From: Terricaulis sp.
GTDB taxonomy: Bacteria > Pseudomonadota > Alphaproteobacteria > Caulobacterales > Aquidulcibacteraceae
NCBI GenBank assembly: GCA_024707365.1
Contig: JANPZV010000005.1
Location: 744,001 to 808,000, forward strand
Reading direction: 5' to 3'
DNA: 64,000 nt
Below are positions 1 through 64,000 of this stretch, piece after piece; the first letter of the stretch is position 1; each line of letters opens with the position of its first letter. Under the pieces are notes generated by a model. That model was not told the origin of the DNA, ran no database searches, and saw only the letters and a program-made list of their open reading frames with translations. A program made the position numbers and the translations under genes.

Positions 1-1
1 T

Positions 2-372
2 TATCTACGCTACGGCGACAACATCTATCACCGCGCTGACGGCGCGATGGAATATACGCAAGAGTACTCATTCCACAGTTTACCGGGGGCGCGCTTTCTC
101 GCTCAAACCTGGAACGCGACACAGGTACAAGCGAGCGCGTTCTGATCGGGCACGAGTTTGCATATTGGGGTCGCAGCGGCATCAAGCTTCCACCGGAGTT
201 GAAAGCCTTCGAAATACGTGGCCCAGGGCATAAGTGCCGCTTCGATGACGAGCAAGTGGCTGCGTTTATGGCGTGGCTGGCGACGCATCCTGAACGAGGA
301 ATCATTGGCGAGCCGGCGCACTGGCAGTTTTTGAAAAAGAAGCGCCGCCGTCGCTTAAAAACTCATTTCTGA
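2..372 (+). CDS. Nmad2-like nucleotide-modification-associated protein, 5' end outside window
   Basis: Only the C-terminal part is present. It reads in frame 2 (YGDNIYHR, then YSFHSLPG) up to a run of five G at 85-89 and continues in frame 1 (TSERVLIGHEFAYWG, IKLPPELKAF, FMAWLATHP, GEPAHW) to the TGA at 370-372. The order of these blocks, YGDNIY, FHS, VLI..F.YWG.SG and a closing P.HW, matches my recollection of the Nmad2 family, which was predicted from neighbourhoods of DNA-base hypermodification enzymes. No biochemical activity is established for it as far as I know. The switch of frame inside a G run is best read as a sequencing indel. The MazG gene starts 12 bases downstream on the same strand, so the two probably form one transcription unit. 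The family call comes from pattern memory, not a search. Confidence 0.55.
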
Positions 373-384
373 AAGCCCATCGAG

Positions 385-2067
385 ATGAAGGTCTCGGCTT
401 ATACCGCATTTGTGCGTCGTACGGACCAATTTCAGACCGCCGAGCGAGACGAGCGATTGGCCGTCGCCGTCTATGGCCTCGTAGGCGAGATCGGCTCGCT
501 TACTTCAGCGATTAAGAAGAAGCTATTGGCCGAGGCGGGAGCTAGCGCGTGGGATGAGCCAAACGAAGAGATTGTCGAAGAGCTAGGAGATGCGATCTGG
601 TACGGCACCTTGCTTGCTCTCGTGCACAACGATCCGCGTCCCATAAACATTCTTAAGAGCGACATTCGCCTCCTGAAAGCGGAAATTGGTGGTGATAGTG
701 AGCGCGCCCAAAAGATTCGCGCGGCGCTTGACCCAACTAAGAAGGATCTCTTTCTGCAAGCTGCAGAAAAGTTTCCACGCACCGAGAGCATGAGGTTTTC
801 TCACTATCAGGAGCTCGCGTTCCTCACGGCGCGCACGCGGGAGCGTGTGTTGTTGGAGGTGTGTCTGGCGGTCTTGGGTCAACTCGGCGCTGAGTTGCTA
901 CGCACACGCATGCCGGAGATAGAACTCACTCTTAACAAGAATATTGCGGATAGGCCGGTAAATGTAATCTTGGGAGAGGTGGCTTGGCACCTCGCTGCGG
1001 TTGCCAGTCTCTTCCGCCTGTCGCTAGATGAAGTGCTCGCCAAAAACGTAGAAAAGGTTGCGTTTCGCGCAGACCGTAGCGATCGAACTCCCCTGCATGA
1101 CGAGAGTAACTTAGAGTCGGAGCGCTTTCCTCGCGTGTTCGAAATCTCATTCGTGACCGTGTCACCGAAGCGGCTTGGCGACAAAATACTTTCCCGTTCC
1201 CGCATGTTCATGGATGGCCGCCAACTAGGCGACGAACTCACGGACAATTCTCGCGAGGATGACGGCTATCGTTTTCACGATGTTTTTCACTTGGCGAACG
1301 TCGCGCACCTCGGGTGGTCACCCGTGGTTCGGAAGCTCATGGGGCGGAAGCGGAAGAGCCTGGGCGACGAAACGGATGAGGTCGAGGACGGCGCGCGCGC
1401 GCAGATTGTTGAGGAGCTAGTCCTCAAGGCCATCCACAGCGAGGGTGTTCGTCTAGCTCGTGATACGGCGCGGTGCGGACCGGAAACGCCTATGCGCACC
1501 TTCGCCGATCGGAAGGCAATCACCTTCCGCTTTCTGAAGAGCTTACAGGGCTTCGTTGAAGGTCTTGAGGTTCGAAAGAATGCAGCATGGGAATGGGAAG
1601 ACGCAATTATCGAGGGCGCTGATGCGTACTACCAGTTGCGGCTCCATGGACAAGGAACAGTCCGGGTTGATCTAAACGAACGCAAACTTACTTTTTCACC
1701 CGACGTGTGGCTCTCTATTCGCGGTTTGTCGGTGGGTTTGGGCAACGCAAGTGTCTCTTCGTCTGCGGAGATCGACACAGCGCACCTAACCGCGGAAGAA
1801 CAGGCGGCATGCGATGGCGATGCGTCGAAGTTGCGTCGAGTACTCGCCGCAAAGTGCGCGATACTCCGTTCGTTGGGGCTAGGCGAGCCGTCTTCATCCC
1901 AACAGCTTGACATCAAATTGCGCGGGAACGACGTAAGTGTGCATGCTCGATCGGAGGTACAGAAGCGGATGTGGGCGATCGGTGCCCTCTCATTCCAACT
2001 GGCCTTTAGCGAGGACACCACTGGCGGCATCCTTTGCTCCGCTCTGGCGGTAACGAGTGTCGCCTAA
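385..2067 (+). CDS. Multi-domain MazG-like nucleotide pyrophosphohydrolase
   Basis: This 560-residue protein appears to hold several MazG-type all-alpha modules. Residues 1-85 carry GEIGSL (34-39) and EELGDAIWY (65-73), the paired acidic motifs that bind magnesium in MazG pyrophosphohydrolases. Residues 136-240 hold a second, more degenerate copy with GEVAWHLAA (197-205) and LSLDEVLAKNVEKV. Residues 250-420 contain EDDGYRFHDVFH (291-302) and EDGARAQIVEEL (334-345), again pairs of acidic motifs. MazG enzymes cleave NTPs or dNTPs to the monophosphate. Residues 448-560 do not look like MazG and recall an AcpS-type fold (see findings). The gene lies 12 bases after the Nmad2-like gene. Its TAA shares bases with the stop of the convergent gene at 2064-3110. 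A role in tuning a nucleotide pool for, or against, modified DNA is inference. Confidence 0.7.
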   Translation: MKVSAYTAFVRRTDQFQTAERDERLAVAVYGLVGEIGSLTSAIKKKLLAEAGASAWDEPNEEIVEELGDAIWYGTLLALVHNDPRPINILKSDIRLLKAEIGGDSERAQKIRAALDPTKKDLFLQAAEKFPRTESMRFSHYQELAFLTARTRERVLLEVCLAVLGQLGAELLRTRMPEIELTLNKNIADRPVNVILGEVAWHLAAVASLFRLSLDEVLAKNVEKVAFRADRSDRTPLHDESNLESERFPRVFEISFVTVSPKRLGDKILSRSRMFMDGRQLGDELTDNSREDDGYRFHDVFHLANVAHLGWSPVVRKLMGRKRKSLGDETDEVEDGARAQIVEELVLKAIHSEGVRLARDTARCGPETPMRTFADRKAITFRFLKSLQGFVEGLEVRKNAAWEWEDAIIEGADAYYQLRLHGQGTVRVDLNERKLTFSPDVWLSIRGLSVGLGNASVSSSAEIDTAHLTAEEQAACDGDASKLRRVLAAKCAILRSLGLGEPSSSQQLDIKLRGNDVSVHARSEVQKRMWAIGALSFQLAFSEDTTGGILCSALAVTSVA

Positions 2068-3110
2068 GCTGCCTCGTTGATAGCATCGTTGATGCCCCAC
2101 TTTGGCGGATACCAAGGCGAAGGCAAGCGCATGGCGGGTGCGAATTTTTGCTTGATCCGCGTGCGACCAGCGGTGCCTGACACCTCCGGGAAAGCTACGC
2201 GCGCGTACTTCGAGATCTCGCAGAATATGTTCTGACAATCGATCAACTGAAGTGGCCGGCCCCACAGCGTCTCGAAGGCGATTCCGGATTCCTGAAAATG
2301 GCGCGCTTGATTTTCGTACATGTACCGAATGATGCTCTCAGGCGTCACACCAGTCGTATCGACAAAGCACTTGCTTATTCCGTCCAGCGCGCCCGGGCCG
2401 GCGACGACGAACTCATCCTCACCAAATGCGAGCATAGGAGTGTAGTTCAAATCGGTGACGAATTGGTAGGCGAGGAATGGCCCAATTGATGGGGCGCCTA
2501 GCAATAATGCGTAGGCTTGTTGCATCGACGTGCATTCTGCGAGCCGTTCCGGGAATGCGTCACGCATTAGAGACTCAAGCAGGCGCAGATGGTTTTGGTG
2601 CTTCAGCCGATATCCGAATGGCGCCGACGGCATGATGTATGCAGCAGAGTATATGCGTGCGCCGCCAGCCATCCGGGTGGTAAGGGCAACATCCAGTTTC
2701 TCAAAGTCAAACTCTTCCCAAACAAGAGTGCCGATTGCCTCTTCCAAAAACTCCCAAGTCTCAATCTTGTTAAAAAGCTTAAAGAGCAGCGTTCTGAAAA
2801 AGACGTTCGATGCGTCACTTGGAAGGTCGTCGCGATAGATGACCCGTCGAATTAGATACTGACTAACTCGGTCGGAGGCACGGTAAGCATTCGTGAACTT
2901 AAACGTCGCCAGGACGGGATCGGTTGTGAGCCGGCCATTGTCGCCACGCAAACGGCGAAAGAAGATTTTCTGCCGCTCAGCCGCGAAGCGCCAATACGCG
3001 TCAAATACCGGTGTCGTCGACAAGTCTCGTCGACCTACGCGAATGCTGGTCACGCCAGTGCGTTCGGAAACACCGAAATCGAGCGACAAGTTAGTTTCGT
3101 GGCCGTCCAT
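2064..3110 (-). CDS. 5-hmdU DNA kinase helical-domain/thymine-pyrophosphorylase-related protein
   Basis: The 348-residue protein has an N-terminal signature YWRFAAERQKIFFRR (39-53), TTDPVL (62-67), KFTNAYRASDRVSQYLI (71-87). This matches my memory of the helical domain named after 5-hydroxymethyluracil DNA kinases and the related alpha-glutamyl/putrescinyl-thymine pyrophosphorylase clades. These were predicted to act on hypermodified thymine in phage and bacterial DNA. I see no Walker A motif, so this protein carries the helical domain without a P-loop kinase. It is convergent with the MazG gene and shares stop-codon bases at 2064-2067. Association with Nmad2-like and MazG-like genes fits a base-modification cassette, but substrate and reaction are unknown. 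The family call is from recall and would need a profile search. Confidence 0.6.
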   Translation of the reverse strand: MDGHETNLSLDFGVSERTGVTSIRVGRRDLSTTPVFDAYWRFAAERQKIFFRRLRGDNGRLTTDPVLATFKFTNAYRASDRVSQYLIRRVIYRDDLPSDASNVFFRTLLFKLFNKIETWEFLEEAIGTLVWEEFDFEKLDVALTTRMAGGARIYSAAYIMPSAPFGYRLKHQNHLRLLESLMRDAFPERLAECTSMQQAYALLLGAPSIGPFLAYQFVTDLNYTPMLAFGEDEFVVAGPGALDGISKCFVDTTGVTPESIIRYMYENQARHFQESGIAFETLWGRPLQLIDCQNIFCEISKYARVAFPEVSGTAGRTRIKQKFAPAMRLPSPWYPPKWGINDAINEAA

Positions 3111-3206
3111 AACCTATGCTACCAGATTCCACCCTCTGTCAGTACCCGGTTCGCATGACGGTTCGCGATGTAGCGCGCAGAGGGGTAGGGTGCCCAGGGT
3201 GCCACG

Positions 3207-5196
3207 CTATCCACGCCCGCCGATGTCGAGGCCCAGCACCTTGGTGATCTCTTTCTCGGCGCCGCGACCATACTTGAAGTCGAAGTTCACGCCTTTGACC
3301 TGTCCCGCGACGACTTGATTGAGCGCGCGGTCCATCTCCGCCCGCCACGGCGCAAGCGTTGCGGTGCGGTCATGCTCAATCAGCGCGAAGCTCTGTTCGG
3401 CGAGATGGACGCGGCCCGTGTAGAGCCCATGCACACGCTCGCCTTCGCGCGCGAAATGCGCCACGCGCCCGGTATCGCGCTCGATGCGGTCGCGAAGAGC
3501 GTCCTGCTCAAGCGAAGTTAGGCTATCGCGCCAGCCGGACATGGCTTGGAACCCGTCTGGGCCGCGCTCGCCCAAGCCGAGCTTCTCAAGCGTCTCTTCC
3601 CGCTGCTTCCAGGCTTTGCCGATCTCAGCGCCAAAGCCTTCGCCGCGCATCTGGCTTCTGTCTTCGCGGCCATCCGCGACGCGGTCGAGCCAAGTTGGCC
3701 CGCGATACTCGGCCTGCCGTGCCAACGCGTGCGGATCAACCAGCGTCACGCGCGCGCTTTCGCGTCCGCCCCGCCCTTCGCGCATCGCCACTTGGGTAGG
3801 GTAGTCGTGGGGCAGATAGAACGTGCCGTCGCGCTCGCGGCTGACCACGCCATCGCGCCGGAGCGCTTCCAGCCTGCGTTCGTGCATTTCTATGTAGTTC
3901 GCGCGATCGGGTGGGCCGCGCTTGGCGATGCAGCGCCGCCGAATAGGTGAGATCGTTTTCTTGCGCGATTTCCCAGATGGTGCGGTCGGACGCTTTCAGG
4001 CCCGGCGTGGCGCGCTCGATCTCGACAATGGCGCCGCGCTCGACGCCGCTTAGGCTGCGCAGATCTTCGGGACCGGCCACGCGCGCCGTCCAGAATCTAC
4101 CGTCAATGCCTTCCACGCCGATAAGTTGTGGTCCTCGCGCGTCCTCGCCCAGCCGCTCAAAGCCAACCAGGCGTCCGGTGACGCACTGGCTCGAATGCGC
4201 CGCTTCCAGTTCACGCGTGCGCTCAGGTTCGAGCCCGCGTTGCTCCTGCGCCAGTAACCGCGCGGTGGCGCGCTCGCGGTCGCGCCGGTCGCCCAGCCGG
4301 ATAAGTTTCTCCTCAAGCTCGGCATCGAGCCTCCACACGCCCGGGCGAGCCGGTTCAGCCAAGCCCAGCTCTTCCAGCCGGTTGAGGCGTTGCACCAGCC
4401 GAGCGGCGCGCACGCCATCGTCGGGCAGCGCGCTCATCGGGATCTCCTGGCCGCGCGAGCGTGCGACGAGTTCGCGGTCAAGCTCGGTGAGGCGATCCTG
4501 CTTCATCGCCCGATCGGCGCGGTCGGGTTCTAAGCGCGGCCCCAGCAGTTCGGTCGCGAGGCCTTCGGCGCGCTCGCGGAAACCGTGGGAAACATAAGCA
4601 CGCGGGATGACCAGGTCGCGGCCGTCTGCCCGGACGCCCCGCATCAGCAAATGGACGTGGGCATGGCCGGTGTCGTGATGCTCCGCCGCGATCCAGTCGA
4701 TGCGGGTATCGAGGTCCGATTCCACCGTCCGCATCAGGTCGCGCGTGTAGTCCTTAAGGTCGTCGATTGCCGCACCGTGCTCGGGCGAGATGATCACCCG
4801 GAAGTGATGCCGGTCGCCCTCGCAGCGCTCGACGAAGGCAGCGCCGTCCGCGCGGTCGAGTTCGTGATCGAACACCTGCACCGGATCGCCGTCGCGGCCG
4901 GCGCCGTCGCGTTCGACGTAAAGCGTGTGCCGCATGAGCGACCCCGCGCCGCCCGCCGCCTTCGCGTGGACCTTGGGGTGTATCTTCACAATCACGCGCT
5001 GGTTGCCCGAGAGCCGCTCGTGCTTCAGTTTGACGACGCCAGCGCCGCGGCTCCGATTGTACCAGGCCGCGCGCGTGCGCGCGGCAACACGCTTGGAGCC
5101 CGCGGCGGACGGCGGGCGAAATATCGAGCTGGGGTCGGGAGTGCGTTTCGCGCGACGCCGGCTGACATCGCCTTCGAATTTGTCTTCGTCTTCCAT
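3207..5196 (-). CDS. VirD2-like relaxase/mobilization nuclease with DUF3363-type C-terminus, frameshifted
   Basis: A conjugative relaxase nicks DNA at oriT and covalently attaches to the transferred strand. The N-terminal half has a run of basic residues, then KHERLSGNQRVIVKIHP, MRHTLYVERDG, HHFRVIISPE and the metal-binding histidine triad in HDTGHAHVHLLMRG, all typical of VirD2/RP4-type P relaxases. The C-terminal half (MHERRLEALRRDG, YLPHDYPTQVA) matches the DUF3363 region. The two halves lie in different frames; the break falls between about 3885 and 3945. The proposed start at 5196 (MEDEDKFEG) is a choice; the open frame continues to 5316. With the integrase at 7345 this marks an integrative mobilisable element. 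No coupling protein or type IV secretion genes are visible, so transfer would need a helper element or genes left of the window. Confidence 0.8.
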
Positions 5197-5399
5197 CGCG
5201 TCGCGCCTTCTTAGCAGCGCAAAGCGGCTCTCTTCACCTTGCCGCACTCTGCGGCGGCGCACCTCGTGGTGCCGTGGAAAAAAAGATGTGCAGACGAGCC
5301 GCTGTGCATCCAGCACTGCGGCGCATTCTATCTTGCTGCCTACCCTTCGTCTTTTTCTGCGTTATGCCTGATGTTTCCTCGTTATGCTGACCATCGAAG

Positions 5400-6083
5400 T
5401 TATTGCGCGAGGCCGAAGATCGCGCGCACCGATGCGGAGAAACCTGCGGGATCGGGAATGACGAGAATGAGTATCAGGCCGGCCACGAGCGAAATGCAAA
5501 CGCCCACCAGGAAGGGCAGCATGAAACGGAACCACAGACTGCGGACATGTCGGAACGGGTGGCGAAACCACGGCAGCCGCTTGTCCGGCAGGTCGTACTC
5601 GGCAATCACCTTGGTTTCGAGTTCTGCGAAAGAGTTCGTCATCGCCAATAGCCGAGTTGTGACGTCGTTCTCGCCGCGTGACTCCGATTTGTAGACTGCC
5701 TGGCGCTGCTTGCGCAGGTTACGCCGAGCGATGATGAACTCTTGATCGACACGCCCGCGCTGAACCCGCACTTCATGGAACATGTGGACGAGGCGCTGAT
5801 CCGCGTAAGCGATGGTCGTCTTGAGACAGTCCCGCTTTGCGCGCTCTATGTGATCGCGAGCTTTACCGATCTGGACCTGCGCGGTCGATGCGTCGTCTGC
5901 CATGAGCGCGCGCCCGAGATGGGTGACACCATCTCGCAATTCACGGTTCGCCTGCTCCACATGCCGCTCCGTGGCGGCGAGCGACTCCGCATAGTAAACG
6001 TGCAGTTCCTCGAACACGTCGTGCAGGAGTATTTCGGCAATCTGATCGACGACAGATTGTCGTTCATCCGTAGTTAGCGCCAA
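5400..6083 (-). CDS. Hypothetical helical protein with C-terminal membrane anchor
   Basis: I do not recognise this 227-residue protein. Residues 1-160 are charged and helical, with long stretches likely to form coiled coils (EELHVYYAESLAATERHVEQ and similar). Residues about 185-225 form one or two hydrophobic segments (FRFMLPFLVGVCISLVAGL, LILILVIP). The layout suggests a cytoplasmic helical bundle held at the inner membrane. It lies inside the island between the relaxase and the small gene at 6109, all on the minus strand, so it is probably island cargo or part of the mobilisation unit. Confidence 0.55.
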   Translation of the reverse strand: MALTTDERQSVVDQIAEILLHDVFEELHVYYAESLAATERHVEQANRELRDGVTHLGRALMADDASTAQVQIGKARDHIERAKRDCLKTTIAYADQRLVHMFHEVRVQRGRVDQEFIIARRNLRKQRQAVYKSESRGENDVTTRLLAMTNSFAELETKVIAEYDLPDKRLPWFRHPFRHVRSLWFRFMLPFLVGVCISLVAGLILILVIPDPAGFSASVRAIFGLAQ

Positions 6084-6108
6084 CTCGCCCTCCCGTTGTG
6101 GGAGCGCT

Positions 6109-6333
6109 TTATGACCCGACTTTGCGGAACTTGCGATCTATGTCTTTGCGGCGAAGGACCCGGCCGAGTGTAGGGTGAACTAGGCCTCCCGCCTGAATGA
6201 GATGCGGCAACACCACTGCTATCGGCCGATCTGGAAGATCAGCCTCTAGGTCGATGCCGAGATCTTCGACGACGCGACGGCGAGCTTTCGCGAGCTCCGC
6301 CTTCTTGTCGATCTTGTGTTCTGCCATCTCCAT
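6109..6333 (-). CDS. Small hypothetical protein of the island
   Basis: A 74-residue protein, charged at both ends (AEHKIDKKAELAKARRR at the start, RRKDIDRKFRKVGS at the end), with a central ALPDRP-like stretch and a hydrophobic VVLPHLIQAGGL. No family is recognised. It sits 25 bases upstream of the membrane-anchored gene on the same strand. Codon use and spacing make it plausible, but its size leaves doubt. Confidence 0.4.
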   Translation of the reverse strand: MEMAEHKIDKKAELAKARRRVVEDLGIDLEADLPDRPIAVVLPHLIQAGGLVHPTLGRVLRRKDIDRKFRKVGS

Positions 6334-6675
6334 CTCCGCCCCCCAGTATCTAGCGTCTAGACTTAACGGGACCCAAAAAATCCGTTACTTTTCAGCGAAT
6401 TCAAAGCGATATCGCCAAAAATTGCTCGCGCGCGACGCTTCCGCGCCGCGCGCACCGAGGGGGTCGGTTTACACACCTTGTTGCGGGCGGTAAACGGTCG
6501 GCGTTGCCGCGCGGCGCTTATTGCTGAATCGGAATTCGGCTCGGCGGTCCAGGCTGCGGAGGCGCAACGTTCCCAGATGTTGCATTTGGGACTCGGTTCT
6601 CCCCCTACAAATAGTGCAAATGCGGGCTTAGAGAAGGCCTGAAGTGGCACGCGCGACAGCAGGGGCAAGGACTTC
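6334..6675. other. Intergenic stretch without a supported gene
   Basis: About 340 bases between the hicB stop and the small gene at 6109. The minus-strand open frame across it (6363-6713) is rich in Arg, Ala and Ser, overlaps hicB antisense to no known motif and looks like a GC-driven shadow. I see no convincing terminator or repeat. Confidence 0.4.
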
Positions 6676-7075
6676 TTAGGCCGTTCTGAGGAGCGCTTTC
6701 GCCGCCTCCGCAAAGGAATCCTGACCGCGATTGCCCCCGTGTTTGGGCTTCGCGATCGATGCGCCCGAGCAAGGATTCATCGAGCATTACATTCACCCGT
6801 ATCGCGTGACCCGGCACGGACACCGGCACCGCGACCGCCTGGCCGCCGCTGTTGGCGATGCTCTTGGCGAGCTTGGTGTGATCGGTCTGCCGAGGCGGTG
6901 TCTCGCCGTTCTCAAGCATCTCTTCCAGTACGGTCTCAAGCGCGTCGATCGCGTTTAGGAGCGCAGCCTCGAAATCATCGCCCTGCGTGATCGCGGCGGG
7001 CACACCCGGAAACGTGACCGAGAAACCGCCATCGTCTTCCGGCTGAAACGCCGCCATGAAAACAGCGCGGGCCAT
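6676..7075 (-). CDS. hicB: HicB-type antitoxin with ribbon-helix-helix tail, frameshifted
   Basis: HicB antitoxins neutralise the HicA mRNA interferase and repress their own operon. The N-terminus (FMAAFQPEDDGGFSVTFPGV, then ITQGDDFEAALLNAIDALE) is the HicB partial RNase H-like fold. The C-terminus (VPGHAIRVNVMLDESLLGRIDREA) is a DNA-binding helix segment. After that the open frame turns to nonsense, but a one-base shift at the C5 run (6733-6737) restores GQDSFAEAAKALLRTA and a stop at 6676. It follows hicA on the same strand with a gap of about 11 bases. Confidence 0.8.
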
Positions 7076-7086
7076 CTCAATCTCCA

Positions 7087-7276
7087 TCAATCCATCTTCA
7101 CGCCGCTCTGGCGCTCGATCGAAAGCGTGCGTGCCTCGCTTCAGCTCCCGATGGAGCGGCACGGTCACCGTCCGGCCGTCAGGATGGCGGCCGAAAACGT
7201 GGTCGCCTTTGCCGCGGCGAAACACGAACCCAGCCGCCTCAAGCTGCTTTACGGCCTCGTCCCCGCTAATCGGCAT
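7087..7276 (-). CDS. hicA: HicA-type mRNA interferase toxin, frameshifted
   Basis: The sequence GDEAVKQLEAAGFVFRRGKG followed by DHVFGRHPDGRTVTVPLHRE contains the dsRBD-like HicA fold with the catalytic histidine in the GDHVF block and the closing VP.H..L.RGT motif. After KRGT the frame breaks at a GTGCGTGC repeat (7127-7134). A one-base correction gives LSIERQSGVKMD and a stop at 7087, the expected HicA length of about 60 residues. The uncorrected frame runs into hicB and imitates a HicAB fusion. The toxin gene comes first, as is usual for hicAB. Confidence 0.8.
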
Positions 7277-7344
7277 AAGCCGACCCTCGGGTGTGTGTAA
7301 TTACACACCGTGTGCGGCTGAAAGTCAAGGTGGAGTGTGGAATG

Positions 7345-8684
7345 TTACGCATTGCTGCGAGCCCCCTCGGGAGAGAGAGGCAGCGAAAGCTGGTCCCCGT
7401 CGGCGGCGAAGTTCTGGGGCCGAGGGGCTGCTGGTTGGGTGGCGCGTTTGCCCACGAACCGTGTCGCCACATCTGACGCTACCGCGCGGGCACCGGCGTC
7501 GGAGGGGTGAGCGTAGCGTTCGGTAGTGGAAGTCTTCGTATGCCCGAGCGCGCGCCCTACGTGATAGAGCGAGGCACCACCTTCAACCGCGAAGGTCGCG
7601 AAGCTGTGCCGTAGATCGTGCAACCTCACATCAGCAATGCCCGCTAGCACGCGGACCTTGTCCCAGGCGCGATTGACGCCGACGAGCGGCTGATCGCCCA
7701 CGGATGAAGGGAAGACGTGCTCTGCGCGCCGCTTCACGGCCTGCAAGATCTCCAGCGCCGGCATTGAGAGCGCGATTGTGCGCGAACGATTGAGCGCGCC
7801 CATCTTGGTGCGGACCGGCGGCAAGACGATGCGTGCGCGATCGAAGTCGACTTCGGACCAGCGCAGAGCGACGATTTCGTTGCGGCGGGGCCTGTCAGCA
7901 TGATGAGCCGGAATATGTCGGCGAAATCTCTGGTGATGACAGAGGCCGCTTGCGCCTCGGCGATCATTGTCCAAAGCCGGCTTGCTTCTTCCTCGGTCAG
8001 CGCCCGCTCGCGCATTTGATCGCGATACTTCTGGATCTTACCGCAGAGGTTCTGGTCAAGAATTTCGTGCCGAACCGCCCAACCCATCATTGTTGAAAGC
8101 ACCCGCATGGCGCGGGCGGCTGCACCAGTCCCGCCTTTGACGACGGCGTGCTGCTTGCCGCTCTTGGTTCTAACGGTGACCGAGGTTTTGCCGTTCGCGA
8201 CCTGCGCTTGGAATTGCGATAGGTCCGATAAGGTCAGCTCGCGGGCGATGCGCTTGCCGAGCAGGGGCTCAATGTGACGCTTGTAATTATACTGATCGAC
8301 CTTCCATGAGCTTTCGCGTTTGAGCGGCTTGTCGATCCGGCCCTCGACGAAATAGCGCTCGAACAGCTCTTTGACGGTGCCGCTTCTGAGCTTGGTCTCG
8401 GTCTTCGTGGCTTGGGGGTCTTCGCCATGATTGGCCTGGTAGAGCGCTTCCTTGGCTTTGCTGCGGGCGGTGTCGGGCGTCCAGGGCGAGCCATGCTCGC
8501 CAATCGTCAGCCAGCGCTGGCGACCCTGGTAGCGATACTTGAGGCAATAAGATTTGCGCCCGGTCGGCGTGATGCGTAGCGCAAAGCCTCGGACGTCCGT
8601 ATCCCAGATGCGGAGCTCGCCTTCTTTAGGCGCTGCGGTCGCGTCAATCAGGCGAAGCGTGATACGAGCACGGATGCCGTCCAT
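7345..8684 (-). CDS. Tyrosine-type site-specific integrase, frameshifted
   Basis: The N-terminal part (LRLIDATAAPKEGELRIWD, FALRITPTGRKSYCLKYRY, GRQRWLTIG) is the arm-binding domain typical of P4-like integrases. A SAM-like core-binding domain follows (FERYFVEGRI, YKRHIEPLLGKRIA). The catalytic domain has Arg in RRNEIVALRWSEVD, HDLRHSFAT (H-x-x-R), GHTKTSTTERYAH with the histidine and the nucleophilic tyrosine. The frame breaks at a G4 run at 7887-7890, between MLTG and RRNEIVALRW; a one-base change restores a protein of about 446 residues. The gene is 220 bases from the tRNA-Gly 3' fragment at 8905, the usual position of an integrase next to its attachment site. Confidence 0.9.
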
Positions 8685-8904
8685 CAGCGGCCGCTCCGTG
8701 ATTCGAACTCGCGGCCTCTTTTTTGTTTTCTACCAAAATTTCGAGCGCGTTTTGCTACCATATCGCTACCACCAGAAAATAAGCGTCCGGAAAGCCGGGG
8801 CATGATTTTTCTGGTATGGAGATGGGGCGCATACAATGCCCTCGTCAACGTCGAGAATTAGAAGGAAATGCCCGGAATTAAAGGGAAATGCGCTTCCGGG
8901 CGGG

Positions 8905-8949
8905 TTGCCAAGGTTGGGGTCGTGAGTTCAGATCTCATCGCCCGCTCCA
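8905..8949 (+). other. Candidate attachment site: 3' half of tRNA-Gly(GCC)
   Basis: The 45 bases read as the anticodon loop TTGCCAA (8905-8911), the 3' strand of the anticodon stem, the variable loop, a T arm whose stem GTGAG/CTCAT still pairs, the acceptor strand CGCCCGC, the discriminator T and CCA. No 5' half precedes it. Integrases commonly target tRNA 3' halves, and the element restores the tRNA at its far end, so this is read as the original 3' half displaced to the right end of the island. The T loop reads TTCAGAT instead of the usual TTCGAAT, consistent with loss of function. Confidence 0.7.
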
Positions 8950-8999
8950 AGGGAGCTCAATAAATCAATGGCCTATGCGCGCTTGGCGTGGTGGCGGAT

Positions 9000-9395
9000 G
9001 CGCCGCGAGGCGCGTTGCCGACAGACAGCGACCAATTTTTGCTGCGCGCGCCGATGTCCGGCGTGCATGTTCTGATCGGAATGGGCTTGCTCCAGCCGCA
9101 GCCTTCAGCGTCGATCCGGCTGGCGTAGGGGCATTGGAGCTTCGGCGCGTACGGGCTTATCAAAACGCGGCTCACATCCAGCGCGGCCGAGCAAAGCACC
9201 GTCAGCATCGAAGGGCGCGACATCAAGGTCGGGGTGAATCCTGGGCTGATGGCGGCGATGGAGCAAACCATTCCGCTCGGTCGCGGCGGCGCGCCGGAAG
9301 AGGCGGCGGGCGCGGTCTATCTCTTTTGCATCCCAGAATCTGACTATGTCAGCGGCCAGACATTGGTGTGCAGCGGCGGGCTGACCGGCATATAG
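9000..9395 (+). pseudogene. Short-chain dehydrogenase remnant
   Basis: The last 60 codons read IPLGRGGAPEEAAGAVYLF, then YVSGQTLVCSGG and a stop at 9393-9395, the classical SDR C-terminal motif. Upstream in the same frame there is an in-frame TAG near 9127, and I find no Rossmann GxxxGxG segment or YxxxK active site. It is a degraded tail of an SDR gene that begins right after the attachment site. It may have been cut by the island's insertion or by an earlier rearrangement. Confidence 0.55.
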
Positions 9396-9481
9396 AGCAA
9401 ATTCCGCTTAAGTGGACGCCGGCTCTAGCCGGTCGGCCGTTCACGCTTCTCGGCCGTCATGCGCTCAAGCAGGCGCTTGCT

Positions 9482-10118
9482 CTAGAGAAACGAGCTGATG
9501 ACGATGAAGGCCGCGAGGGCCAATGCGGGGATCGCCGTCCACGCTACTTTCTTCGTCCAGACCCGACGTCCGATCAGATCATTATGATAGGCGATGATCG
9601 CCGCGATTGCGGCAAGCACAATTGTGAGACCCATCACAATTGCGGCGGGCCACACGCCGGTGAGGCCGGCGATGGCGAGGGTGGCCGCGACTTTGCCGTG
9701 AACCCATTGGACGAAGGCGGCGATGACGCTGACGACCATGAAGACGCCAAGTGCGGCCCACCAACCGCCGCCGTCGCCGCTGGAGGAGGCTCCACCTGAG
9801 AGTCTAATGGGCTCGGGTTTGAATTTCACCGGCGCCGGCGCCCGATCTCGTTCGGCTCGCCGGTCAGACTTTTCGGCCTTGCGTTCGGCTTTGCGATCTT
9901 GGTCGCGCTGTTTCTTCGCGGCTTTGGCGTCGGCTTTCTTCTTGGCCTTCGCCAATTGCGCCTGATGGTCGGCGCGGCGGAGTTCGGCGTCCAGGGCGTC
10001 GCGCTTTTCGCTTGGCCTCTTCTTCGCGGAGCCGGTCCTTCAGCCCTTGCTCGCCTTCCATGGTCGGCAGGGAGAAGCCGCTCTTGGAGAGTTCGTACTC
10101 TTTTTGATTCCAAGCCAT
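9482..10118 (-). CDS. Hypothetical membrane protein with charged N-terminal region, frameshifted
   Basis: The start MAWNQKEYELSKSGFSLPTM leads into a strongly charged Lys/Arg/Glu region (AKAKKKADAKAAKKQRDQD) and then three hydrophobic segments (WWAALGVFMVVSVIAAFVQW; VAATLAIAGLTGVWPAAIVM; AWTAIPALALAAFIVISSFL). A frame break near 10003-10015 separates the first 40 residues from the rest; joining gives DALDAELRRADHQAQLAKAK and a protein of about 210 residues. No family is recognised. It is likely an inner-membrane protein with a cytoplasmic charged tail. Confidence 0.6.
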
Positions 10119-10214
10119 GGCCGAGGGTAACAGAAATTACGCGGCTCGGGGTGGTAATGGGCTCAACGCGATGGCGCGGTGCGTTTTTGGGCCGGCGCCG
10201 CCCTTCGCGCAGGC

Positions 10215-11778
10215 CTACGCGCGGCCCGCGAGCGCGGCGGCGAGGCGGCGGGCGAGGGCGATGATGGTGAGCGTCGGGTTGGCTTGCCCGCCCGAAGCGA
10301 ACACGCAGCTTGAAGCGATCCAGAGATTTTCGACATCATGGGCGCGGCATTGCGCGTTCACAACGCCGGCGCTGGGATCTGCGCTCATCGCGGCGCCGCC
10401 CAATTGATGATAGCCGTCGCGCGCGGCGCTGGCGATGGCGGCGCGTGTTTCGGCTCGGCCGGCGTCAAAGCGCAGCGCGCCAAGGCCGCTGGCGCGCAAG
10501 TCCGCATCGAGCGCCTCGTGCGCGGCCAAAACACTCTCGAAATCAGCATCGTTCATGTGAAAATCGATAGCGAGCTTAGGCAGGCCGAGTGAGTCGCGCG
10601 CATCATGGAGGCGCACGCGATTGTGGGCGTTGCGCATTTGCTCGCCATGATAACACAGCCGCCACGCGCCGCTTGCATCGGCGATGAGGTCAACCGCGCC
10701 AGGATAGCCGCCGCTCAGCTTGGCGTAGAGCAATTGAAACACAGCGCCCGAAAGGCCAACCGCCGCCGAGATCGGCGCGCGCGCGAACTTTCGGATGTGT
10801 AAACCCAGCTGGCCATTTTGGCCCGCCAGCGCGGCGAGCCGTGTCGCCAATGCGCGCGCAATCGCGGCGACATTGTTGCGCGCCTCACTCGGGTTATCGA
10901 GCCAGAAGGCGATATTGCCGAAAGGCTCGGCGCGTAGGGCGGCGTCGGTGGGGCGCAGCCGCCGCCGCGCAAACACGCCGCGCTCAAGCATGCGGCAGGC
11001 GAAAGCTTGCGCGCCGGCTGGATCGGTGAGCGTGATGGCGCTGATCGAGCCGGTCAAATGGCCCATATAGCCACGCCCCAGCGGGCCATCAGCGCCGCCA
11101 AACAGCGCCGGTTGCGTGTGTTGCGCCAGCAAAAGCAGGCGCAGCACGCCAAGGCCGCCGCAAGCCAGCACAATCTGGATTGGCGCGCACGCTTTTTTCG
11201 GCGTTGTCGATGCGCACGTTGAGGCGGGTCACGCGGCCGGTGTCGATGTCGAGCCCGGTGACGCGCGCATGCCGCACGATGACGGGGCCTGCTTTCGCGC
11301 GGAGGCGCGCGCGCCAGCGCCGCGCCATATTGCGCTCAGGCCCCCAGGTTTCGTCGCGCAGCGCGTCAAAGCGCGCCAGCTTTTCAAATCCAGGCGGGGG
11401 CGGGGATTCGCTGACGCCGTGTGCGCCGAGAAATGCCGCGGCTTTCTCCCACCAAGGGGCCATGTCTGCTTCGGTGATTGGCCAGCTGCGGAAATCTGCT
11501 GAATCAAGCGGCGCGCAGCGGCCGCCCCACCAATGCGACGTGCCGCCGAGCGCCGCGGCGGCGACGATTGGGATTGGATCGTGCCAGTCGGGATCGCTTA
11601 TTTCGGCGGCGAGAATGTCAGGCGCGCCAGGAACGGGATTGAGCCCGCCAGCTTCAAGCACGAGTGTTTTAAGGCCTGCATCATGGCAATCGAGCGCGCA
11701 CGCCAAGCCTGCGGGGCCAGCGCCGACAATGCAGACATCATACGCGTGATCCAGCGCGGCGGACGAAGTAAGCGGCAA
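10215..11778 (-). CDS. GMC-family FAD-dependent oxidoreductase, frameshifted
   Basis: The N-terminus has the FAD-binding motif CIVGAGPAGLACALDCHDAG and LEAGG, then GGTSHWWGGRC, typical of GMC oxidoreductases. The C-terminus has DGYHQLGGAAMS and the second FAD motif with NLWIASSCVFASGGQANPT. The frames meet at a run of six T at 11193-11198. Correcting it joins DNAEK to IQIVLACGGLGVLRLLL and gives a protein of about 520 residues. The open frame extends to 11844, but those codons lie in a dispersed repeat (11790-11832), so a TTG start at 11778 is proposed. Substrate unknown; the family oxidises alcohols and sugars. Confidence 0.75.
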
Positions 11779-11789
11779 TTTTTCACGCC

Positions 11790-11855
11790 TTAAAGCAACG
11801 GACTTTAAATTCGCCTCAGTTCGATGGCGGGCGCCGTGTCGCATTTAAGGCCCGA
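11790..11855. repeat. Dispersed intergenic repeat, family B, copy 1
   Basis: Positions 11790-11832 are identical, base for base, to 44161-44203. A second block, GTCGCATTTAAGGCCCGACG near 11840, matches the right end of the other copy near 44304 with one change. Copy 1 therefore looks like a shorter version that lacks about 100 internal bases. It lies between the GMC gene start and the intergenic space to 11964. Confidence 0.7.
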
Positions 11856-11963
11856 CGCTTTCGGGCCCGGCTCCCCCATAACCGGAGCGGGCATATGCAG
11901 TGCTGGCCGCCAAGGCGGCAAGCTTAAAAGCGGTAAAGCAGAGTGCGGTTTGGTTAAGCGCGC

Positions 11964-12324
11964 TTAAGCGTGCTCGCCAAAGCGGGCCATTGCTTCAGTC
12001 ACGAGCCGCTCGGCCTCTTCAAAGCGGTCGGCGCTGATCAAGGGCGCGGCGCTGCGGAGCGCGTCGACGCACGCCTCTATGCGCAGCTGCTGGGCGTGGA
12101 TGATCGCGAGGTTAAGCAATTGCATCGCCAGATGGCGATTGGGCGGGGTGGCCGGCTCGGACAGGCGCACGCGAATCCGGCGCAGCACGGCTGAGCGGAG
12201 GCGGATCGCCTGCGTCGTTATAATGGCGCCGATCGCCCCAGCGCTTCGAGCCGCCGCGCGCGCGCCGGTCGGGGCCAAAATAGACTTCGTTATCAACCCA
12301 CTTTCGATCATAATCGGCGTTCAT
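11964..12324 (-). CDS. Hypothetical protein, frameshifted
   Basis: The start MNADYDRKWVDNEVYFGPDR followed by RRHYNDAGDPPPLS and, after a one-base shift near 12190, VLRRIRVRLSEPATPPNRHL and a helical tail ending MARFGEHA. Total about 119 residues. The N-terminal GPDRRA..G..R.GDRR pattern is one I associate with uncharacterised alphaproteobacterial proteins. The role is unknown; the C-terminal half is a helical, repeat-like segment (AMQLLNLAIIHAQQLRIEAC). Confidence 0.5.
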
Positions 12325-12363
12325 ACGCCGACATCCTAAAAGCGGTGTTAGCAATGCGGGCTC

Positions 12364-13208
12364 TCATTGCCGTAGCCGAATGAGCCCTTCCTGCGCGGCG
12401 CTGGCCACCAGCACGCCATCCTCCCGATAGAGCGCGCCGCGGTTAAATCCGCGCGCGCCAGAGGCGGAGGGGCTGTCCAGCACGTAGAGGTGCCAGCGGT
12501 GAAAATTGGTGGGGCGGTGCAGCCAAAGGATATGATCCAGGCTGGCTGTCTGCACGCCGGAGGTCCAGGTATGGCCGTGCGGGCGCAGCGCCGCGCCAAG
12601 CAGGGCGTAGTCCGAGGCGTAAGCCAGCAGCGCCTGATTGAGCCGCACATCATCGCCAAGATCGCGCGCGCGCGCAGCCACACCATATGATGCGGCGGCG
12701 CCGGTTTTGGATCGCGCACGGCGACGGGATCGACCGGGCGCACCTCAATCGGCCGATCCCGAATTTTCGCAAGCCATTCGGGCTTATCGGCGAAGGCCTC
12801 GCGCCAGCGCTCGACATCATCTTGCACGCTCTCGGGCGGCGGCGCGGGCGGCATGGCGTCCTGATGGTCAAAGCCGCTTTCCTGCACTTGGAAAGAGCAG
12901 GCCATGTTGAAAATCTGCTCACCCTTTTTGATGGCGATGACGCGGCGCGTGGCGAAGCTCTTGCCATCGCGCGAGCGTTCGACCTGATAAAGCACCGGGA
13001 TACGCCCATCGCCCGGACGGATGAAATAGCTCTGCAGTGAATGGCAGATGAGGGCGTCGACGGTTTTGTAGGCGGCGGTCAACGCCTGAGCGACAACCTG
13101 GCCGCCAAAGATGCGCCCCTCGTCTTCGGGCGGGCTTACCCCGCGAAACAGGTTCACGTCGATCTGCTCAAGATCGAGCAGGCGCGTCATTTCATCCATA
13201 ATGGCCAT
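12364..13208 (-). CDS. tesB: Acyl-CoA thioesterase II, frameshifted
   Basis: TesB hydrolyses medium- and long-chain acyl-CoA through a double hotdog fold. Visible blocks are LFRGVSPPEDEGRIFGGQVV, ALICHSLQSYFIRPGD and RRVIAIKKGEQIFNMACSFQ in the first hotdog, and DVRLNQALLAYASDYALL, SLDHILWLHRP and YREDGVLVASAAQEGLIR in the second. The catalytic aspartate is expected in the ASDYALL block. A frame break at a GC-dinucleotide repeat near 12661-12673 separates the two halves. The length after repair, about 280 residues, is normal for the family. Confidence 0.9.
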
Positions 13209-13256
13209 GGCTCAAGGCATATGGCGCGTGCGCAAGCGGCACAAGCGCACGCAAGG

Positions 13257-13726
13257 TCAACGCAGCAGGCGATTGTTTGCGTCACACCAGGGCTCGCGGC
13301 GGCCGCGCCATGGCCTCTGGCAAGGCCCTCGGCCACCAGCACGTCGCCCAAATCCCGGCCATCGATCAGCACATGAGCGATGGTGCGGCCATAGACGTCG
13401 GTGCGGCCGACGTCGTGCGTTTCGATCCCGGCGGCGCTGCCGAGCAAGGCGCGGGCGCGCGCTGTGGCGCGTTGGCCAGGGCGCCGCTCCGCCGCGCAAC
13501 GGGCAAGGTCGCCGGTTTCCGGCGTATCGATATTGGCGAGGCGGAACCGCCGCCCGCCCGCTTCGATCGTATCGCCGTCAATAACATGGACGCGCCGCCA
13601 TTCGTCCGCCCCTGCGGGCGTTGGCGAAAGCGTCTGCTCCTGCGGCGTGATCACAAGCGCGGCGCCGACGATCAAGGCGGCGAGCACAATCTGCAGTTTC
13701 GCGAAGCGGTATTTTCCTGCGCGCAT
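13257..13726 (-). CDS. Staphylococcal-nuclease-like protein, membrane-anchored or secreted, frameshifted
   Basis: After a signal-anchor segment (LQIVLAALIVGAALVI) come the SNase signatures VIDGDTIEAGGRRFRLANID, TPE, and VYGRTIAHVLIDGRDLGDVL with catalytic Arg and Glu positions, ending in VAEGLARPWRGRREPWC once a one-base shift near 13315 is allowed. The RRxPWC ending is typical of this family. It acts on nucleic acids at the membrane or in the periplasm. Without the correction the frame runs on into tesB. The ATG at 13726 is preferred over the TTG at 13735. Confidence 0.8.
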
Positions 13727-13848
13727 GTGCGCCAAAACGGCGCCAAAATCTTAGCGAAGCGTCAACGTCCGCAGAAAATCGCCTAATTGTAAGGAAAAAT
13801 ACAGCAGTGGAAAAGCCTTCCTAACCAATTGCGTGCTGTCCTGCACGC

Positions 13849-14136
13849 ATGCAAAAGCCCACCTTCCCCGCTTTGACGGCCGAAGAGCTGGTCCGAACAG
13901 GCGAGGCTCTGTTCGGGGCGGGGTGGCGCAGCGCATTTGCGCAATTGCTGGCCGATGGCGATGAGGCTCTGATCCGCGCTGTGGAGGCGGGCCGCCAAGC
14001 TGCGCCTTTGCAGTGGCGTGAGCTGCTCATCGCGGCTTCCCAGGATGCCGCGCTACGGGCGATGGACGCCGCGAGCGCGCTGCTCTCGATCGAGCCGGTC
14101 GAGGAGCAGCCCGCTTATCGTGTCGCGGTCAATTAG
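13849..14136 (+). CDS. Hypothetical small protein
   Basis: A 95-residue protein, MQKPTFPALTAEELVRTGEA to the end VAVN, mostly helical and mildly acidic, with no signal peptide and no recognised motif. It is alone on the plus strand, convergent with the coiled-coil gene at 14154 with 17 bases between stops. The intact frame and its isolated position make it likely real. Confidence 0.55.
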   Translation: MQKPTFPALTAEELVRTGEALFGAGWRSAFAQLLADGDEALIRAVEAGRQAAPLQWRELLIAASQDAALRAMDAASALLSIEPVEEQPAYRVAVN

Positions 14137-14153
14137 AGCCTTCGGATGATGCT

Positions 14154-16535
14154 TTAGGCGCTGCGCGAGATCGTATCTTCGCCCTCGGCGTAGCGTTTCT
14201 CAATCAGCTCAATGGTGTTGGCCATCTGCTCAAGCGCCCGCACGCTTGAGCGTTCGACATCGCCGATGCGTGTTTCAATGCGGCGGCGCAGCGCATCGAA
14301 TTCGGCGGCCACGTCGCGCTGCTCAAGCTCGGTCAGGCGCGCTTCGATGGCGCGCGCGATCAGCAATTCATCACCAGTGAGCACGGCCGTTTCGGTTCGC
14401 TCGATCTGGTGCAAACGCAGCTCGTTCTCCGCCAGGAAATGCGCGATCTCGGCGCGCAAGGCTTCAAGCGCATCGGTGTGGCGCTGATCCATGGATCTGA
14501 TGCGCGCGGCGATTTCCTCCGCGGCGGCGAGGGCGTTGTGCTGGGCCTCTTCCTCGAGCCGGCTCATGCGCTCATCCAGTTGGACGGCGGCGTCCTCGTT
14601 TTGCGCGGCGACGCGCGCCAGCGTGCGCGATACGTCCTGGCTGCGCTCAGCCGCGGCGGTGAGCTGGGCGTTGTGATCTTCGAGCCGCGCGTTAAGCGCC
14701 GCGAACTGCGCCGGCGCATCGGTTTCCTCGATCCGTGCGGAGATCAGGCCGATCTCTTTGGCCAGCGCATTCAGCGCTTCTTCGGTGCTTGAATCGGCGG
14801 CGCCTTGCTCAAGCTGGCCGAGCCGGGCGTTCATATCCTCCGCAAGCGCTGCGAGCGCGCGCTGGGTGCTTGCATCCTCGGCGTTGCGTTCGAGCCGATC
14901 CAGACGCGCATCCGCGTCAGTGTTTGTGGCGGCCTGGGCGAGCAGCGCCTTATCCACCTGCGTCAGCCAACCTTCGACCGTATCCTGGCGCTGGGCCACG
15001 CGGTCAACGCCTGCTTGCGCGCGCTTGAGCGTTTCTTCATGGCGCGCGGTTTGGGCCGTGTTGTTGCTCACGATGTCATGCGCCAGCTTTTGCAGCGAGG
15101 CGAAAACGCTGGCTTCGACACGCTCGATGTTTGCCGCGTTGGCGTGTGCGCCGGCGGCGGCGGCTTCCGCGTCGCGATCAAGGCGCGCGATCAGATCGTC
15201 GATGCGCGCGCGCACATCGCCCTCGAACGCATCCTGGCGCGCAACGATCACCAGTTCGGAATCGCTCAAGCTCGCTTTTGAGTCTTCGCGCAGCGCTTCG
15301 ATGTCGAGCAGCGCGTCATTGAGCGCGTGATCGACACGGCTGATGTGCTGGGCGATCTGGTTTTGGCGCTCGCCCAGCGCAGCGGCGGCTGTGGCGGCGT
15401 CCTGGCGCGCGCGCGCCAGATCGGCGGCCAGCGCTGAATCGGCGGCGCGCAATTGGGCTGCGGTTTCTTCGACGGCCATCTGCGCGGCGTCCTCAATCCC
15501 ATTGAGGCGGGCGCTCAGCTGTTCGGTGGCGCGGTGGGCGGCGTGCTGCTGATCGTGCACGCGGTCGGCCAGGGCCTCGATCCGCTCCACGGCGTCAACG
15601 AACGCGCCGTGCACGACGGCGCGGGTCTCCTCGGCCTGGTCGGCGAGGGCTTGTTCCATCGCGGCGCGGGATTGGCGCAGCGCCTCAATCGCGCGCTGCG
15701 CGGCGGCTTCGGCCTGATCGGCGGCGTCGTCCGCATCGGCGCGCATCGCCTCACGCGCGGCGCTGAGCTGGCGGGCGTTTTCTTGCGAGAGCGCGTTGAA
15801 ATCCTGAGTGAACGTCTGGCGCAGCGCTTCCTGCGCGGCGGCCAAGCGGGCGTCCGTCTGTGCGGAGAGCGCCCGCATATCCTTGCTCGCCGCCTCAAAG
15901 CGGCGTGCGTTTTCGGCGGAAAACTCTTCAAAATCCTGCGCTAAGGCGCGTGTCAGCGCCTCCTGGGCGGTGGCCAGGCGTGCGCCGGTCGCGTCGGCGG
16001 CGTAGGCGATGGATTCGACCGATTGAAGATGCGCCTCCAGCGCCTCGCAGCGGTCGAGCAGGCTGTGGCGGGCTTCCGCGCCGCTATCGGCGAGCGCCCC
16101 GGCGGCCTGTTCGGCGGCGGCGAGGCGCTTGCGCAGCATGGCGACATCGCTCTGCAGCTCAGTGAGCGCTGTGGCGCTGTCTTCGGCCAGGGCGCCGGTT
16201 TCGTCGAGCTGGGCTGAAAAGCTGAGCACGGTGGAATCGAGCGCCTTGAGCGCCCCATCGAGCCCGCCGAGCGAAGCGGTAAGCTGCCGCTCAAGCGCCT
16301 CAACCCGATGGCGGAAGGCGTTATTTTCGCGGGTGGGGCGGGGGGCGGGATAAGCCGGCTCCGGCTCCGCCTCGGGCGGCGCGCCTTCTGGCGCGGCGGC
16401 AAGGCCCGCCTCGCCGGCCAGCACCGCGGTCAGAAAGTCGGAAAGGCTGAGCCCTTGGCGCTCAGCCTCTTCGAGCGCCGCTTGGCGCGCTTCGGCGTCC
16501 ACGCCGCGCAGCACCCAGGTATTGTCGCTTGTCAT
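14154..16535 (-). CDS. Long coiled-coil protein with PodJ-type N-terminal motif
   Basis: The 793-residue protein starts MTSDNTWVLRGVDAEARQAA, followed by LEEAERQGLSLSDFLTAVL. This resembles the N-terminal motif (W..GVD..AR..A...A...G.SL..WL) of PodJ-like and related alphaproteobacterial polarity or cell-envelope proteins. Residues from about 75 to the end are almost entirely heptad-like Ala/Glu/Arg/Gln helix, with repeated LD-RL-LE and AAQEAL units suggesting internal duplication. No membrane segment, Sel1 repeats or peptidoglycan-binding domain follow, unlike full-length PodJ. The start at 16535 is preferred because codons upstream to 16682 lack coiled-coil character. A scaffolding role at the pole or division site is inference. 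Confidence 0.65.
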   Translation of the reverse strand: MTSDNTWVLRGVDAEARQAALEEAERQGLSLSDFLTAVLAGEAGLAAAPEGAPPEAEPEPAYPAPRPTRENNAFRHRVEALERQLTASLGGLDGALKALDSTVLSFSAQLDETGALAEDSATALTELQSDVAMLRKRLAAAEQAAGALADSGAEARHSLLDRCEALEAHLQSVESIAYAADATGARLATAQEALTRALAQDFEEFSAENARRFEAASKDMRALSAQTDARLAAAQEALRQTFTQDFNALSQENARQLSAAREAMRADADDAADQAEAAAQRAIEALRQSRAAMEQALADQAEETRAVVHGAFVDAVERIEALADRVHDQQHAAHRATEQLSARLNGIEDAAQMAVEETAAQLRAADSALAADLARARQDAATAAAALGERQNQIAQHISRVDHALNDALLDIEALREDSKASLSDSELVIVARQDAFEGDVRARIDDLIARLDRDAEAAAAGAHANAANIERVEASVFASLQKLAHDIVSNNTAQTARHEETLKRAQAGVDRVAQRQDTVEGWLTQVDKALLAQAATNTDADARLDRLERNAEDASTQRALAALAEDMNARLGQLEQGAADSSTEEALNALAKEIGLISARIEETDAPAQFAALNARLEDHNAQLTAAAERSQDVSRTLARVAAQNEDAAVQLDERMSRLEEEAQHNALAAAEEIAARIRSMDQRHTDALEALRAEIAHFLAENELRLHQIERTETAVLTGDELLIARAIEARLTELEQRDVAAEFDALRRRIETRIGDVERSSVRALEQMANTIELIEKRYAEGEDTISRSA

Positions 16536-16820
16536 GGCGTTGAAGCACTCCGGAACCGCATGTGATGCGCGATTGTGCTTAAGGCCGCGTAAAATTGAGG
16601 CTTTTACCGCCCGGTTTCGGGCTTCTGCATCGGGCGCCGCAAAAAGTGATGGCGCGCGGGCGCGCTCGCAGCGCCAAATCATGGCACAGTCCAGAACGCA
16701 TTACGGCGGCTGCGCCCAGACTGAGGCGGAAGCACCTTAAGGTCGCCAGATTTGAATGGCTTTTTGTTAAGTGTCGCCGGCGGGATCCGCTGAGGATCAT
16801 GCGCCGGCCACGGCGGAGGC
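16536..16820. promoter_or_regulatory. Divergent intergenic region between coiled-coil gene and prkA operon
   Basis: About 285 bases hold the promoters for both directions. A GGAGG-like ribosome site (CGGAGGC, 16814-16820) directly precedes the prkA ATG. I cannot assign a confident -35/-10 pair or operator. Confidence 0.4.
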
Positions 16821-18764
16821 ATGATGTCTGAAGATCTCTTTCGCAGCTATGCGCGCAGCTTTGAACAAAAGCGCGAAGCGGAAATGTCGTTGCAGGATTT
16901 CCTAAATCTCTGCCGCGACGATCCGATGGCCTACGCCAGCGCACACGAACGCATCCTCGCCGCCATCGGCGAGCCGAAAATGGTGGATACCTCCAAGGAC
17001 GCGCGGCTCGGGCGGGTGTTCATGAACCGCACGGTGCGGTTTTACCCGGCCTTCGCCGAATTTTACGGCATGGAAGAAACCATCGAGCGCATCGTCGCCT
17101 TCTTCCGGCACGCGGCGCAGGGTTTGGAAGAGCGCAAGCAGATCATCTATCTGCTCGGGCCCGTCGGCGGCGGCAAATCCTCGCTGGCGGAGCGGCTCAA
17201 GGCGCTGATGGAGGAAAAGCCCATCTATGTGCTCAAAGCCGGCGATGAGATGAGCCCGGTGTTTGAGCATCCGCTTGGGCTGTTTGATCCTGAGGTCTGG
17301 GGCGAGCGTTTGGAAGCCGATTACGGCATCCCCGCGCGCCGGCTCACGGGCCTGATGAGTCCCTGGTGCATCAAGCGCCTCGATGAGTTCGGCGGCGACA
17401 TCACCAAATTCCGCGTGGCGAAGATCAATCCCTCGCGGCTGCGCCAGATCGGCGTCGCCAAAACCGAGCCGGGCGATGACAACAACCAGGATGTCTCCTC
17501 GCTGGTCGGCAAGGTGGATATCCGCAAGCTGGAAATGCACGCGCAGAACGATCCGGATGCGTACTCGTATTCCGGCGGGCTCAACCGCGCCAATCAGGGC
17601 ATTCTCGAATTCGTCGAAATGTTCAAAGCGCCGATCAAGATGCTGCACCCGTTGCTGACGGCGACGCAGGAAGGCAATTATGTCGGCACCGAGAATATCG
17701 GCGCCATCCCCTACACCGGCATCATCATGGCCCACTCCAACGAGGCCGAATGGCAGACCTTCAAGAACAACAAAAACAACGAAGCCTTCATCGATCGGAT
17801 CTTCGTGATCAAAGTGCCGTACTGCCTGCGTGTGAACGAGGAGCAGAAAATCTATGACAAGCTGATCCGCGGCTCTGAATTGTCCGAGGCGCCCTGCGCG
17901 CCCGGCACGCTGGAAATGCTGGCGCGGTTTTCGGTGCTGTCGCGCCTGCGCGAGCATGAAAATTCCAACGCCTTCGCCAAGATGCGCGTCTATAATGGCG
18001 AGAGCCTGAAAGAGGTCGATCCCAAGGCGCGCACGCTGCAGGAATATAGGGACGCCGCCGGCGTCGATGAGGGCATGGAAGGCATCTCAACGCGCTTTGC
18101 CTTCAAGGTGCTGGCCGCCACTTACAATCACGACACCACGGAGGTCGCCGCCGATCCGGTGCACCTCATGTATGTGCTCGAGCAGCAAATCCGGCGCGAG
18201 CAATTTCCGCAGGAACAGGAAGGCAAGCTGCTCGAATTCATCAAGGGCGAGCTCGCGCCGCGCTATGCGGAATTCATCGGCAACGAGATCCAGAAGGCCT
18301 ATCTCGAAAGCTACCACGATTACGGGCAAAACCTGTTTGATCGCTATGTCGATTACGCCGACGCCTGGATCGAGGATATCGATTTCAAGGATCACGATAC
18401 CGGCCAGCTGCTCAACCGCGATCTGCTCAATCAGGAGCTCTCAAAGATCGAAAAGCCGGCCGGCATCGCCAACCCGAAGGATTTCCGCAACGAGGTGGTG
18501 AAGTTCACGCTGCGCGCCCGCGCCAGCCATGGCGGGAAGAACCCTTCCTGGACTTCGTATGAGAAAATCCGCGAGGTGATTGAGCGGCGCATGTTCTCCC
18601 AAGTGGAGGATTTGCTGCCCGTGATCTCCTTCGGCTCGAAGAAGGATAGCGAGAGCGAGAAAAAGCACGAAGAATTCGTGCTGCGCATGACAGAGCGCGG
18701 CTACACCGAGCGTCAGGTGCGGCGCCTCGTCGAATGGTACATGCGGGTGAAACAAGCAGGCTAG
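16821..18764 (+). CDS. prkA: PrkA-type serine protein kinase / AAA+ protein
   Basis: PrkA (YeaG in E. coli) combines an AAA+ module with a C-terminal kinase-like domain and acts in stationary-phase and nutrient-stress responses. The start MSEDLFRSYARSFEQKREAE and SLQDFLNLC are conserved. Walker A is GPVGGGKSSL at about residues 113-122, and the sensor region has VGTENIGAIPYTGIIMAHSN followed by EAEW. The length of 647 residues is normal. It heads a three-gene set, with yeaH 12 bases after its stop and spoVR overlapping yeaH, the conserved prkA-yeaH-spoVR cluster. The frame is intact. Confidence 0.95.
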   Translation: MMSEDLFRSYARSFEQKREAEMSLQDFLNLCRDDPMAYASAHERILAAIGEPKMVDTSKDARLGRVFMNRTVRFYPAFAEFYGMEETIERIVAFFRHAAQGLEERKQIIYLLGPVGGGKSSLAERLKALMEEKPIYVLKAGDEMSPVFEHPLGLFDPEVWGERLEADYGIPARRLTGLMSPWCIKRLDEFGGDITKFRVAKINPSRLRQIGVAKTEPGDDNNQDVSSLVGKVDIRKLEMHAQNDPDAYSYSGGLNRANQGILEFVEMFKAPIKMLHPLLTATQEGNYVGTENIGAIPYTGIIMAHSNEAEWQTFKNNKNNEAFIDRIFVIKVPYCLRVNEEQKIYDKLIRGSELSEAPCAPGTLEMLARFSVLSRLREHENSNAFAKMRVYNGESLKEVDPKARTLQEYRDAAGVDEGMEGISTRFAFKVLAATYNHDTTEVAADPVHLMYVLEQQIRREQFPQEQEGKLLEFIKGELAPRYAEFIGNEIQKAYLESYHDYGQNLFDRYVDYADAWIEDIDFKDHDTGQLLNRDLLNQELSKIEKPAGIANPKDFRNEVVKFTLRARASHGGKNPSWTSYEKIREVIERRMFSQVEDLLPVISFGSKKDSESEKKHEEFVLRMTERGYTERQVRRLVEWYMRVKQAG

Positions 18765-18776
18765 GGCGGCGCGGCA

Positions 18777-20071
18777 ATGCACATCATTGATCGCCGCCTC
18801 AATCCCGGCGGCAAAAGCTTCGCCAATCGCCAACGCTTCCTGCGCCGCGCGCGCGCGCAAGTGCGCCGTGCGGTGCGGGAGGCCTCATCCACGCGCTCCA
18901 TCAAAGACGCGGGCAAGGGCGGGGAGGTCTCCATCCCCGCCGGCGGCGTGCACGAGCCGCACCTGCGCCGTTCCAGCGAAGGCGGCGTGCGCGATTACGT
19001 ACTGCCCGGCAATAAAAAGTACGTGGAAGGCGATACCATCCCCCGGCCCGAACAAGGCGGCGGCAAAGGCTCACGCGCCACCGATAGCGGCGAGGGCGAG
19101 GATGAATTCCGCTTCGCGCTTTCGGACGAAGAATATCTCGATCTCTATCTGGAAGATTTAGAGCTGCCTGATCTGGCCAAGCGCCAGATCGCGGGCGTGC
19201 AATCGGTGCAATGGCGCCAAGCCGGCTATATGACGTCCGGCCCGCCCTCGCGCATCTCCGTATCGCAAACGCTGCGCCGCTCCATGTCGCGCCGCATTGC
19301 GCTCAAGCGCCCGAAATCGGAAGAAATCCAGGCGCTGCGCGAGGAAATCGAAAAGCTGGAGCGCGAAGGCGGGCAGTTCGAGCAATTGGTGAAGCTGCGG
19401 GCCGAGCTTGAGCTGCTGGTCACGCGCACGCAGCGCATTCCGTATATCGACCCGGTGGACGTGCGCTATCGCCGGCTCGAATCCACGCCCTGCCGATCGC
19501 CAAGGCGGTGATGTTCTGCCTTATGGATGTCTCCGGCTCGATGAACGAGCACATGAAGGATCTGGCCAAGCGGTTTTATTCGCTGCTCTATCTCTTCCTC
19601 AATCGCCGCTACGAGCATGTAGATGTTGTGTTCATCCGCCACACGCACGAAGCGCAGGAGGTGGACGAGCAGACGTTCTTCTACAGCCGCGAAACCGGCG
19701 GCACGGTGGTGTCCACCGCGCTGTTCAAGATGCAGGAGATCGTGAAGGCGCGTTATCCGGTCGATCAATGGAATATCTACGCCGCCCAAGCCAGCGATGG
19801 CGATAATACCTCGAGCGATAATTCCGTGGTGCTGGCGCAGCTCAAGGACGTGATCTTACCGATCTGCCAATATTACGCTTATGTCGAGGTCGGCATGGAT
19901 GAAGATGATCATCCGGGCGCGGGCGAGCCGACGACCAATCTCTGGCGCGCCTATCGCAAGGTGGGGGATGATCAGCCGTTCGCTATGCGCAAGGTTAAAC
20001 ATCGGCGCGATATTTATCCTGTGTTCCGCGAGCTGTTTTCGCGGCAATCGCAAACGGCGGAAACGGCATGA
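18777..20071 (+). CDS. yeaH: YeaH/YhbH-family DUF444 protein, frameshifted
   Basis: The DUF444 family partners with PrkA and has a von Willebrand A-like C-terminus. The N-terminal part (IIDRRLNPGGKSFANRQRFL) and the basic stretch RRAVREASSTRSIKDA are characteristic. The C-terminal half starts AVMFCLMDVSGSMNEHMKDL, which carries the MIDAS-like DxSxS motif, then FYSLLYLFLNRRYEHVDVVF. A one-base insertion at the CCC near 19488-19490 separates the halves; removing it gives ESTPLPIAKAVMF. The ATG lies 12 bases after the prkA stop, and the stop overlaps spoVR by four bases. Confidence 0.92.
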
Positions 20072-21606
20072 GCCTTGTGGCCGATAATAAGCTGCTCTTT
20101 AAGGGCCCCGATTGGGATTTCGATCTCATCAAGCGCGTGCATGAAGCGTGCGGCGAGATCGCCATCGGCGAAATGGGGCTCGATCCCTACGCCAACCAGA
20201 TCGAGGTGATCACGGTTGAGCAGATGCTCGACGCCTACGCCTCCACCGGCATGCCGCTATTTTATCGGCACTGGAGCTTTGGCAAAGAATTCGCGCGGAA
20301 TGAAGCGATGTATCGCAAGGGCTATCAGGGCCTAGCTTATGAGATCGTGATCAATTCCAACCCGTGCCTTGTCTACATCATGGAGGAAAACTCCGCGATG
20401 ATGCAGACTTTGGTGATTGCGCACGCCGGTTACGGGCACAGCCATTTTTTCAAGAACAATTACGTCTTCAAGCAATGGACGGATGCGGACGGCATCCTCG
20501 ATTATTTGGAGTTCGCGCGCGGCTTTATCGCCAAGTGTGAGGATCGCTACGGCCAAGAGGAGGTGGAGCGCGTGCTCGACGCCGCGCATGCGCTGCAAAG
20601 CCATGGCGTGCACCGCTTCCCGCGCAAGCGCATGCCGGATCTGCGCTCGGAGCAGAAGCGCGAGGAAGAGCGCCGCCGCCATGGCGAGCAATTGTTCAAC
20701 GATCTTTGGCGCACGGTCCCGCAAGGCAAGCGCAAGCGCAGCAAGGATGATGATGAGCGCCGCCGCGCCGTGCTTGGCCTGCCGGAAGAAAACCTGCTCT
20801 ACTTCTTAGAGAAAACCGCGCCGCGCCTTGCTGGCTGGCAACGGGAAATCCTGCGCATCGTGCGGCTGATCAATCAGTATTTCTATCCGCAGCGGCAAAC
20901 CAAGGTGATGAACGAAGGCTGCGCCACGTTCGTGCACCATCGGGTGATGAACCGCCTGCATGAGAAAGGCCAGATCGATGACGGCGCCTTCCTTGAATTC
21001 ATCCATTCGCACACCTCCGTGGTGATGCAGCCGGATTTCGATGATCGCCGCTATGGCGGGCTCAATCCCTATGCGCTCGGTTTCGCCATGTGCGTGGATA
21101 TTGAGCGCGCGGCGCTGAACCCGACGGAGGAGGACCGCGAATGGTATCCCGACATCGCCGGCTGCGGCGATGCTTATGGCGCGCTGCGCGATATTTGGGC
21201 CAATTTCCGCGATGAGAGCTTTGTGTCGCAATATCTCAGCCCGCGCGTGATCCGCGATTTCGGCCTGTTCCGCGTGCTCAATGATGAGGAAGCGGATGAT
21301 CTCGAAGTCACCGCCATCCATGATGAGCGCGGCTATCGCAACATCCGCCGCGCACTCTCAAAGCATTACGACATCGCCTATCGCGATCCCGATATCCAGA
21401 TCATGGACGTGGATTTGGCGGGCGACCGCAAACTGATCCTCCAGCACCGCGTGCTTGATGGCGTGATCCTGGAAGAAAACGACACGCAAAAAGTGCTGCA
21501 GCACGTGGCCGATCTGTGGGGCTATGACGTGAAGCTGGCCGAGGTGGACGGCAACGGAAACGTGCTGAACGAACACACCGCCCAGCCGCGGCGGGCGTTT
21601 GCTTAG
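20068..21606 (+). CDS. spoVR: SpoVR family protein
   Basis: A 512-residue protein of the YcgB/SpoVR family. Marks are WDFDLIKRVHEACGEIAI, YANQIEVITVEQMLDAYAS, PLFYRHWSFGKEFARNEAMY, the NSNPCLVYIMEENS block and HAGYGHSHFFKNNY, with the conserved histidines. In spore formers SpoVR affects the cortex; in other bacteria the operon is linked to stress survival, with unknown chemistry. It overlaps yeaH by an ATGA junction. Its stop overlaps the stop of the convergent PIN toxin gene at 21603-21606. Confidence 0.95.
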   Translation: MSLVADNKLLFKGPDWDFDLIKRVHEACGEIAIGEMGLDPYANQIEVITVEQMLDAYASTGMPLFYRHWSFGKEFARNEAMYRKGYQGLAYEIVINSNPCLVYIMEENSAMMQTLVIAHAGYGHSHFFKNNYVFKQWTDADGILDYLEFARGFIAKCEDRYGQEEVERVLDAAHALQSHGVHRFPRKRMPDLRSEQKREEERRRHGEQLFNDLWRTVPQGKRKRSKDDDERRRAVLGLPEENLLYFLEKTAPRLAGWQREILRIVRLINQYFYPQRQTKVMNEGCATFVHHRVMNRLHEKGQIDDGAFLEFIHSHTSVVMQPDFDDRRYGGLNPYALGFAMCVDIERAALNPTEEDREWYPDIAGCGDAYGALRDIWANFRDESFVSQYLSPRVIRDFGLFRVLNDEEADDLEVTAIHDERGYRNIRRALSKHYDIAYRDPDIQIMDVDLAGDRKLILQHRVLDGVILEENDTQKVLQHVADLWGYDVKLAEVDGNGNVLNEHTAQPRRAFA

Positions 21607-22001
21607 ACAAGCGCGCGCGCGGGCACGCCTTGCGCAGTGAGCTGTTTGACCGCGTTCTTGTCGAACGAAACGAACGTATCGGCGCCCATCAGCCTGCCCT
21701 CGAACGCGATCGCGCCATCGGCGAAATCCCCGCCTGCGTCCATCATCGCAAGGCCGGCCTCAGCCGAGCGATTGTCGGTGACGACATTGGCGCTTTCAAT
21801 GATTGCCCGAACGGCGGCGGCGACGTCGCGTTTCGGCAGCTTGTAGCGCTGGGTAAGCACCCAAACGAATTCGCACAGCGCCGGTATCGGCACGGCCACC
21901 AGCGCCGCGCCCGCCAACAGCGCCTGCGCGGTTTTCATTTGCGCGTCATCGTCAGGCATGACCGCCCGCAGCAGCACGTTCGTGTCGGCTGTGATGTTCA
22001 C
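21603..22001 (-). CDS. vapC: PIN-domain toxin of type II TA system
   Basis: A 132-residue PIN ribonuclease. The acidic residues expected for metal binding are visible: Asp in TADTNVLLRA, Glu in ALCEFVWVL, and Asp in the GGDFADGAIA and VSFDKNAV blocks. VapC toxins cleave tRNA or rRNA. The start overlaps the antitoxin stop by ATGA at 21998-22001, the usual antitoxin-first coupling. Confidence 0.9.
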   Translation of the reverse strand: MNITADTNVLLRAVMPDDDAQMKTAQALLAGAALVAVPIPALCEFVWVLTQRYKLPKRDVAAAVRAIIESANVVTDNRSAEAGLAMMDAGGDFADGAIAFEGRLMGADTFVSFDKNAVKQLTAQGVPARALV

Positions 22002-22249
22002 TTGTGCTTGCCGGCCCAGCCATCGGCGATGGCCTCATTGATCTCTTCGATCGTCATGTGCACGCCGTGCGGATTTTTGAGCATGCCGAACACGCGGCTG
22101 ATGTCGCCCTTCCGCGCCGCGCGAACTTCGACGCGGCCGTCCGGCAATTTTTCAACCGTCACTTTTTGCCCAGGCTGAACGCCCAAATGCTCCAGCAATT
22201 CCTTGCGGAGCGTCACCTGGCCTTTGGCGGTGATGGTGAGCGTGGTCAT
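21998..22249 (-). CDS. vapB: AbrB/MazE-type antitoxin
   Basis: The 83-residue protein starts MTTLTITAKGQVTLRKELLE, the swapped-hairpin AbrB DNA-binding fold, and ends in a toxin-binding tail (VHMTIEEINEAIADGWAGKH). The longer frame up to 22495 runs through a repeat element and is not coding. It lies directly below a palindromic operator at 22258-22279, so autoregulation by the antitoxin-toxin complex is likely. Confidence 0.9.
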   Translation of the reverse strand: MTTLTITAKGQVTLRKELLEHLGVQPGQKVTVEKLPDGRVEVRAARKGDISRVFGMLKNPHGVHMTIEEINEAIADGWAGKHK

Positions 22250-22257
22250 GCTGCGAA

Positions 22258-22279
22258 GGTAAGGTAAAATCGCCTTACC
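22258..22279 (-). promoter_or_regulatory. Palindromic operator upstream of vapBC
   Basis: GGTAAGG (22258-22264) and CCTTACC (22273-22279) form a perfect inverted repeat around an eight-base A/T-rich centre. It begins nine bases upstream of the antitoxin start codon, the place where AbrB-type antitoxins usually bind their own promoter. Confidence 0.6.
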
Positions 22280-22353
22280 GTCAAGGGCCGAGGCTAAGCT
22301 CGGTGGGTGGCGCCAAGGGCAGATCTGCTTTTCGCCGGGAAGAGAAACGACCT

Positions 22354-22461
22354 CCACCCATCTCCGGGGCGCAGCGAAGCTGCGAGCCCGGAGCCTATGA
22401 ACGCAAACGTTTGAGGTGATAGGCCCCGGACTTGCGCTTCGCGCAATCCGGGAATGGGTGG
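22354..22461. repeat. Palindromic intergenic repeat, family A, copy 1
   Basis: The ends are CCACCCAT and ATGGGTGG, with nested palindromic blocks inside such as CGCAGCGAAGCTGCG and TTGCGCTTCGCGCAA. The central block with CGCAAACGTTTG and GGTGATAGG resembles the centre of the copy at 46169-46274. A short version is at 42132-42178. REP/BIME-like in character. Confidence 0.7.
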
Positions 22462-22504
22462 GGAAACAAAATCGCGAGCGTCCGCATCGGGCCAACAGCA
22501 GAAC

Positions 22505-23789
22505 TCAAAGCCCCAACCTGCTCAGCCCCTCCGCGATCGCGGGATCGACCTGCACATCCCGCACGCTCATCGGCCGCGCCAGGCTCAAGCCTTCCATGCT
22601 ACGCGCGCGCGAAAGCGCAACATAGGTTTGCCCCGGCGCAAAGGCGCCGCGGCCTAAATCGATCTCCACCGCATCCAGCGTCATGCCCTGCGCTTTATGG
22701 ATGGTCAGCGCCCAGGCGGGGGCGAGGGGGGAATTGCACGTATTTGTATTCCTCTTTCACCTCCATCTTCTTCTCGGTCGCGTTCCACACCCAGCGCGCT
22801 TGCGGCCACATTGCGCGCTCGACCTCGACCTCCTTGCCGTCATCCTTCTCAACGGTGACGAGCGTGTCTTCCAGGCGCGTCACGGTGCCGAGCGTGCCGT
22901 TCACCCAGCGGCCTTCGCTGTCGTTCTGCGTGAAGATCACGCGCGCGCCGTGCTTGAGCGTCAGCTCCCACGGCGCGGGGAAGCGATCTCCGCCTTGCGC
23001 GCGCGGCGCTTCGCCCTCGAACGCGCCGGAAAATTTCATGCCCGAGCCGGGCAGATTGGCGAGCCCGCGCGCATTATAGCCATCAGCCACCGCATTGGTG
23101 GCGCAGAGCAGCACCGGCCGCCGCTCTAGCACGCGGCCAAGGCACGCATCGTTCAGCGTTTCCACCGCATCCTGAACGCCGCGCATTTCGCGCAAGGCCG
23201 AAAGCAGCGCGATGAAATCGCGGTCGGTTTGCCGATGCACCTCGGTAAGCTCCACCGCCGTCACCGGCGCATCGCGCAACACATGGGCGGAGAAGGCGTA
23301 GGGGCTGTTATAGCCGGCATCTTCGAGCAGCTGGCTTTCATCGCCGCGCACCACCGGCGGCAATTGATAAAAATCCCCCACTAGCAGCATCTGCACGCCG
23401 CCAAACGGGCGCGAGCTTTTGCGCGCCACTTGCAGATACTGGTTCATCGCATCCAGCACGTCCGCGCGCAGCATGGACACTTCATCGATGATAAGGCGGC
23501 GCACCGCGCGCGCCGTGCGGGTGAAAAACCAGCCGGGCTTTTCCAGATTGCCGATCAGCGGCCGTGGCGGAAAGCCAAAGAAGGAATGCACCGTCTGCCC
23601 GCCGATATTCATCGCCGCAAGCCCGGTGGGCGCCAGCAGCGCTTGCGGAAAGCCTGGATCGGCTTCCACCAGGGAGCGGATGAAATGGCTCTTGCCCGTG
23701 CCCGCGCGCCCGGTGACGAACACAACCGGCGTGCGCTCATCCAATGCAATGCGTGCTTCATGCGCGGGGGACAATTCAAGATTCGCCAT
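22505..23789 (-). CDS. Pif1/RecD-like AAA helicase, frameshifted
   Basis: A superfamily 1 helicase. Motif I is [16 protein letters not shown]; motif II is [17 protein letters not shown]; motif III is [14 protein letters not shown]; then [15 protein letters not shown]. The C-terminal motifs ([32 protein letters not shown]) lie in another frame after a run of six G at 22726-22731. Correcting one base joins YKYVQFP to [13 protein letters not shown] and ends the protein at 22505 (about 428 residues). Proteins of this type unwind DNA with 5'-3' polarity. The start at 23789 (MANLELSP) is preferred; an ATG four codons upstream is also possible. Confidence 0.85.
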
Positions 23790-23831
23790 GCGCGTTAGCA
23801 TATGCGCGCCGTTCCGTGCTAAGCCAAGCCG

Positions 23832-24194
23832 ATGAGAGGGCAAAGCATGCTTCGTTTCGCTTGTGTGACGCTTGTTCTGGCGCTGGGCGCATGCGCGGCG
23901 CAGCCCGCGCCGGTGGAGGAGCCCTCCGCAGCGGCTTTGGCGCGCGATGGGCGCGATATTGCCGAGGCGCAATGCGCGGCGTGCCACTCGGTAGGCGAGT
24001 ATGGCGAAAGCCCTGTGGCCGCCGCTGTGCCGCTGCGCAACGTGCTCGCGCGCTACAATGCGGACGTGCTGGAAGAAGAGCTGATCGCCGGCATCCAGGT
24101 GAACCACCAGATGCCGGACTTTCAGTTCAATCCCCAAGGCGCCGACGCGCTGATCGCCTATCTGCGCGCGATCCAGGAAACGCCCACGCCCTAA
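23832..24194 (+). CDS. Cytochrome c family lipoprotein
   Basis: A small class I cytochrome c. A lipobox (LVLALGAC) ends the signal sequence, the haem-binding motif is CAACH at about residues 55-59, and QMPDF near residue 97 supplies the methionine axial ligand. Length and layout fit an outer- or inner-membrane-attached periplasmic electron carrier. The start may be the second Met (MLRFACVT, 23847). The stop overlaps that of the convergent PLP enzyme gene. Confidence 0.88.
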   Translation: MRGQSMLRFACVTLVLALGACAAQPAPVEEPSAAALARDGRDIAEAQCAACHSVGEYGESPVAAAVPLRNVLARYNADVLEEELIAGIQVNHQMPDFQFNPQGADALIAYLRAIQETPTP

Positions 24195-25411
24195 ACGGCG
24201 TCGAGCGCCTGCGCCAAGTCAGCGATAATATCCTCTGGGCTTTCGATGCCGATCGAGATGCGGATGAGGCCCTGCGTGATCGAGAATTTCGCCAGCTCAT
24301 CGGCCGGCATGCCGGAATGAGTCATTGAGGCTGGGTGCGAGGCCAGCGTCTCGGTGCCGCCAAGGCTCACCGCCAGCTTGATCACTTGCAGCCGATCCAG
24401 CAGCTTGAACGCCGCCGCTTCCCCGCCTTTGACGACGAAGGAGAAGGTCGAGCCCGCGCTTTTGTTTTGCCGCTCGTGGATCGGGCGATCGGGGTGATCC
24501 TTCGGTAAAAAGTCGAGGAACCACACATCTTCGATCTTGGGATGATCGCGCAAAAATTCCGCCACCTTGGTCGCGCCCAGCGCGCCCGCTTCCATGCGCA
24601 GTTTCAGCGTTTCGAGCGAACGCATCAAAAGCCACGCCGTATGCGGATCGCACATGGTGCCGAGCGTTGAGCGCATGCGCCGCACCGGCGCCAGCCATTG
24701 CTTGGAGCCAGAGGCCCCGCCCGCGATCAAATCGGAATGCCCGCCGACATATTTGGTGAGCGACACCACAACAATATCGGCCCCATGCGCCAGCGGCGCG
24801 GAATAGACGGGGCCGAGCATGGTGTTGTCCACGATCACAGGCGGGCGGCCGCCCTCATGCGCCAGCGATTCCGAAACCTTGCGCGCGGCGGCGATGTCCA
24901 CCAGCGCATTGGTGGGGTTGGCCGGCGTTTCGATGAAGATGGCGCCGACGCGGCCTTTCTTCACCGCTTCGCGCGCGGCCGCTTCCATGGCTTCGGCGCC
25001 ATCTTCGGCGTTGAAGCCCACTTGGCTGACGCCGAACTCGGGCAGGATGGAATGGATCAAGGTTTCCGTGCCGCCATAGATCGGCTGGCTTTGCAGCACC
25101 ACATCGCCGGGGCGCAGATAGGCCCAAAGCGCGGTCGAGATCGCGGCCATGCCGGAAGCAAACGCGAGCGCCGCTTCCGCCTCATCCCAAATGGCGAGGC
25201 GATCTTCCAGCACTTCAAGATTGGGATTGTTGAAGCGCGAATAGATGAGGCCCGGCTCTTCGTCGGGGCCGAGCTTGCGGCGGCCTTGGATGGCGGCGAA
25301 GAAATCCTTGCCGTCCTGCGCGCTTTTGAAAACGAAGGTCGAGGTCTGAAATTGCGGCGGCTTCAATGAGCCTTCCGAGAGCATGGGATCATACCCATAG
25401 CCCATCATCAA
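24191..25411 (-). CDS. Cys/Met-metabolism PLP-dependent enzyme
   Basis: The 406-residue protein belongs to the cystathionine gamma-synthase / methionine gamma-lyase family (fold type I). The PLP lysine is in VVSLTKYVGGHSDLIAGG, the phosphate-binding part in FASGMAAISTALWAYL, the PLP-ring tyrosine region in GLIYSRFNNPNLEVLEDRL, and the conserved SLGGTETLASHPASMTHS block follows. It catalyses elimination or replacement on homocysteine/cystathionine-type substrates; the exact reaction is not decided by the sequence. The upstream 110 bases show no riboswitch I can recognise. Confidence 0.9.
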   Translation of the reverse strand: MMMGYGYDPMLSEGSLKPPQFQTSTFVFKSAQDGKDFFAAIQGRRKLGPDEEPGLIYSRFNNPNLEVLEDRLAIWDEAEAALAFASGMAAISTALWAYLRPGDVVLQSQPIYGGTETLIHSILPEFGVSQVGFNAEDGAEAMEAAAREAVKKGRVGAIFIETPANPTNALVDIAAARKVSESLAHEGGRPPVIVDNTMLGPVYSAPLAHGADIVVVSLTKYVGGHSDLIAGGASGSKQWLAPVRRMRSTLGTMCDPHTAWLLMRSLETLKLRMEAGALGATKVAEFLRDHPKIEDVWFLDFLPKDHPDRPIHERQNKSAGSTFSFVVKGGEAAAFKLLDRLQVIKLAVSLGGTETLASHPASMTHSGMPADELAKFSITQGLIRISIGIESPEDIIADLAQALDAV

Positions 25412-25525
25412 AGTTTCAGGTTTGAGCGGGCGATTGCCCAGATTGCGCTTGCGCCACTTTTTTCCGCCACGAGGGGCCTCCCGGAAAACAGGTTTGCACT
25501 GTTCTCTGCTGACGCGGGCCGGAAT

Positions 25526-26086
25526 TCAATGGGCGTGCGCGGGCGCGCAAAACTTTGCCGCTTTTAGAGTGACCAGATCGCGCTTTTGCCTGCGGGCGCG
25601 GGCAGCGGCGTGAACAGATGCAGCCGGTAGGGCCCCGGCGCTTGCGGCGGCAGCGGGCGCGGGAACGCGGGCGCCAAAGCGGGCTTCGTCATTGATCTGT
25701 TGCGGCGCGCCGCTGGCGGATGCGGCGGCGTAGGCGCTCCACGCCATCGGCGGCGGCGCTTGGCGCGTAGGGGCTGGCGCTTCAATCGGCGCAGCGTCCG
25801 GCCCGAAGAAATCCTCTGCGCCTACCATTTGCGGGATCATGCCGGTGACGCGCAGCGTCATCGGCAATTCATAGCGCGCGCCCGAACGCTCGATCACCAA
25901 GAGCCGCACCTCATGGATAGCGCCGCGCTCAGCTTCGAGCGCAGCCTCATCGCGCAGCGTCACAAAGCCAAACGCCGCATCCACAACAAAAAGCCCGCCC
26001 GCATCATCGAGCAGATAAAAGCCCGGCCCCTCAGCCGCTGGGGGCGCGTCATAAGCTTCGCTTTCATTGTCGTGCGGGCAATCCAT
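25526..26086 (-). CDS. Hypothetical protein with Pro/Ala-rich C-terminus
   Basis: The 186-residue frame starts MDCPHDNESEAYDAPPAAEG and has a folded-looking part (FYLLDDAGGLFVVDAAFGFV, VRLLVIERSGARYELPMTLR) followed by a low-complexity Pro/Ala tail. The other frame over 25564-25690 reads PYRLHLFTPLPAPAGKSAIW and then stops, which looks more natural than the annotated tail, so a further indel near 25685 is possible. No known domain is recognised. Confidence 0.5.
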   Translation of the reverse strand: MDCPHDNESEAYDAPPAAEGPGFYLLDDAGGLFVVDAAFGFVTLRDEAALEAERGAIHEVRLLVIERSGARYELPMTLRVTGMIPQMVGAEDFFGPDAAPIEAPAPTRQAPPPMAWSAYAAASASGAPQQINDEARFGARVPAPAAAASAGALPAASVHAAARARRQKRDLVTLKAAKFCAPAHAH

Positions 26087-26143
26087 CCGCCCATTGTGGC
26101 GGCTTATGCCTAAGGGCGGATGAAGGCGGCGTTTGCTTCTTGT

Positions 26144-27571
26144 TTACGCGCCCCAGCCAGTGACGGCTTTGACCTCAAGGAATTCCTCAAGCCCGTACTT
26201 GCCCCATTCGCGGCCATTGCCCGATTGCTTATAGCCGCCAAACGGCACGGCCATGTTCGGGCTGGCGCCATTGAGGTGTACGTTGCCGGCGCGCAGGCGC
26301 TGGGCCACCGCGCGGGCGCGATCTTCGGAGCCTTGCACGTAAGCGGCGAGGCCATAGGGTGTATCATTGGCCATGGCGATGGCGTGCTCCTCATCCTCGT
26401 AAGGCAGGATGGACAGCACCGGCCCGAAGATTTCCTCGCGCGCGATCGTCATCTCAGGCGTTACGTCCGCGAACACGGTGGGGCGCACGAAATAGCCGCG
26501 ATTAAAGCCCTCGGGCCGGCCAACGCCGCCCGCGGCCACGCGCGCGCCTTCATCGATGCCTTTTTGGATCAGCGCCTGCACTTTCTGGAATTGGTTGGCG
26601 TTCGCCAGCGGCCCCACCGCGCGCGGCTCAGCCTCGGCCGGGTTTTGCACCTTGATGGAATTGGCCGTCGCCGCCGCGATGGCGACAACCTCTTCATAGA
26701 GGCTCTTGGGCGCAAACATGCGCGAAGGCGCGTTGCAGCTTTGGCCGGTATTGTTGGCCATGTGGATCATGCCGGCGGCGACGGCCTTTTTCAGATCCGC
26801 ATCATCAAGGATGATGTTCGGGCTCTTGCCGCCAAGTTCGAGCGACACGCGCTTGACCGTTTCGGCGGCCGCCTTGGAAACAGCGATGCCCGCGCGCGTG
26901 GAGCCGGTAAAGCTCATCATGTCCACATCCGGGTGCGCGGAAAGCACTGCGCCCACGCCCGGCCCATCGCCGTTCACAAGGTTGAACACGCCCGGCGGCA
27001 CGCCCGCTTCATCCAAGATTTCCGCGAACACGATGGCGTTGAGCGGGGAAAGCTCTGAAGGCTTGAGCACCATGGTGCAGCCCGCCGCCAACGCCGGCGC
27101 CACCTTGCAGGCGATCTGGTTCATCGGCCAGTTCCAAGGCGTAATCATGCCGACAACGCCAATCGGCTCGCGCAGGATGCGGGCGTTGCCGAGAGTGTAT
27201 TCCCACTCAAAGCTATCGATCAGCTTGCGCGCTTCCATCAAATGCCCAAGGCCCGAACCCGCTTGCCCGCCGCTGGCCAGCCACATCGGCGCGCCCATTT
27301 CGCTCGAAATCGCGGCGGCCACATCGCCCATGCGCTTCTGAAACACAGCGATGATCTTATCCAGCAGCGCCGCGCGCTCAGCCAGGCTGGTGCGCGAATA
27401 GCTCTCGAACGCGCGCTTGGCGGCGGCCACGGCCTTGTTCACATCGGCGGCGGCGCCGAGCGAGATGCGGCCCGAGGGCTCCTCGGTGGCGGGGTTGATC
27501 ACGTCATGCGTGCGCGGGGCGGCGGGGGCGACCCACTTGCCGTCGATGTAGAAATTCAGCTGCTCGCGCAT
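26144..27571 (-). CDS. NAD(P)-dependent aldehyde dehydrogenase
   Basis: A 475-residue ALDH. The pattern VGMITPWNWPMNQIACKVAP, FTGSTRAGIAVSKAAAETVK, LELGGKSPNIILDDAD with the catalytic Glu, and NTGQSCNAPSRMFAP with the nucleophilic Cys give the superfamily signature. EEIFGPVLSILPYEDEEHAI and GGYKQSGNGREWG close the fold. The start MREQLNFYIDG at 27571 is preferred because GGAGGA lies at the right distance upstream; an ATG at 27586 also exists. It oxidises an aldehyde to the acid; the substrate is not evident. Confidence 0.92.
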   Translation of the reverse strand: MREQLNFYIDGKWVAPAAPRTHDVINPATEEPSGRISLGAAADVNKAVAAAKRAFESYSRTSLAERAALLDKIIAVFQKRMGDVAAAISSEMGAPMWLASGGQAGSGLGHLMEARKLIDSFEWEYTLGNARILREPIGVVGMITPWNWPMNQIACKVAPALAAGCTMVLKPSELSPLNAIVFAEILDEAGVPPGVFNLVNGDGPGVGAVLSAHPDVDMMSFTGSTRAGIAVSKAAAETVKRVSLELGGKSPNIILDDADLKKAVAAGMIHMANNTGQSCNAPSRMFAPKSLYEEVVAIAAATANSIKVQNPAEAEPRAVGPLANANQFQKVQALIQKGIDEGARVAAGGVGRPEGFNRGYFVRPTVFADVTPEMTIAREEIFGPVLSILPYEDEEHAIAMANDTPYGLAAYVQGSEDRARAVAQRLRAGNVHLNGASPNMAVPFGGYKQSGNGREWGKYGLEEFLEVKAVTGWGA

Positions 27572-27667
27572 GGGGCGCTCCTCCATGAAATTTTTCGTGG
27601 CCTAGCAGATATAGGGCGGGTCTGCGAGTTCGCGCGGCGGCAAGGATGGGGTATCAGGCGCGCCATC

Positions 27668-28327
27668 ATGGACGATCACCGCCCCATCCGCTCTTTCGGC
27701 CGCATCAAGGCGCGCGCGCTCAAGCCGCGCCAGGCGGGCCTCATGGATACGCTGCTGCCGCATCTTTCCGTGCCGGAGGAGGGGGCGATCGAGGTTTCGG
27801 GGCCGACCGTGCTCGAAATCGGCTTCGGCGGCGGCGAGCATCTGGCCGCGCAGGCCGCCGCGCACCCCGAGACGCGCTTCATTGGCGTCGAGCCGTTCAT
27901 GAACGGCGTCGGCTCGTGCTTGCGGCATATCGAGGAGGGCGGGCTCACAAACGTGCGCCTGCATATGGGCGATGCGCGCGATGTGGTTTCGCGGCTGCCC
28001 GATGGCTGCCTCGATCTCGTTTACATCCTCTTCCCCGATCCCTGGCCCAAAGCGCGGCATCACAAGCGCCGCCTGATCCAGCCCGATTTCCTGGGCGAAC
28101 TGGCGCGGGTGATGAAGCCGGGCGCGGAGCTGCGCTTCGCCACCGATTGGGCGAACTATGCGGCATGGACGCTGGAACACGTCACGCGCGATCCGTGCTT
28201 TGCGTGGCTGGCTGAGCGCGCGGAAGATTGGCGCAAACCCTGGCCGGGGCACGTGACGACGCGGTATGAGGCGAAACGGCTGGGCGATTGCCCGCCAATT
28301 TGGCTGAGGTTTTTGCGTGCCGGCTAG
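27668..28327 (+). CDS. trmB: tRNA (guanine-N7)-methyltransferase
   Basis: TrmB makes m7G46 in tRNA with SAM. The protein starts MDDHRPIRSFGRIKARAL and has the SAM motif VLEIGFGGGEHLAAQA, IGVEPFMNGVGSCLRHI, and the signature VYILFPDPWPKARHHKRRLI, then LRFATDWANYAAW. 219 residues is normal. The open frame starts earlier, at 27242, but that part is antisense to the aldehyde dehydrogenase. The stop overlaps the next small gene by 11 bases. Confidence 0.94.
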   Translation: MDDHRPIRSFGRIKARALKPRQAGLMDTLLPHLSVPEEGAIEVSGPTVLEIGFGGGEHLAAQAAAHPETRFIGVEPFMNGVGSCLRHIEEGGLTNVRLHMGDARDVVSRLPDGCLDLVYILFPDPWPKARHHKRRLIQPDFLGELARVMKPGAELRFATDWANYAAWTLEHVTRDPCFAWLAERAEDWRKPWPGHVTTRYEAKRLGDCPPIWLRFLRAG

Positions 28328-28526
28328 AGTTTTTCTCTTCGTCGCCGGTTGCCTGCTGGCTTGGATCGCTTGGCGGAGCCTTGTGTCCATTTGGACGGAA
28401 CCTCGACCGCGCTTGCGAAAGTTCGATTTCGTCGAGGCGATTGTGAGCTTTTGGAAGGCCGGTTTGGTCCTCGGCGCGGGGGCTGGCGCGATCGGAGCTT
28501 TTGGCATGGCGCTGACAGGGGGCTGA
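28317..28526 (+). CDS. Small membrane protein, GTG start
   Basis: 69 residues with two hydrophobic segments (ARVFLFVAGCLLAWIAW and AGLVLGAGAGAIGAFGMAL) separated by a basic loop (TEPRPRLRKFDFVEA). It starts with GTG at 28317 inside the end of trmB, suggesting translational coupling. No family is recognised. The downstream operon promoter at 28523 begins at its stop codon. Confidence 0.45.
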   Translation: MPARVFLFVAGCLLAWIAWRSLVSIWTEPRPRLRKFDFVEAIVSFWKAGLVLGAGAGAIGAFGMALTGG

Positions 28527-28551
28527 CAAGTCCCCCTAAACCCGCTATATC
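28523..28551 (+). promoter_or_regulatory. Sigma-70-type promoter for the rimP-nusA-infB operon
   Basis: CTGACA at 28523-28528 and TATATC at 28546-28551 are separated by 17 bases, five of six matches to each sigma-70 consensus hexamer. Transcription would start near 28558, so an 80-base leader precedes rimP. Confidence 0.55.
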
Positions 28552-28571
28552 CTCTCCAACACATCGCTGAT

Positions 28572-28619
28572 GCCTCCGATGGAGGCGCAGCGGCGGGCTC
28601 ACCGGCCCGCCGCTTTTTT
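28572..28619 (+). terminator. Leader hairpin and intrinsic terminator before rimP (possible attenuator)
   Basis: Hairpin 1 is GCCTCC-GAT-GGAGGC (28572-28586). Hairpin 2 has a nine-base-pair stem, GCGGCGGGC (28590-28598) and GCCCGCCGC (28605-28613), followed by six T. It lies between the promoter at 28523-28551 and the rimP start. It may simply end transcription from trmB, but transcripts from the local promoter must also read through it, which fits attenuation control. Confidence 0.7.
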
Positions 28620-28638
28620 GTTACTTAAGGAGCCGCAC

Positions 28639-29187
28639 CTGCGCGCTGTTAACCCTGCCGAAGAGCGCGTGATTGCGCTGATCGAGCCCACGGCCGAGCA
28701 GATGGGCTACCGCATCGTGCGCGTGCGTCTCTCGGGCAATCGCCGCAAACGCCTGCAAATCATGGCCGAGCGCATCAGCGACGGGGAGATGGGCATCGCC
28801 GATTGCGAGCGGCTGTCGCGCGCGATTTCCCCGATCTTCGATCTCGAAGATCCGATCCAGGGCGAGTTTGATCTTGAGCTTTCTTCCCCCGGCATTGATC
28901 GCCCGCTGATGCGGACGGAGGATTTCGAGCGCTTTATCGGCCATGACGCCAAATTGGAGGTCGCCATCCCGATCGAGGGCCAGCGCCGCTTTCGCGGCGT
29001 GATCTCGGGCGTGGCCGGCGATGTCATCACCCTGGCGGGTGAGCGCGGCGAATTTTCGCTGCAATTTTCTCAGCTTTCGGATGCGCGCCTAGTGCTCACC
29101 GATCGGCTGATCGAGCTTGATTTGAAACGCGCGAAGGCGGCCGAGGCCGCCGAGCAGAAGAACCTCAACGAAGGGAACGAAGCATGA
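28639..29187 (+). CDS. rimP: Ribosome maturation factor RimP
   Basis: RimP helps 30S subunit maturation. The core reads EERVIALIEPTAEQMGYRIV, VRLSGNRRKRLQIMAER, DLEDPIQGEFDLELSSPG, IDRPL and the C-terminal SH3-like barrel with FRGVISGVAGDVITLAGE. No ATG precedes the conserved part in a sensible place. AAGGAG at 28627-28632 is six bases before a CTG (28639), in frame and at the usual start of the family, so a CTG start is proposed; a TTG at 28618 inside the terminator is the alternative. The stop overlaps nusA. Confidence 0.88.
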   Translation: MRAVNPAEERVIALIEPTAEQMGYRIVRVRLSGNRRKRLQIMAERISDGEMGIADCERLSRAISPIFDLEDPIQGEFDLELSSPGIDRPLMRTEDFERFIGHDAKLEVAIPIEGQRRFRGVISGVAGDVITLAGERGEFSLQFSQLSDARLVLTDRLIELDLKRAKAAEAAEQKNLNEGNEA

Positions 29188-30808
29188 GCACGGGCATTTC
29201 CGCAAACCGGCTTGAAATCCTGCAGATTGCAGATGCGGTCGCGCGCGAAAAGTCGATCGAAAAGGAAATCGTGATCCAGGCGATGGAGCACGCGCTGCAA
29301 AAGGCCGCGCGCTCGCGCTATGCGCCGAGCATGACATCCGCGCCGAAATCGAGCCCAATACCGGCGAAATGACGCTTAAGCGCGTCATGACGGTGGTGGA
29401 TGAGAGCATGCTCGATCCCGAAACCCGCCCGTTCAATCCCTCCACCGATCTCACGCTCGAACTCGCGCAAAAGACCGATAAAGAAGCCTTTGTCGGCAAG
29501 GAATATGTCGAGCTCCTGCCGCCGATCGAGTTTGGCCGCGTCGCCGCGCAAACCGCCAAGCAGGTGATCAATCACGAGGTCCGCGAGGCCGAGCGTGAGC
29601 GCCAATATGGCGAATACAAGGATCGCATCGGCGAAATCATCAATGGCGTGGTCAAGCGCGTTGAATTTTACAACGTGATCGTCGATCTCGGCCGCGCCGA
29701 AGGCGTGATCCGCAAATCTGAGTCCATTCCGCGCGAAAACCTGCGCGTCGGCGATCGCACCCGCGCCTATGTTTATGACGTGCGCCGCGAAACCAAGGGC
29801 CCGCAAATTTTCCTCAGCCGCGCCAAGCCGGAATTCATGGCGCGCCTGTTCGCCCAGGAAGTGCCGGAGGTTTATGAAGGCGTGATCGAGATCAAGGCCG
29901 CCGCGCGCGATCCCGGCTCCCGCGCGAAAATCGCGGTGATCAGCCATGACGGCTCGATCGACCCCGTCGGCGCGTGCGTCGGCATGCGCGGCGCGCGCGT
30001 GCAGGCGGTTGTCGGCGAATTGCAGGGCGAGAAGATCGACATCATCCCCTGGTCTCCCGATCCGGCCACCTTTATCGTCAACGCGCTGCAGCCGGCGGAA
30101 GTCTCCAAGGTCGTGCTCGATCCCGAAGACGCGCGGGTTGAGGTGGTTGTCGGCGAAGCGCAGCTTTCGCTCGCCATTGGCCGGCGCGGGCAAAACGTGC
30201 GCCTGGCTTCGCAGCTCACCGGCTGGTCGATCGACATCCTCACCGAAGCCGAAGAGAGCGAGCGCCGCCAGAAGGAATTTGCGGCCCGCACCGAACTCTT
30301 CATCAAGGCGCTTGAGGTGGACGAAATGTTCGCCCAGCTGCTGGCCTCCGAAGGCTTCGAGACGGTCGAGGAAATCGCTTATATCGATCAGATCGAGCTC
30401 GCCTCGATCGAGGGCCTCAACGATGAGATCGCCGATGAGCTCCAGGCGCGCGCGCGCGAATATCTGGAAAAGTTCGCCGCCGAGCTTGAAGCCAAGCGCG
30501 TGGCGCTGGGCGTTGAGGATGATCTGAAGGCCGTGCCGGGGCTGACGGCGCCGATGCTGGTCGCGCTGGGCGAAAAGGACGTGAAAACGCTCGACGATTT
30601 CGCCGGCCTCACTGGCGACGATCTGCGCGGCTGGTTTGAAACCAAGGGCGGTGAGCGCGTGCGCGAGCCGGGCATCCTGGAAGATTTCAGCCTCGCGCAA
30701 GAGCAGGCCGACGCCCTGGTGCTCAACGCCCGCATCGCCGCCGGCTGGATCGACGCCCCGCCGGAAGAAGAAGCCGGCGAAGCGGCCGAGGAAGGCGAAA
30801 GCCTCTGA
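29184..30808 (+). CDS. nusA: Transcription termination/antitermination factor NusA, frameshifted
   Basis: NusA binds RNA polymerase and RNA. The N-terminus ([40 protein letters not shown]) leads into the S1 domain ([20 protein letters not shown]), KH domains ([60 protein letters not shown]) and two C-terminal helix-hairpin-helix repeats. A missing base near 29319-29324 splits the first 45 residues from the rest. As nusA is essential, a real disruption is unlikely. It is translationally coupled to rimP. Confidence 0.95.
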
Positions 30809-30850
30809 CGATCCCGGCGCCGCCCCCCGGCGCTTCCCCGCCAGGAGGCG

Positions 30851-31513
30851 CGCCCGCGCTCCAAGAAGGAGCGGGAGCGGCGCTGCATCGTCACCGGCGA
30901 AAGCGGGCCCGATGCGCGGCTGGTGCGCTTTGCGCTGAGCCCGGATGGGGTGGTGACCCCTGATGTGGCCGCCAAGCTGCCGGGGCGCGGCGCTTGGGTC
31001 ACCGCTTCGCGGCAAGCCATTGCCCAGGCAGCGAAAAAGGGCGCGTTCGCGCGCGCCTTCAAGGCCCAAGCAAAGGTTCCCGATGATCTCCCGGATCTGG
31101 TGGAAGCGCAGCTGGCGCGGCGGTGCCTCGACATGCTGGGCATGGCCAATCGCGCCGGCGCGCTGGCGGCCGGGGCCACGCAAGTGGAACAAGCAATCCG
31201 CGCTGGGCGGCTTTTTTTGCTGATTGAAGCCGAAGATGGCGCCGAGGAGGGTCGCGAAAAGCTGATGAGCCTCCATATAGGGCTCTGCGGCGCGCCCCCG
31301 CCGGCTGTGGCTTGCTTCCAATCAGGCGAATTGGGCGTGGCGCTCGGGCGGGAACGTGTGATACACGCATGCCTGCTTCAAGAGCGCTTGGCGAAGGTCT
31401 TGGCGGCGGAAATCGCCCGCCTCGCGGGTTTCCGCGCCATCGTTCCCGTCTCTTGGCCCGTTTCCTGGCGCTCTTTCAGTTGGGATGTGGGCGGCGTTGC
31501 TTCCGGCTCCTAA
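30851..31513 (+). CDS. YlxR-type RNA-binding protein fused to L7Ae-like domain
   Basis: The YlxR part reads KKERERRCIVTGESGPDARL, VRFALSPDGVV and LPGRGAWVTASR; the L7Ae-like part has LARRCLDMLGMANRAGALAA, GATQVEQAI and LGRERVIHACLLQERLAKVL. This two-domain protein commonly sits between nusA and infB in alphaproteobacteria. The frame is open from the nusA stop, but there is no ATG: AGGAGG (30843-30848) is followed by no start codon in frame, and only GTG 30923 exists, well inside the conserved part. A base error in the true start is likely. Confidence 0.82.
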   Translation, partial: RPRSKKERERRCIVTGESGPDARLVRFALSPDGVVTPDVAAKLPGRGAWVTASRQAIAQAAKKGAFARAFKAQAKVPDDLPDLVEAQLARRCLDMLGMANRAGALAAGATQVEQAIRAGRLFLLIEAEDGAEEGREKLMSLHIGLCGAPPPAVACFQSGELGVALGRERVIHACLLQERLAKVLAAEIARLAGFRAIVPVSWPVSWRSFSWDVGGVASGS

Positions 31514-31594
31514 GGCCGGCGCGCCGGGCGCGAAATATTTTGGAAGTGGAAATGCCCGCCCTGGCGGCGGTGAAATTGAGGTTTGCACGATCGC

Positions 31595-34184
31595 ATGAGT
31601 GACGGCTCTGAACAGAAGGAAAAAGAAGGTGGTTCCGGCCGCAAGCCGCTGACGCTGACCCGCACGACAAGCGGTGGGACGGTGCGCCAGAGCTTCAGCC
31701 ATGGCCGCACCAAGCAAGTGGCCGTTGAGGTACGCGAGAAGCGCTCGATCACCCGGCCTGGCGCCGGCGCCGCGCCTGCTGCGCCCGCAGGCCCTGGCGT
31801 TCCGCCGCCGCTGCGCCCGCAGCGCGCCGCTGCGCCCGCCGCCGCACCGCAAGCGCCGGCCAAGCCCGCCGCCCCCGCCGCGCGCGGCGATCTCAACGAT
31901 GCCGAAGCGCGCCGCCGCGAAGAGGCCGTGCGCCGCGCGATGGCCGAGCGCGAAGCGCGCGAGCAGCGCCAGCGCGCCGAGGAAGAGCAGCGCCGCGCGC
32001 TTGAAGACGCCCAGCGCCGCATGGCCGCCGAACGCGCCGCCGCCGAAGCTGAAAACGAAGCGCGCCGCCGCGCCGAAGCCGCCGAGGCTGAGGCCGAACT
32101 CGCCCCGCCGCCGCGCGCCGCCGCGGCCTCCGCGCCTGCGGCCGCCGCTGCGCCGCCGCAACCGAAAGAGGATTTGCTGGGCGATCTTGGCGGGCGCATC
32201 AAAAGCGCGCGCAAGCCGCTGCCCGTCGCCCCCGCCAAGCCCGCCAAGAAGGGCGAGCCCAAGCGCCGCGAAGGCAAGCTCACGCTCGACATGGTCGAGC
32301 GCGAGGTCGCCGGCGATGATGACCGCGTGCGGTCGCTCGCCGCCTATCGCCGCGCGCAGCAGAAGGAAAAAGAACGCCGCGCCAAAATGATGGGCGCCGG
32401 TGGTGAGCGTGAGCGCATCGTCCGCGAGGTGATCATTCCGGAATCCATCACGGTTCAGGAATTGTCCAACCGCATGGCCGTGCGCGTGGCCGACATCATC
32501 AAGTTCATGATGCGCCAAGGCCAGATGCTCAAGCAAAGCGATGAGCTGGACGCAGATACGGCCGAGCTGATCGCCACCGAGCATGGCCACACCGTCAAGC
32601 GCGTTGCGGAATCGGATATCGAAGAAGGCCTCGCCGGCGAGATCGTCGATGATGAGAGCAATCTGCAGCCGCGCCCGCCGGTCGTCACCGTCATGGGCCA
32701 CGTCGATCACGGCAAAACCTCGCTGCTGGATGCGCTGCGCCAAACCGATGTCGCCGCCGGCGAAGCGGGCGGGATCACCCAGCATATCGGCGCCTATCAA
32801 GTGCGCTTGAGCGACGGCCAGCGCGTGACCTTCCTGGATACGCCCGGCCACGCCGCGTTCTCGGCCATGCGCGCCCGCGGCGCGAAGGTGACTGACATCG
32901 TCGTGCTCGTCGTCGCCGCCGATGACGGGGTGATGCCGCAAACGATCGAAGCCATCCATCACGCACGCGCCTCCGGCGCGCCGATCATCGTGGCCATCAA
33001 CAAGATCGATAAGCCTGAGGCCAACCCAACGCGCGTGCTCACAGACCTGTTGCAGCACGAGATCGTCACCGAAGCGCATGGCGGGGACGTGCTGGCGGTG
33101 GAAGTGTCGGCGCTCAAGAAAACCGGCCTCGAAAAACTGGTCGAAACCATTCTGCTGCTGGCCGAAGTGCAAGAGCTGAAAGCCAACCCAGACCGCCCGG
33201 CCGAGGCCACGGTGATCGAGGCCAAGCTTGATCGCGGCCGCGGCACGGTGGCCACCGTTCTGGTGCAGAACGGCACGCTTCGGCGCGGCGATATCGTCGT
33301 CGCCGGCGGCCAATGGGGCCGCGTGCGCGCGCTCTCGAACGAGCGCGGGCAGACGCTGGCGGAAGCTGGCCCCTCCGAGCCCGTGGAAATCATGGGCCTC
33401 GAAGGCGTGCCCGATCCGGGCGATGTGCTCAACGTGGTCGAAAACGAAAACCGCGCGCGTGAAGTGGCCGATTATCGCCAGCGCGCGCCGCCAGAAGGGC
33501 GCGGCGCGAGCCGGCGCGCAAGTGCGCACCTCGCTCGAATCCATGATGGCGAAGTTCAAGGATTCGACCGCGAAGGAGCTGCCGCTGCTGATCAAGGCGG
33601 ACGTGCAGGGCTCGGCCGAAGCGATCGTCGGCTCGCTCGATAAGCTGGCGCATGAGGAAGTGCGCGCGCGCGTGGTGCTTTCGGGCGTCGGCGCGATCAA
33701 TGAAAGCGACGTGCAGCTGGCGAAAACCTCCGGCGCGCCCGTCATCGGCTTTAACGTCCGCGCCTCCAAGGAAGCGCGCGATCTGGCCGAGCGTGAAGGC
33801 GTCGAGATCCGCTATTACGCGATCATCTATGACCTGATCGACGACATCAAAGGCGTCATGTCCGGCATGCTCGCGCCGCACACGCGCGAAACCTTCCTCG
33901 GCAACGCTGAGATTTTGGAGGTGTTCAACATCTCCAAGGTCGGCAAGGTCGCCGGCGTGAAAGTCACCGAAGGCGTGGTGCGCAAAGCCAAGGTCCGCAT
34001 CCTGCGCGACAACGTCGTGATCCAGGAAATGGGCACGCTCACCACGCTGAAGCGCTTCAAGGAAGAAGTCGATCAAGTCGTCATGGGTCAGGAATGCGGC
34101 ATGAGCTTTGGCGCCTTCCAGGACATCAAGAAGGGCGATGTGATCGAGTGCTTTAACGTCGAGATCGTGCAGCGCTCGCTCTAA
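31595..34184 (+). CDS. infB: Translation initiation factor IF-2, frameshifted
   Basis: IF-2 delivers initiator tRNA to the 30S subunit. A long Ala/Arg/Glu-rich N-terminal region precedes the G domain, with G1 [15 protein letters not shown] at about residue 366, [15 protein letters not shown] and [10 protein letters not shown]. Domains II-IV follow ([37 protein letters not shown]). A one-base error near 33481-33495 splits DYRQR from [20 protein letters not shown]. The start [13 protein letters not shown] at 31595 fits the family. Between ylxR and rbfA in the usual order. Confidence 0.95.
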
Positions 34185-34195
34185 GGCGTGGAATC

Positions 34196-34789
34196 ATGAG
34201 GCGGATGATCCTGGCGGCGTTGGCCGCGCTCGCATTTGCCGGCGCAGGCTGTTCACGCGGCGATGAAGCCCAGCAAGAGCCGACGGTGCGCTCCTCCACC
34301 GTGGTGGCGCCGGAAACGCGCGTCGATGCGGTGCCGCATGAGGAGCCGGCGGTGGCGCGTCAGCAATGGCGCGCGGTGGGCGATAGCGCCCGTGCCATCA
34401 CCGGCAATCTGCGCGTTTCGATTGAAGAGCGCCGCGGCGGCCCGCTGATCTTCGCCTTCGCCACCGGTGTCACCATCCGCGCCCAGCTTTACAGCGTCGT
34501 GCCCGCCGAAACCCGCTCCGGCGTCGGCGGGCAAAGCTTCGCGGCGCTGCTTGGCGGGGATCCGCGCGTGGATGTCTATCTCTACCGCGTGATGAACGAG
34601 AACGTCACAACAAGCGCCCCGCGCGGGGGCCTCTGCGAAGGCATGCGCACGCGCATCATGGCGGTGAGCGAGTTCGTCGATGCGAGCGGCCGCTGGGTAT
34701 TCAAGATTGCCGCCTTCCGCGGCGAAGGCGCGCCCGGCTCGGGCGACGACACCATCCTCTGCAACGCTTACGCCTACACCACGCAATAA
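34196..34789 (+). CDS. Hypothetical lipoprotein
   Basis: 197 residues with a lipoprotein signal (MILAALAALAFAGAGC, Cys after a small-residue lipobox). The mature part has no recognised domain; two cysteines (GGLCEGM and ILCNAY) could form a disulphide. It is inserted between infB and rbfA, 12 bases after the infB stop, and the rbfA start follows one base after its stop, so it is probably co-transcribed. Localisation to a membrane is predicted; function unknown. Confidence 0.75.
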   Translation: MRRMILAALAALAFAGAGCSRGDEAQQEPTVRSSTVVAPETRVDAVPHEEPAVARQQWRAVGDSARAITGNLRVSIEERRGGPLIFAFATGVTIRAQLYSVVPAETRSGVGGQSFAALLGGDPRVDVYLYRVMNENVTTSAPRGGLCEGMRTRIMAVSEFVDASGRWVFKIAAFRGEGAPGSGDDTILCNAYAYTTQ

Positions 34790-34790
34790 C

Positions 34791-35202
34791 ATGAAACGCA
34801 AAAGCTCAGGCGGCGAACGCAGCGGCCCAAGCCAGCGCCAATTGCGCGCGGCCGAATTGGTGCGCCATGCGCTGGTAGAAATTCTGGCGCGCGAAGAGCT
34901 GCGCGATCCTGATCTTGCCGGCGTTTCCGTCACCATCGGCGAGGTGCGCGCCTCGCCTGATTTGAAGCACATGACAGCTTTTGTCTCCGCGCTTGGCCCA
35001 GGCGATCCGAGCGTGATCGCAGCGGCGCTGAGCCGTTGTGGCGGCTTTCTGCGCGGGCGCCTCGCGCGCATGATCGATCTGCGCTTCACCCCCGAACTGC
35101 ATTTCCAGCCCGATGTTTCCTATGAGGAAGCGCGGCACATTGATGAATTGCTCGCCAGCCCCGACGTGGCGCGAGACCTTGAAAGAAAAAGACGACGAAT
35201 GA
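34791..35202 (+). CDS. rbfA: Ribosome-binding factor A, end affected by an indel
   Basis: RbfA binds the 30S head during cold adaptation and maturation. Visible are PSQRQLRAAELVRHALVEIL, PDLAGVSVTIGEVRASPDLK and the KH-like fold with GGFLRGRLARMIDLRFTPEL and FQPDVSYEEARHIDELL. As sequenced, the frame runs into truB with no stop. A one-base correction in the A-rich stretch at 35180-35190 ends the protein at ...KEKDDE with TGA at 35200-35202, overlapping the truB ATG, the normal coupled arrangement. Confidence 0.9.
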
Positions 35203-36158
35203 GCCGCCGTAAAAAAGGTGAGGATGTCTCCGGCTGGGTCGTACTCGATAAGCCGGAAGACATGACCTCCACGCACGCCGTTTCGGCGGTGCGGCGCGCG
35301 TTCAATGCGCAGAAGGCCGGCCATTCGGGCACGCTCGATCCGCTGGCGTCCGGCATCCTGCCGATCGCGCTGGGGGAGGCCACCAAGACCGTGCCCTGGC
35401 TGATGGAAGCGCAAAAGACCTACCTTTTCACCATCAAATGGGGCGCCTCCACCGAAACCCAGGATCGGGAAGGCAAGATCTCCGCCGAGAGCGATGTCCG
35501 CCCCGGCGAGGCCGCGATCCGCGAAGCGCTCAAGGGCTTCATCGGCGAGATCGCGCAGATCCCGCCGCAATATTCGGCCGTGAAGGTCGAGGGCGAGCGC
35601 GCCTATGATCTTGCCCGTTCGGGCGAGGTGGTGGAGCTCGAGCCGCGCCAGGTCGTGGTTTACGAAGCCGATCTGGTCGGGACCGAGGGCGATGATCTCG
35701 CCCATTTCCGCATCCGTTCGGGCAAAGGATTCTACATCCGGGCGCTGGTCCGCGATTTGGCGGCAAAACTTGGCGCGGAAGGTCATGTTTGGCGGTTGCG
35801 CCGCACGGCCGTGGGCCCGTTTACCGAAGAAAACGCCGTAACCCTTGGCGCGCTCGAGGATTTGCGCCATAAGGGCGCCGCGTCAGAACGCCTGAAACCC
35901 GTTGAGACCGCGCTGGCCGACATCCCGGCGCTGGCCATAAACGGAGAGGATGCGTTCAAGCTCAAGCAAGGGCGGCCGATTCAGCTGCTCCCCCATGTGG
36001 TGGAGCAGCTCAAGCCAAACTTCAAACCCCGCACCATCGCCGGGCAGGATGCCTCCCGCGCGGCGGTTGCTCTCTTTGAGGGCAAAGCGGTGGCGCTGGG
36101 CGACGTGCGCGCCGGCCAATTCAAGCCGACGCGCGTGTTCCACATCGCAAACGAATAG
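35199..36158 (+). CDS. truB: tRNA pseudouridine-55 synthase
   Basis: TruB makes pseudouridine 55 in the tRNA T loop. The start [19 protein letters not shown] is typical. The catalytic aspartate is in [20 protein letters not shown]. Further marks are [40 protein letters not shown] and [16 protein letters not shown], followed by a PUA-like end. The ATG (35199) overlaps the repaired rbfA stop. rpsO follows 8 bases later. Confidence 0.95.
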
Positions 36159-36166
36159 AGGAGCCG

Positions 36167-36436
36167 ATGTCGATTACCGCAGAGCGCAAACAGGCGCTGA
36201 TCAAAGAACATGCCCGCACCAAGGGCGATACCGGTTCGCCGGAAGTGCAAGTCGCGATCCTCACCGATCGCATCAACACGCTGACCGAGCATTTCAAGCA
36301 GCACAAGAAAGACAACCACTCGCGCCAGGGCCTTCTCAAGATGGTCTCCCAGCGCCGCCGGTTGCTCGACTATGTGAAAAGCCGCGACGTTGCGCGCTAT
36401 CAATCGCTGATCGAAAAATTGGGTCTGCGCCGCTAA
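36167..36436 (+). CDS. rpsO: 30S ribosomal protein S15
   Basis: All 89 residues match S15: [85 protein letters not shown] lies five bases before the ATG. A terminator-like hairpin follows its stop and precedes pnp, the same order as in E. coli. Confidence 0.98.
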
Positions 36437-36449
36437 GCGCGCCCGACAC

Positions 36450-36485
36450 GGCTCCCGCCCTCGGCGGGAGCCGCGCTCGTTTTAG
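36450..36485 (+). terminator. Terminator-like hairpin between rpsO and pnp
   Basis: GGCTCCCGCC (36450-36459), loop CTC, GGCGGGAGCC (36463-36472), a perfect ten-base-pair stem. GCGCTCGTTTT follows, so the T tract begins several bases after the stem and termination may be partial. That would allow read-through to pnp. Confidence 0.65.
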
Positions 36486-36678
36486 GGCGAGCGCAAACAG
36501 GGTGAAGGGGCAAGCGCAACGCTTCGGTCTCGCTTTCACCACTCATCCCGCGTGCGCCATGCGCATGCAAACGCACGAACCCTCCGCCGATCCGCGGCGG
36601 GGGCAATCTCGCGCAGCCGGAACGCTGGTTGCGCCACGAAGGCCGGCGAACAGGGGTTCCCGGCCTGGAGTATGATGT

Positions 36679-38893
36679 ATGTTTGACACCAAATCCGTTT
36701 CCATCGATTGGGCCGGCCGCCCGCTGACGCTCGAAACCGGGCGCATCGCCCGCCAGGCCGATGGCGCCGTCTACGCCACCTGGGGCGAAACCGCGCTGCT
36801 CGCCACCGTCGTCTATGCGAAGGAAGCAAAGCCTGGGCAGGATTTCTTCCCGCTCACGGTGAACTACCAAGAAAAATATTTTGCCTCGGGCCGCATTCCC
36901 GGCGGTTTCTTCAAGCGTGAAGGCCGCCCCACAGAGCGCGAAACGCTGCTCTCGCGCCTGATCGATCGCCCGATCCGCCCGCTGTTCGTCGATGGCTTCA
37001 AGAACGAAGTGCAAGTCATCATCACGGTGCTTTCCTGGGATAACGAAAACGAATCCGATCTGCTCGCCATGGTGGCCGCGTCCGCGGCGTTGACGATCTC
37101 TGGCGTGCCGTTCATGGGCCCGATCGCGGCTTCCCGCGTGGGCTGGATCGAAGGCAAGCCGGTGCTGAACCCGACCATCGAGCAGATGAAAACCTCTGAT
37201 CTTGACCTCGTCGTCGCCGGCACGGCGGGCGCGATCATGATGGTCGAATCCGAGGTGAAAGAGCTCAGCGAAGCGCAAATGCTTGAATCGCTCAGCCTCG
37301 CGCACAAGGGCATGCAGCCGGTGATCGATGCGATCATCGATCTTGCCGAAAAGGCCGGCAAAGAGCCGTTCGATTTCGCCCCGCCGGATCATTCGGCGCT
37401 GAAGGAAAAGATCTCCGGCCTCGTCGGGACCGATCTCGCCGCCGCCTACAAGATCACCAACAAGGCTGAGCGTTACGCCGCCGTCGGCGCGCTGCGCGAG
37501 AAGGCGAAGGCCGCCCTCGCCAAGAGCGAAGCCAATCCCGATGGCGCCGATCCGCTGGTGCTCAAGGAAGTGTTCAAGGACGTGGAATCCGACACCGTGC
37601 GTTCGCGCATCGTGAAGGAAAAGGGCCGCATCGATGGCCGCCCGGTCGATAAAGTGCGCCCGATCGAAAGCATGGTCGGCATCCTGCCGCGTACGCACGG
37701 CTCGGCGCTGTTCACGCGCGGTGAAACCCAATCGATCGTCGTCGCCACCTTGGGCACGGCCGAAGATGAGCAATTCATCGACGCGCTCTCGGGCACGACC
37801 AAAGAGCGCTTCATGCTGCACTACAATTTCCCGCCCTACAGCGTCGGTGAAACCGGCCGCATGGGCGGCGCCGGCCGCCGCGAAATCGGCCACGGCAAGC
37901 TGGCGTGGCGCGCAATGAAAGCCGTGCTGCCGAGCCAGGAGCAATTCCCCTACACGGTGCGCCTCGTTTCCGAGATCACCGAGTCGAACGGCTCCTCTTC
38001 GATGGCCACGGTGTGCGGCTCTTCGCTGGCGCTGATGGATGCGGGCGTGCCGATTTCCGCGCCGGTCGCGGGCGTCGCCATGGGCCTCATCCTTGAGGAT
38101 TACGGCTTTGAAGTGCTGACCGACATCCTGGGTGATGAAGATCATCTGGGCGACATGGACTTCAAAGTGGCGGGCACCGAAAAGGGCATCACCTCGCTGC
38201 AGATGGACATCAAGGTCGCGGGCATCACCCAAGAGATCATGCAAGTCGCGCTTGATCGTGCGCATGGCGCGCGCCTGCACATCCTCGGCGAGATGGCCAA
38301 AGCCATGGACGCGCCGCGCGGCGAAGTCGGCAAGAACGCCCCGCGCATCGAGCAGATCAAGATCCCGGTCGATAAGATCCGCGACGTGATCGGCACTGGC
38401 GGCAAGGTGATCCGCGAAATCGTGGAAAAGACGGGCGCGAAAGTGAACGTCGAGGACGACGGCACGGTGAAGGTGGCCTCCGCCAACGCCGAAGCGATCG
38501 AAGCCGCGATCAAATGGATCAAGTCGCTCACGAGCGAGCCCGAGGTCGGCCAGATCTATGAAGGCAAGGTCGTGAAGGTGATGGAATTCGGCGCCTTCGT
38601 GAACTTCTTTGGCGCCAAGGACGGCCTCGTCCATGTGTCCCAACTCGCGCGCGAGCGCGTGGAAAAAGCCGGGCGACGTGGTCAAGGAAGGCGACACCGT
38701 GAAGGTGAAGCTGCTTGGCTTTGACGATCGCGGCAAGGTGCGCCTCTCGATGAAGGTGGTGGATCAAGCCACGGGCGCCGATCTCACCGCCGAGCTTGGC
38801 GATGAAGCCGTGGACGAGGGCCCGCGCCGCGAACGCAGCGATCGCCCCCGCCGTGGCGGCGACCGTGACCGCCGCCCCCGCCGCGAAGACTAA
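36679..38893 (+). CDS. pnp: Polynucleotide phosphorylase, frameshifted near the end
   Basis: PNPase degrades RNA 3'-5' using phosphate. Two RNase PH domains ([40 protein letters not shown]), the motifs [20 protein letters not shown] and [20 protein letters not shown], then KH ([20 protein letters not shown]) and S1 ([20 protein letters not shown]) are all present. An extra A in the run 38663-38667 shifts the frame in S1; removing it gives [20 protein letters not shown] and an Arg/Asp-rich tail ending at 38893. About 737 residues. Confidence 0.96.
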
Positions 38894-38916
38894 GCGCCAG
38901 CTTTAAACGCAAACGG

Positions 38917-38946
38917 AAAGCCCGCCTCGAAAGAGGCGGGCTTTTT
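38917..38946 (+). terminator. Rho-independent terminator after pnp
   Basis: AAAGCCCGCCTC (38917-38928), loop GAAA, GAGGCGGGCTTT (38933-38944), twelve base pairs, followed by further T. It ends the long rimP-pnp operon and is symmetrical enough to work in both directions. Confidence 0.92.
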
Positions 38947-38950
38947 GTTT

Positions 38951-39000
38951 CCCTCGTCATTCCGGGGCAATGCGCAGCATTGAGCCCGGAATGACGAGGG
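38951..39000. repeat. 50-base palindromic hairpin element
   Basis: CCCTCGTCATTCCGGG (38951-38966) and CCCGGAATGACGAGGG (38985-39000) are perfect inverted arms of 16 bases around an 18-base centre. It starts four bases after the pnp terminator. The centre (GCAATGCGCAGCATTGAG) resembles part of the repeat at 46238-46262, so it may belong to the same group. Confidence 0.75.
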
Positions 39001-39034
39001 AGTGGATGCCGAAAGATGCTAAGCTGGCGCGATC

Positions 39035-39268
39035 ATGGCTGATCTTGTCCTCCTCGCCGCGTTCTCATCCCGCCCCGAAGCGCTGATCGCGCAGGGCCTA
39101 CTGCGTTCGCACGGCATCGAGGCGTTCTCGCCCGACGCGCACATCACCATGGCCGAAATCGATCCCACTTGGATGAGCGGCTGGCGCCTGCTGGTGGACG
39201 AGGATGCGGTTGAACGCGCGCTCGCGATTTTGCGCGAGGCGCAAGCCGAAGCTGGCGACGAGGCTTAG
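39035..39268 (+). CDS. DUF2007-family small protein
   Basis: 77 residues, LLAAFSSRPEALIAQGLLRS, HGIEAFSPDAHI, then WRLLVDEDAVERALAILREA. This is the DUF2007 pattern, a PII-like small fold annotated as putative signal-transducing protein; no function is proven. It stands alone after the pnp terminator, and its stop overlaps that of the convergent fabI. Confidence 0.85.
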   Translation: MADLVLLAAFSSRPEALIAQGLLRSHGIEAFSPDAHITMAEIDPTWMSGWRLLVDEDAVERALAILREAQAEAGDEA

Positions 39269-40083
39269 CCCTCGCCGCCCAAATCCGGCACAGCCACTGC
39301 GTGGAAGCCGGCATCGACGTGCACGGTTTCCCCCGTGGTCGAACGCCCAAGATCACTCACCAGCCAGAGCGCCGCGCCGGCGATGCCTTCCATCGAGGTG
39401 TCTTCTTTCATCAGCGACCATTCGCGGCCTGTCTGAATCAGCCCGCGCCCGCCGGTGATGCCAGCGATGGCCAGCGTGCGCATCGCGCCGGCGCTGATCG
39501 CGTTCACGCGGATGCCGGAGGGGCCAAGATCGCGCGCCATATAGCGCGTTGACGCTTCAAGCGCGGCTTTGGCCACGCCCATCACGTTGTAGGAGGGCAG
39601 CACGCGCTCGGCGCCGAGATAGGTCAGCGTCACCATCGCGCCGCCATTCTTCATCAGCTTGGAGGCGCGCTTGCCGGCGGCCACGAACGAGAACGCCGAA
39701 ATATCCATGGTGCGCAGGAAATTTTCGCGCGTGGTGTTTTCGGTGAAGGAGCCTTTGAGCTCGCTCTTATCGGAGAAGGCGATGGAGTGGATCAGAAAAT
39801 CCAGCCCGCCCCATTGCTGCTCAAGCTGCGCGAACACCGCATCGAGCTCATCGTCATTGGTGGCGTCGCATTCCAGCATGGTGCTGGCGCCGATGCTTTC
39901 CACCAGCGGGCGCACGCGCTTTTCCAGCGCCTCGCCCTGATAGGTGAAGGCCAGCTCCGCGCCCTGCGCCGCGAGCTGCTGGGCGATGCCCCAGGCGATC
40001 GAATTGCCGTTGGCGACGCCCATGACGAGGCCCCGCTTGCCCTTCATCAATTCGCCCTTCGGAAACACCCAATCGTCGGCCAT
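39265..40083 (-). CDS. fabI: Enoyl-ACP reductase (NADH)
   Basis: FabI performs the last reduction in fatty-acid elongation. The protein starts MADDWVFPKGELMKGKRGLV, has the NAD motif GVANGNSIAWGIAQQLAAQG, and the active-site Tyr and Lys in SYNVMGVAKAALEAS, preceded by TYLGAERV. 272 residues is normal. Its natural partners fabB and fabA lie at 42302-44076 in the same direction. Confidence 0.96.
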   Translation of the reverse strand: MADDWVFPKGELMKGKRGLVMGVANGNSIAWGIAQQLAAQGAELAFTYQGEALEKRVRPLVESIGASTMLECDATNDDELDAVFAQLEQQWGGLDFLIHSIAFSDKSELKGSFTENTTRENFLRTMDISAFSFVAAGKRASKLMKNGGAMVTLTYLGAERVLPSYNVMGVAKAALEASTRYMARDLGPSGIRVNAISAGAMRTLAIAGITGGRGLIQTGREWSLMKEDTSMEGIAGAALWLVSDLGRSTTGETVHVDAGFHAVAVPDLGGEG

Positions 40084-40159
40084 CGGCTTTTCTCCGTGAT
40101 TTGCTGGGGCGCACCTGCCGGCGCCCGCGGCCCTATGGTCAAGGCGGCAGCGATGGGTC

Positions 40160-40202
40160 TTGACAAGATACAGGTTAGATATATCTTATCATCAGATATA
40201 TC
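40160..40202 (+). promoter_or_regulatory. padR promoter with twin GATATATC operator
   Basis: TTGACA (40160-40165) and TATCTT (40182-40187), spaced by 16 bases, form a good promoter. The palindrome GATATATC occurs twice, at 40178-40185 and 40195-40202, 17 bases apart, overlapping and following the -10. This is a likely autoregulatory site for the PadR protein encoded 20 bases downstream. Confidence 0.6.
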
Positions 40203-40222
40203 GAAACTGACACGGAGAACGC

Positions 40223-40800
40223 ATGTTTCATCAAAAACACCACCGCCGCCGCTGGGCCCGCCGTCCGGGTGAGGAGCATCATTTTGCCGGCCATCATGGC
40301 CCCGGCCTGCGCCGGCGCGGCATGCGGGGCCGCCACGGCGGCGGCCGGCGCATGTTCGGGCAGGGCGATCTGAAATACGTCGTGCTGGCGCTGATCGCTG
40401 AGCAGCCGCGCCATGGCTATGAGATCATCAAGGAGATCGAAGCCCGCCTTGCCGGCGCCTACGCGCCCAGCCCCGGCGTGATCTATCCGCTGCTGACCAT
40501 GCTCGAGGAGATGGGCCTGGCCGCGCTCAGCGAAGCGGAGGGTAAAAAAGCTCTACGCCGCCACCGAGACCGGCAAAGCCGAGCTGGAAGCCAATAAGGG
40601 CGATGTCGATGCGCTGTTTGCGCGCATCGCCGCCGCGCGCGAGCTTTTCCAGCGGCCGCAGCCCGCAGATCCTGCGCGCGACCGAAAATCTCAAGCTGGC
40701 GCTGCGCTTGCGCATGGAGCGCGGCCCCCTAAGTGAAGCTGAGATTGAAACAGTCGCCGCAGCGCTCGATGGCGCGGCCAAAGCGATTGAACGGAGCTGA
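40223..40800 (+). CDS. PadR-family transcriptional regulator, two frameshifts
   Basis: After an N-terminal His/Arg/Gly-rich extension (MFHQKHHRRRWARRPG) comes the winged helix: DLKYVVLALIAEQPRHGYEI, IKEIEARLAGAYAPSPGVIY, PLLTMLEEMGL. The frame breaks at an A6 run at 40544-40549, after which LYAATETGKAELEANKGDVD continues, and again near 40668-40672, before ILRATENLKLALRLRMERG. Repaired length is about 192 residues. The His-rich tail is common in PadR proteins of this group. DUF2218 follows two bases after the stop, so the two are probably an operon. Confidence 0.85.
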
Positions 40801-40802
40801 TC

Positions 40803-41093
40803 ATGGCGGCGGTTGAAGCCGATTTTTCCACTCAGGATGCAAGCCGCTATCTGCAGCAGCTCTGCAAGCATTGGGCGCACAAATTCGCGGTGACGTTCAC
40901 CCCGGAGGAGGGCCGCGTGCCGTTCAATGAAACCAGCGTTTGCGTGCTGAAAGCAGATGGCGATGCGCTGCATGTGCGCGTGGAAGCTTCCGATGAAGCG
41001 GAGGCTGCGCGCATGGGCGATGTCGTCTACCGGCACCTTGCGCGCTTCTCGTTCCGCGATCCGCTGCCGGAGCCCGTTTGGCGCGCGGCCTGA
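40803..41093 (+). CDS. DUF2218-family protein
   Basis: 96 residues: VEADFSTQDASRYLQQLCKH, WAHKFAVTFTPEEGRVPFNE, then MGDVVYRHLARFSFRDPLPE. This is the DUF2218 pattern, often next to siderophore or iron genes in other bacteria, with unknown activity. It sits immediately after padR and is probably its regulatory target. Confidence 0.82.
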   Translation: MAAVEADFSTQDASRYLQQLCKHWAHKFAVTFTPEEGRVPFNETSVCVLKADGDALHVRVEASDEAEAARMGDVVYRHLARFSFRDPLPEPVWRAA

Positions 41094-41179
41094 TTGCGTA
41101 AACGCGCGTTAAGCGCATCCTTTTGCGGTACCTTAAATCGCTTTTGCTAGGCTCGCCCCGAAATAGGAGAGGTGCGCCC

Positions 41180-42098
41180 GTGCAAAATCTGGTCGATCGC
41201 CTAGCCGCTGATGGCCGCGTCACTGCTGATGAAGCGCTCCAATTGCGCCAGGCGGTGTTTCCCGATGGCGTTGTCTCGCGCGAAGAGGCCGAGGCGCTGA
41301 TCGCGCTCGATGCGCGCGTGGCCAGCCATGATGCGGCTTGGGCCGCGGCGTTCGTGGAAGGCATCGCCGATTACGCCATGCGCGCAGGCGGGCATGTGGA
41401 TGCGGAAACCGCCGATTGGCTGATCGCCGCGTTCGGCCCCGAAGGCGCGCGCGAGACAGAACTTGAAGCCGTGCTCAAAAGTGCTGGAGCGCGCCGAAAG
41501 CGCGCCGGAAACGCTCAGCGCGTTTGCACGCGCGCGGCTTGCTGCGCTGATGGCGGATCGGCCGATGGGGGCTGCGGAAACCGCGCTGGTGCGCCGTTGC
41601 CTTTACGCCGCCGCCGGCTCGGGCGCGACGGCCGTGACGGAAGCGGAAGCGCGCTGGCTGTTTGCGCTCGATGCGCAAACCGATGGCCGCGCCAATGATC
41701 CGGCCTGGGGCGATCTTTTCGTGAAAGCTTTGCTCAATCATCTGATGGGCAAGCGCGCGCCCGCGCTGCTGGAAGCCAAGGGCATGATGGCGCGCCAGGC
41801 GTGGCTCAATGCCTCGACGAAGGTTTCGCCGCTATCGTTTTTGATGCGCGGCTTCGGCAATGTGATGGATGGCGTCGATGCGCTTAAGCGCGGCGATCCA
41901 GGCGCGGCCGCGCGGATCGCTGAATATTATAAAAATGAAATCGTGCACGCCGACGTCGCCGCGCGCCTCACGCTTGAAGAAAGCGCTTGGGCGCTCGGCA
42001 TGACGCAGGATGACGGCAAGCAAACCGCCAACGAAGCGGCGCTGCTGGCCGAGCTGCAGCGCGTTGAGCGTGATCAGGCGGCGCGCGCCACGCGCTAA
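41180..42098 (+). CDS. Hypothetical helical protein, frameshifted
   Basis: The start GTG at 41180 has AGGAGA nine bases upstream. The protein reads [34 protein letters not shown], and after a one-base shift at an A4 run (41477-41480) [20 protein letters not shown]. Both halves show similar blocks (VT.EA..L..LD.., E.E...L), suggesting two related helical modules over about 305 residues. I do not recognise the family. Confidence 0.6.
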
Positions 42099-42131
42099 AG
42101 CATGATCGTTTTAGATTGAAACGTCGCCCCC

Positions 42132-42178
42132 ACACCCATCCCCGGACTTGCGCTCTCGCGCAATCCGGGGATGGGTGG
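42132..42178. repeat. Palindromic intergenic repeat, family A, short copy
   Basis: ACCCATCCCCGGA (42134-42146) and TCCGGGGATGGGT (42164-42176) enclose a smaller palindrome TTGCGCTCTCGCGCAA. It matches the outer parts of the copies at 22354 and 46169 but lacks their centre. Confidence 0.72.
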
Positions 42179-42235
42179 AGGAAACCGAGAACAATGGTGC
42201 TTAAAGCACCATGAATGAATCGGGTGCGCCTATGG

Positions 42236-42295
42236 AGCGCGGGCGTCCTCGCCCGCGTAGGGCGCCGCGCCAACGCGGGCGAGGACGCCCGCGCT
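42236..42295. repeat. Perfect 22-bp inverted repeat
   Basis: The arms at 42236-42257 and 42274-42295 are exact reverse complements, separated by 16 bases. The sequence is GC-only in most of the stem (GCGGGCGTCCTCGCCCGC core). A separate small palindrome, ATGGTGCTT/AAGCACCAT, lies just before it at 42194-42212. Both follow the family A copy at 42132 and precede the fabB stop, so they may also serve as a terminator. Confidence 0.75.
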
Positions 42296-42301
42296 ATAAT
42301 G

Positions 42302-43517
42302 TTAAGCCGCCAGCCGCGTGAAGGCGAGCGTGGCGTTGGTGCCGCCAAAGCCGAACGAATTGAGAGCACGCAATTGAGCGTGCGCTCTTGCATCTTGCGC
42401 ACGATCGGCAGGCCCTCGAACACTGGGTCAAGCTCTTCGATATGCGCGCTTTCGCAGACGAAATTGTGGTTCAGCATCAGGAGCGAATAGATCGCTTCCT
42501 GCACGCCGGCCGCGCCGAGCGAATGGCCCGAGAGCGATTTGGTGCCTGAGATCAGCGGGATTTTATCGCCGAACACCGCGCGCACTGCTTCCATCTCTTT
42601 GAGATCGCCCACGGGCGTGGAGGTGGCGTGCGGGTTGATGTAATCGACCGGGCGATCGAGATAGCGCATCGCCTGCTTCATGCAGCGCGCCGCGCCTTCG
42701 CCGGAGGGGGCCACCATGTCGTGCCCGTCGCTGGTGGCGCCGTAGCCGGCGACTTCCGCGTAAATCTTCGCGCCGCGTTTTTTCGCGCGCTGATATTCTT
42801 CCAGCACCAAAACGCCGGCGCCGCCGGCGATGACGAAGCCGTCGCGGTTTTTATCGAACGCGCGCGAGGCGCGGGCCGGCGTTTCATTATACTTGCTGCT
42901 CATCGCGCCCATGGCGTCAAACAGCACAGAGAGCGTCCAATCCAGCTCTTCGCTGCCGCCGGCGAACATCACGTCCTGCTTGCCCGAGGCGATGTGCTCG
43001 AAGCTATCGCCGATGCAATGGGCGCTCGTCGCGCAGGCGGAGCTGATGGAATAATTGACGCCCTTGATCTCGAACGGGGTGGCCAGCGTCGCGCTCGCGG
43101 TGGAGCTCATGGCTTTGGGCACGGCGAACGGCCCAACGCGCTTGGCGCCTTTTTCGCGCGCGCCGTATCGGCGGCGGCGACGATCGCGCGCGCGGAGGGG
43201 CCGCCCGAGCCCATGATGATGCCGGTGCGCGGGTTTGAGACGTCGTCTTTGGAGAGGCCGCTATCGGCGATGGCCTGCTCCATCGCCACGAAATTCCAGC
43301 CCGAGCCCTCGCCCATGAAGCGCATATTGCGCTTATCGACGACCTCTTCGGGCTTCAGTTGCGGCGCGCCATGCACTTGGCAGCGCATGCCCTTCTCGGC
43401 GTATTCGGGCGCGGCGACGATGCCGCTTTTGCCTTCGCGCAGGCTGGCGAGCACTTCTTCGGGATTGTTGCCGATCGAGGAGACGATCCCCATCCCTGTG
43501 ACGACGACGCGGCGCAT
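42302..43517 (-). CDS. fabB: Beta-ketoacyl-ACP synthase I, two frameshifts
   Basis: FabB condenses malonyl-ACP and is required for unsaturated fatty acids. The nucleophilic Cys is in [16 protein letters not shown]; the two active-site His are in [18 protein letters not shown] and [18 protein letters not shown]. The frame shifts near 43150-43165 (KGAKRVGPF expected) and near 42357-42362, where a missing A restores [20 protein letters not shown] and the stop at 42302. It follows fabA by 13 bases, the conserved fabAB pair. Confidence 0.95.
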
Positions 43518-43530
43518 GGGCTCGCTCCAC

Positions 43531-44076
43531 TTATTTCATTTGCGCTTCAAGTTGCTCGGCGTTGAACAGGCCGACCTTGAGATCCTTGGCCGTATAGATA
43601 GGCACGCCATCGGCTTTCACCACGCCATCGCCAATGCCCATGTGCAGCGAGCGCTGGATCACGCGCTTCATATCGATCTCGTAGGTCACCAATTTGGTCT
43701 TTGGCGTGATCTGCCCGCGGAATTGCACCTCGCCGACGCCGAGCGCGCGCCCGCGTCCGGGCGAGCCGGCCCAGGCCATGAAGAATCCCACCAGCTGCCA
43801 CATCGCATCGAGCCCAAGGCAGCCGGGCATGACGGGATCGCCGCGGAAGTGGCACTCGAAAAACCAGCGCTCTGGATTGATGTCGTATTCGGCCAGCACG
43901 TGGCCTTTGCCGTGGCTGCCGCCATCTTTCGAGATCGCGGGGATGCGATCGAACATCAGCATCGGCGGCAAGGGCAATTGCGCATTGCCGGCGCCGAACA
44001 TCGCGCCTTCGCCAGAGGCGATCAGGTCTTCGTAGGAAAGGCTCGAGGGCCGCTCGCTGGCCATAAATCTGCTCAT
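43531..44076 (-). CDS. fabA: 3-hydroxydecanoyl-ACP dehydratase/isomerase
   Basis: FabA introduces the double bond in anaerobic unsaturated fatty acid synthesis. The hotdog active site is visible: [18 protein letters not shown] with the catalytic His, and the Asp in [12 protein letters not shown]. Other blocks are [16 protein letters not shown] and [20 protein letters not shown]. 181 residues. The gene lies upstream of fabB on the minus strand, and its 3' end is 13 bases from the fabB start. Confidence 0.97.
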
Positions 44077-44160
44077 CGTTAAGGGAATTTGATCCGCCCC
44101 GCTTACAGGCGGGGCGGGGCCGGGGCAAGCGCCGCCGGCTTCCGATACCGTTTGAGAGCG

Positions 44161-44328
44161 TTAAAGCAACGGACTTTAAATTCGCCTCAGTTCGATGGCG
44201 GGCTCCGAGCGAATTTAAAGTCCATAAGTTGCTTTAGAAACATTTGAATCTAAAGCGTCTTTGAGGACTTAAATGCGACGCGGGTGGTTGATCCATCGTT
44301 TGGGTCGCATTTAAGTCCCGACGCTTTA
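44161..44328. repeat. Dispersed intergenic repeat, family B, copy 2
   Basis: 44161-44203 equals 11790-11832 exactly. The longer copy forms two hairpins. In the first, GGACTTTAAATTCGC (44171-44185) pairs with GCGAATTTAAAGTCC (44209-44223). In the second, GGACTTAAATGCGAC (44265-44279) pairs with GTCGCATTTAAGTCC (44304-44318). Outer arms TAAAGCGTC (44251) and GACGCTTTA (44320) also pair. It lies between the fabA start and the SH3 gene stop. Confidence 0.75.
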
Positions 44329-44823
44329 GCGCGCGGCGATCAGCGCGGGGGCGCAGGCGTCCGCCCCCCAAAGGGCGGAGGTTTCGACCCAGCCGACGCG
44401 CCCGCCCACGGCGATGCGGGTCCAGCCTTCGGTGCAGCCGGTCACGGCGCCGATGACGCCCGGCTCAAGCACGGCGCGCGCGCCGGCATTGGCGCGGGCT
44501 TCGCGGCGCAGCGCGGTTTCGCTCAGCACATAGGCGGTGGCGCGCGCTTCGAGATGGCTGTCATGCATCCACACTTGCGCGCCGTCGGGATCGCGCACCT
44601 GTTTCCAGGGGCCGTTTTGGGCCAGCACCTCAAGCGGCAGGCCCTGGCGCGCGTAGATCCAGGCGATTCCATGCTCGAGCCCCGGCCCGCTGCGGCCATT
44701 GGCGTTGGGCCCGCGCAGCGCCATGAAGCGCTCGGCCCCGGCGGAAGGCTCGGCGGACGCAAGGGAAGTGGCGGTCGGCGCGAAAATCAGCGCCGCAGCG
44801 ATAAGGGCGAAGGCAAACCGCAT
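44326..44823 (-). CDS. Secreted bacterial SH3-domain protein
   Basis: A signal peptide (MRFAFALIAAALIFAPTATS) precedes a SH3b-like pair: RFMALRGPNANGRSGPGLEH, AWIYARQGLPLEVLAQNGPW, KQVRDPDGAQVWMHDSHL, and VIGAVTGCTEGWTRIAVGGR, VGWVETSALWGA. Such proteins usually act in the periplasm on peptidoglycan or as adaptors. The open frame begins at 46152, but the upstream part is antisense to the dehydrogenase. ATG at 44823. Confidence 0.85.
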   Translation of the reverse strand: MRFAFALIAAALIFAPTATSLASAEPSAGAERFMALRGPNANGRSGPGLEHGIAWIYARQGLPLEVLAQNGPWKQVRDPDGAQVWMHDSHLEARATAYVLSETALRREARANAGARAVLEPGVIGAVTGCTEGWTRIAVGGRVGWVETSALWGADACAPALIAAR

Positions 44824-44991
44824 GACATCATCCCAATCGGCCTCGTCGGGGCCCTTGAGCCCGGCATTGTGCGCGGCGCGCGTGAAAGCGGCTTTAAGGA
44901 GCTGGGTTAACCCAACATGACGCGGCGCTAAGCGCGCGCAACGCCCCGGTAGCGCCTTGGAGCCAGGCCCGGCGTGGGATAAGGGAAGGGC

Positions 44992-45979
44992 ATGTCCGCG
45001 ATCAAGAAGCTCAAAGTCGTCGTCACGCGCCGCCTGCCCGATCCGGTGGAGACGCGCCTGCGCGAATTGTTCGACGCTGAACTCAACCATGAGGATAAGC
45101 CGTTCTCGGCGGAGGATCTCGCCGCCGCCGTGGCGCGCGCGGACGTGCTGGTGCCGACGGTGACCGATCGCGTCGATGGCCGGGTGCTGTCGCGCGCGGG
45201 CGAGCAGCTGCGGCTGATCGCCCAGTTCGGCGCGGGCGTGGATAATATCGATGTGCAGACGGCGGTGGCGCGCGGCATCACCGTCACCAACACGCCCGGC
45301 GTGCTCACCGAGGATACGGCGGACATGACGATGGCGCTGATCCTGGCCGTGCCGCGCCGGATCGTGGAGGGCGTGAACATCGTTGAGGGCGATGATTTCC
45401 TCGGCTGGAGCCCGACTTGGATGCTCGGCCGGCGCGTGGGCGGCAAGCGGCTCGGCATTATCGGCATGGGCCGGATCGGCCAGGCGGTGGCGCGGCGGGC
45501 CAAGGCCTTCGGCCTGCAGATCCATTATCACAATCGCCGCAAGGCGGCCGCGCATATCGAGCAGGAGCTGGAGGCGACCTATTGGGACAGCCTCGATCAA
45601 ATGCTCTCGCGCATGGATATCGTGTCGGTGAATTGCCCGCACACGCCGGCGACCTATCATCTGCTCAATGCGCGCCGGCTCGCGCTGCTCAAGCCGCACG
45701 CCTACATCGTCAACACCGCGCGCGGCGAGGTGATCGATGAAGGCGCGTTGGGGCGGATGCTGGAGAAGGGCGAACTCGCCGGCGCGGGGCTCGACGTGTT
45801 CGAGCATGAGCCGGCGATTAATCCCAAGCTCAAGCGGCTGAAGAATGTGGTGCTGCTGCCGCATGGGCTCGGCCACGCTGGAGGGCCGGATCGAGATGGG
45901 CGAGAAGGTGATCGTCAATATCAAGACCTTCGCCGATGGCCATAAGCCGCCGGACCGCGTGATCCCGGCGATGCTGTAG
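44992..45979 (+). CDS. D-2-hydroxyacid dehydrogenase, frameshifted
   Basis: The protein belongs to the glyoxylate/hydroxypyruvate reductase group. Blocks: LIAQFGAGVDNIDVQTAVAR, the NAD motif LGIIGMGRIGQAVARRAKA, the catalytic Arg in YIVNTARGEVIDEGAL, Glu in GLDVFEHEPAINPKL and His in VVLLPH. The frame breaks near 45863-45873, right after the catalytic His; the other frame reads MGSATLEGRIEMGEKVIVNI and stops at 45979. About 329 residues after repair. Reduction of glyoxylate-like 2-oxoacids is the likely reaction. Confidence 0.88.
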
Positions 45980-47047
45980 CGCACGCGCGCCGGCTTGGAG
46001 GGCCGCGCCTGGGCCGCCGGCGCCTTCGCCGGTATGGCTATTTGCTTCAAGCACTTGCGCAAATGGATAGAGCGCAGCCGGCGAGGACGCCGGCGGTCCA
46101 AGTGAGCGCCGTAGCGGAGCGCCGGCTTCCAGCCGGCATGCGGCGCCCTCAATCTTTCAAGTTAAACACCACCCATTCCCGGATGCGCGCAGCGCAGTCC
46201 GGGAGCCATCACCGCAAGCGTTTGTGGTGATGGGTCCCGGGCTCGATGCTGCGCATCGCCCCGGGAATGGGTGGAGGGTGTTCTGAAGCGGTTGCGTGTC
46301 GTGATGCCGGCTGGAAGCCGGCGCTCCGCTATCGTGCGTCTTTATCCGCACAGCGCGCGGCGCTTGCGGAGACAGTTGGGAGAGCGGGGCGCGCTTTAAG
46401 CTACGCGTGAGAATTTAGTTTGGGTTTGCGCTTAGAGCGCGCCCCGCGCGGAATGTTTTTCAACCGGCGCCTGCGTGCAGCGTTCAGTGTCGCCCTGGGT
46501 GGCCATACGTTGATAAGACAGCGAACCGGCGAGGTCTCCTCCCTCTGCGCTCAACCGCGCACCGTGCTGCGACGCTGGGTATCCAGGCGCGCTTAGCGCC
46601 TTGCAGTCGTTCCCGGCTCGCGTGCTTTGCAGATCACCATGCTCTGCAAGGAATCCCGGCTTCCCTGTTTCTCACCGGGGCCGCGGCGTTCTCTGTCGCC
46701 AGAGTCTTCCGCATCACGCTCAAACCGCGTTCCGATCGTGATTGGTCTGGTGTGCACAACCGCCTCCCGTGATCTGAACGGGATGAGTTTAGGCATGGCG
46801 GGAAATGGGTCGGATAGAGATCTCACGCTTCCCCGCCAAGCGCCCCGCGAAAGCGGGGCCGCGCGCGGGGATCCAGGGCCGTGAAACGCTGGCATTTGCG
46901 GGTGTTTTGCTGGGTCCCGGATCGCACCCCGGCGTGCGCCGGGGCTGCGTCCGGGAAGCGTGGGGAGGTGGATAGAGGCGCGAATATCCACGCATCTGCG
47001 CCCGCCCCTCCGTCTCGCGGCTGCGCCGCGAAGAGCGGAGGGCGGGG
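45980..47047. other. Long intergenic region with repeats and no supported gene
   Basis: More than 1 kb. The left 350 bases hold the composite repeat described separately. The rest has short GC hairpins (CCCCGC-GAAA-GCGGGG near 46850; GCGTGCGCCGGGGC near 46932) and no protein-like frame; the open frames at 46593-47219 and 46627-46884 show no motif and are rich in Arg and Pro. It may contain undetected small RNA, but nothing here proves it. Confidence 0.5.
46113..46330. repeat. Composite repeat: family A element inside a 27-bp inverted repeat
   Basis: The outer arms at 46113-46139 and 46304-46330 are exact reverse complements (27 bases; core GCCGGCTTCCAGCCGGC, itself palindromic). Between them lies family A copy 3 at 46169-46274, with ends CCACCCATTCCCGG (46169-46182) and CCGGGAATGGGTGG (46261-46274). 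Another GC palindrome (CGCCGGC) precedes it at 46080-46100. Confidence 0.72.
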
Positions 47048-48154
47048 CTATGCGCCGACGGTGGCGCCGAGCAGCAGGACGGCGTCGTTCAGCTTCGATA
47101 CTGAGAGCTTGGCGTAGATGGAGCGCATCTGCGTGTGCACAGTGCCTTCGCTGACTTGCCGCGCCAGCGCGATTTCGCGGCGGGACAGGCCGTTCAGAAT
47201 GCACTGCGCCACCTCGCACTCGGAGGGGCTGAGCTTGAAGATCTGCTTCCAGGCAGCAGCGCCCCTGCGCGCTTGGCGGCGCGTTTCCACGAGCAGCAGC
47301 GTCAGAACCGGCTGGTCAACGCTTAAGCTGGCGGCGCTGATATTGTTGGCGATCACAACCAGCGTGGCCTCATCGGGCCCGCGCGCGATCCAGGTGCGGC
47401 CGGGCGTCAAGGCCGGATCCGCTTGCAGCAGGCGCGCAAATTGCGCGTCGGCCTCCGGGTCGGTGAAGCGCAACAGGCCGCTTTGCGCGGCCACGGATGG
47501 ATGCTGATCCAGCAAATTGCGCGCGTGATCGTTGCACTCCACGATGCGGCGCGCGGCCGTGACCAGCGCAATGCCGACATCGAGGCGATCCACTGCGGCG
47601 CTGATGCTTTCGGCGCGCGCGCGCAGCGCGCTGACGGCGCTGGAGGTGCGCACCGCGGCGCGCGCCAGCTTGGCCATAGCCAGCACTTGCGCGCATTCTT
47701 GCTCTGTTGGCGGTTCAGAATCGTTGGCTTTGGCGAGCGCGAAAAAAGTGTGGGACTTATCCCCGCCGGCGCTGACGCCAAGGTTCACGCCGACAAATCG
47801 GCCAAGATCGAGCGGCTGCAAAAACTCGGCGTAAACCGCCGTGCGCTCCAATTCCTTGACCGGGGCGATTTGATAATCGTGGATGATTTTGCCGGAGGGC
47901 TGGCGCTCGATAAATCGATTGCGGAAATCGATCGCGGCGAAATCGGCCATATATTGCTCTTGCCGATCACGCCGCATGCCGAAGCTGCTGGCCACCACGG
48001 CGGCGGGATCGCGCGAGAGGCCGTCATAGCCCATGAGGATGCAGCCGCGCACGCCGAACGCTTGCTCGATAAGATCGAGCGCGGCGATCCACTCGCCATT
48101 ATTGGCCGCTTCCACCAGCGCGGCCGCAGCGTCGGAATGATTTGGCGCCAACAT
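47048..48154 (-). CDS. LuxR-type transcriptional regulator
   Basis: 368 residues. The C-terminal helix-turn-helix reads KLSPSECEVAQCILNGLSRR, EIALARQVSEGTVHTQMRSI, YAKLSVSK, the LuxR/GerE fold with its typical SEGTVHTQ recognition helix. Residues 1-290 contain a PAS-like region (LDVGIALVTAARRIVECNDH) and no clear autoinducer-binding motif. It is isolated; the next gene, a TonB receptor at 48273, shares the strand and lies upstream of it. Confidence 0.85.
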   Translation of the reverse strand: MLAPNHSDAAAALVEAANNGEWIAALDLIEQAFGVRGCILMGYDGLSRDPAAVVASSFGMRRDRQEQYMADFAAIDFRNRFIERQPSGKIIHDYQIAPVKELERTAVYAEFLQPLDLGRFVGVNLGVSAGGDKSHTFFALAKANDSEPPTEQECAQVLAMAKLARAAVRTSSAVSALRARAESISAAVDRLDVGIALVTAARRIVECNDHARNLLDQHPSVAAQSGLLRFTDPEADAQFARLLQADPALTPGRTWIARGPDEATLVVIANNISAASLSVDQPVLTLLLVETRRQARRGAAAWKQIFKLSPSECEVAQCILNGLSRREIALARQVSEGTVHTQMRSIYAKLSVSKLNDAVLLLGATVGA

Positions 48155-48207
48155 GTTACCAGCATTGCACCTTCGGCGTGTGCTGAGAAGGCCCGCCGCT
48201 GAAACGA

Positions 48208-48233
48208 AAAGCCCGGGCCGTGGCCCGGGCTTT
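48208..48233. terminator. Bidirectional hairpin terminator
   Basis: AAAGCCCGGGCC (48208-48219) and GGCCCGGGCTTT (48222-48233), twelve base pairs with a two-base loop. It lies downstream of the TonB receptor stop (48273) on the minus strand and upstream of the LuxR gene. Confidence 0.75.
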
Positions 48234-48272
48234 GAAGGTTTTATGACGTTTTTTTTCCGCGCGTGCGCGGCC

Positions 48273-50761
48273 CTACCAGCTATAGCTCAAGCGCGCATAG
48301 ACGAAGCGGCCCGAGCGGCCAAACGGGCTGTAGTTCGAGTAAGGCGTGTTGCTCGTCGAGTTCAGCGCCGGGGTGTTGGCGGTGGGGTATTCGTCGGTCA
48401 CGTTATCGGCGCCGAGGGCGAAAGCCACGCGCTCGGTGATGTCGATACGGCCTTCGAGATCGATCAGCGTGCGCGGCTCAAGCACGATGTCATTGGCTGC
48501 GGTGGTGCCGGGCGAGAGCACCTCGCCGTAGCGGGTGGCGCGCGCGGTGGCCCCAAAGCGGCCAAAGCTCCAATCGACGCTGACCGCGTACTTATCGGAA
48601 GGCGTGCCTTGCTCGAACGTCAGCACGTTGACGATCGAACAGCACCGGCGCGGGGTTGAGCGCCGCCAGCTCGGAGGTGGTGGGCACGCGCGTCACCTCG
48701 GTCTCGTTGAAGTTCGCGCCGAGAGTGAAGTTGAACGCGCCGATCTGATCGGTTTGCAGCGTGTAATTGGCGACGATATCCACGCCGCGGGTTTCGGTAT
48801 CGACGCCATTGATGAAGAAGCGGCCGCCGCCGACGCCGATAAAGCCCTGGCTCGTCAGATAATCGCGCACCGCCGTGGAGGTGAGGTTTTCCGAGAGCAC
48901 GATGCGGTTATCGACATCGATCTTGTAGGCGTCCACCGTCAGGCTGAAGCCGGCGAGGCGGAACACGCCGCCGAACGCGAAGTTCACCGATTCCTCGGCC
49001 TCAAGCGGGCGCGCGCCGAGCGCCACCGCCACCGGATCGGAGGCCGGGAAGGTGGTGATGTCGAACGGCACGCCGTTGATGAAATTGGTGGAGGTGGCGG
49101 TGTAGAATTGCTGTTGCAGCGACGGCGCGCGGAAGCCGTTCTGCACCGAGCCGCGCAGCGCGAAGCTATCGCTGAAATCGTAGCGCGCCGAGAGCTTGCC
49201 CGAGAAGGTTTCGCCGAAATCGGAATAATGCTCAAAGCGCACGGCGGCCGAAACCAGCAACGCTTCGGTGAGGTTCACCTCGGCGTCCAAGAAGGCGCCC
49301 GATCGAGGTGCGGTCCTCATCGACTTCGTTGGCCGGGCGGAAGCCGGGGAACACTTGCGCGCCAGAGGCTGTGGGCGCGCCGTTCAGCAGCACGCCGCCA
49401 TTGACGTAGGAATCAGGCTCGCCCGCGAAGATCTCATAGGTTTCGCGGCGCGCTTCGATGCCGATGGCGATGTTGAGCGGTGAAGCGACGCCTGCGTCAA
49501 AGCCGCGTGAGCCGGTGAGGTTGGCGACCAATTGGCTGGCGTTGAAGCCGCCGGCGTCGAACACGGTTTTGCTGGCCGGGCCTTGGCTGCGGTTCAGCGT
49601 GTCGCGGATGGTGAATTCCATCTCGTTGAAGCCGTAGACGAGCGATGCGTCCATATCCCAGCCGGCGAGGCCCCAGCGCGCGCCGCCGCCGAGCGAGTAA
49701 TCTGTCACCTCGGGATTGATCAGCGGCAGGAAGCCGTCGGGGTAAATCTCGATCGTGTTGCGATCATCGAGGGCGCGGCGGAAGAAGCCGCCGGTGATCG
49801 AGTCGCGGAATTGATAGCCGCCCCAGCCATAAAGCTCGACGCCGCTGGAGAGGCTGTAACCGGCATTGGCGAAGAGGGTGTATTGCTCGATCTCCGGCTC
49901 GCCGTACCAGGCGTTGAGGCGATCGATCGAGGCTTCGCGCGGATCGAACGCGCCGCCGACGAGCGGATATTGCTGGCGCCAATCGGGCGCGGTGCGCACG
50001 GTTTTGGCCTGATCGAGATACTCAAACGAGAGCGTGAGATAGCCGTCCGCGCCAAGCGGCAGGCCGACCCAACCGCCGAGCGTCAGCGTTTCGCCATCCT
50101 CGACATCGCGCGAGGCTTGATCGGCGACGCTCCAATTCGCGCCGGCGGGCGGCGCGCCGACCGGCGCGCTGACGGTGGTGATGCGCTGGCCGTAGGTGGC
50201 GGTGACGCCGCCGCCCGAAGCGGCTTCGCGCAACAGCACGTTGACGACGCCGGCGATGGCGTCAGAGCCGTATTGGGCGGAGGCGCCGTCGCGCAGCACC
50301 TGCACGCTGCCGACGGCGGCGGAGGGAATGGTGTTGAGATCAACCGCCGATGAGCCGCGCCCGATCGTGCCGTTGACGTTGACCAGCGAAGCGGCGTGGC
50401 GGCGCTTGGAATTGACCAGCACCAGGGTTTGATCGGGGGCGAGGCCGCGCAGCGAGGCGGGGCGGATGGTGTCGGTGCCGTCGGCGAGGCCGGGGCGCGG
50501 GAAAGTGTACGAGGGCAGCGCCACCGAGAGCGCTTGATTGAGTTCGGACACGCCGCCTTGATTCAGCGTATCGGCGCTGATCACATCGACCGGCGCGGGC
50601 GTGGAGAGGGCGGAGCGATTGGCCGCGCGCGTGCCGGTGACGATGATCTCATCGTCGGCCGCTTGCGCGAACGCAGTGCTGATGCCGCCCAGGGCGACGC
50701 TGGTGAGAAGCGCGCCCAGGAGCGCGTTGCGCAGTGCGCGCGAACGAGATTTTCCGGCCAT
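48273..50761 (-). CDS. TonB-dependent receptor, two frameshifts
   Basis: An outer-membrane active transporter. After the signal peptide (LLGALLTSVALGGISTAFAQ) come the TonB box region (DDEIIVTGTRAAN), the plug (NQGGVSELNQALSVALPSYT; SVQVLRDGASAQYGSDAIAG) and a 22-strand barrel ending in LSYSW with the terminal aromatic residue. Frame breaks fall near 49298-49306 and 48632-48640. The whole receptor is about 829 residues and belongs to the large, substrate-unassigned group common in Caulobacterales. Confidence 0.88.
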
Positions 50762-50901
50762 GTTTTTGTCCCTTCGCAAGTGCGAAGGGGAGCTAAGCGT
50801 AACATTTTCATGATGACCAGCACGCCGCGTCGCAAACTTTAAAGCAGTGGCGCGGCGTGTTGGATTCATCACAAATTCGCGCGGTGCGCGAATTACGCGA
50901 A

Positions 50902-53034
50902 TTAGAAGCGCGCAATCAGTGTGAAGCGCAGGTTCCGCCCCGGAAGCGGCAGCTCATTTTTCAGGAATGAGGCATGCGCGCGGGCTTCGGCGTCGCTCAG
51001 ATTGCGGCCATCAAGGCGCAGCGTGATGCGGCTATCGCCATAGGGGCGATAGGCAAGGCCGGCATTGATGAGGCTATAGCCATCGGTATCGGATTCGAAT
51101 GAGGCGGTGCGGCGTTGGGCCGAGGTTTCGGCGTGTTCAACATAGCCGCCCCAATGGGGGCTCTCCGCTTCGAGCCGCAGCGTCAGCGTGTCGGCGGGAA
51201 TGCGCGGCAGCGATTCCCCGCCAACGAAATCGGCGCGCACCATGTCGTAGCTGGCCACGCCCGTCACCGCGAACGCGCCCACGTCAAACAAAAGCGCGCG
51301 CCCGGAAATCTCCCCGCCGACGAAGCTGGCGTCCCGTTGAATGAAATGGAACACCGGCAGCACCTCGGCGCCTTCTGGCGCGTCTTGATCGTCATCGACA
51401 AAGCCGCTGTCGTCATGGTCGGACCAGAAATAATCGCCGCGATCGACGAGCGCGATATAGCCGGCATAGTCGATGCCGAACATATTGGCCTCCAGCGCAA
51501 AGCGCGGCGTGGCGTAGCGCGCCGAGAGCTCGATCGAAAGCGCGGTCTCGGTATCGAGATCGGGATCGCCCAGTTCGTAATTATCGGTGGCCACATGCGC
51601 GCCGTTGGCGAAGAGCTCAAACGCCGTGGGCGCGCGCTCGGTATTGGCGATGGTGGCGGCGATGAAGAGGTTCTGCATCGGCCGCACGAACACCCCCGCC
51701 GAGGCGCTGAGCGTTTCAAAATCCCGGCCGCCGAACGCGGCATTATCCAGCTCGCGCTGTTCTAGCCGCAGGCCGCCTTCAAGGCCCCAGCCGCCGAGAT
51801 CGTAGCGCTCGATGACAAACACGCCGAAATCGCGTGTGGTGGTAGGCGAAATGAAAGCCTCTTCGCCCTCGGCGGCGAAGTTCACGTCGGAGAATTGCAG
51901 GCCGATCGCGCCTTGCAGCCGCTCCCCGCCATGATGTGTTTCAAGCCGCCCCTCCCAGCCATCGCTGAAAAAGCGCGTGCCGGGCGCGCCATCAGCCTCG
52001 TACTCGGTGTGTTCATAATCGGCGTGCTGGAGCGCGAAATCGAGCCGATCGAACGCGCCAAGGCCAAGCCGGATATCGCCGCGCAATTCATAACGGGTTT
52101 GCTCATAGGCCAGGCGCGAGAGGTTGGGGCCTTCTTCGTGCGCGTGCTCTTCTTCCTCGTGTTCATCCTCATCGTGCTCATGCTCGTGCGCGTGATCGTG
52201 GCCGAGCAGGCCGTATTCGCCTTCGGTGCGGCGCACCGCGACGCCGACAAAGCCCCAATCGCCCACATAAGAGCCGCCGAGGGCGTAGGCTTCATATTGC
52301 GTCCAAGTATTGGGCGCGACGCCGAACGCCGGCTCCTCATGCGCCTCGTCGTGATCGTCATCATGATCGTGGTCATGGCCGTGGTCGCGGCCATGGTCCT
52401 CGCGTTCGGCGAAGCCGGGGATTTCGTAAGCGTCGGTTTCGCGTTGCGCCGCGCTCAGCCGCAGGGCGAACGGGCCGGCGCCGAGGCCAAGCCGCAGCGC
52501 GCCCTGGCGGCCTTCATCGACGCTGGAATAGGCGCCGAGGAATTCGCCCTCAAAGCCTTCAATGGCGCGCGTGGGGATAGATTGATCGATCACGTTCACC
52601 ACCCCGCCGACAGCGTTGCCGCCATAGGCGAGCGCGGCCGCGCCGCGCAGCACCTCGATGCGGTCAGCGTCGAGCCCATCGGAGGTGACGGCATGGTCGG
52701 GGCTGGCGGTGGAGGCGTCGATCGCGCCGATGCCGTTTTGCAGCACGCGCACGCGATCTTCGCCGAGGCCCCGGATGATCGGCCGGCTGGCGCCCGCGCC
52801 GAACGAGGTGGAGGCGACGCCAGGCTGGGATGCGAGCGTATCGCCAAGCCCGCCATTGAGGCTGGCGGCGAGCGCGTCGCGGCGAATGATGGTGACGCCT
52901 TGCAGGCTTTCGATCAGCGCGCCCTCAAGCGGGGCGGTGACGACGATTTCTTCTTCCTGGTGCGGCTGTTCGGCGTAGGCCGGCGCGCCGGCCAAAAGCG
53001 CGGCGATGCTGGCGGACAATATATAGCGATGCAT
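50902..53034 (-). CDS. Histidine-rich TonB-dependent receptor, probably zinc (ZnuD-like)
   Basis: The frame is intact (711 residues from MHRYILSASIAALLAG). TonB box EEEIVVTAPLEG, plug VRVLQNGIGAIDASTASPDH and RIEVLRGAAALAYGGNAVGG are present; the end is LRFTLIARF with the C-terminal Phe. Two loops are densely His/Asp/Glu-rich: GRDHGHDHDHDDDHDEAHEE near residues 246-265 and HDHAHEHEHDEDEHEEEEHA shortly after. This is the feature of ZnuD zinc receptors. A short metal-related gene lies 76 bases upstream, with a Zur-like box further up. Confidence 0.85.
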   Translation of the reverse strand: MHRYILSASIAALLAGAPAYAEQPHQEEEIVVTAPLEGALIESLQGVTIIRRDALAASLNGGLGDTLASQPGVASTSFGAGASRPIIRGLGEDRVRVLQNGIGAIDASTASPDHAVTSDGLDADRIEVLRGAAALAYGGNAVGGVVNVIDQSIPTRAIEGFEGEFLGAYSSVDEGRQGALRLGLGAGPFALRLSAAQRETDAYEIPGFAEREDHGRDHGHDHDHDDDHDEAHEEPAFGVAPNTWTQYEAYALGGSYVGDWGFVGVAVRRTEGEYGLLGHDHAHEHEHDEDEHEEEEHAHEEGPNLSRLAYEQTRYELRGDIRLGLGAFDRLDFALQHADYEHTEYEADGAPGTRFFSDGWEGRLETHHGGERLQGAIGLQFSDVNFAAEGEEAFISPTTTRDFGVFVIERYDLGGWGLEGGLRLEQRELDNAAFGGRDFETLSASAGVFVRPMQNLFIAATIANTERAPTAFELFANGAHVATDNYELGDPDLDTETALSIELSARYATPRFALEANMFGIDYAGYIALVDRGDYFWSDHDDSGFVDDDQDAPEGAEVLPVFHFIQRDASFVGGEISGRALLFDVGAFAVTGVASYDMVRADFVGGESLPRIPADTLTLRLEAESPHWGGYVEHAETSAQRRTASFESDTDGYSLINAGLAYRPYGDSRITLRLDGRNLSDAEARAHASFLKNELPLPGRNLRFTLIARF

Positions 53035-53110
53035 GGATGGTCTTCTCCGCCCGCGCATGCGGCGCGGGCTGGGCTGATAGGTGCGTGCGTGTGAACGCGC
53101 GCGTTGGGCG

Positions 53111-53467
53111 TCAGCGGAGAAGGGGCGGCGGCGCGCGGCTGCGCCAAGCGAGACTCGGCGCGCGGGTGATGGATGTATCGGCGAACAGCGCGTGTGCATG
53201 CGGCAAGGGCGCGGGCGGCGCGGGAAGCGCGAGCTCGGGCGGGGTGATGAGGGCGCGCGCTGATGCGGCGTGCCGGCAGAGCGCGCAGGCCGCCAGCGCA
53301 TCGGGCGCTTCATCGGTGTGCGGCAGATGATAGCCGGCTTCTTCGGCCGGGGCCGCGGCGTGGACGTGCGGCGCCAGCACCAGCGTCTGGAAAACGATGG
53401 CGAGCATCGCCAGCGCCAGGGCGAAACCGCCCCGGATGCCTGATGCGCGATGTGCCAACGCCGTCAT
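53111..53467 (-). CDS. Small secreted protein upstream of the zinc receptor (DUF2946-like)
   Basis: 118 residues. A signal or membrane segment (GFALALAMLAIVFQTLVLAP) is followed by HVHAA, HLPHTDE and ALCRHAA, then a Pro/Ala-rich tail with PHAHAL. The C..C(R)H and scattered histidines resemble DUF2946-type proteins found in metal operons; the match is loose. It heads the transcription unit with the His-rich receptor on the minus strand. Confidence 0.6.
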   Translation of the reverse strand: MTALAHRASGIRGGFALALAMLAIVFQTLVLAPHVHAAAPAEEAGYHLPHTDEAPDALAACALCRHAASARALITPPELALPAPPAPLPHAHALFADTSITRAPSLAWRSRAPPPLLR

Positions 53468-53489
53468 CCGGCCAAGCTAGGCCGGGGTG

Positions 53490-53506
53490 ATGTTATTGTA
53501 TAGCGT
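53490..53506 (-). promoter_or_regulatory. Candidate Zur box
   Basis: ATGTTAT-TGT-ATAGCGT is an imperfect inverted repeat (five of seven positions match the reverse complement ATAACAT) in an A/T-rich island. It lies 23 to 39 bases upstream of the start at 53467. Alphaproteobacterial Zur sites have this size and a GTTAT half-site, and the downstream genes look zinc-related. Confidence 0.4.
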
Positions 53507-53514
53507 TCGGGGCG

Positions 53515-55092
53515 CTAGATTTCGACCAAAAGCCCGGAATTGCCGCCCAGATGGGCGCTTGCCCCCTCGATTTTCGCCTCACCGATGCTGATCAGCAGCG
53601 ATTGCGGCGGCGCCGGCAGCGGTATGGCCTGCGGCGTCGGCATCAGGTTGAATAGGCAAATTACGCGCTGCGCGGGGCTCACCCGCGCGAAGGCGAGCAC
53701 CCCGGCGGGGGCGTCGAGCGGCTCATAACGGCCCTCGCGCAGCGCTATGCTGTTGCGCCGGGCGAGCACCAGTTTGCGCGTCGCCGCCAGCACCGAGTCG
53801 GGCGCGGCGTCCTGCACATCGGCCGCCATGGCGCGGTGACGCGGATCGACCGGGAGCCAGGCGTCATCGCCCACGGTGAACCCCACCATGGGCTTGGTGA
53901 TGGTCCATGGCATGGGCGTGCGCGCGCCGTCGCGGCCAATGCCATTGGGCCAGAACGCGATCGCTTCGGGATCGCGCAGGCGCTCATACGACACAAAGGC
54001 GTGCGGCAGGCCCAATTCATCGCCCTGGTAGATGAACGCGGTTCCGCGCATCGCCAGCAGGATCGCCAGCATCAGCTGCGTGCGCCCCGGATCGTCCCCG
54101 GCCCAACGCGTGGCGACGCGTACGACATCGTGGTTGGAAAGGCTCCAGGCCGGCCAGCCCGCAGCGTCGTTCCAGCCATCCATGGCTTGGGCGAACAGCG
54201 CGGGCGTCGCCTCAGCGGCGCGCAACAGGAAGAACGAATAGGCAGAATGCAGCCGATCGGCGCCGGCGGTGTAATCCATCTGCACTTTTTGCGGCTCTTC
54301 ATCCTCGATCTCGCCGATGGCGATCGCGCCGTGCTGATCCAGCAGCGCGCGCAGGCGTGCGAGAAAGGCGAAGGTTTCAGGCTGGGTGCGATCGTAGAGA
54401 TGGCGCTGCATCTGGTGCGGGCGCGCCGGCGTTCGCGCCAGATTGAGCGGCGGATTATCGCGCAGCTGGGCGTCATGGGTGTAAAAGTTCACGACATCGA
54501 GGCGAAACCCATCGACGCCGCGCGCCAGCCAAAAGCGCACCACGTCCAACAGCGCGTCCTGCACCTGCGGGTCGCGGAGATTGAGATCGGGCTGTTCGGG
54601 CAGAAAATTGTGCAGGTAATATTGCCGCCGTCGTGAATCCCAGGTCCAGGAGGGGCCGCCGAACATGGCCTGCCAATTGTTTGGCGGCGCGCCGTCAGGC
54701 TTTGCATCGGCCCACACGTACCAATCAGCCTTGGCGTTATCGCGGCTGAAACGGCTTTCCTGAAACCAAGCGTGCTGATCGGAGGAATGTGAGAACACAA
54801 GGTCAAGGATCACTTTGAGGCCAAGCGCGTGCGCGCGCTGCACCACAAGATCAAAATCGCCCAACGCGCCGAACATCGGATCGACATCGCTGTAATCTGC
54901 GATGTCGTAGCCGTAATCCTTCATGGGGGAGCGGTAGAACGGCGAGATCCAGATCGCATCCACCCCGAGCGAGGCGACATAATCGAGTTTTTCAACGATG
55001 CCGAGCAAATCTCCGACACCATCGCCGTTGGAATCCCGGAAAGAGCGGGGGTAGATCTGGTAGATCACCGCCCCATGCAGCCAATTGCTCAT
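53515..55092 (-). CDS. GH13 alpha-glucosidase
   Basis: A 525-residue glycoside hydrolase that releases glucose from oligosaccharides. The family marks are GAVIYQIYPRSFRDSNGDGV, DLVFSHSSDQHAWF, the nucleophile Asp in GVDGFRLDVVNFYTHD, the acid/base Glu in AIAIGEIEDEE, and SLSNHDVVRVATRWAGD. Followed by FIYQGDELGLPHAF and a C-terminal beta domain. No signal peptide, so it acts in the cytoplasm on imported sugars. The frame is intact. Confidence 0.93.
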   Translation of the reverse strand: MSNWLHGAVIYQIYPRSFRDSNGDGVGDLLGIVEKLDYVASLGVDAIWISPFYRSPMKDYGYDIADYSDVDPMFGALGDFDLVVQRAHALGLKVILDLVFSHSSDQHAWFQESRFSRDNAKADWYVWADAKPDGAPPNNWQAMFGGPSWTWDSRRRQYYLHNFLPEQPDLNLRDPQVQDALLDVVRFWLARGVDGFRLDVVNFYTHDAQLRDNPPLNLARTPARPHQMQRHLYDRTQPETFAFLARLRALLDQHGAIAIGEIEDEEPQKVQMDYTAGADRLHSAYSFFLLRAAEATPALFAQAMDGWNDAAGWPAWSLSNHDVVRVATRWAGDDPGRTQLMLAILLAMRGTAFIYQGDELGLPHAFVSYERLRDPEAIAFWPNGIGRDGARTPMPWTITKPMVGFTVGDDAWLPVDPRHRAMAADVQDAAPDSVLAATRKLVLARRNSIALREGRYEPLDAPAGVLAFARVSPAQRVICLFNLMPTPQAIPLPAPPQSLLISIGEAKIEGASAHLGGNSGLLVEI

Positions 55093-55137
55093 GCGTGAAA
55101 GCTGAAGAAGCTCGCCGCGTGAATCAAGAGGCGTTTA

Positions 55138-55219
55138 CTTGGACCGCCGGCATGCGGTGTTTCAGCTTGCGCCGTCTGTTCAGTTCAGCCGGCGTGCCGG
55201 CGAGACGCGGCGGTCCAAG
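55138..55219. repeat. Intergenic inverted repeat between phoD and the glucosidase gene
   Basis: CTTGGACCGCCG (55138-55149) and CGGCGGTCCAAG (55208-55219) are exact reverse complements, with a second inner pair GCCGGCATGC / GCGTGCCGGC. The same motif GGCGGTCCAAG occurs at 46092-46102. It ends where the phoD stop begins. Confidence 0.65.
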
Positions 55220-56868
55220 CTAGAGCGTCCAGCCGCCGGGGCCGGCATTTGCGCTTGGGGCGCTGGCGATGCGGGTGATGTGCGGGGCCGGCGCGTGCGG
55301 GGCTGTGATGTCGGGAAAGGCGAGCCATTCGGCTTCGCAGGCGGCGCGGGTGAAACTGAGCACGCCATAGCCGCGATTTGTCACATCGCAGAAGGCGAGC
55401 TGCGGGTTGGCCGCTTGCATCGCCGCTTCGCGTTCGCCAGCCGCCGCGTTGCGCAAGGAGCGCTCCATGCCGGGCGAGCCGACGGAGCCGCCGGCGAACT
55501 CAATCGCCGCAAGCCGGTTCGCGCCCGGCGCGGCCAGATTGTTGAGCCAGCAATTGTGCGTATCGCCGCCGAGGATGACGGCGTTGTTGGCGTTTTCCGC
55601 GCAAGCTTGCAGAAAGCGCGTGCGCGCGGGCGGGTAGCCGGCCCAGGCGTCGGGGTTCCACGGCAGGCCAAGCGCGGTGAGCCGCTCGCCATTGTCAAAC
55701 CAGGCGCGCCCGCCGGCGCCGGTTTCGGGCGGCAGAAAGCGGGTGATGTTTTCCGCGCGCTGATCGGCGACGACAAGCTGCTGCGCCACGATCTGCCAAG
55801 GCTGGCCGCGCTGCTTGGAGCCGGCAAGTTCGCCTGCGAACCAGGCTTCCTGCGCAGGCCCGAGCATGGAGCGGTTTGGATCATCCAGTGATTGTGCGCG
55901 GAACGCGGCGGCGGCGGCGCGCGCATCATCGCCGCCTTGGGCGATGTCGCGGATGATGGGGCGCAGATCAAGCTCGCGGTCGCGCCCGATGAGGCGCGTG
56001 TCGATCAGAACAATGCGCGCGAGATCGCCCCAGTCGAGGCTGCGATAGATGCGCAGGCTTTGCGGATCGGGCCGGCGGATCGGCATCCAATCGAAATAGG
56101 CTTTGGCGGCGGCGGCCATGCGCAGGTGGAAATCGCCTTCGGTGGCGGGCTGGTGGTTTTGCGCGCCCTCGCGCCAGGTGTTGTTGGCCAGTTCGTGATC
56201 ATCCCACACCGTGCTCATCGGTTTGAGCCGGCGCAGCGCCAGCAGGCGCGGATCGGTGTGATAGACGGCGTAGCGCTGGTAATAATCGTGCAGCGTCACC
56301 GTTTCAGTGACGGGATCGATGATGCGGCCCGGCGCGGTTTCGCTGGCGCTCGGATAGACGTTGCGCGGCAGCTCATAGATGTAATCGCCGGTGTGGATGA
56401 TCAGATCGATATCCTCGCGCGCGGCGGCGTGGCCGTAGGCGTGGAAATAGCCCCAGCCATAATTGGCGCAGGAAAACACCGCGATGCTGAGCCGCTCCGC
56501 GCCTTCGCGCGGGGCGGTGAGGGTGCGGCCGGTTTCGGATGCGCCGCTGGCGGAGCGGAAGCGGTAGAAATAGGGCGCCCAGGCGCGAGCCCGCCCGCAT
56601 CCACTTTCACGCAATAATCGTTGGAGAAACGCGCGTTGGCTTCTCCGCGCGAAACAATGCGCGCGAAGGCTTCATCCTCGGCCACCTCCCAGGCGATGCG
56701 GCCATCGCCGGGGGAGACAAAGCGCGTCCATAGAATGACGCGATCAGGCAGCGGATCGCCGGAGGCGACGCCGTGCGTGAAAGCGCCTTGCGCCAGTGAT
56801 TGCGCGAAGGCGTTGGACGGGGCCGCGAACAGCGCGGCGGCGGCGAGTGAACGGCGTGTCAGCTGCAT
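55220..56868 (-). CDS. phoD: PhoD-type alkaline phosphatase, frameshifted
   Basis: A Tat-type signal (MQLTRRSLAAAALFAAPSNA) precedes AFTHGVASGDPLPDRVILWT, the N-terminal Fn3-like PhoD domain. The metallophosphatase core has FSCANYGWGYFHAYG, IIHTGDYIYELPRNVYP, VWDDHELANNTWREGAQNH and AVILGGDTHNCWLNNLAAPG, with Asp/His metal ligands. Frames join near 56572-56592 (GLAPWAPYFYRFRSASGA). About 549 residues. It acts outside the cytoplasm on phosphodiesters and monoesters. The glucosidase gene follows on the same strand. Confidence 0.92.
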
Positions 56869-56907
56869 GCCGGGCCCTTAGCGCGCTTTAGCGAAGGAAT
56901 GACGACA

Positions 56908-57900
56908 TTACTCAGCGGCCGCGAGATTCGCACGCAGGCGCGCGGTGTCGACAAATGCGCGCACGTCCGCCGCGGAGCGATCCGCGATCTCCTCCTGCGG
57001 AATGTGGCCGACATTTTCGTACATCACCAAAGTCGAACCCGAGATCGCGTCAGCAAATTGCTGGCCGTGCTCGGGCGGGACGAGGCGATCTGTATCGCCG
57101 TGCAGGATCAGCACCGGCAGCGAAGCCAGCGCGATCAGCCGCTCGGGGCTGGCGTAGGCGCGCCGCCCCGTCGTCATTTGCAGCAGGATTTCGCGGTGGC
57201 CGGGGGCGCGCGCAAGGCGCGCATAGCGCGTCACCATCGCGTCGGTCACGAAGGCGGGGTCGTAAAAGCTGGCCTCCAGGCCCTGGCGGATCATCGGCGT
57301 GCTTTCCAGCTGCATCACCAGCGGCCCAAGCGGGGAGCGGAGCAGCCGAAACACCGGCGGCTCCTGATCGGCGAAGCGCGTATCCTCCCAGCCCGATGCG
57401 CCGACGAGGATCAGCCCATCGATGCGGTTTGGATAGGCGAGCGCATATTCCCACGCCACGTTCCCGCCCATGGACGAGCCCGCGAGCACGAAGCGATCGA
57501 GCCGCTGGGCGCGCACGAATTGATCGACGATGTCGCGATAGGCGTTGATGTTGGCTTGATAGCCGGCGGGCGCGCGGGTGAGGCCGTGGCCGGGCAGATC
57601 GAGCGAGATGATGCGGTAGGTATCGCCAAGGCGCGCCACCCATGGCTCCCAGGTGTGCAGCGAGGCGGAGAAGCCGTGCACCAGCAGCAGCGTCGGCGCG
57701 CGCGCATCGCTTGAGCCTTCGACGCGATAATGCATGCGCACATTGCCGGGCAGATCGACATAGCGGGAAGCGGCGCTCTCATATTCGGCGGCGAGGGTTT
57801 CGTACGGGATGTCAGGCCGCTTGAGCAGGAAATAGCCGCCGATCACGATCAGCGCGATCAGCCCCACGAAGGCCAAAAGCCCGCCCAGCCACTTGCCCAT
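56908..57900 (-). CDS. Membrane-anchored alpha/beta hydrolase
   Basis: The start MGKWLGGLLAFVGLIALIVI is a single anchor helix. The hydrolase has LLLVHGFSASLHTWEPWVAR, SLDLPGHGLTRAPAGYQ, the nucleophile Ser in LAGSSMGGNVAWEYALAYP, Asp in LILHGDTDRLVPPEHG and His in MYENVGHIPQEE. 330 residues. Substrate unknown. ATG at 57900 is preferred over the upstream one at 57951. Confidence 0.85.
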   Translation of the reverse strand: MGKWLGGLLAFVGLIALIVIGGYFLLKRPDIPYETLAAEYESAASRYVDLPGNVRMHYRVEGSSDARAPTLLLVHGFSASLHTWEPWVARLGDTYRIISLDLPGHGLTRAPAGYQANINAYRDIVDQFVRAQRLDRFVLAGSSMGGNVAWEYALAYPNRIDGLILVGASGWEDTRFADQEPPVFRLLRSPLGPLVMQLESTPMIRQGLEASFYDPAFVTDAMVTRYARLARAPGHREILLQMTTGRRAYASPERLIALASLPVLILHGDTDRLVPPEHGQQFADAISGSTLVMYENVGHIPQEEIADRSAADVRAFVDTARLRANLAAAE

Positions 57901-57951
57901 GATGATCTCCCCCTCAGCAGCGGCGCAGCTTGGCCGCTGCGGCGCGCGCAA

Positions 57952-58548
57952 TCAAGCGCGCCAGCCCACGCGCTTGGCCCAGGCCTCGGACGCGGCGCGG
58001 CGCTCGGCAAGATCGGCGGGGGCGGTTTCGCCTTCGGCGGCGGCGCGGGCGCGCATGTTGGCGATCACCTCCGCCAGCGGCGGCAGGCCGACGCTGGCGC
58101 GGCGCGTGTCCACGGTTTCGGGCTCGGCGATCGCGGCGGGGGAGAGAAGGCCCTGGCCGTCCCAATCAAATTGGGTGCCGAAGGTTTGCGCGCGCCCTTC
58201 CATCACCGCGATGCGATCGGTGAGATAGGCCGCATCAAGTACGTTGGCTTCGCCGGCTGGGATGGCGTCGAGCATCATCGCGAGCCCGCGCCGCTGCAGA
58301 TCGGGGCGGGAGATGGCGTGCTGCAGGATGAAGAAGGCGGCGGAGGCGCCCTCATCGCCCAGCAGCCCGCGCCCCGGCCAGCCGATTGCGTCAAACACGC
58401 GCTCAAGCAGGGCGGCGTTTTCCAGGTGCACGGCTTCCATCTCGGGATTGTAGCCGTCAAACAGCGCCCCGCTTTGCGCCAGGCGCGTGCGGGTTTCGTA
58501 ATCGCGCATGGCCGCGGCGATCAGCGCGTCGCGCCAGTTCTCACTCAT
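57952..58548 (-). CDS. DUF6624-like protein
   Basis: 198 residues: WRDALIAAAMRDYETRTRLA, MEAVHLENAALLERVFDAIG, WPGRGLLGDEGASAAFFILQ, HAISRPDLQRRGLAMMLDAI, then YLTDRIAVMEGRAQTFGTQF. This is the pattern of a widespread uncharacterised family (DUF6624 to my recollection). The start overlaps the moeB stop by eight bases. Confidence 0.7.
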   Translation of the reverse strand: MSENWRDALIAAAMRDYETRTRLAQSGALFDGYNPEMEAVHLENAALLERVFDAIGWPGRGLLGDEGASAAFFILQHAISRPDLQRRGLAMMLDAIPAGEANVLDAAYLTDRIAVMEGRAQTFGTQFDWDGQGLLSPAAIAEPETVDTRRASVGLPPLAEVIANMRARAAAEGETAPADLAERRAASEAWAKRVGWRA

Positions 58549-59278
58549 GGCCGCACACCGGACAGGCAGGATCGCGTTTTAAACTCACGGTGCGGGCTTC
58601 TCCTTGCAGGCCGTCAAACAAAAGGATGCGCCCGCTAAGGGGCGCGCCGGCTTCGGCGATCAGCTTGATCGCTTCCAGCGCCATCATCGCGCCGATCACG
58701 CCGGTGAGCGCGCCGACGATCCCGACAGCCGCGCAGGTTTCCGCATCGGGCGGTGTTTCAGGCACAAAACAGCGATAGCAGGGGCCGGGCGCGGCGAACA
58801 CGCTGACTTGCCCGTTCCAGCGGCCCACCGCGCCGGAGACAAGCGGAATTCCAAGCGCGCGCGCGGCTGCGTTCACCGCAAAGCGCGTGGAGAAATCATC
58901 CGTGCCGTCGAGCACGACATCCACGCCTTCAAGCAAGGCGCGCGCGTTTTCCGGCTTCAGCCGCATGTTGCGGGTTTCGATTTCAACATGCGGGTTGAGC
59001 GCGGCGAGCGCTGCGGCGGCGGCTTCGGTTTTTTGCGCGCCGACATCGGCGGTGGTGAAGATCACCTGCCGCTGCAAGTTCGAGAGCGCGACCGTATCGT
59101 CGTCAATCAAAAGCAAGCGGCCCACGCCCGCGGCGGCGAGATAAAGCGCGACAGGCGCGCCGAGCCCGCCCGCGCCCATGATCGCAACCCGCGCGCGGCC
59201 AAGCGCCTGCTGGCCGGGGCCGCCGATTTCCTTGAGCATGATATGGCGCGCATAGCGCTCGCGTTCGTCTGCGTTCAT
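58541..59278 (-). CDS. moeB: MoeB/ThiF-family adenylyltransferase
   Basis: This E1-like enzyme adenylates the C-terminus of a sulfur carrier such as MoaD or ThiS. Blocks: YARHIMLKEIGGPGQQALGR, the ATP motif VAIMGAGGLGAPVALYLAAA, RLLLIDDDTVALSNLQRQVI, FTTADVGAQKTEAAAAAL, DGTDDFSTRFAVNAAARAL. The Cys pairs CYRC and CPVC bind zinc. 245 residues. It lacks a rhodanese domain. The start at 59278 has the family N-terminus MNADERERYARHI. Confidence 0.88.
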   Translation of the reverse strand: MNADERERYARHIMLKEIGGPGQQALGRARVAIMGAGGLGAPVALYLAAAGVGRLLLIDDDTVALSNLQRQVIFTTADVGAQKTEAAAAALAALNPHVEIETRNMRLKPENARALLEGVDVVLDGTDDFSTRFAVNAAARALGIPLVSGAVGRWNGQVSVFAAPGPCYRCFVPETPPDAETCAAVGIVGALTGVIGAMMALEAIKLIAEAGAPLSGRILLFDGLQGEARTVSLKRDPACPVCGHE

Positions 59279-59329
59279 GGGCGCTGGCCTAGCAGGGAAC
59301 AGGCGCTGGCGCGAGCGCGTTGGCGTCTC

Positions 59330-59852
59330 ATGCGGTACATTGATGAAAGCCTCGCTCCGGGCGAAGAGATTTTTGCAGCGCGGCCGCTGGCCGGGGCTGT
59401 TCTGGTTTGGCGCGTGGACGGCGCTGGTCGTGCTGGGCATCGCCATCGTCGGGATTTTCATTTTCCTGCGCGCGGCCGTCATCATGAACACCACAGATTT
59501 CGCGGTGACGAACAAGCGCGTGATCCTCAAGCGCGGCTGGCTGAACCGGCGCACGCAGGAATTGGCTGTGGGCTCGATCGAGGGCGTGGCGCTGGACCAG
59601 AGCTTTTGGGCGCGGCTTTGGAATTATGGGCATGTGGTTGTCACCGGCACGGGCGAAGCGGTGATCCGCTTTCCGGCGATGGCCGATCCGGTGGCGTTCC
59701 GCCGCGCGATCGAAACCGCGCGCGCGGGCCAGCGCGAGGTGCATCTGGCGGCGGAAGATCGCGAAGCGCTGGCGCGCGCGGCCAATGACGTTGAGCCAGA
59801 ACCCGCGCCGCGCACGCAGCGCCGGCGCAGCTTCATCGGCCTCTGGAATTAG
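59330..59852 (+). CDS. Bacterial PH-domain membrane protein, frameshifted
   Basis: The start MRYIDESLAPGEEIF at 59330 and, after a one-base shift in a T run (59370-59374), RGRWPGLFWFGAWTALVVLG lead into a membrane segment and a bPH domain (VTNKRVILKRGWLNRRTQEL, AVGSIEGVALDQSFWARLWN, VVVTGTGEAVIRFPAMADPV). About 174 residues. Proteins of this kind sit in the inner membrane with a PH-like domain facing the cytoplasm; function unknown. Divergent from moeB. Confidence 0.8.
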
Positions 59853-59927
59853 CGCGCCACAAAAACAAGGCCCGCCTTGCCAAAACGCCGGCTTTGCGGA
59901 GCGCGCGGCGCGGCTTAGGTTTGCGCC

Positions 59928-60620
59928 ATGCATATTTCGGACATGATCGGGCTTGCCGTATTCCTCATCTGCTGGGTGGGGTATGAGCCGTTGCGGCTGC
60001 GGCTGATGGGGCTGTTTGGCGATTCCTGTATCAACCAGGACATGTATCCGGTGCGCGAGGCGTGGCTGCGGGAATTTCTGCTGCGCGAAAACCGCATCAT
60101 GGATGTGAACCTGCTTGGCCATTTGCTGAGCTCAGCTTCGTTTTTCGCCTCCACCAATCTGCTTTTGATCGCCGCGACCGCGGGCGTGCTGTTTGGCGGG
60201 GAGGCGATGCAGCAAAGCCTGCAGCAGCTCGAAATCGCCGCGTCCGCCAGCCTTTGGCTGATGGAGGCGAAGATCGCGCTTGTCACCGTGACGCTCTCGC
60301 GCGGGCTGCTGGATTTCATCTGGTCGATCCGGCAGCTGAATTACAGCCTCGCGGTGCTGGGCGCGGCGCCCGATACAAAAGCGGTCGAAAAGCACGCGGC
60401 GTTTGTGAAAGGCGCGGCCGATGTGCTGCACCCGGCGTTCTCAGCCTTTAATCGCGGCGTGCGCGCTTATTACTTTGCGCTGGCGGCGGCGGCGTGGATC
60501 ATCAGCCCTTGGGCCATGGCCATTGGCGTGGTGTTTGCGGTGTTTGTGCTGCTGCGCCGGCAATTGCGCAGCCAGGCCGCGCGCGGCATTCACGCGGTGA
60601 GCCGGCTGACGGCCGATTAG
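59928..60620 (+). CDS. DUF599 family membrane protein
   Basis: 230 residues with about four membrane helices: [44 protein letters not shown] continuing, [20 protein letters not shown], and [20 protein letters not shown]. The sequence [15 protein letters not shown] is the DUF599 signature. No function is known. Its stop overlaps that of dut. Confidence 0.85.
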
Positions 60621-61076
60621 GAGCGGCCGGTTGAGCCAAAGCCGCCGGCGCCGCGCGCGGTGGCGGAAAGCGCGGGCACAATTTCCCACGCTGCTTGCGT
60701 GACGGGCGCGATCACCATTTGCGCGATGCGCTCTCCGCGCTCGATCGTGAACGGCGCATCGCCCAGATTGATCAGCAGCACCTTCACTTCGCCGCGATAA
60801 TCTGCGTCCACCGTGCCGGGCGTGTTGAGGCAGGTGATCCCGTGCTTGAAGGCAAGGCCTGAGCGCGGCCGGATCTGCGCCTCGTAATCGCCCGGCAGCG
60901 CGATGGCGAGCCCGGTGGGCACAAGCGCGCGTTGGCCGGGCGCGAGCACAAGCGGCGCATCAGCCGGCACGGCGGCGCGCAAATCCATGCCGGCGCTCTG
61001 CGCGGTTTCGTAGGCGGGCAGCGCCAGCCCCTCAAAAATGCGGCAGCGGGGTGACATGGATGGTGATCGTGCTCAT
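60617..61076 (-). CDS. dut: dUTP pyrophosphatase, frameshifted
   Basis: dUTPase removes dUTP and makes dUMP. Motifs I-V are present: [23 protein letters not shown]; the uracil loop [30 protein letters not shown]; and the C-terminal [12 protein letters not shown] arm. The conserved start [14 protein letters not shown] lies in another frame, broken at an A5 run (61034-61038, on the plus strand); joining gives [18 protein letters not shown]. About 153 residues. Stop shared with DUF599. Confidence 0.95.
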
Positions 61077-61134
61077 GGCCGCTGGGTGAGGCGATTCGCG
61101 CTTGGCGGCAAAATGCGGGTTGATCCGAAGGCGG

Positions 61135-61162
61135 AATCATATAAGTGATGACTTATATGATT
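61135..61162 (+). promoter_or_regulatory. Perfect palindromic operator for the SRPBCC-ArsR unit
   Basis: AATCATATAAGT (61135-61146) and ACTTATATGATT (61151-61162) are exact reverse complements with a four-base spacer. This lies 27 bases upstream of the SRPBCC start and 59 bases upstream of the dut start, in the divergent promoter region. It is the size and type bound by ArsR dimers. Confidence 0.7.
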
Positions 61163-61188
61163 GGCATATATGATCGCAGGAGCACGCC

Positions 61189-61823
61189 ATGGCCGAAGAT
61201 ATCGCCCAAATGATCGGCGCGGTGACGCGCGAGGTGCGCGACGCCGAGCGCGACGGGCAAAAAAGGTGCGCATCGTGTTCGCCGCGCGCGATTACGAGAC
61301 AGATATTGACGATCTCTGGGACGCCATCACCAATCCCGAGCGGCTGCCGCGCTGGTTCGCGCCGGTGACGGGCGATTTCAAATTGGGCGGGCGGTTTCAG
61401 ATCAAGGGCAATGCCGATGGAGCCATCACCGCGTGCGCGCCGCCGCATACGCTTGCGCTCACCTGGGAATTTGCCGGGCAATTGAGTTGGGTGGAGGTTG
61501 CGCTCAGCCCAGCGGGCGCGGGCGCGCGGCTTGAGCTGCAGCACATTGCGCCGATTGATCCGCATTGGGCGCAATACGGGCCGGGCGCGACGGGCGTGGG
61601 CTGGGAGCTGGGGCTGTTCGGCCTTGCCTGGCATCTGCGCGATCCTAGCGCGCAAAAGCCGCCGGAAGCGGATGCCGAATGGCTCGCTTCGGCGGACGCA
61701 AAACGCTTCATCGCGCTGTCGAGCGCCGCCTGGGGCGAAGCTGACATCGCAAGTGGCGCAGAGGATGCGCCCGCGCGCGCGGCGGCGGAGGCGACGCGGA
61801 AATTCTATAGCGGCGAAGCCTGA
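61189..61823 (+). CDS. SRPBCC/AHSA1-domain protein, frameshifted
   Basis: The start MAEDIAQMIGAVTREVRD is in another frame from the rest, split at an A6 run (61259-61264). The domain reads VRIVFAARDYETDIDDLWDA, ITNPERLPRWFAPVTGDFKL, GGRFQIKGNADGAITACAPP and LALTWEFAGQLSWVEVALS, the AHSA1-like hydrophobic-ligand fold. CAGGAG precedes the ATG. The ArsR gene follows with a one-base overlap, a very common pairing. Confidence 0.85.
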
Positions 61824-62152
61824 TGCACGCCTTTGACGTGCTCGGTGATCCGGTGCGGCGGCGCATTCTCGAATTGCTGGCCGAGGGCGAGCATGCTTCG
61901 GGCGAAATCGTCGCGGTGATCCAGGCGGAGTTCGGCATCAGCCAGCCGGCGGTGTCGCAGCATTTGAAGGTGCTGCGCGAAAGCGGCTTTGCGCGCGTGC
62001 GCAGCGAGGGGCCGCGCCGGCTCTATGAAATGGACGCAGCGCCCTTCAAGGACGTAGATGAATGGGTCGGCCGCTTCCGCGGTTTCTGGAGCCACAAACT
62101 CGATGCGCTGGCCACAGAGATCGCGCGCGGAAAAAAGAAGCGCAAGGGCTAA
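61823..62152 (+). CDS. ArsR-type transcriptional regulator
   Basis: 109 residues: FDVLGDPVRRRILELLAEGE, HASGEIVAVIQAEFGISQPA, VSQHLKVLRESGFARVRSEG, PRRLYEMD. This winged helix has no CxC metal motif in helix alpha-3, so it belongs to the metal-independent subgroup that pairs with AHSA1 proteins. Its operator is probably the palindrome at 61135-61162. The stop overlaps that of the convergent hydrolase. Confidence 0.92.
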   Translation: MHAFDVLGDPVRRRILELLAEGEHASGEIVAVIQAEFGISQPAVSQHLKVLRESGFARVRSEGPRRLYEMDAAPFKDVDEWVGRFRGFWSHKLDALATEIARGKKKRKG

Positions 62153-63516
62153 GGCGGCGGCGGCGGCGCTTCAGCCAATCCAGCGGGATGCACCTCCGCG
62201 CCCGCATTGCGCGCGAAGGAAAGGTCGCGCGTGTTGATCCACGCGCCCACTTGCAGGAAATAATCGCGCACATGGCCGATGCGCGCCGGCGCGCCTTCGG
62301 GGGTAGGCGCGAGCTGGATCATGCCATGATCGGCGTTGGGATAGATCGCCAGATCGATCGGCCGGCCATTGGCTTGCAGCGTGTGCAGGCGGCGAATGGT
62401 TTCCTCGGGCGGGGCTTCGGCATCCTCCGCGGCGATCATCCAGAATTGCGGCGTGTCGAGGCTGGGCAGCACCGTCATCGGCTCATACTCCCATGAGGTG
62501 CCGATATCGTGCATCGGGCCGATGAGACGCAGCAAGAATTCCGGATAGGGCAGCATCTGGCCGGTGAATTCACCGCGCACTGCGCCATACCAGGGCTCGC
62601 CGCGATAAAGCGCGCGCAGGCGATCAAACTCAGCGAAGCCGCTGCGGAAATTGCTGGCCATGATAGCGCCGGCGGCGTCCGAAAGCGCGGTGGCGCGCGC
62701 TTGCTCTTCAGCGCCAAAGCCTGCTTCGGCGAGATCGCGCATCACCTGGCCTCGATCCTCGGCAAGCGCGCCCTCCGCGAGACCGAAGAGCACGACGACA
62801 AAATCGACGTTTGTTTGGCGCGCAGCGATCGGCCCGATCCAGCCGCCTTGGCTGGCGCCGACGAAGCCCGCGCTGCTGATCCGATCGCCCGCCAGCGCGC
62901 GCGCTTGCGCCAGCGCGGCGATTGCATCGCCCGCGAGCACATGGAAATCCTGCGTGTACGCGCCATCAGAGCGGCCAGTGCCGCGCTTGTCGTACACAAA
63001 AGACGCGATCCCCTGCGCGGCGAGCAGGTAGGGCATCGCGTTCGAGCGAATGGCCGACCAGCGCTCAGAGCCGTGGATGTGCACCGCGAGCGGCGCGCGC
63101 GCGACGCCGGCGGGCCAGATCAGGCGCCCGGCAAAGCTGAGCCCGTCATGCTCGAAGGTCACGTCCGTGACCTCAAGCGGCTGGCGCGCATAGGCGATAA
63201 GCGCGCCCTCCAGGCCAAGGCGCAGCGCGCCATCCTCGCAAGCGCCGAGTTCGATCGCGGCGCCATCGCTTTGCCCGGTCCAGCCGCGCGTGGTGCGCCA
63301 GCTATCGCCGTCAGCCTCCACCGCGCCTGTCTCGCCATTGTCCTTGCGCCAGCGGTACCCGCCGCTGGTGAGCGGGGTAAGCGCGATCGCTTGGCCCTCG
63401 GCGCTGCGGTAAAGCCCGGTGCGGCAATCAATCGACGCAACCGGCAGGTCGCGCGGTTCGCCCGCGCAGGCGGCAAGCGTGAGGATTACGCAAAGCGTGA
63501 AGGCTCTCAATATCAT
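62149..63516 (-). CDS. Alpha/beta hydrolase lipoprotein
   Basis: 455 residues with a lipoprotein signal (FTLCVILTLAAC). The N-terminal part is a beta-rich extra domain; the hydrolase part has APLAVHIHGSERWSAIRSNA, YDKRGTGRSDGAYTQDFHVL, the Ser in GFVGASQGGWIGPIAARQ, FWMIAAEDAEAPPEETIRR and the His in YPNADHGMI. It resembles esterases and peptidase S9-like hydrolases attached to a membrane. Substrate unknown. Confidence 0.85.
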   Translation of the reverse strand: MILRAFTLCVILTLAACAGEPRDLPVASIDCRTGLYRSAEGQAIALTPLTSGGYRWRKDNGETGAVEADGDSWRTTRGWTGQSDGAAIELGACEDGALRLGLEGALIAYARQPLEVTDVTFEHDGLSFAGRLIWPAGVARAPLAVHIHGSERWSAIRSNAMPYLLAAQGIASFVYDKRGTGRSDGAYTQDFHVLAGDAIAALAQARALAGDRISSAGFVGASQGGWIGPIAARQTNVDFVVVLFGLAEGALAEDRGQVMRDLAEAGFGAEEQARATALSDAAGAIMASNFRSGFAEFDRLRALYRGEPWYGAVRGEFTGQMLPYPEFLLRLIGPMHDIGTSWEYEPMTVLPSLDTPQFWMIAAEDAEAPPEETIRRLHTLQANGRPIDLAIYPNADHGMIQLAPTPEGAPARIGHVRDYFLQVGAWINTRDLSFARNAGAEVHPAGLAEAPPPPP

Positions 63517-63588
63517 GGAAGGATAGATGCCATGATCATGGGAGACGATGCGTGCATTGATCGTGTTTCGAGGTGAATTCGTCGCGGA

Positions 63589-63814
63589 TTAGCCGAACAT
63601 GAGCATCGAGCCGAAGAGGCGGCGGAGCGGCCTTATCGCCGCGCACACAGCGCCAAGCAGCGCCGCCGGCGCCAATGCGACAAGCGCCGCATTGCGCGGC
63701 GCGACGTCGAAAGGCGCCGCTAAGAACAATCGTGACGACGAAAAGCGTCAGCCAAAAAACCAAAAGAAACGCAAAGAGCCCAAGCGTGCGCGGATGCCGC
63801 TCGCGCTCCATCAT
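63589..63814 (-). CDS. Small membrane protein, frameshifted
   Basis: The start MMERERHPRTLGLFAFLLVF continues as one helix, LTLFVVTIVLSGAF, and after a one-base shift near 63703-63712 a second one, NAALVALAPAALLGAVCAAI, with the basic end RPLRRLFGSMLMFG and a stop at 63589. About 75 residues, two membrane helices. It is coupled to coaBC by an ATGA overlap. No family is recognised. Confidence 0.6.
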
Positions 63815-64000
63815 CCGCGCCCGGCGCTTTTGCCGGCGAGGGTTTCGCTGATGCGTTGAGCGAGCTTCTGCGCGACCGCTGCTTTGCTCATCAGCGGCCA
63901 GGTTTCGGCGCTTTCGCGGGTAATGAGCAGGATCTGATTTTTGTCCCCGCCCATCACGTCGCCCGAGACATCATTGGCGAGGATCCAATCGCAGCCCTTG
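63811..64000 (-). CDS. coaBC: CoaBC C-terminus (phosphopantothenoylcysteine synthetase), partial
   Basis: The last 62 codons read KGCDWILANDVSGDVMGGDK, NQILLITRESAETWPLMSKA, AVAQKLAQRIS and stop at 63811. This is the CoaB end of the bifunctional enzyme that makes 4'-phosphopantetheine (K.CDWIVANDV is diagnostic). The rest is outside the window on the right. Its TGA overlaps the ATG of the next small gene. Confidence 0.9.
   Translation of the reverse strand, partial: KGCDWILANDVSGDVMGGDKNQILLITRESAETWPLMSKAAVAQKLAQRISETLAGKSAGRG

Follow-up and report, generated by a model that had tools for sequence, protein, structure and literature searches.

Comparison of sequences across loci shows a recurring core with exchangeable partners, formed by a MazG-MazG_C protein and a helical protein (HMUDK_hel) of the 5-hmdU DNA kinase/thymine pyrophosphorylase family. 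In the DNA analysed here, the same kind of comparison shows Nmad2 and a TIR-like protein as the partners of this core, with a pair of the PD-lambda-2 type next to them. This DNA, a stretch of 64,000 nucleotides from Terricaulis sp. (assembly GCA_024707365.1, contig JANPZV010000005.1, positions 744,001 to 808,000), is referred to below as the window.

Organisation of the cassette and its island

A Pfam profile search placed all three families proposed by a first-pass annotation at window 2-3110, namely Nmad2 (PF18753, 1.4e-44), MazG_C (PF18722, 8.6e-58, 195.5 bits against a cut-off of 29.7) and HMUDK_hel (PF18723, 2.6e-106, 355.5 bits against a cut-off of 25, profile positions 1-280 of 281). 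The earlier observation was confirmed, and its interpretation was partly supported. Its guess of further genes left of position 1 also proved right: a TIR-like gene and PD-lambda-2 A/B were found there, and since they adjoin the trio, the idea that the trio is a complete unit was rejected. The features are as follows, in window positions unless prefixed.

G000:C5:727472-727519, left attachment repeat, from inside tRNA-Gly to 3 bases beyond its end
within G000:C5:741681-743476, minus strand, PD-lambda-2 A/B (B 1.6e-105, A 2.5e-6)
G000:C5:743310-743741, plus strand, TIR-like gene preceding Nmad2, left of the window (PADLOC ThsB 1e-8)
1..372, plus strand, 3' part of the Nmad2 gene (Pfam PF18753 on both frames)
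385..2067, plus strand, 560-aa multi-domain MazG protein (Pfam MazG_C and a sub-threshold MazG match; AlphaFold2 pLDDT 92.0)
391..780, plus strand, N-terminal MazG-like helical domain (alignment A8; helices in the model)
790..1074, plus strand, second MazG-like helical domain (alignment A2; motif scan)
1087..1701, plus strand, MazG_C domain (Pfam; alignment A8)
1717..2058, plus strand, C-terminal AcpS-related part (Foldseek; sequence alignment of fused proteins)
2064..3110, minus strand, 348-aa HMUDK_hel protein (Pfam PF18723; AlphaFold2 pLDDT 92.7)
3207..5316, minus strand, relaxase (DUF3363), split over two frames (Pfam)
7345..8684, minus strand, tyrosine integrase, split over two frames (Pfam Arm-DNA-bind_3, Phage_integrase)
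8905..8952, no strand, right attachment repeat (48-bp direct repeat, 46/48 identical)

The cassette lies on a 25.4-kb island that is inserted in tRNA-Gly and bounded by the direct repeat. The presence of a relaxase gene within it agrees with the earlier description of the island as mobilisable.

Co-occurrence and exchange of partners

In a sample of 385 genomes, Nmad2 was found in 13, MazG_C in 13 and HMUDK_hel in 8; Nmad2 adjoined MazG_C in 8 genomes, and the trio was present in 3. Under a hypergeometric model that ignores kinship, joint presence gave p values of 1.1e-12 for Nmad2 and MazG_C (9/385 genomes; 2.2e-11 with the window's own genome omitted), 1.1e-8 for MazG_C and HMUDK_hel (6/385; 2.4e-7) and 5e-5 for Nmad2 and HMUDK_hel (4/385; 8e-4). 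A survey of this kind had been named beforehand as the test that could refute the first-pass annotation, and the trio was found to recur elsewhere. The families also occurred apart: MazG_C was missing from 4 of the 13 Nmad2 genomes and lay on a separate contig in a fifth, and 2 of the 8 HMUDK_hel genomes had no MazG_C.

The 15 MazG_C loci of these genomes lay beside HMUDK_hel (6 loci), beside a uracil-DNA-glycosylase-like (UDG-like) gene (8 loci) or at a contig end (1 locus). In a larger survey of 103 MazG_C loci, many of them only ~3.5 kb long, which was seeded with HMUDK_hel and MazG_C and whose proportions are therefore not natural frequencies, the partner was HMUDK_hel in 81, a UDG-like protein in 20 and both in 0. 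A TIR-Nmad2 module was found at 27 of these loci and a thymidylate-synthase-like/acyl-carrier module at 71, with both at 1; same-genome loci were merged from a hand-made list, L085/L127 are apparently one contig counted twice, and near-identical loci from different records (L043/L044, L074/L076) were retained. Both UDG-like proteins scanned matched PF03167 (3.4e-8 and 5.4e-6), and the phosphopantetheine serine of the carrier-like protein of the alternative module was kept in 32/32.

On a 92-row HMUDK_hel tree, from which 15 rows were left out (long branches, same-genome repeats and loci excluded before), the TIR-Nmad2 label required 8 changes, at least 7 of them on starred branches, indicating that the link to TIR-Nmad2 recurs. 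An earlier 101-row tree, with labels taken from open frames only, forced 9 changes; the lower figure is used here.

The MazG and HMUDK_hel proteins

Within the 560-aa protein, the Pfam MazG match was weak (8.7e-4, 19.9 bits, under the curated cut-off of 22), and residues E35, E66 and D69 of the N-terminal MazG-like domain were invariant across the 30 sequences of alignment A8. The same alignment showed H298, D299, H302, K322, R323, D335, R338 and E344 of MazG_C to be invariant, while the acidic motif of the second MazG-like domain is degenerate in the window protein. A Foldseek search with the whole MazG model matched AcpS chains (best E 4.6e-3, probability 1.00, TM-score by target 0.55-0.68); these matches carry no range, and the position of the AcpS-like part was set from the sequence alignment. 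The window protein alone reached only E 0.0086 against the AcpS profile. The C-terminal part is related to holo-ACP synthase (AcpS), with the catalytic Asp/Glu/His lost in 9/9 fused proteins.

The HMUDK_hel gene runs tail to tail with the MazG gene, and their stops overlap. No P-loop kinase domain was found in the HMUDK_hel protein by Pfam, the helical match beginning at residue 33 with no other match. Its model matched the phage SP10 5-hmdU DNA kinase in BFVD (1.4e-15), and further the phiW-14 helical protein, thymine pyrophosphorylases and, weakly, amino acid:DNA transferases. In the PDB, the top structural matches were OGG/AlkA-type HhH DNA glycosylases, below significance (E 0.22, probability 0.63), and a profile search of PDB chains returned three aquaporins (E 0.39-0.67).

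The reading of the cassette as a phage gene set was weakened, not rejected. No match to the MazG protein was found in 50,697 phage records (tblastn, E 1e-5). The closest phage HMUDK_hel was 36% identical among the 30 of 487 records listed, and relatives in genome contigs reached 65% among the best 80 of 551. Phages may nevertheless use the same genes, given that PHROG families match both proteins (phrog_229 for MazG_C, 2.8e-29; phrog_2396 for HMUDK_hel, 2.7e-54) and that 14 viral contigs hold an HMUDK_hel relative, the best match covering most of the query at 54% identity; two of these contigs have a shorter match at 61% identity.

The TIR-like protein and the PD-lambda-2 pair

In the TIR-like protein the N-terminal motif usual for such proteins is absent. 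Its clade does not conserve the catalytic Glu column, in which the protein of this cassette has Glu. The eroded TIR was also found in four other clade members, all with open frames. Among TIRs adjoining Nmad2, a near-terminal cysteine was kept in 31/31 rows, 28 of them distinct (the same-genome repeats are L113/L135, L115/L137 and L116/L141). Three further TIRs do not adjoin Nmad2 by the distance rule; two have a cysteine among their 9 C-terminal residues, and the third, L018 (Bradyrhizobium betae), has one tenth from the end. The TIR partner of relatives was ThsB_TIR in 2/2 scanned (L079 and L153), L079 additionally carrying a TIR-SLOG protein, and TIR-SLOG, patatin and other TIR genes were found as neighbours of relatives.

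PD-lambda-2 B lay beside the cassette in 8/13 members of the window's HMUDK_hel clade, with A seen in 7, and the pair came in two gene orders. PD-lambda-2-B-like genes are common (90/385 genomes at E<=1e-3), and only two of the five strongest matches adjoin a cassette. The pair might be a toxin-antitoxin that stabilises the island, with the nucleotide genes as cargo that buffers dNTP pools, either the element's or the host's. MazG-type enzymes are cleaners of nucleotide pools. Published PD-lambda-2 B is toxic and is rescued by A, according to the available text of PMC9519451. However, PD-lambda-2 was matched at a minority of 104 loci, and partner choice in the 103-locus survey looks constrained; we consider this explanation quite unlikely.

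The interrupted Nmad2 gene

The Nmad2 gene starts at G000:C5:743729, 271 bases left of the window, and its reading frame is interrupted near window 95-105. Frame A, which enters the window from the left and ends at 145, matched PF18753 at profile positions 3-117 with 152.5 bits, and frame B, at 43-372, matched positions 119-197 (1.3e-12, 48.1 bits), both above the curated cut-off of 26.1 bits. A break special to Nmad2 was rejected, as five further genes, located in the window or immediately to its left (integrase, relaxase, GMC oxidoreductase, acyl-CoA thioesterase and HsdR), likewise fall into two frames each. An assembly error is therefore the likeliest cause; should the break be genuine, the system may no longer function in this genome.

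The broken frame, the eroded TIR-like protein, the dead AcpS-like part and the degenerate second MazG domain could together mark a formerly active cassette that was pseudogenised here. Yet the loss of AcpS-like catalytic residues in all nine fused relatives and the eroded TIR of four clade members with open frames indicate that the erosion is shared, not local, and the splitting of five other genes in the same assembly likewise speaks against decay, which we rate as very unlikely.

Proposed function

The first-pass annotation had offered self-marking of the element's DNA and action against phage as two functional readings, of which the second fits better and the first has become the weaker. 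Under the first, the cassette would make or complete a thymine modification in island or host DNA, as restriction protection or a self mark. This would suit the fold that the HMUDK_hel protein shares with phage hypermodification enzymes, the fusion of the L028 relative to a thymidylate-kinase domain, the many relatives that adjoin a gene annotated as thymidylate synthase, and the relatives on plasmids (34 records for MazG, 10 of them examined; 21 for HMUDK_hel, 10 of them examined). However, no thymidylate-synthase-like match was found around the cassette (locus L002), the genome's only PF00303 thymidylate synthase is located away from it on contig C6, and a kinase domain is missing from the HMUDK_hel protein; the TIR, PD-lambda-2 and the UDG-like swap suit attack or sensing better. 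PF00303 may miss the thymidylate-synthase-like family of the relatives, since one such protein scanned had no Pfam match. Overall, self-marking appears unlikely.

Action against phage is favoured by the TIR and PD-lambda-2 partners, the substitution of a UDG-like protein for HMUDK_hel, and the protective E. coli operons with related domains in the available text of PMC13092281. We propose, as roughly an even bet, that the integrated island, which has a relaxase gene, carries an anti-phage cassette whose targets are modified thymine nucleotides or DNA. MazG would hydrolyse pyrimidine dNTPs, possibly modified ones, and the HMUDK_hel protein would flip out and bind, or act on, thymine-type modified bases in phage DNA or nucleotides, with 5-hydroxymethyluracil derivatives among the candidate targets. 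Nmad2 and the TIR-like protein would convert this event into a response, the latter probably as a non-catalytic adaptor, since its motifs are eroded, and the PD-lambda-2 pair may serve as a regulator or toxin. The outcome would be protection, whether abortive or direct, against phages whose thymine metabolism is modified or altered.

In a further version of immunity, which we regard as highly improbable, the TIR or carrier protein would be coupled covalently to phage DNA or nucleotides via a thiol arm. Both exchangeable modules would supply a small protein that bears a thiol on a flexible arm: the phosphopantetheine of the carrier-like protein or, in the TIR, its conserved near-terminal cysteine. 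The HMUDK_hel or UDG-type core enzyme would link this thiol either to a thymine-type base, at its exocyclic carbon, or to the site from which the base was removed.

Nmad2, MazG_C, HMUDK_hel and the UDG-like family, all poorly understood, are joined here in one modular system with apparent exchange rules. With this cassette one can test concretely whether the reading or removal of modified thymine serves bacteria as a defence, and the near-terminal TIR cysteine is a single mutable residue for asking how the modules work.

Comparison with known systems

Searches of the open-licence PMC literature, one for a TIR C-terminal cysteine included, yielded among the matches listed no paper recognised as describing the TIR-Nmad2-MazG_C-HMUDK_hel organisation. 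The earlier statement that no such system had been described holds only partly, as the DefensePredictor work (PMC13092281, Science 2026) already predicts, in its available text, defence roles for aGPT-Pplase, MazG, MazG-C and NMAD domains, with UDG in a legend. That work reports 42/94 tested E. coli transcriptional units as protective against phage, and its systems have related nucleotide-modification domains in common with the window cassette. The same text does not assign these domains to shared operons and holds 0 mentions of TIR and 0 of PD-lambda-2, both of which lie beside the window cassette; the gene orders are in its figures, and the overlap may be larger than the text tells. A DNA-level search for E. 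coli relatives found none.

The phage thymidine hypermodification enzymes compared, 5-hmdU DNA kinase and alpha-glutamyl/putrescinyl thymine pyrophosphorylase, share fold and sequence family with the window HMUDK_hel protein, whereas the latter has no kinase domain, a bacterial context, and MazG_C and TIR partners. The phage pathway includes a base-forming enzyme of the thymidylate-synthase family, for which no match was found in or near the window cassette.

Thoeris (ThsB TIR and ThsA) resembles the relatives in that their scanned TIR partners are ThsB_TIR. However, a catalytic ThsB was not found at this cassette, where the TIR is eroded despite its PADLOC match, and no ThsA match was found beside the cassette in the 10 stretches scanned (in one, among the best 25 of 118 families). 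To our knowledge, MazG_C, HMUDK_hel and Nmad2 are not parts of Thoeris.

PD-lambda-2, of which the A and B components adjoin the window cassette, is described in the available text of PMC9519451 as a three-gene system that acts against lambda and needs component C for defence. Identity of the cassette with BRIGADE was rejected, as BRIGADE is built on YprA helicases and, in the available text of PMC12458937, reported only from halophilic archaea. Brig1, according to the available text of PMC11078745, is a UDG-superfamily glycosylase that acts alone and excises the modified phage base alpha-glucosyl-hydroxymethylcytosine; it shares this superfamily with the putative UDG-like partner that replaces HMUDK_hel in related loci.

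Results

The gene set was found, on reading the sequence left of the window, to begin left of position 1, in a 3.4-Mb genome of eight contigs. The first-pass annotation had described a trio of Nmad2, MazG-like and HMUDK_hel genes (HMUDK_hel being the helical domain family of 5-hmdU DNA kinases and thymine pyrophosphorylases) and had expected more genes to the left. The Nmad2, MazG_C and HMUDK_hel genes were all present, and a TIR-like gene and a PD-lambda-2-type pair were found beyond the edge; the cassette is thus a larger unit than the trio. Several of these domains were reportedly defined by Iyer et al. in 2013. The genes, in order, are:

Left of window, minus strand: PD-lambda-2-type pair, HigB-like A (PADLOC 2.5e-6) and Xre-ImmA/IrrE B (PADLOC 1.6e-105)
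Left of window, plus strand: TIR-like gene (PADLOC ThsB 1e-8)
Meeting near window 95-105: Nmad2, family match in two frames
Window 385-2067: MazG protein, convergent with the HMUDK_hel gene
Window 2064-3110: HMUDK_hel protein, convergent with the MazG gene and overlapping it at the stop

The TIR-like gene had no Pfam ThsB_TIR match; ThsB_TIR matches were seen away from the cassette, in large open frames of the same contig (151745-152071 and 1754642-1754875). PADLOC at E 0.1 gave no match for the Nmad2, MazG and HMUDK_hel proteins, and NCBIfam gave none in the six stretches scanned. Distant phage families were found in PHROGs for MazG_C (phrog_229, 2.8e-29) and HMUDK_hel (phrog_2396, 2.7e-54).

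The frame break in Nmad2 could reflect decay or an assembly error. The integrase, relaxase, GMC oxidoreductase, acyl-CoA thioesterase and HsdR genes were also frame-split (window 3207-5316, 7345-8684, 10215-11844 and 12348-13208; 21-3384 of L002, the window's own cassette locus). Such ordinary genes split over two frames suggest many small indel errors in the draft assembly, and because these five genes are split likewise, two of them outside the island, we infer that an error in the assembly, not decay, broke the Nmad2 frame.

The island is about 25.4 kb long. A 48-bp stretch starting inside a tRNA-Gly, some 16.5 kb before the left edge of the window, is repeated at window 8905-8952 (46/48 identical), adjoining the integrase, and G+C is 59.0% in the island versus 63.1% and 64.5% in its flanks. 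Its cargo includes restriction genes and a relaxase; the term mobilisable is based on the relaxase gene, itself split in the assembly. The part of the island left of the window (contig positions 730021-736106 and 736048-737818) holds type I restriction genes, of which HsdR was assigned by Pfam and the others by eye. It also holds an AAA-type ATPase gene, split as well, that matches several PADLOC defence-ATPase models (best about 1e-14).

Recurrence was surveyed in one fixed set of 385 genomes, all from the window's class. Nmad2 and MazG_C were each found in 13 of them and HMUDK_hel in 8, a genome-level overlap far above chance by a statistic that ignores kinship. In 8 of the 13 Nmad2 genomes no more than 2 kb separated Nmad2 from MazG_C, and the trio lay together in three genomes (the window's own, G150 and G154). 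Linkage was incomplete: four Nmad2 genomes lacked MazG_C and one had it on a different contig, four MazG_C genomes lacked Nmad2, and two HMUDK_hel genomes lacked MazG_C. Within the window's own family, MazG_C occurred in 4 of 60 genomes. A scan of one genome per species (84,980 species) yielded at least 551 HMUDK_hel relatives. The best 80 of these, together with 14 viral contigs, 9 plasmid loci and the window, gave 104 loci, and MazG_C was found in 72 of them.

The partner of the MazG protein proved exchangeable. On plasmids, a gene annotated as uracil-DNA glycosylase (UDG) adjoined the MazG gene in place of HMUDK_hel in all 10 matches inspected (of 34), and the two such proteins scanned matched Pfam UDG (3.4e-8 and 5.4e-6). 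Among 103 MazG_C loci, the partner was HMUDK_hel in 81, UDG-like in 20, unseen in 2 and never both; one unseen partner (L117, genome G398) was UDG-like once the sequence was extended, and the other locus (L116, genome G286) lies at a contig end. The accompanying module was TIR-Nmad2 in 27 loci and thymidylate-synthase-like/carrier in 71; 1 locus had both modules, and in 4 neither was seen. Each core type was found with each module type (HMUDK_hel: 17 TIR-Nmad2, 62 synthase-like/carrier; UDG-like: 8 and 9), in counts where whole-genome-search loci often span only about 3.5 kb, most loci were found via HMUDK_hel, and L085 and L127 seem to be one contig counted twice. In the 385-genome set, which was drawn regardless of neighbours, the partner was HMUDK_hel at 6 of the 15 MazG_C loci and UDG-like at 8, and the remaining locus stood at a contig end. 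Genomes G156 and G244 each carried both core kinds on different contigs. Under another counting rule, 85 HMUDK_hel loci comprised 62 with synthase-like/carrier only, 15 with TIR-Nmad2 only, 3 with both and 5 with neither; the three with both (L022, L029 and L041) argue against strict exclusion of the modules. Two long frames were also seen. In a Gemmataceae MAG (L084, 9902-11881), HMUDK_hel and MazG_C read as a single frame of 659 aa, which would support joint working if it is not an assembly slip; in an Afipia MAG (L019, 10985-13309), Nmad2 and the MazG protein read as a single frame of 774 aa, possibly a natural fusion or an assembly slip.

In HMUDK_hel trees, the window fell in a fully supported 13-member clade, 11 members of which had TIR-Nmad2. 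On the 92-row tree with corrected labels, TIR-Nmad2 requires 8 changes, 7 of them forced by well-supported branches, so the association has been gained or lost repeatedly. Eight clade members (L002, L018, L019, L020, L021, L024, L027 and the G150 locus) had PD-lambda-2 B next to the cassette, accompanied by A in all but the G150 locus, in both divergent and co-directed orders. In L023 and L031 an HTH/ImmA plus synthase-like module took its place, and L025, L026 and L032 gave no PD-lambda-2 match. PD-lambda-2-B-like genes occurred in 90 of the 385 genomes, with a cassette beside only 2 of the 5 strongest matches, which weakens any tight link.

The TIR partners were aligned (n = 14). The usual TIR motifs were present in nine. 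In the other five, those of the window clade, the N-terminal motif was absent and the residues in the catalytic column were E (window), D, D, A and L. All 14 had a cysteine at or near the C terminus. A cysteine in the last 9 residues was present in 31/31 TIR rows beside Nmad2 (28 distinct) and 2/3 other TIRs, against a background of 219/1892 ORFs of at least 120 aa; no paper among the literature matches listed used the phrase "C-terminal cysteine". Separately, a planctomycete cassette (L079) encodes a TIR-SLOG protein (13864-16446) and a second ThsB-type TIR (11033-11590), suggesting a Thoeris-like signalling link.

The commoner module typically runs carrier-like, HTH, ImmA/IrrE peptidase, thymidylate-synthase-like, core, AcpS and often dCTP deaminase; by clustering of the 104 loci, carrier was found in 31, HTH in 51, ImmA in 69, synthase-like in 68, AcpS in 42 and deaminase in 24. 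The labels "acyl carrier" and "thymidylate synthase" are those of the record annotation; the one carrier-like and the one synthase-like protein scanned had no Pfam match. The presumed phosphopantetheine serine was conserved in 32/32 carrier-like proteins and a cysteine in 65/65 aligned synthase-like proteins. At least one HMUDK_hel protein of this module (L028) bears a thymidylate-kinase domain, absent from the window protein, and relatives L022, L029, L030, L042 and L094 have metallophosphoesterase-like and second thymidylate-synthase genes. On a Gloeothece plasmid (L009, 114-1103), the gene immediately before HMUDK_hel encodes a patatin-like phospholipase with a CBASS effector annotation.

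The HMUDK_hel structure model (pLDDT 92.7) matched viral models of the phage SP10 5-hmdU DNA kinase (1.4e-15), thymine pyrophosphorylases and the phiW-14 helical protein; matches to amino acid:DNA transferases were weaker. Against the PDB, OGG- and AlkA-type DNA glycosylases topped the list, none significantly. The best PDB matches of the MazG protein model (pLDDT 92.0) were AcpS chains (best E 4.6e-3, probability 1.00), and sequence alignment placed the AcpS-like part at its C terminus. The Asp, Glu and His that we take to be catalytic were missing in 9/9 fused proteins; among stand-alone AcpS (14 aligned of 44), Asp and Glu were present in 14/14 and His in 12/14. Judged from these residues, the window-type MazG protein appears to retain, in dead form, a function that the commoner module encodes as a gene of its own, and the window type is probably derived.

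Discussion

Phage infection may bring in unusual thymine nucleotides or bases. MazG would hydrolyse such nucleotides, the HMUDK_hel or UDG-like protein would engage the base, and the module would signal or execute. As pyrophosphorylase-type and glycosylase-type families interchange, the point shared by both cores is suggested to be base engagement rather than one chemistry.

Among known systems, Brig1 shows that a glycosylase of the UDG superfamily can defend against a phage with a modified base (PMC11078745), and the DefensePredictor study gives phage protection by 42 of 94 cloned E. coli units (PMC13092281); PD-lambda-2 follows PMC9519451. Within the literature searched, what seems new is that two cores and two modules are exchanged, that PD-lambda-2 lies nearby, that the MazG protein has an apparently dead AcpS-like part and that the TIR partners have a cysteine close to the C terminus. 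The cassette is best read as a variant within a class of nucleotide-modification defence systems that is now emerging.
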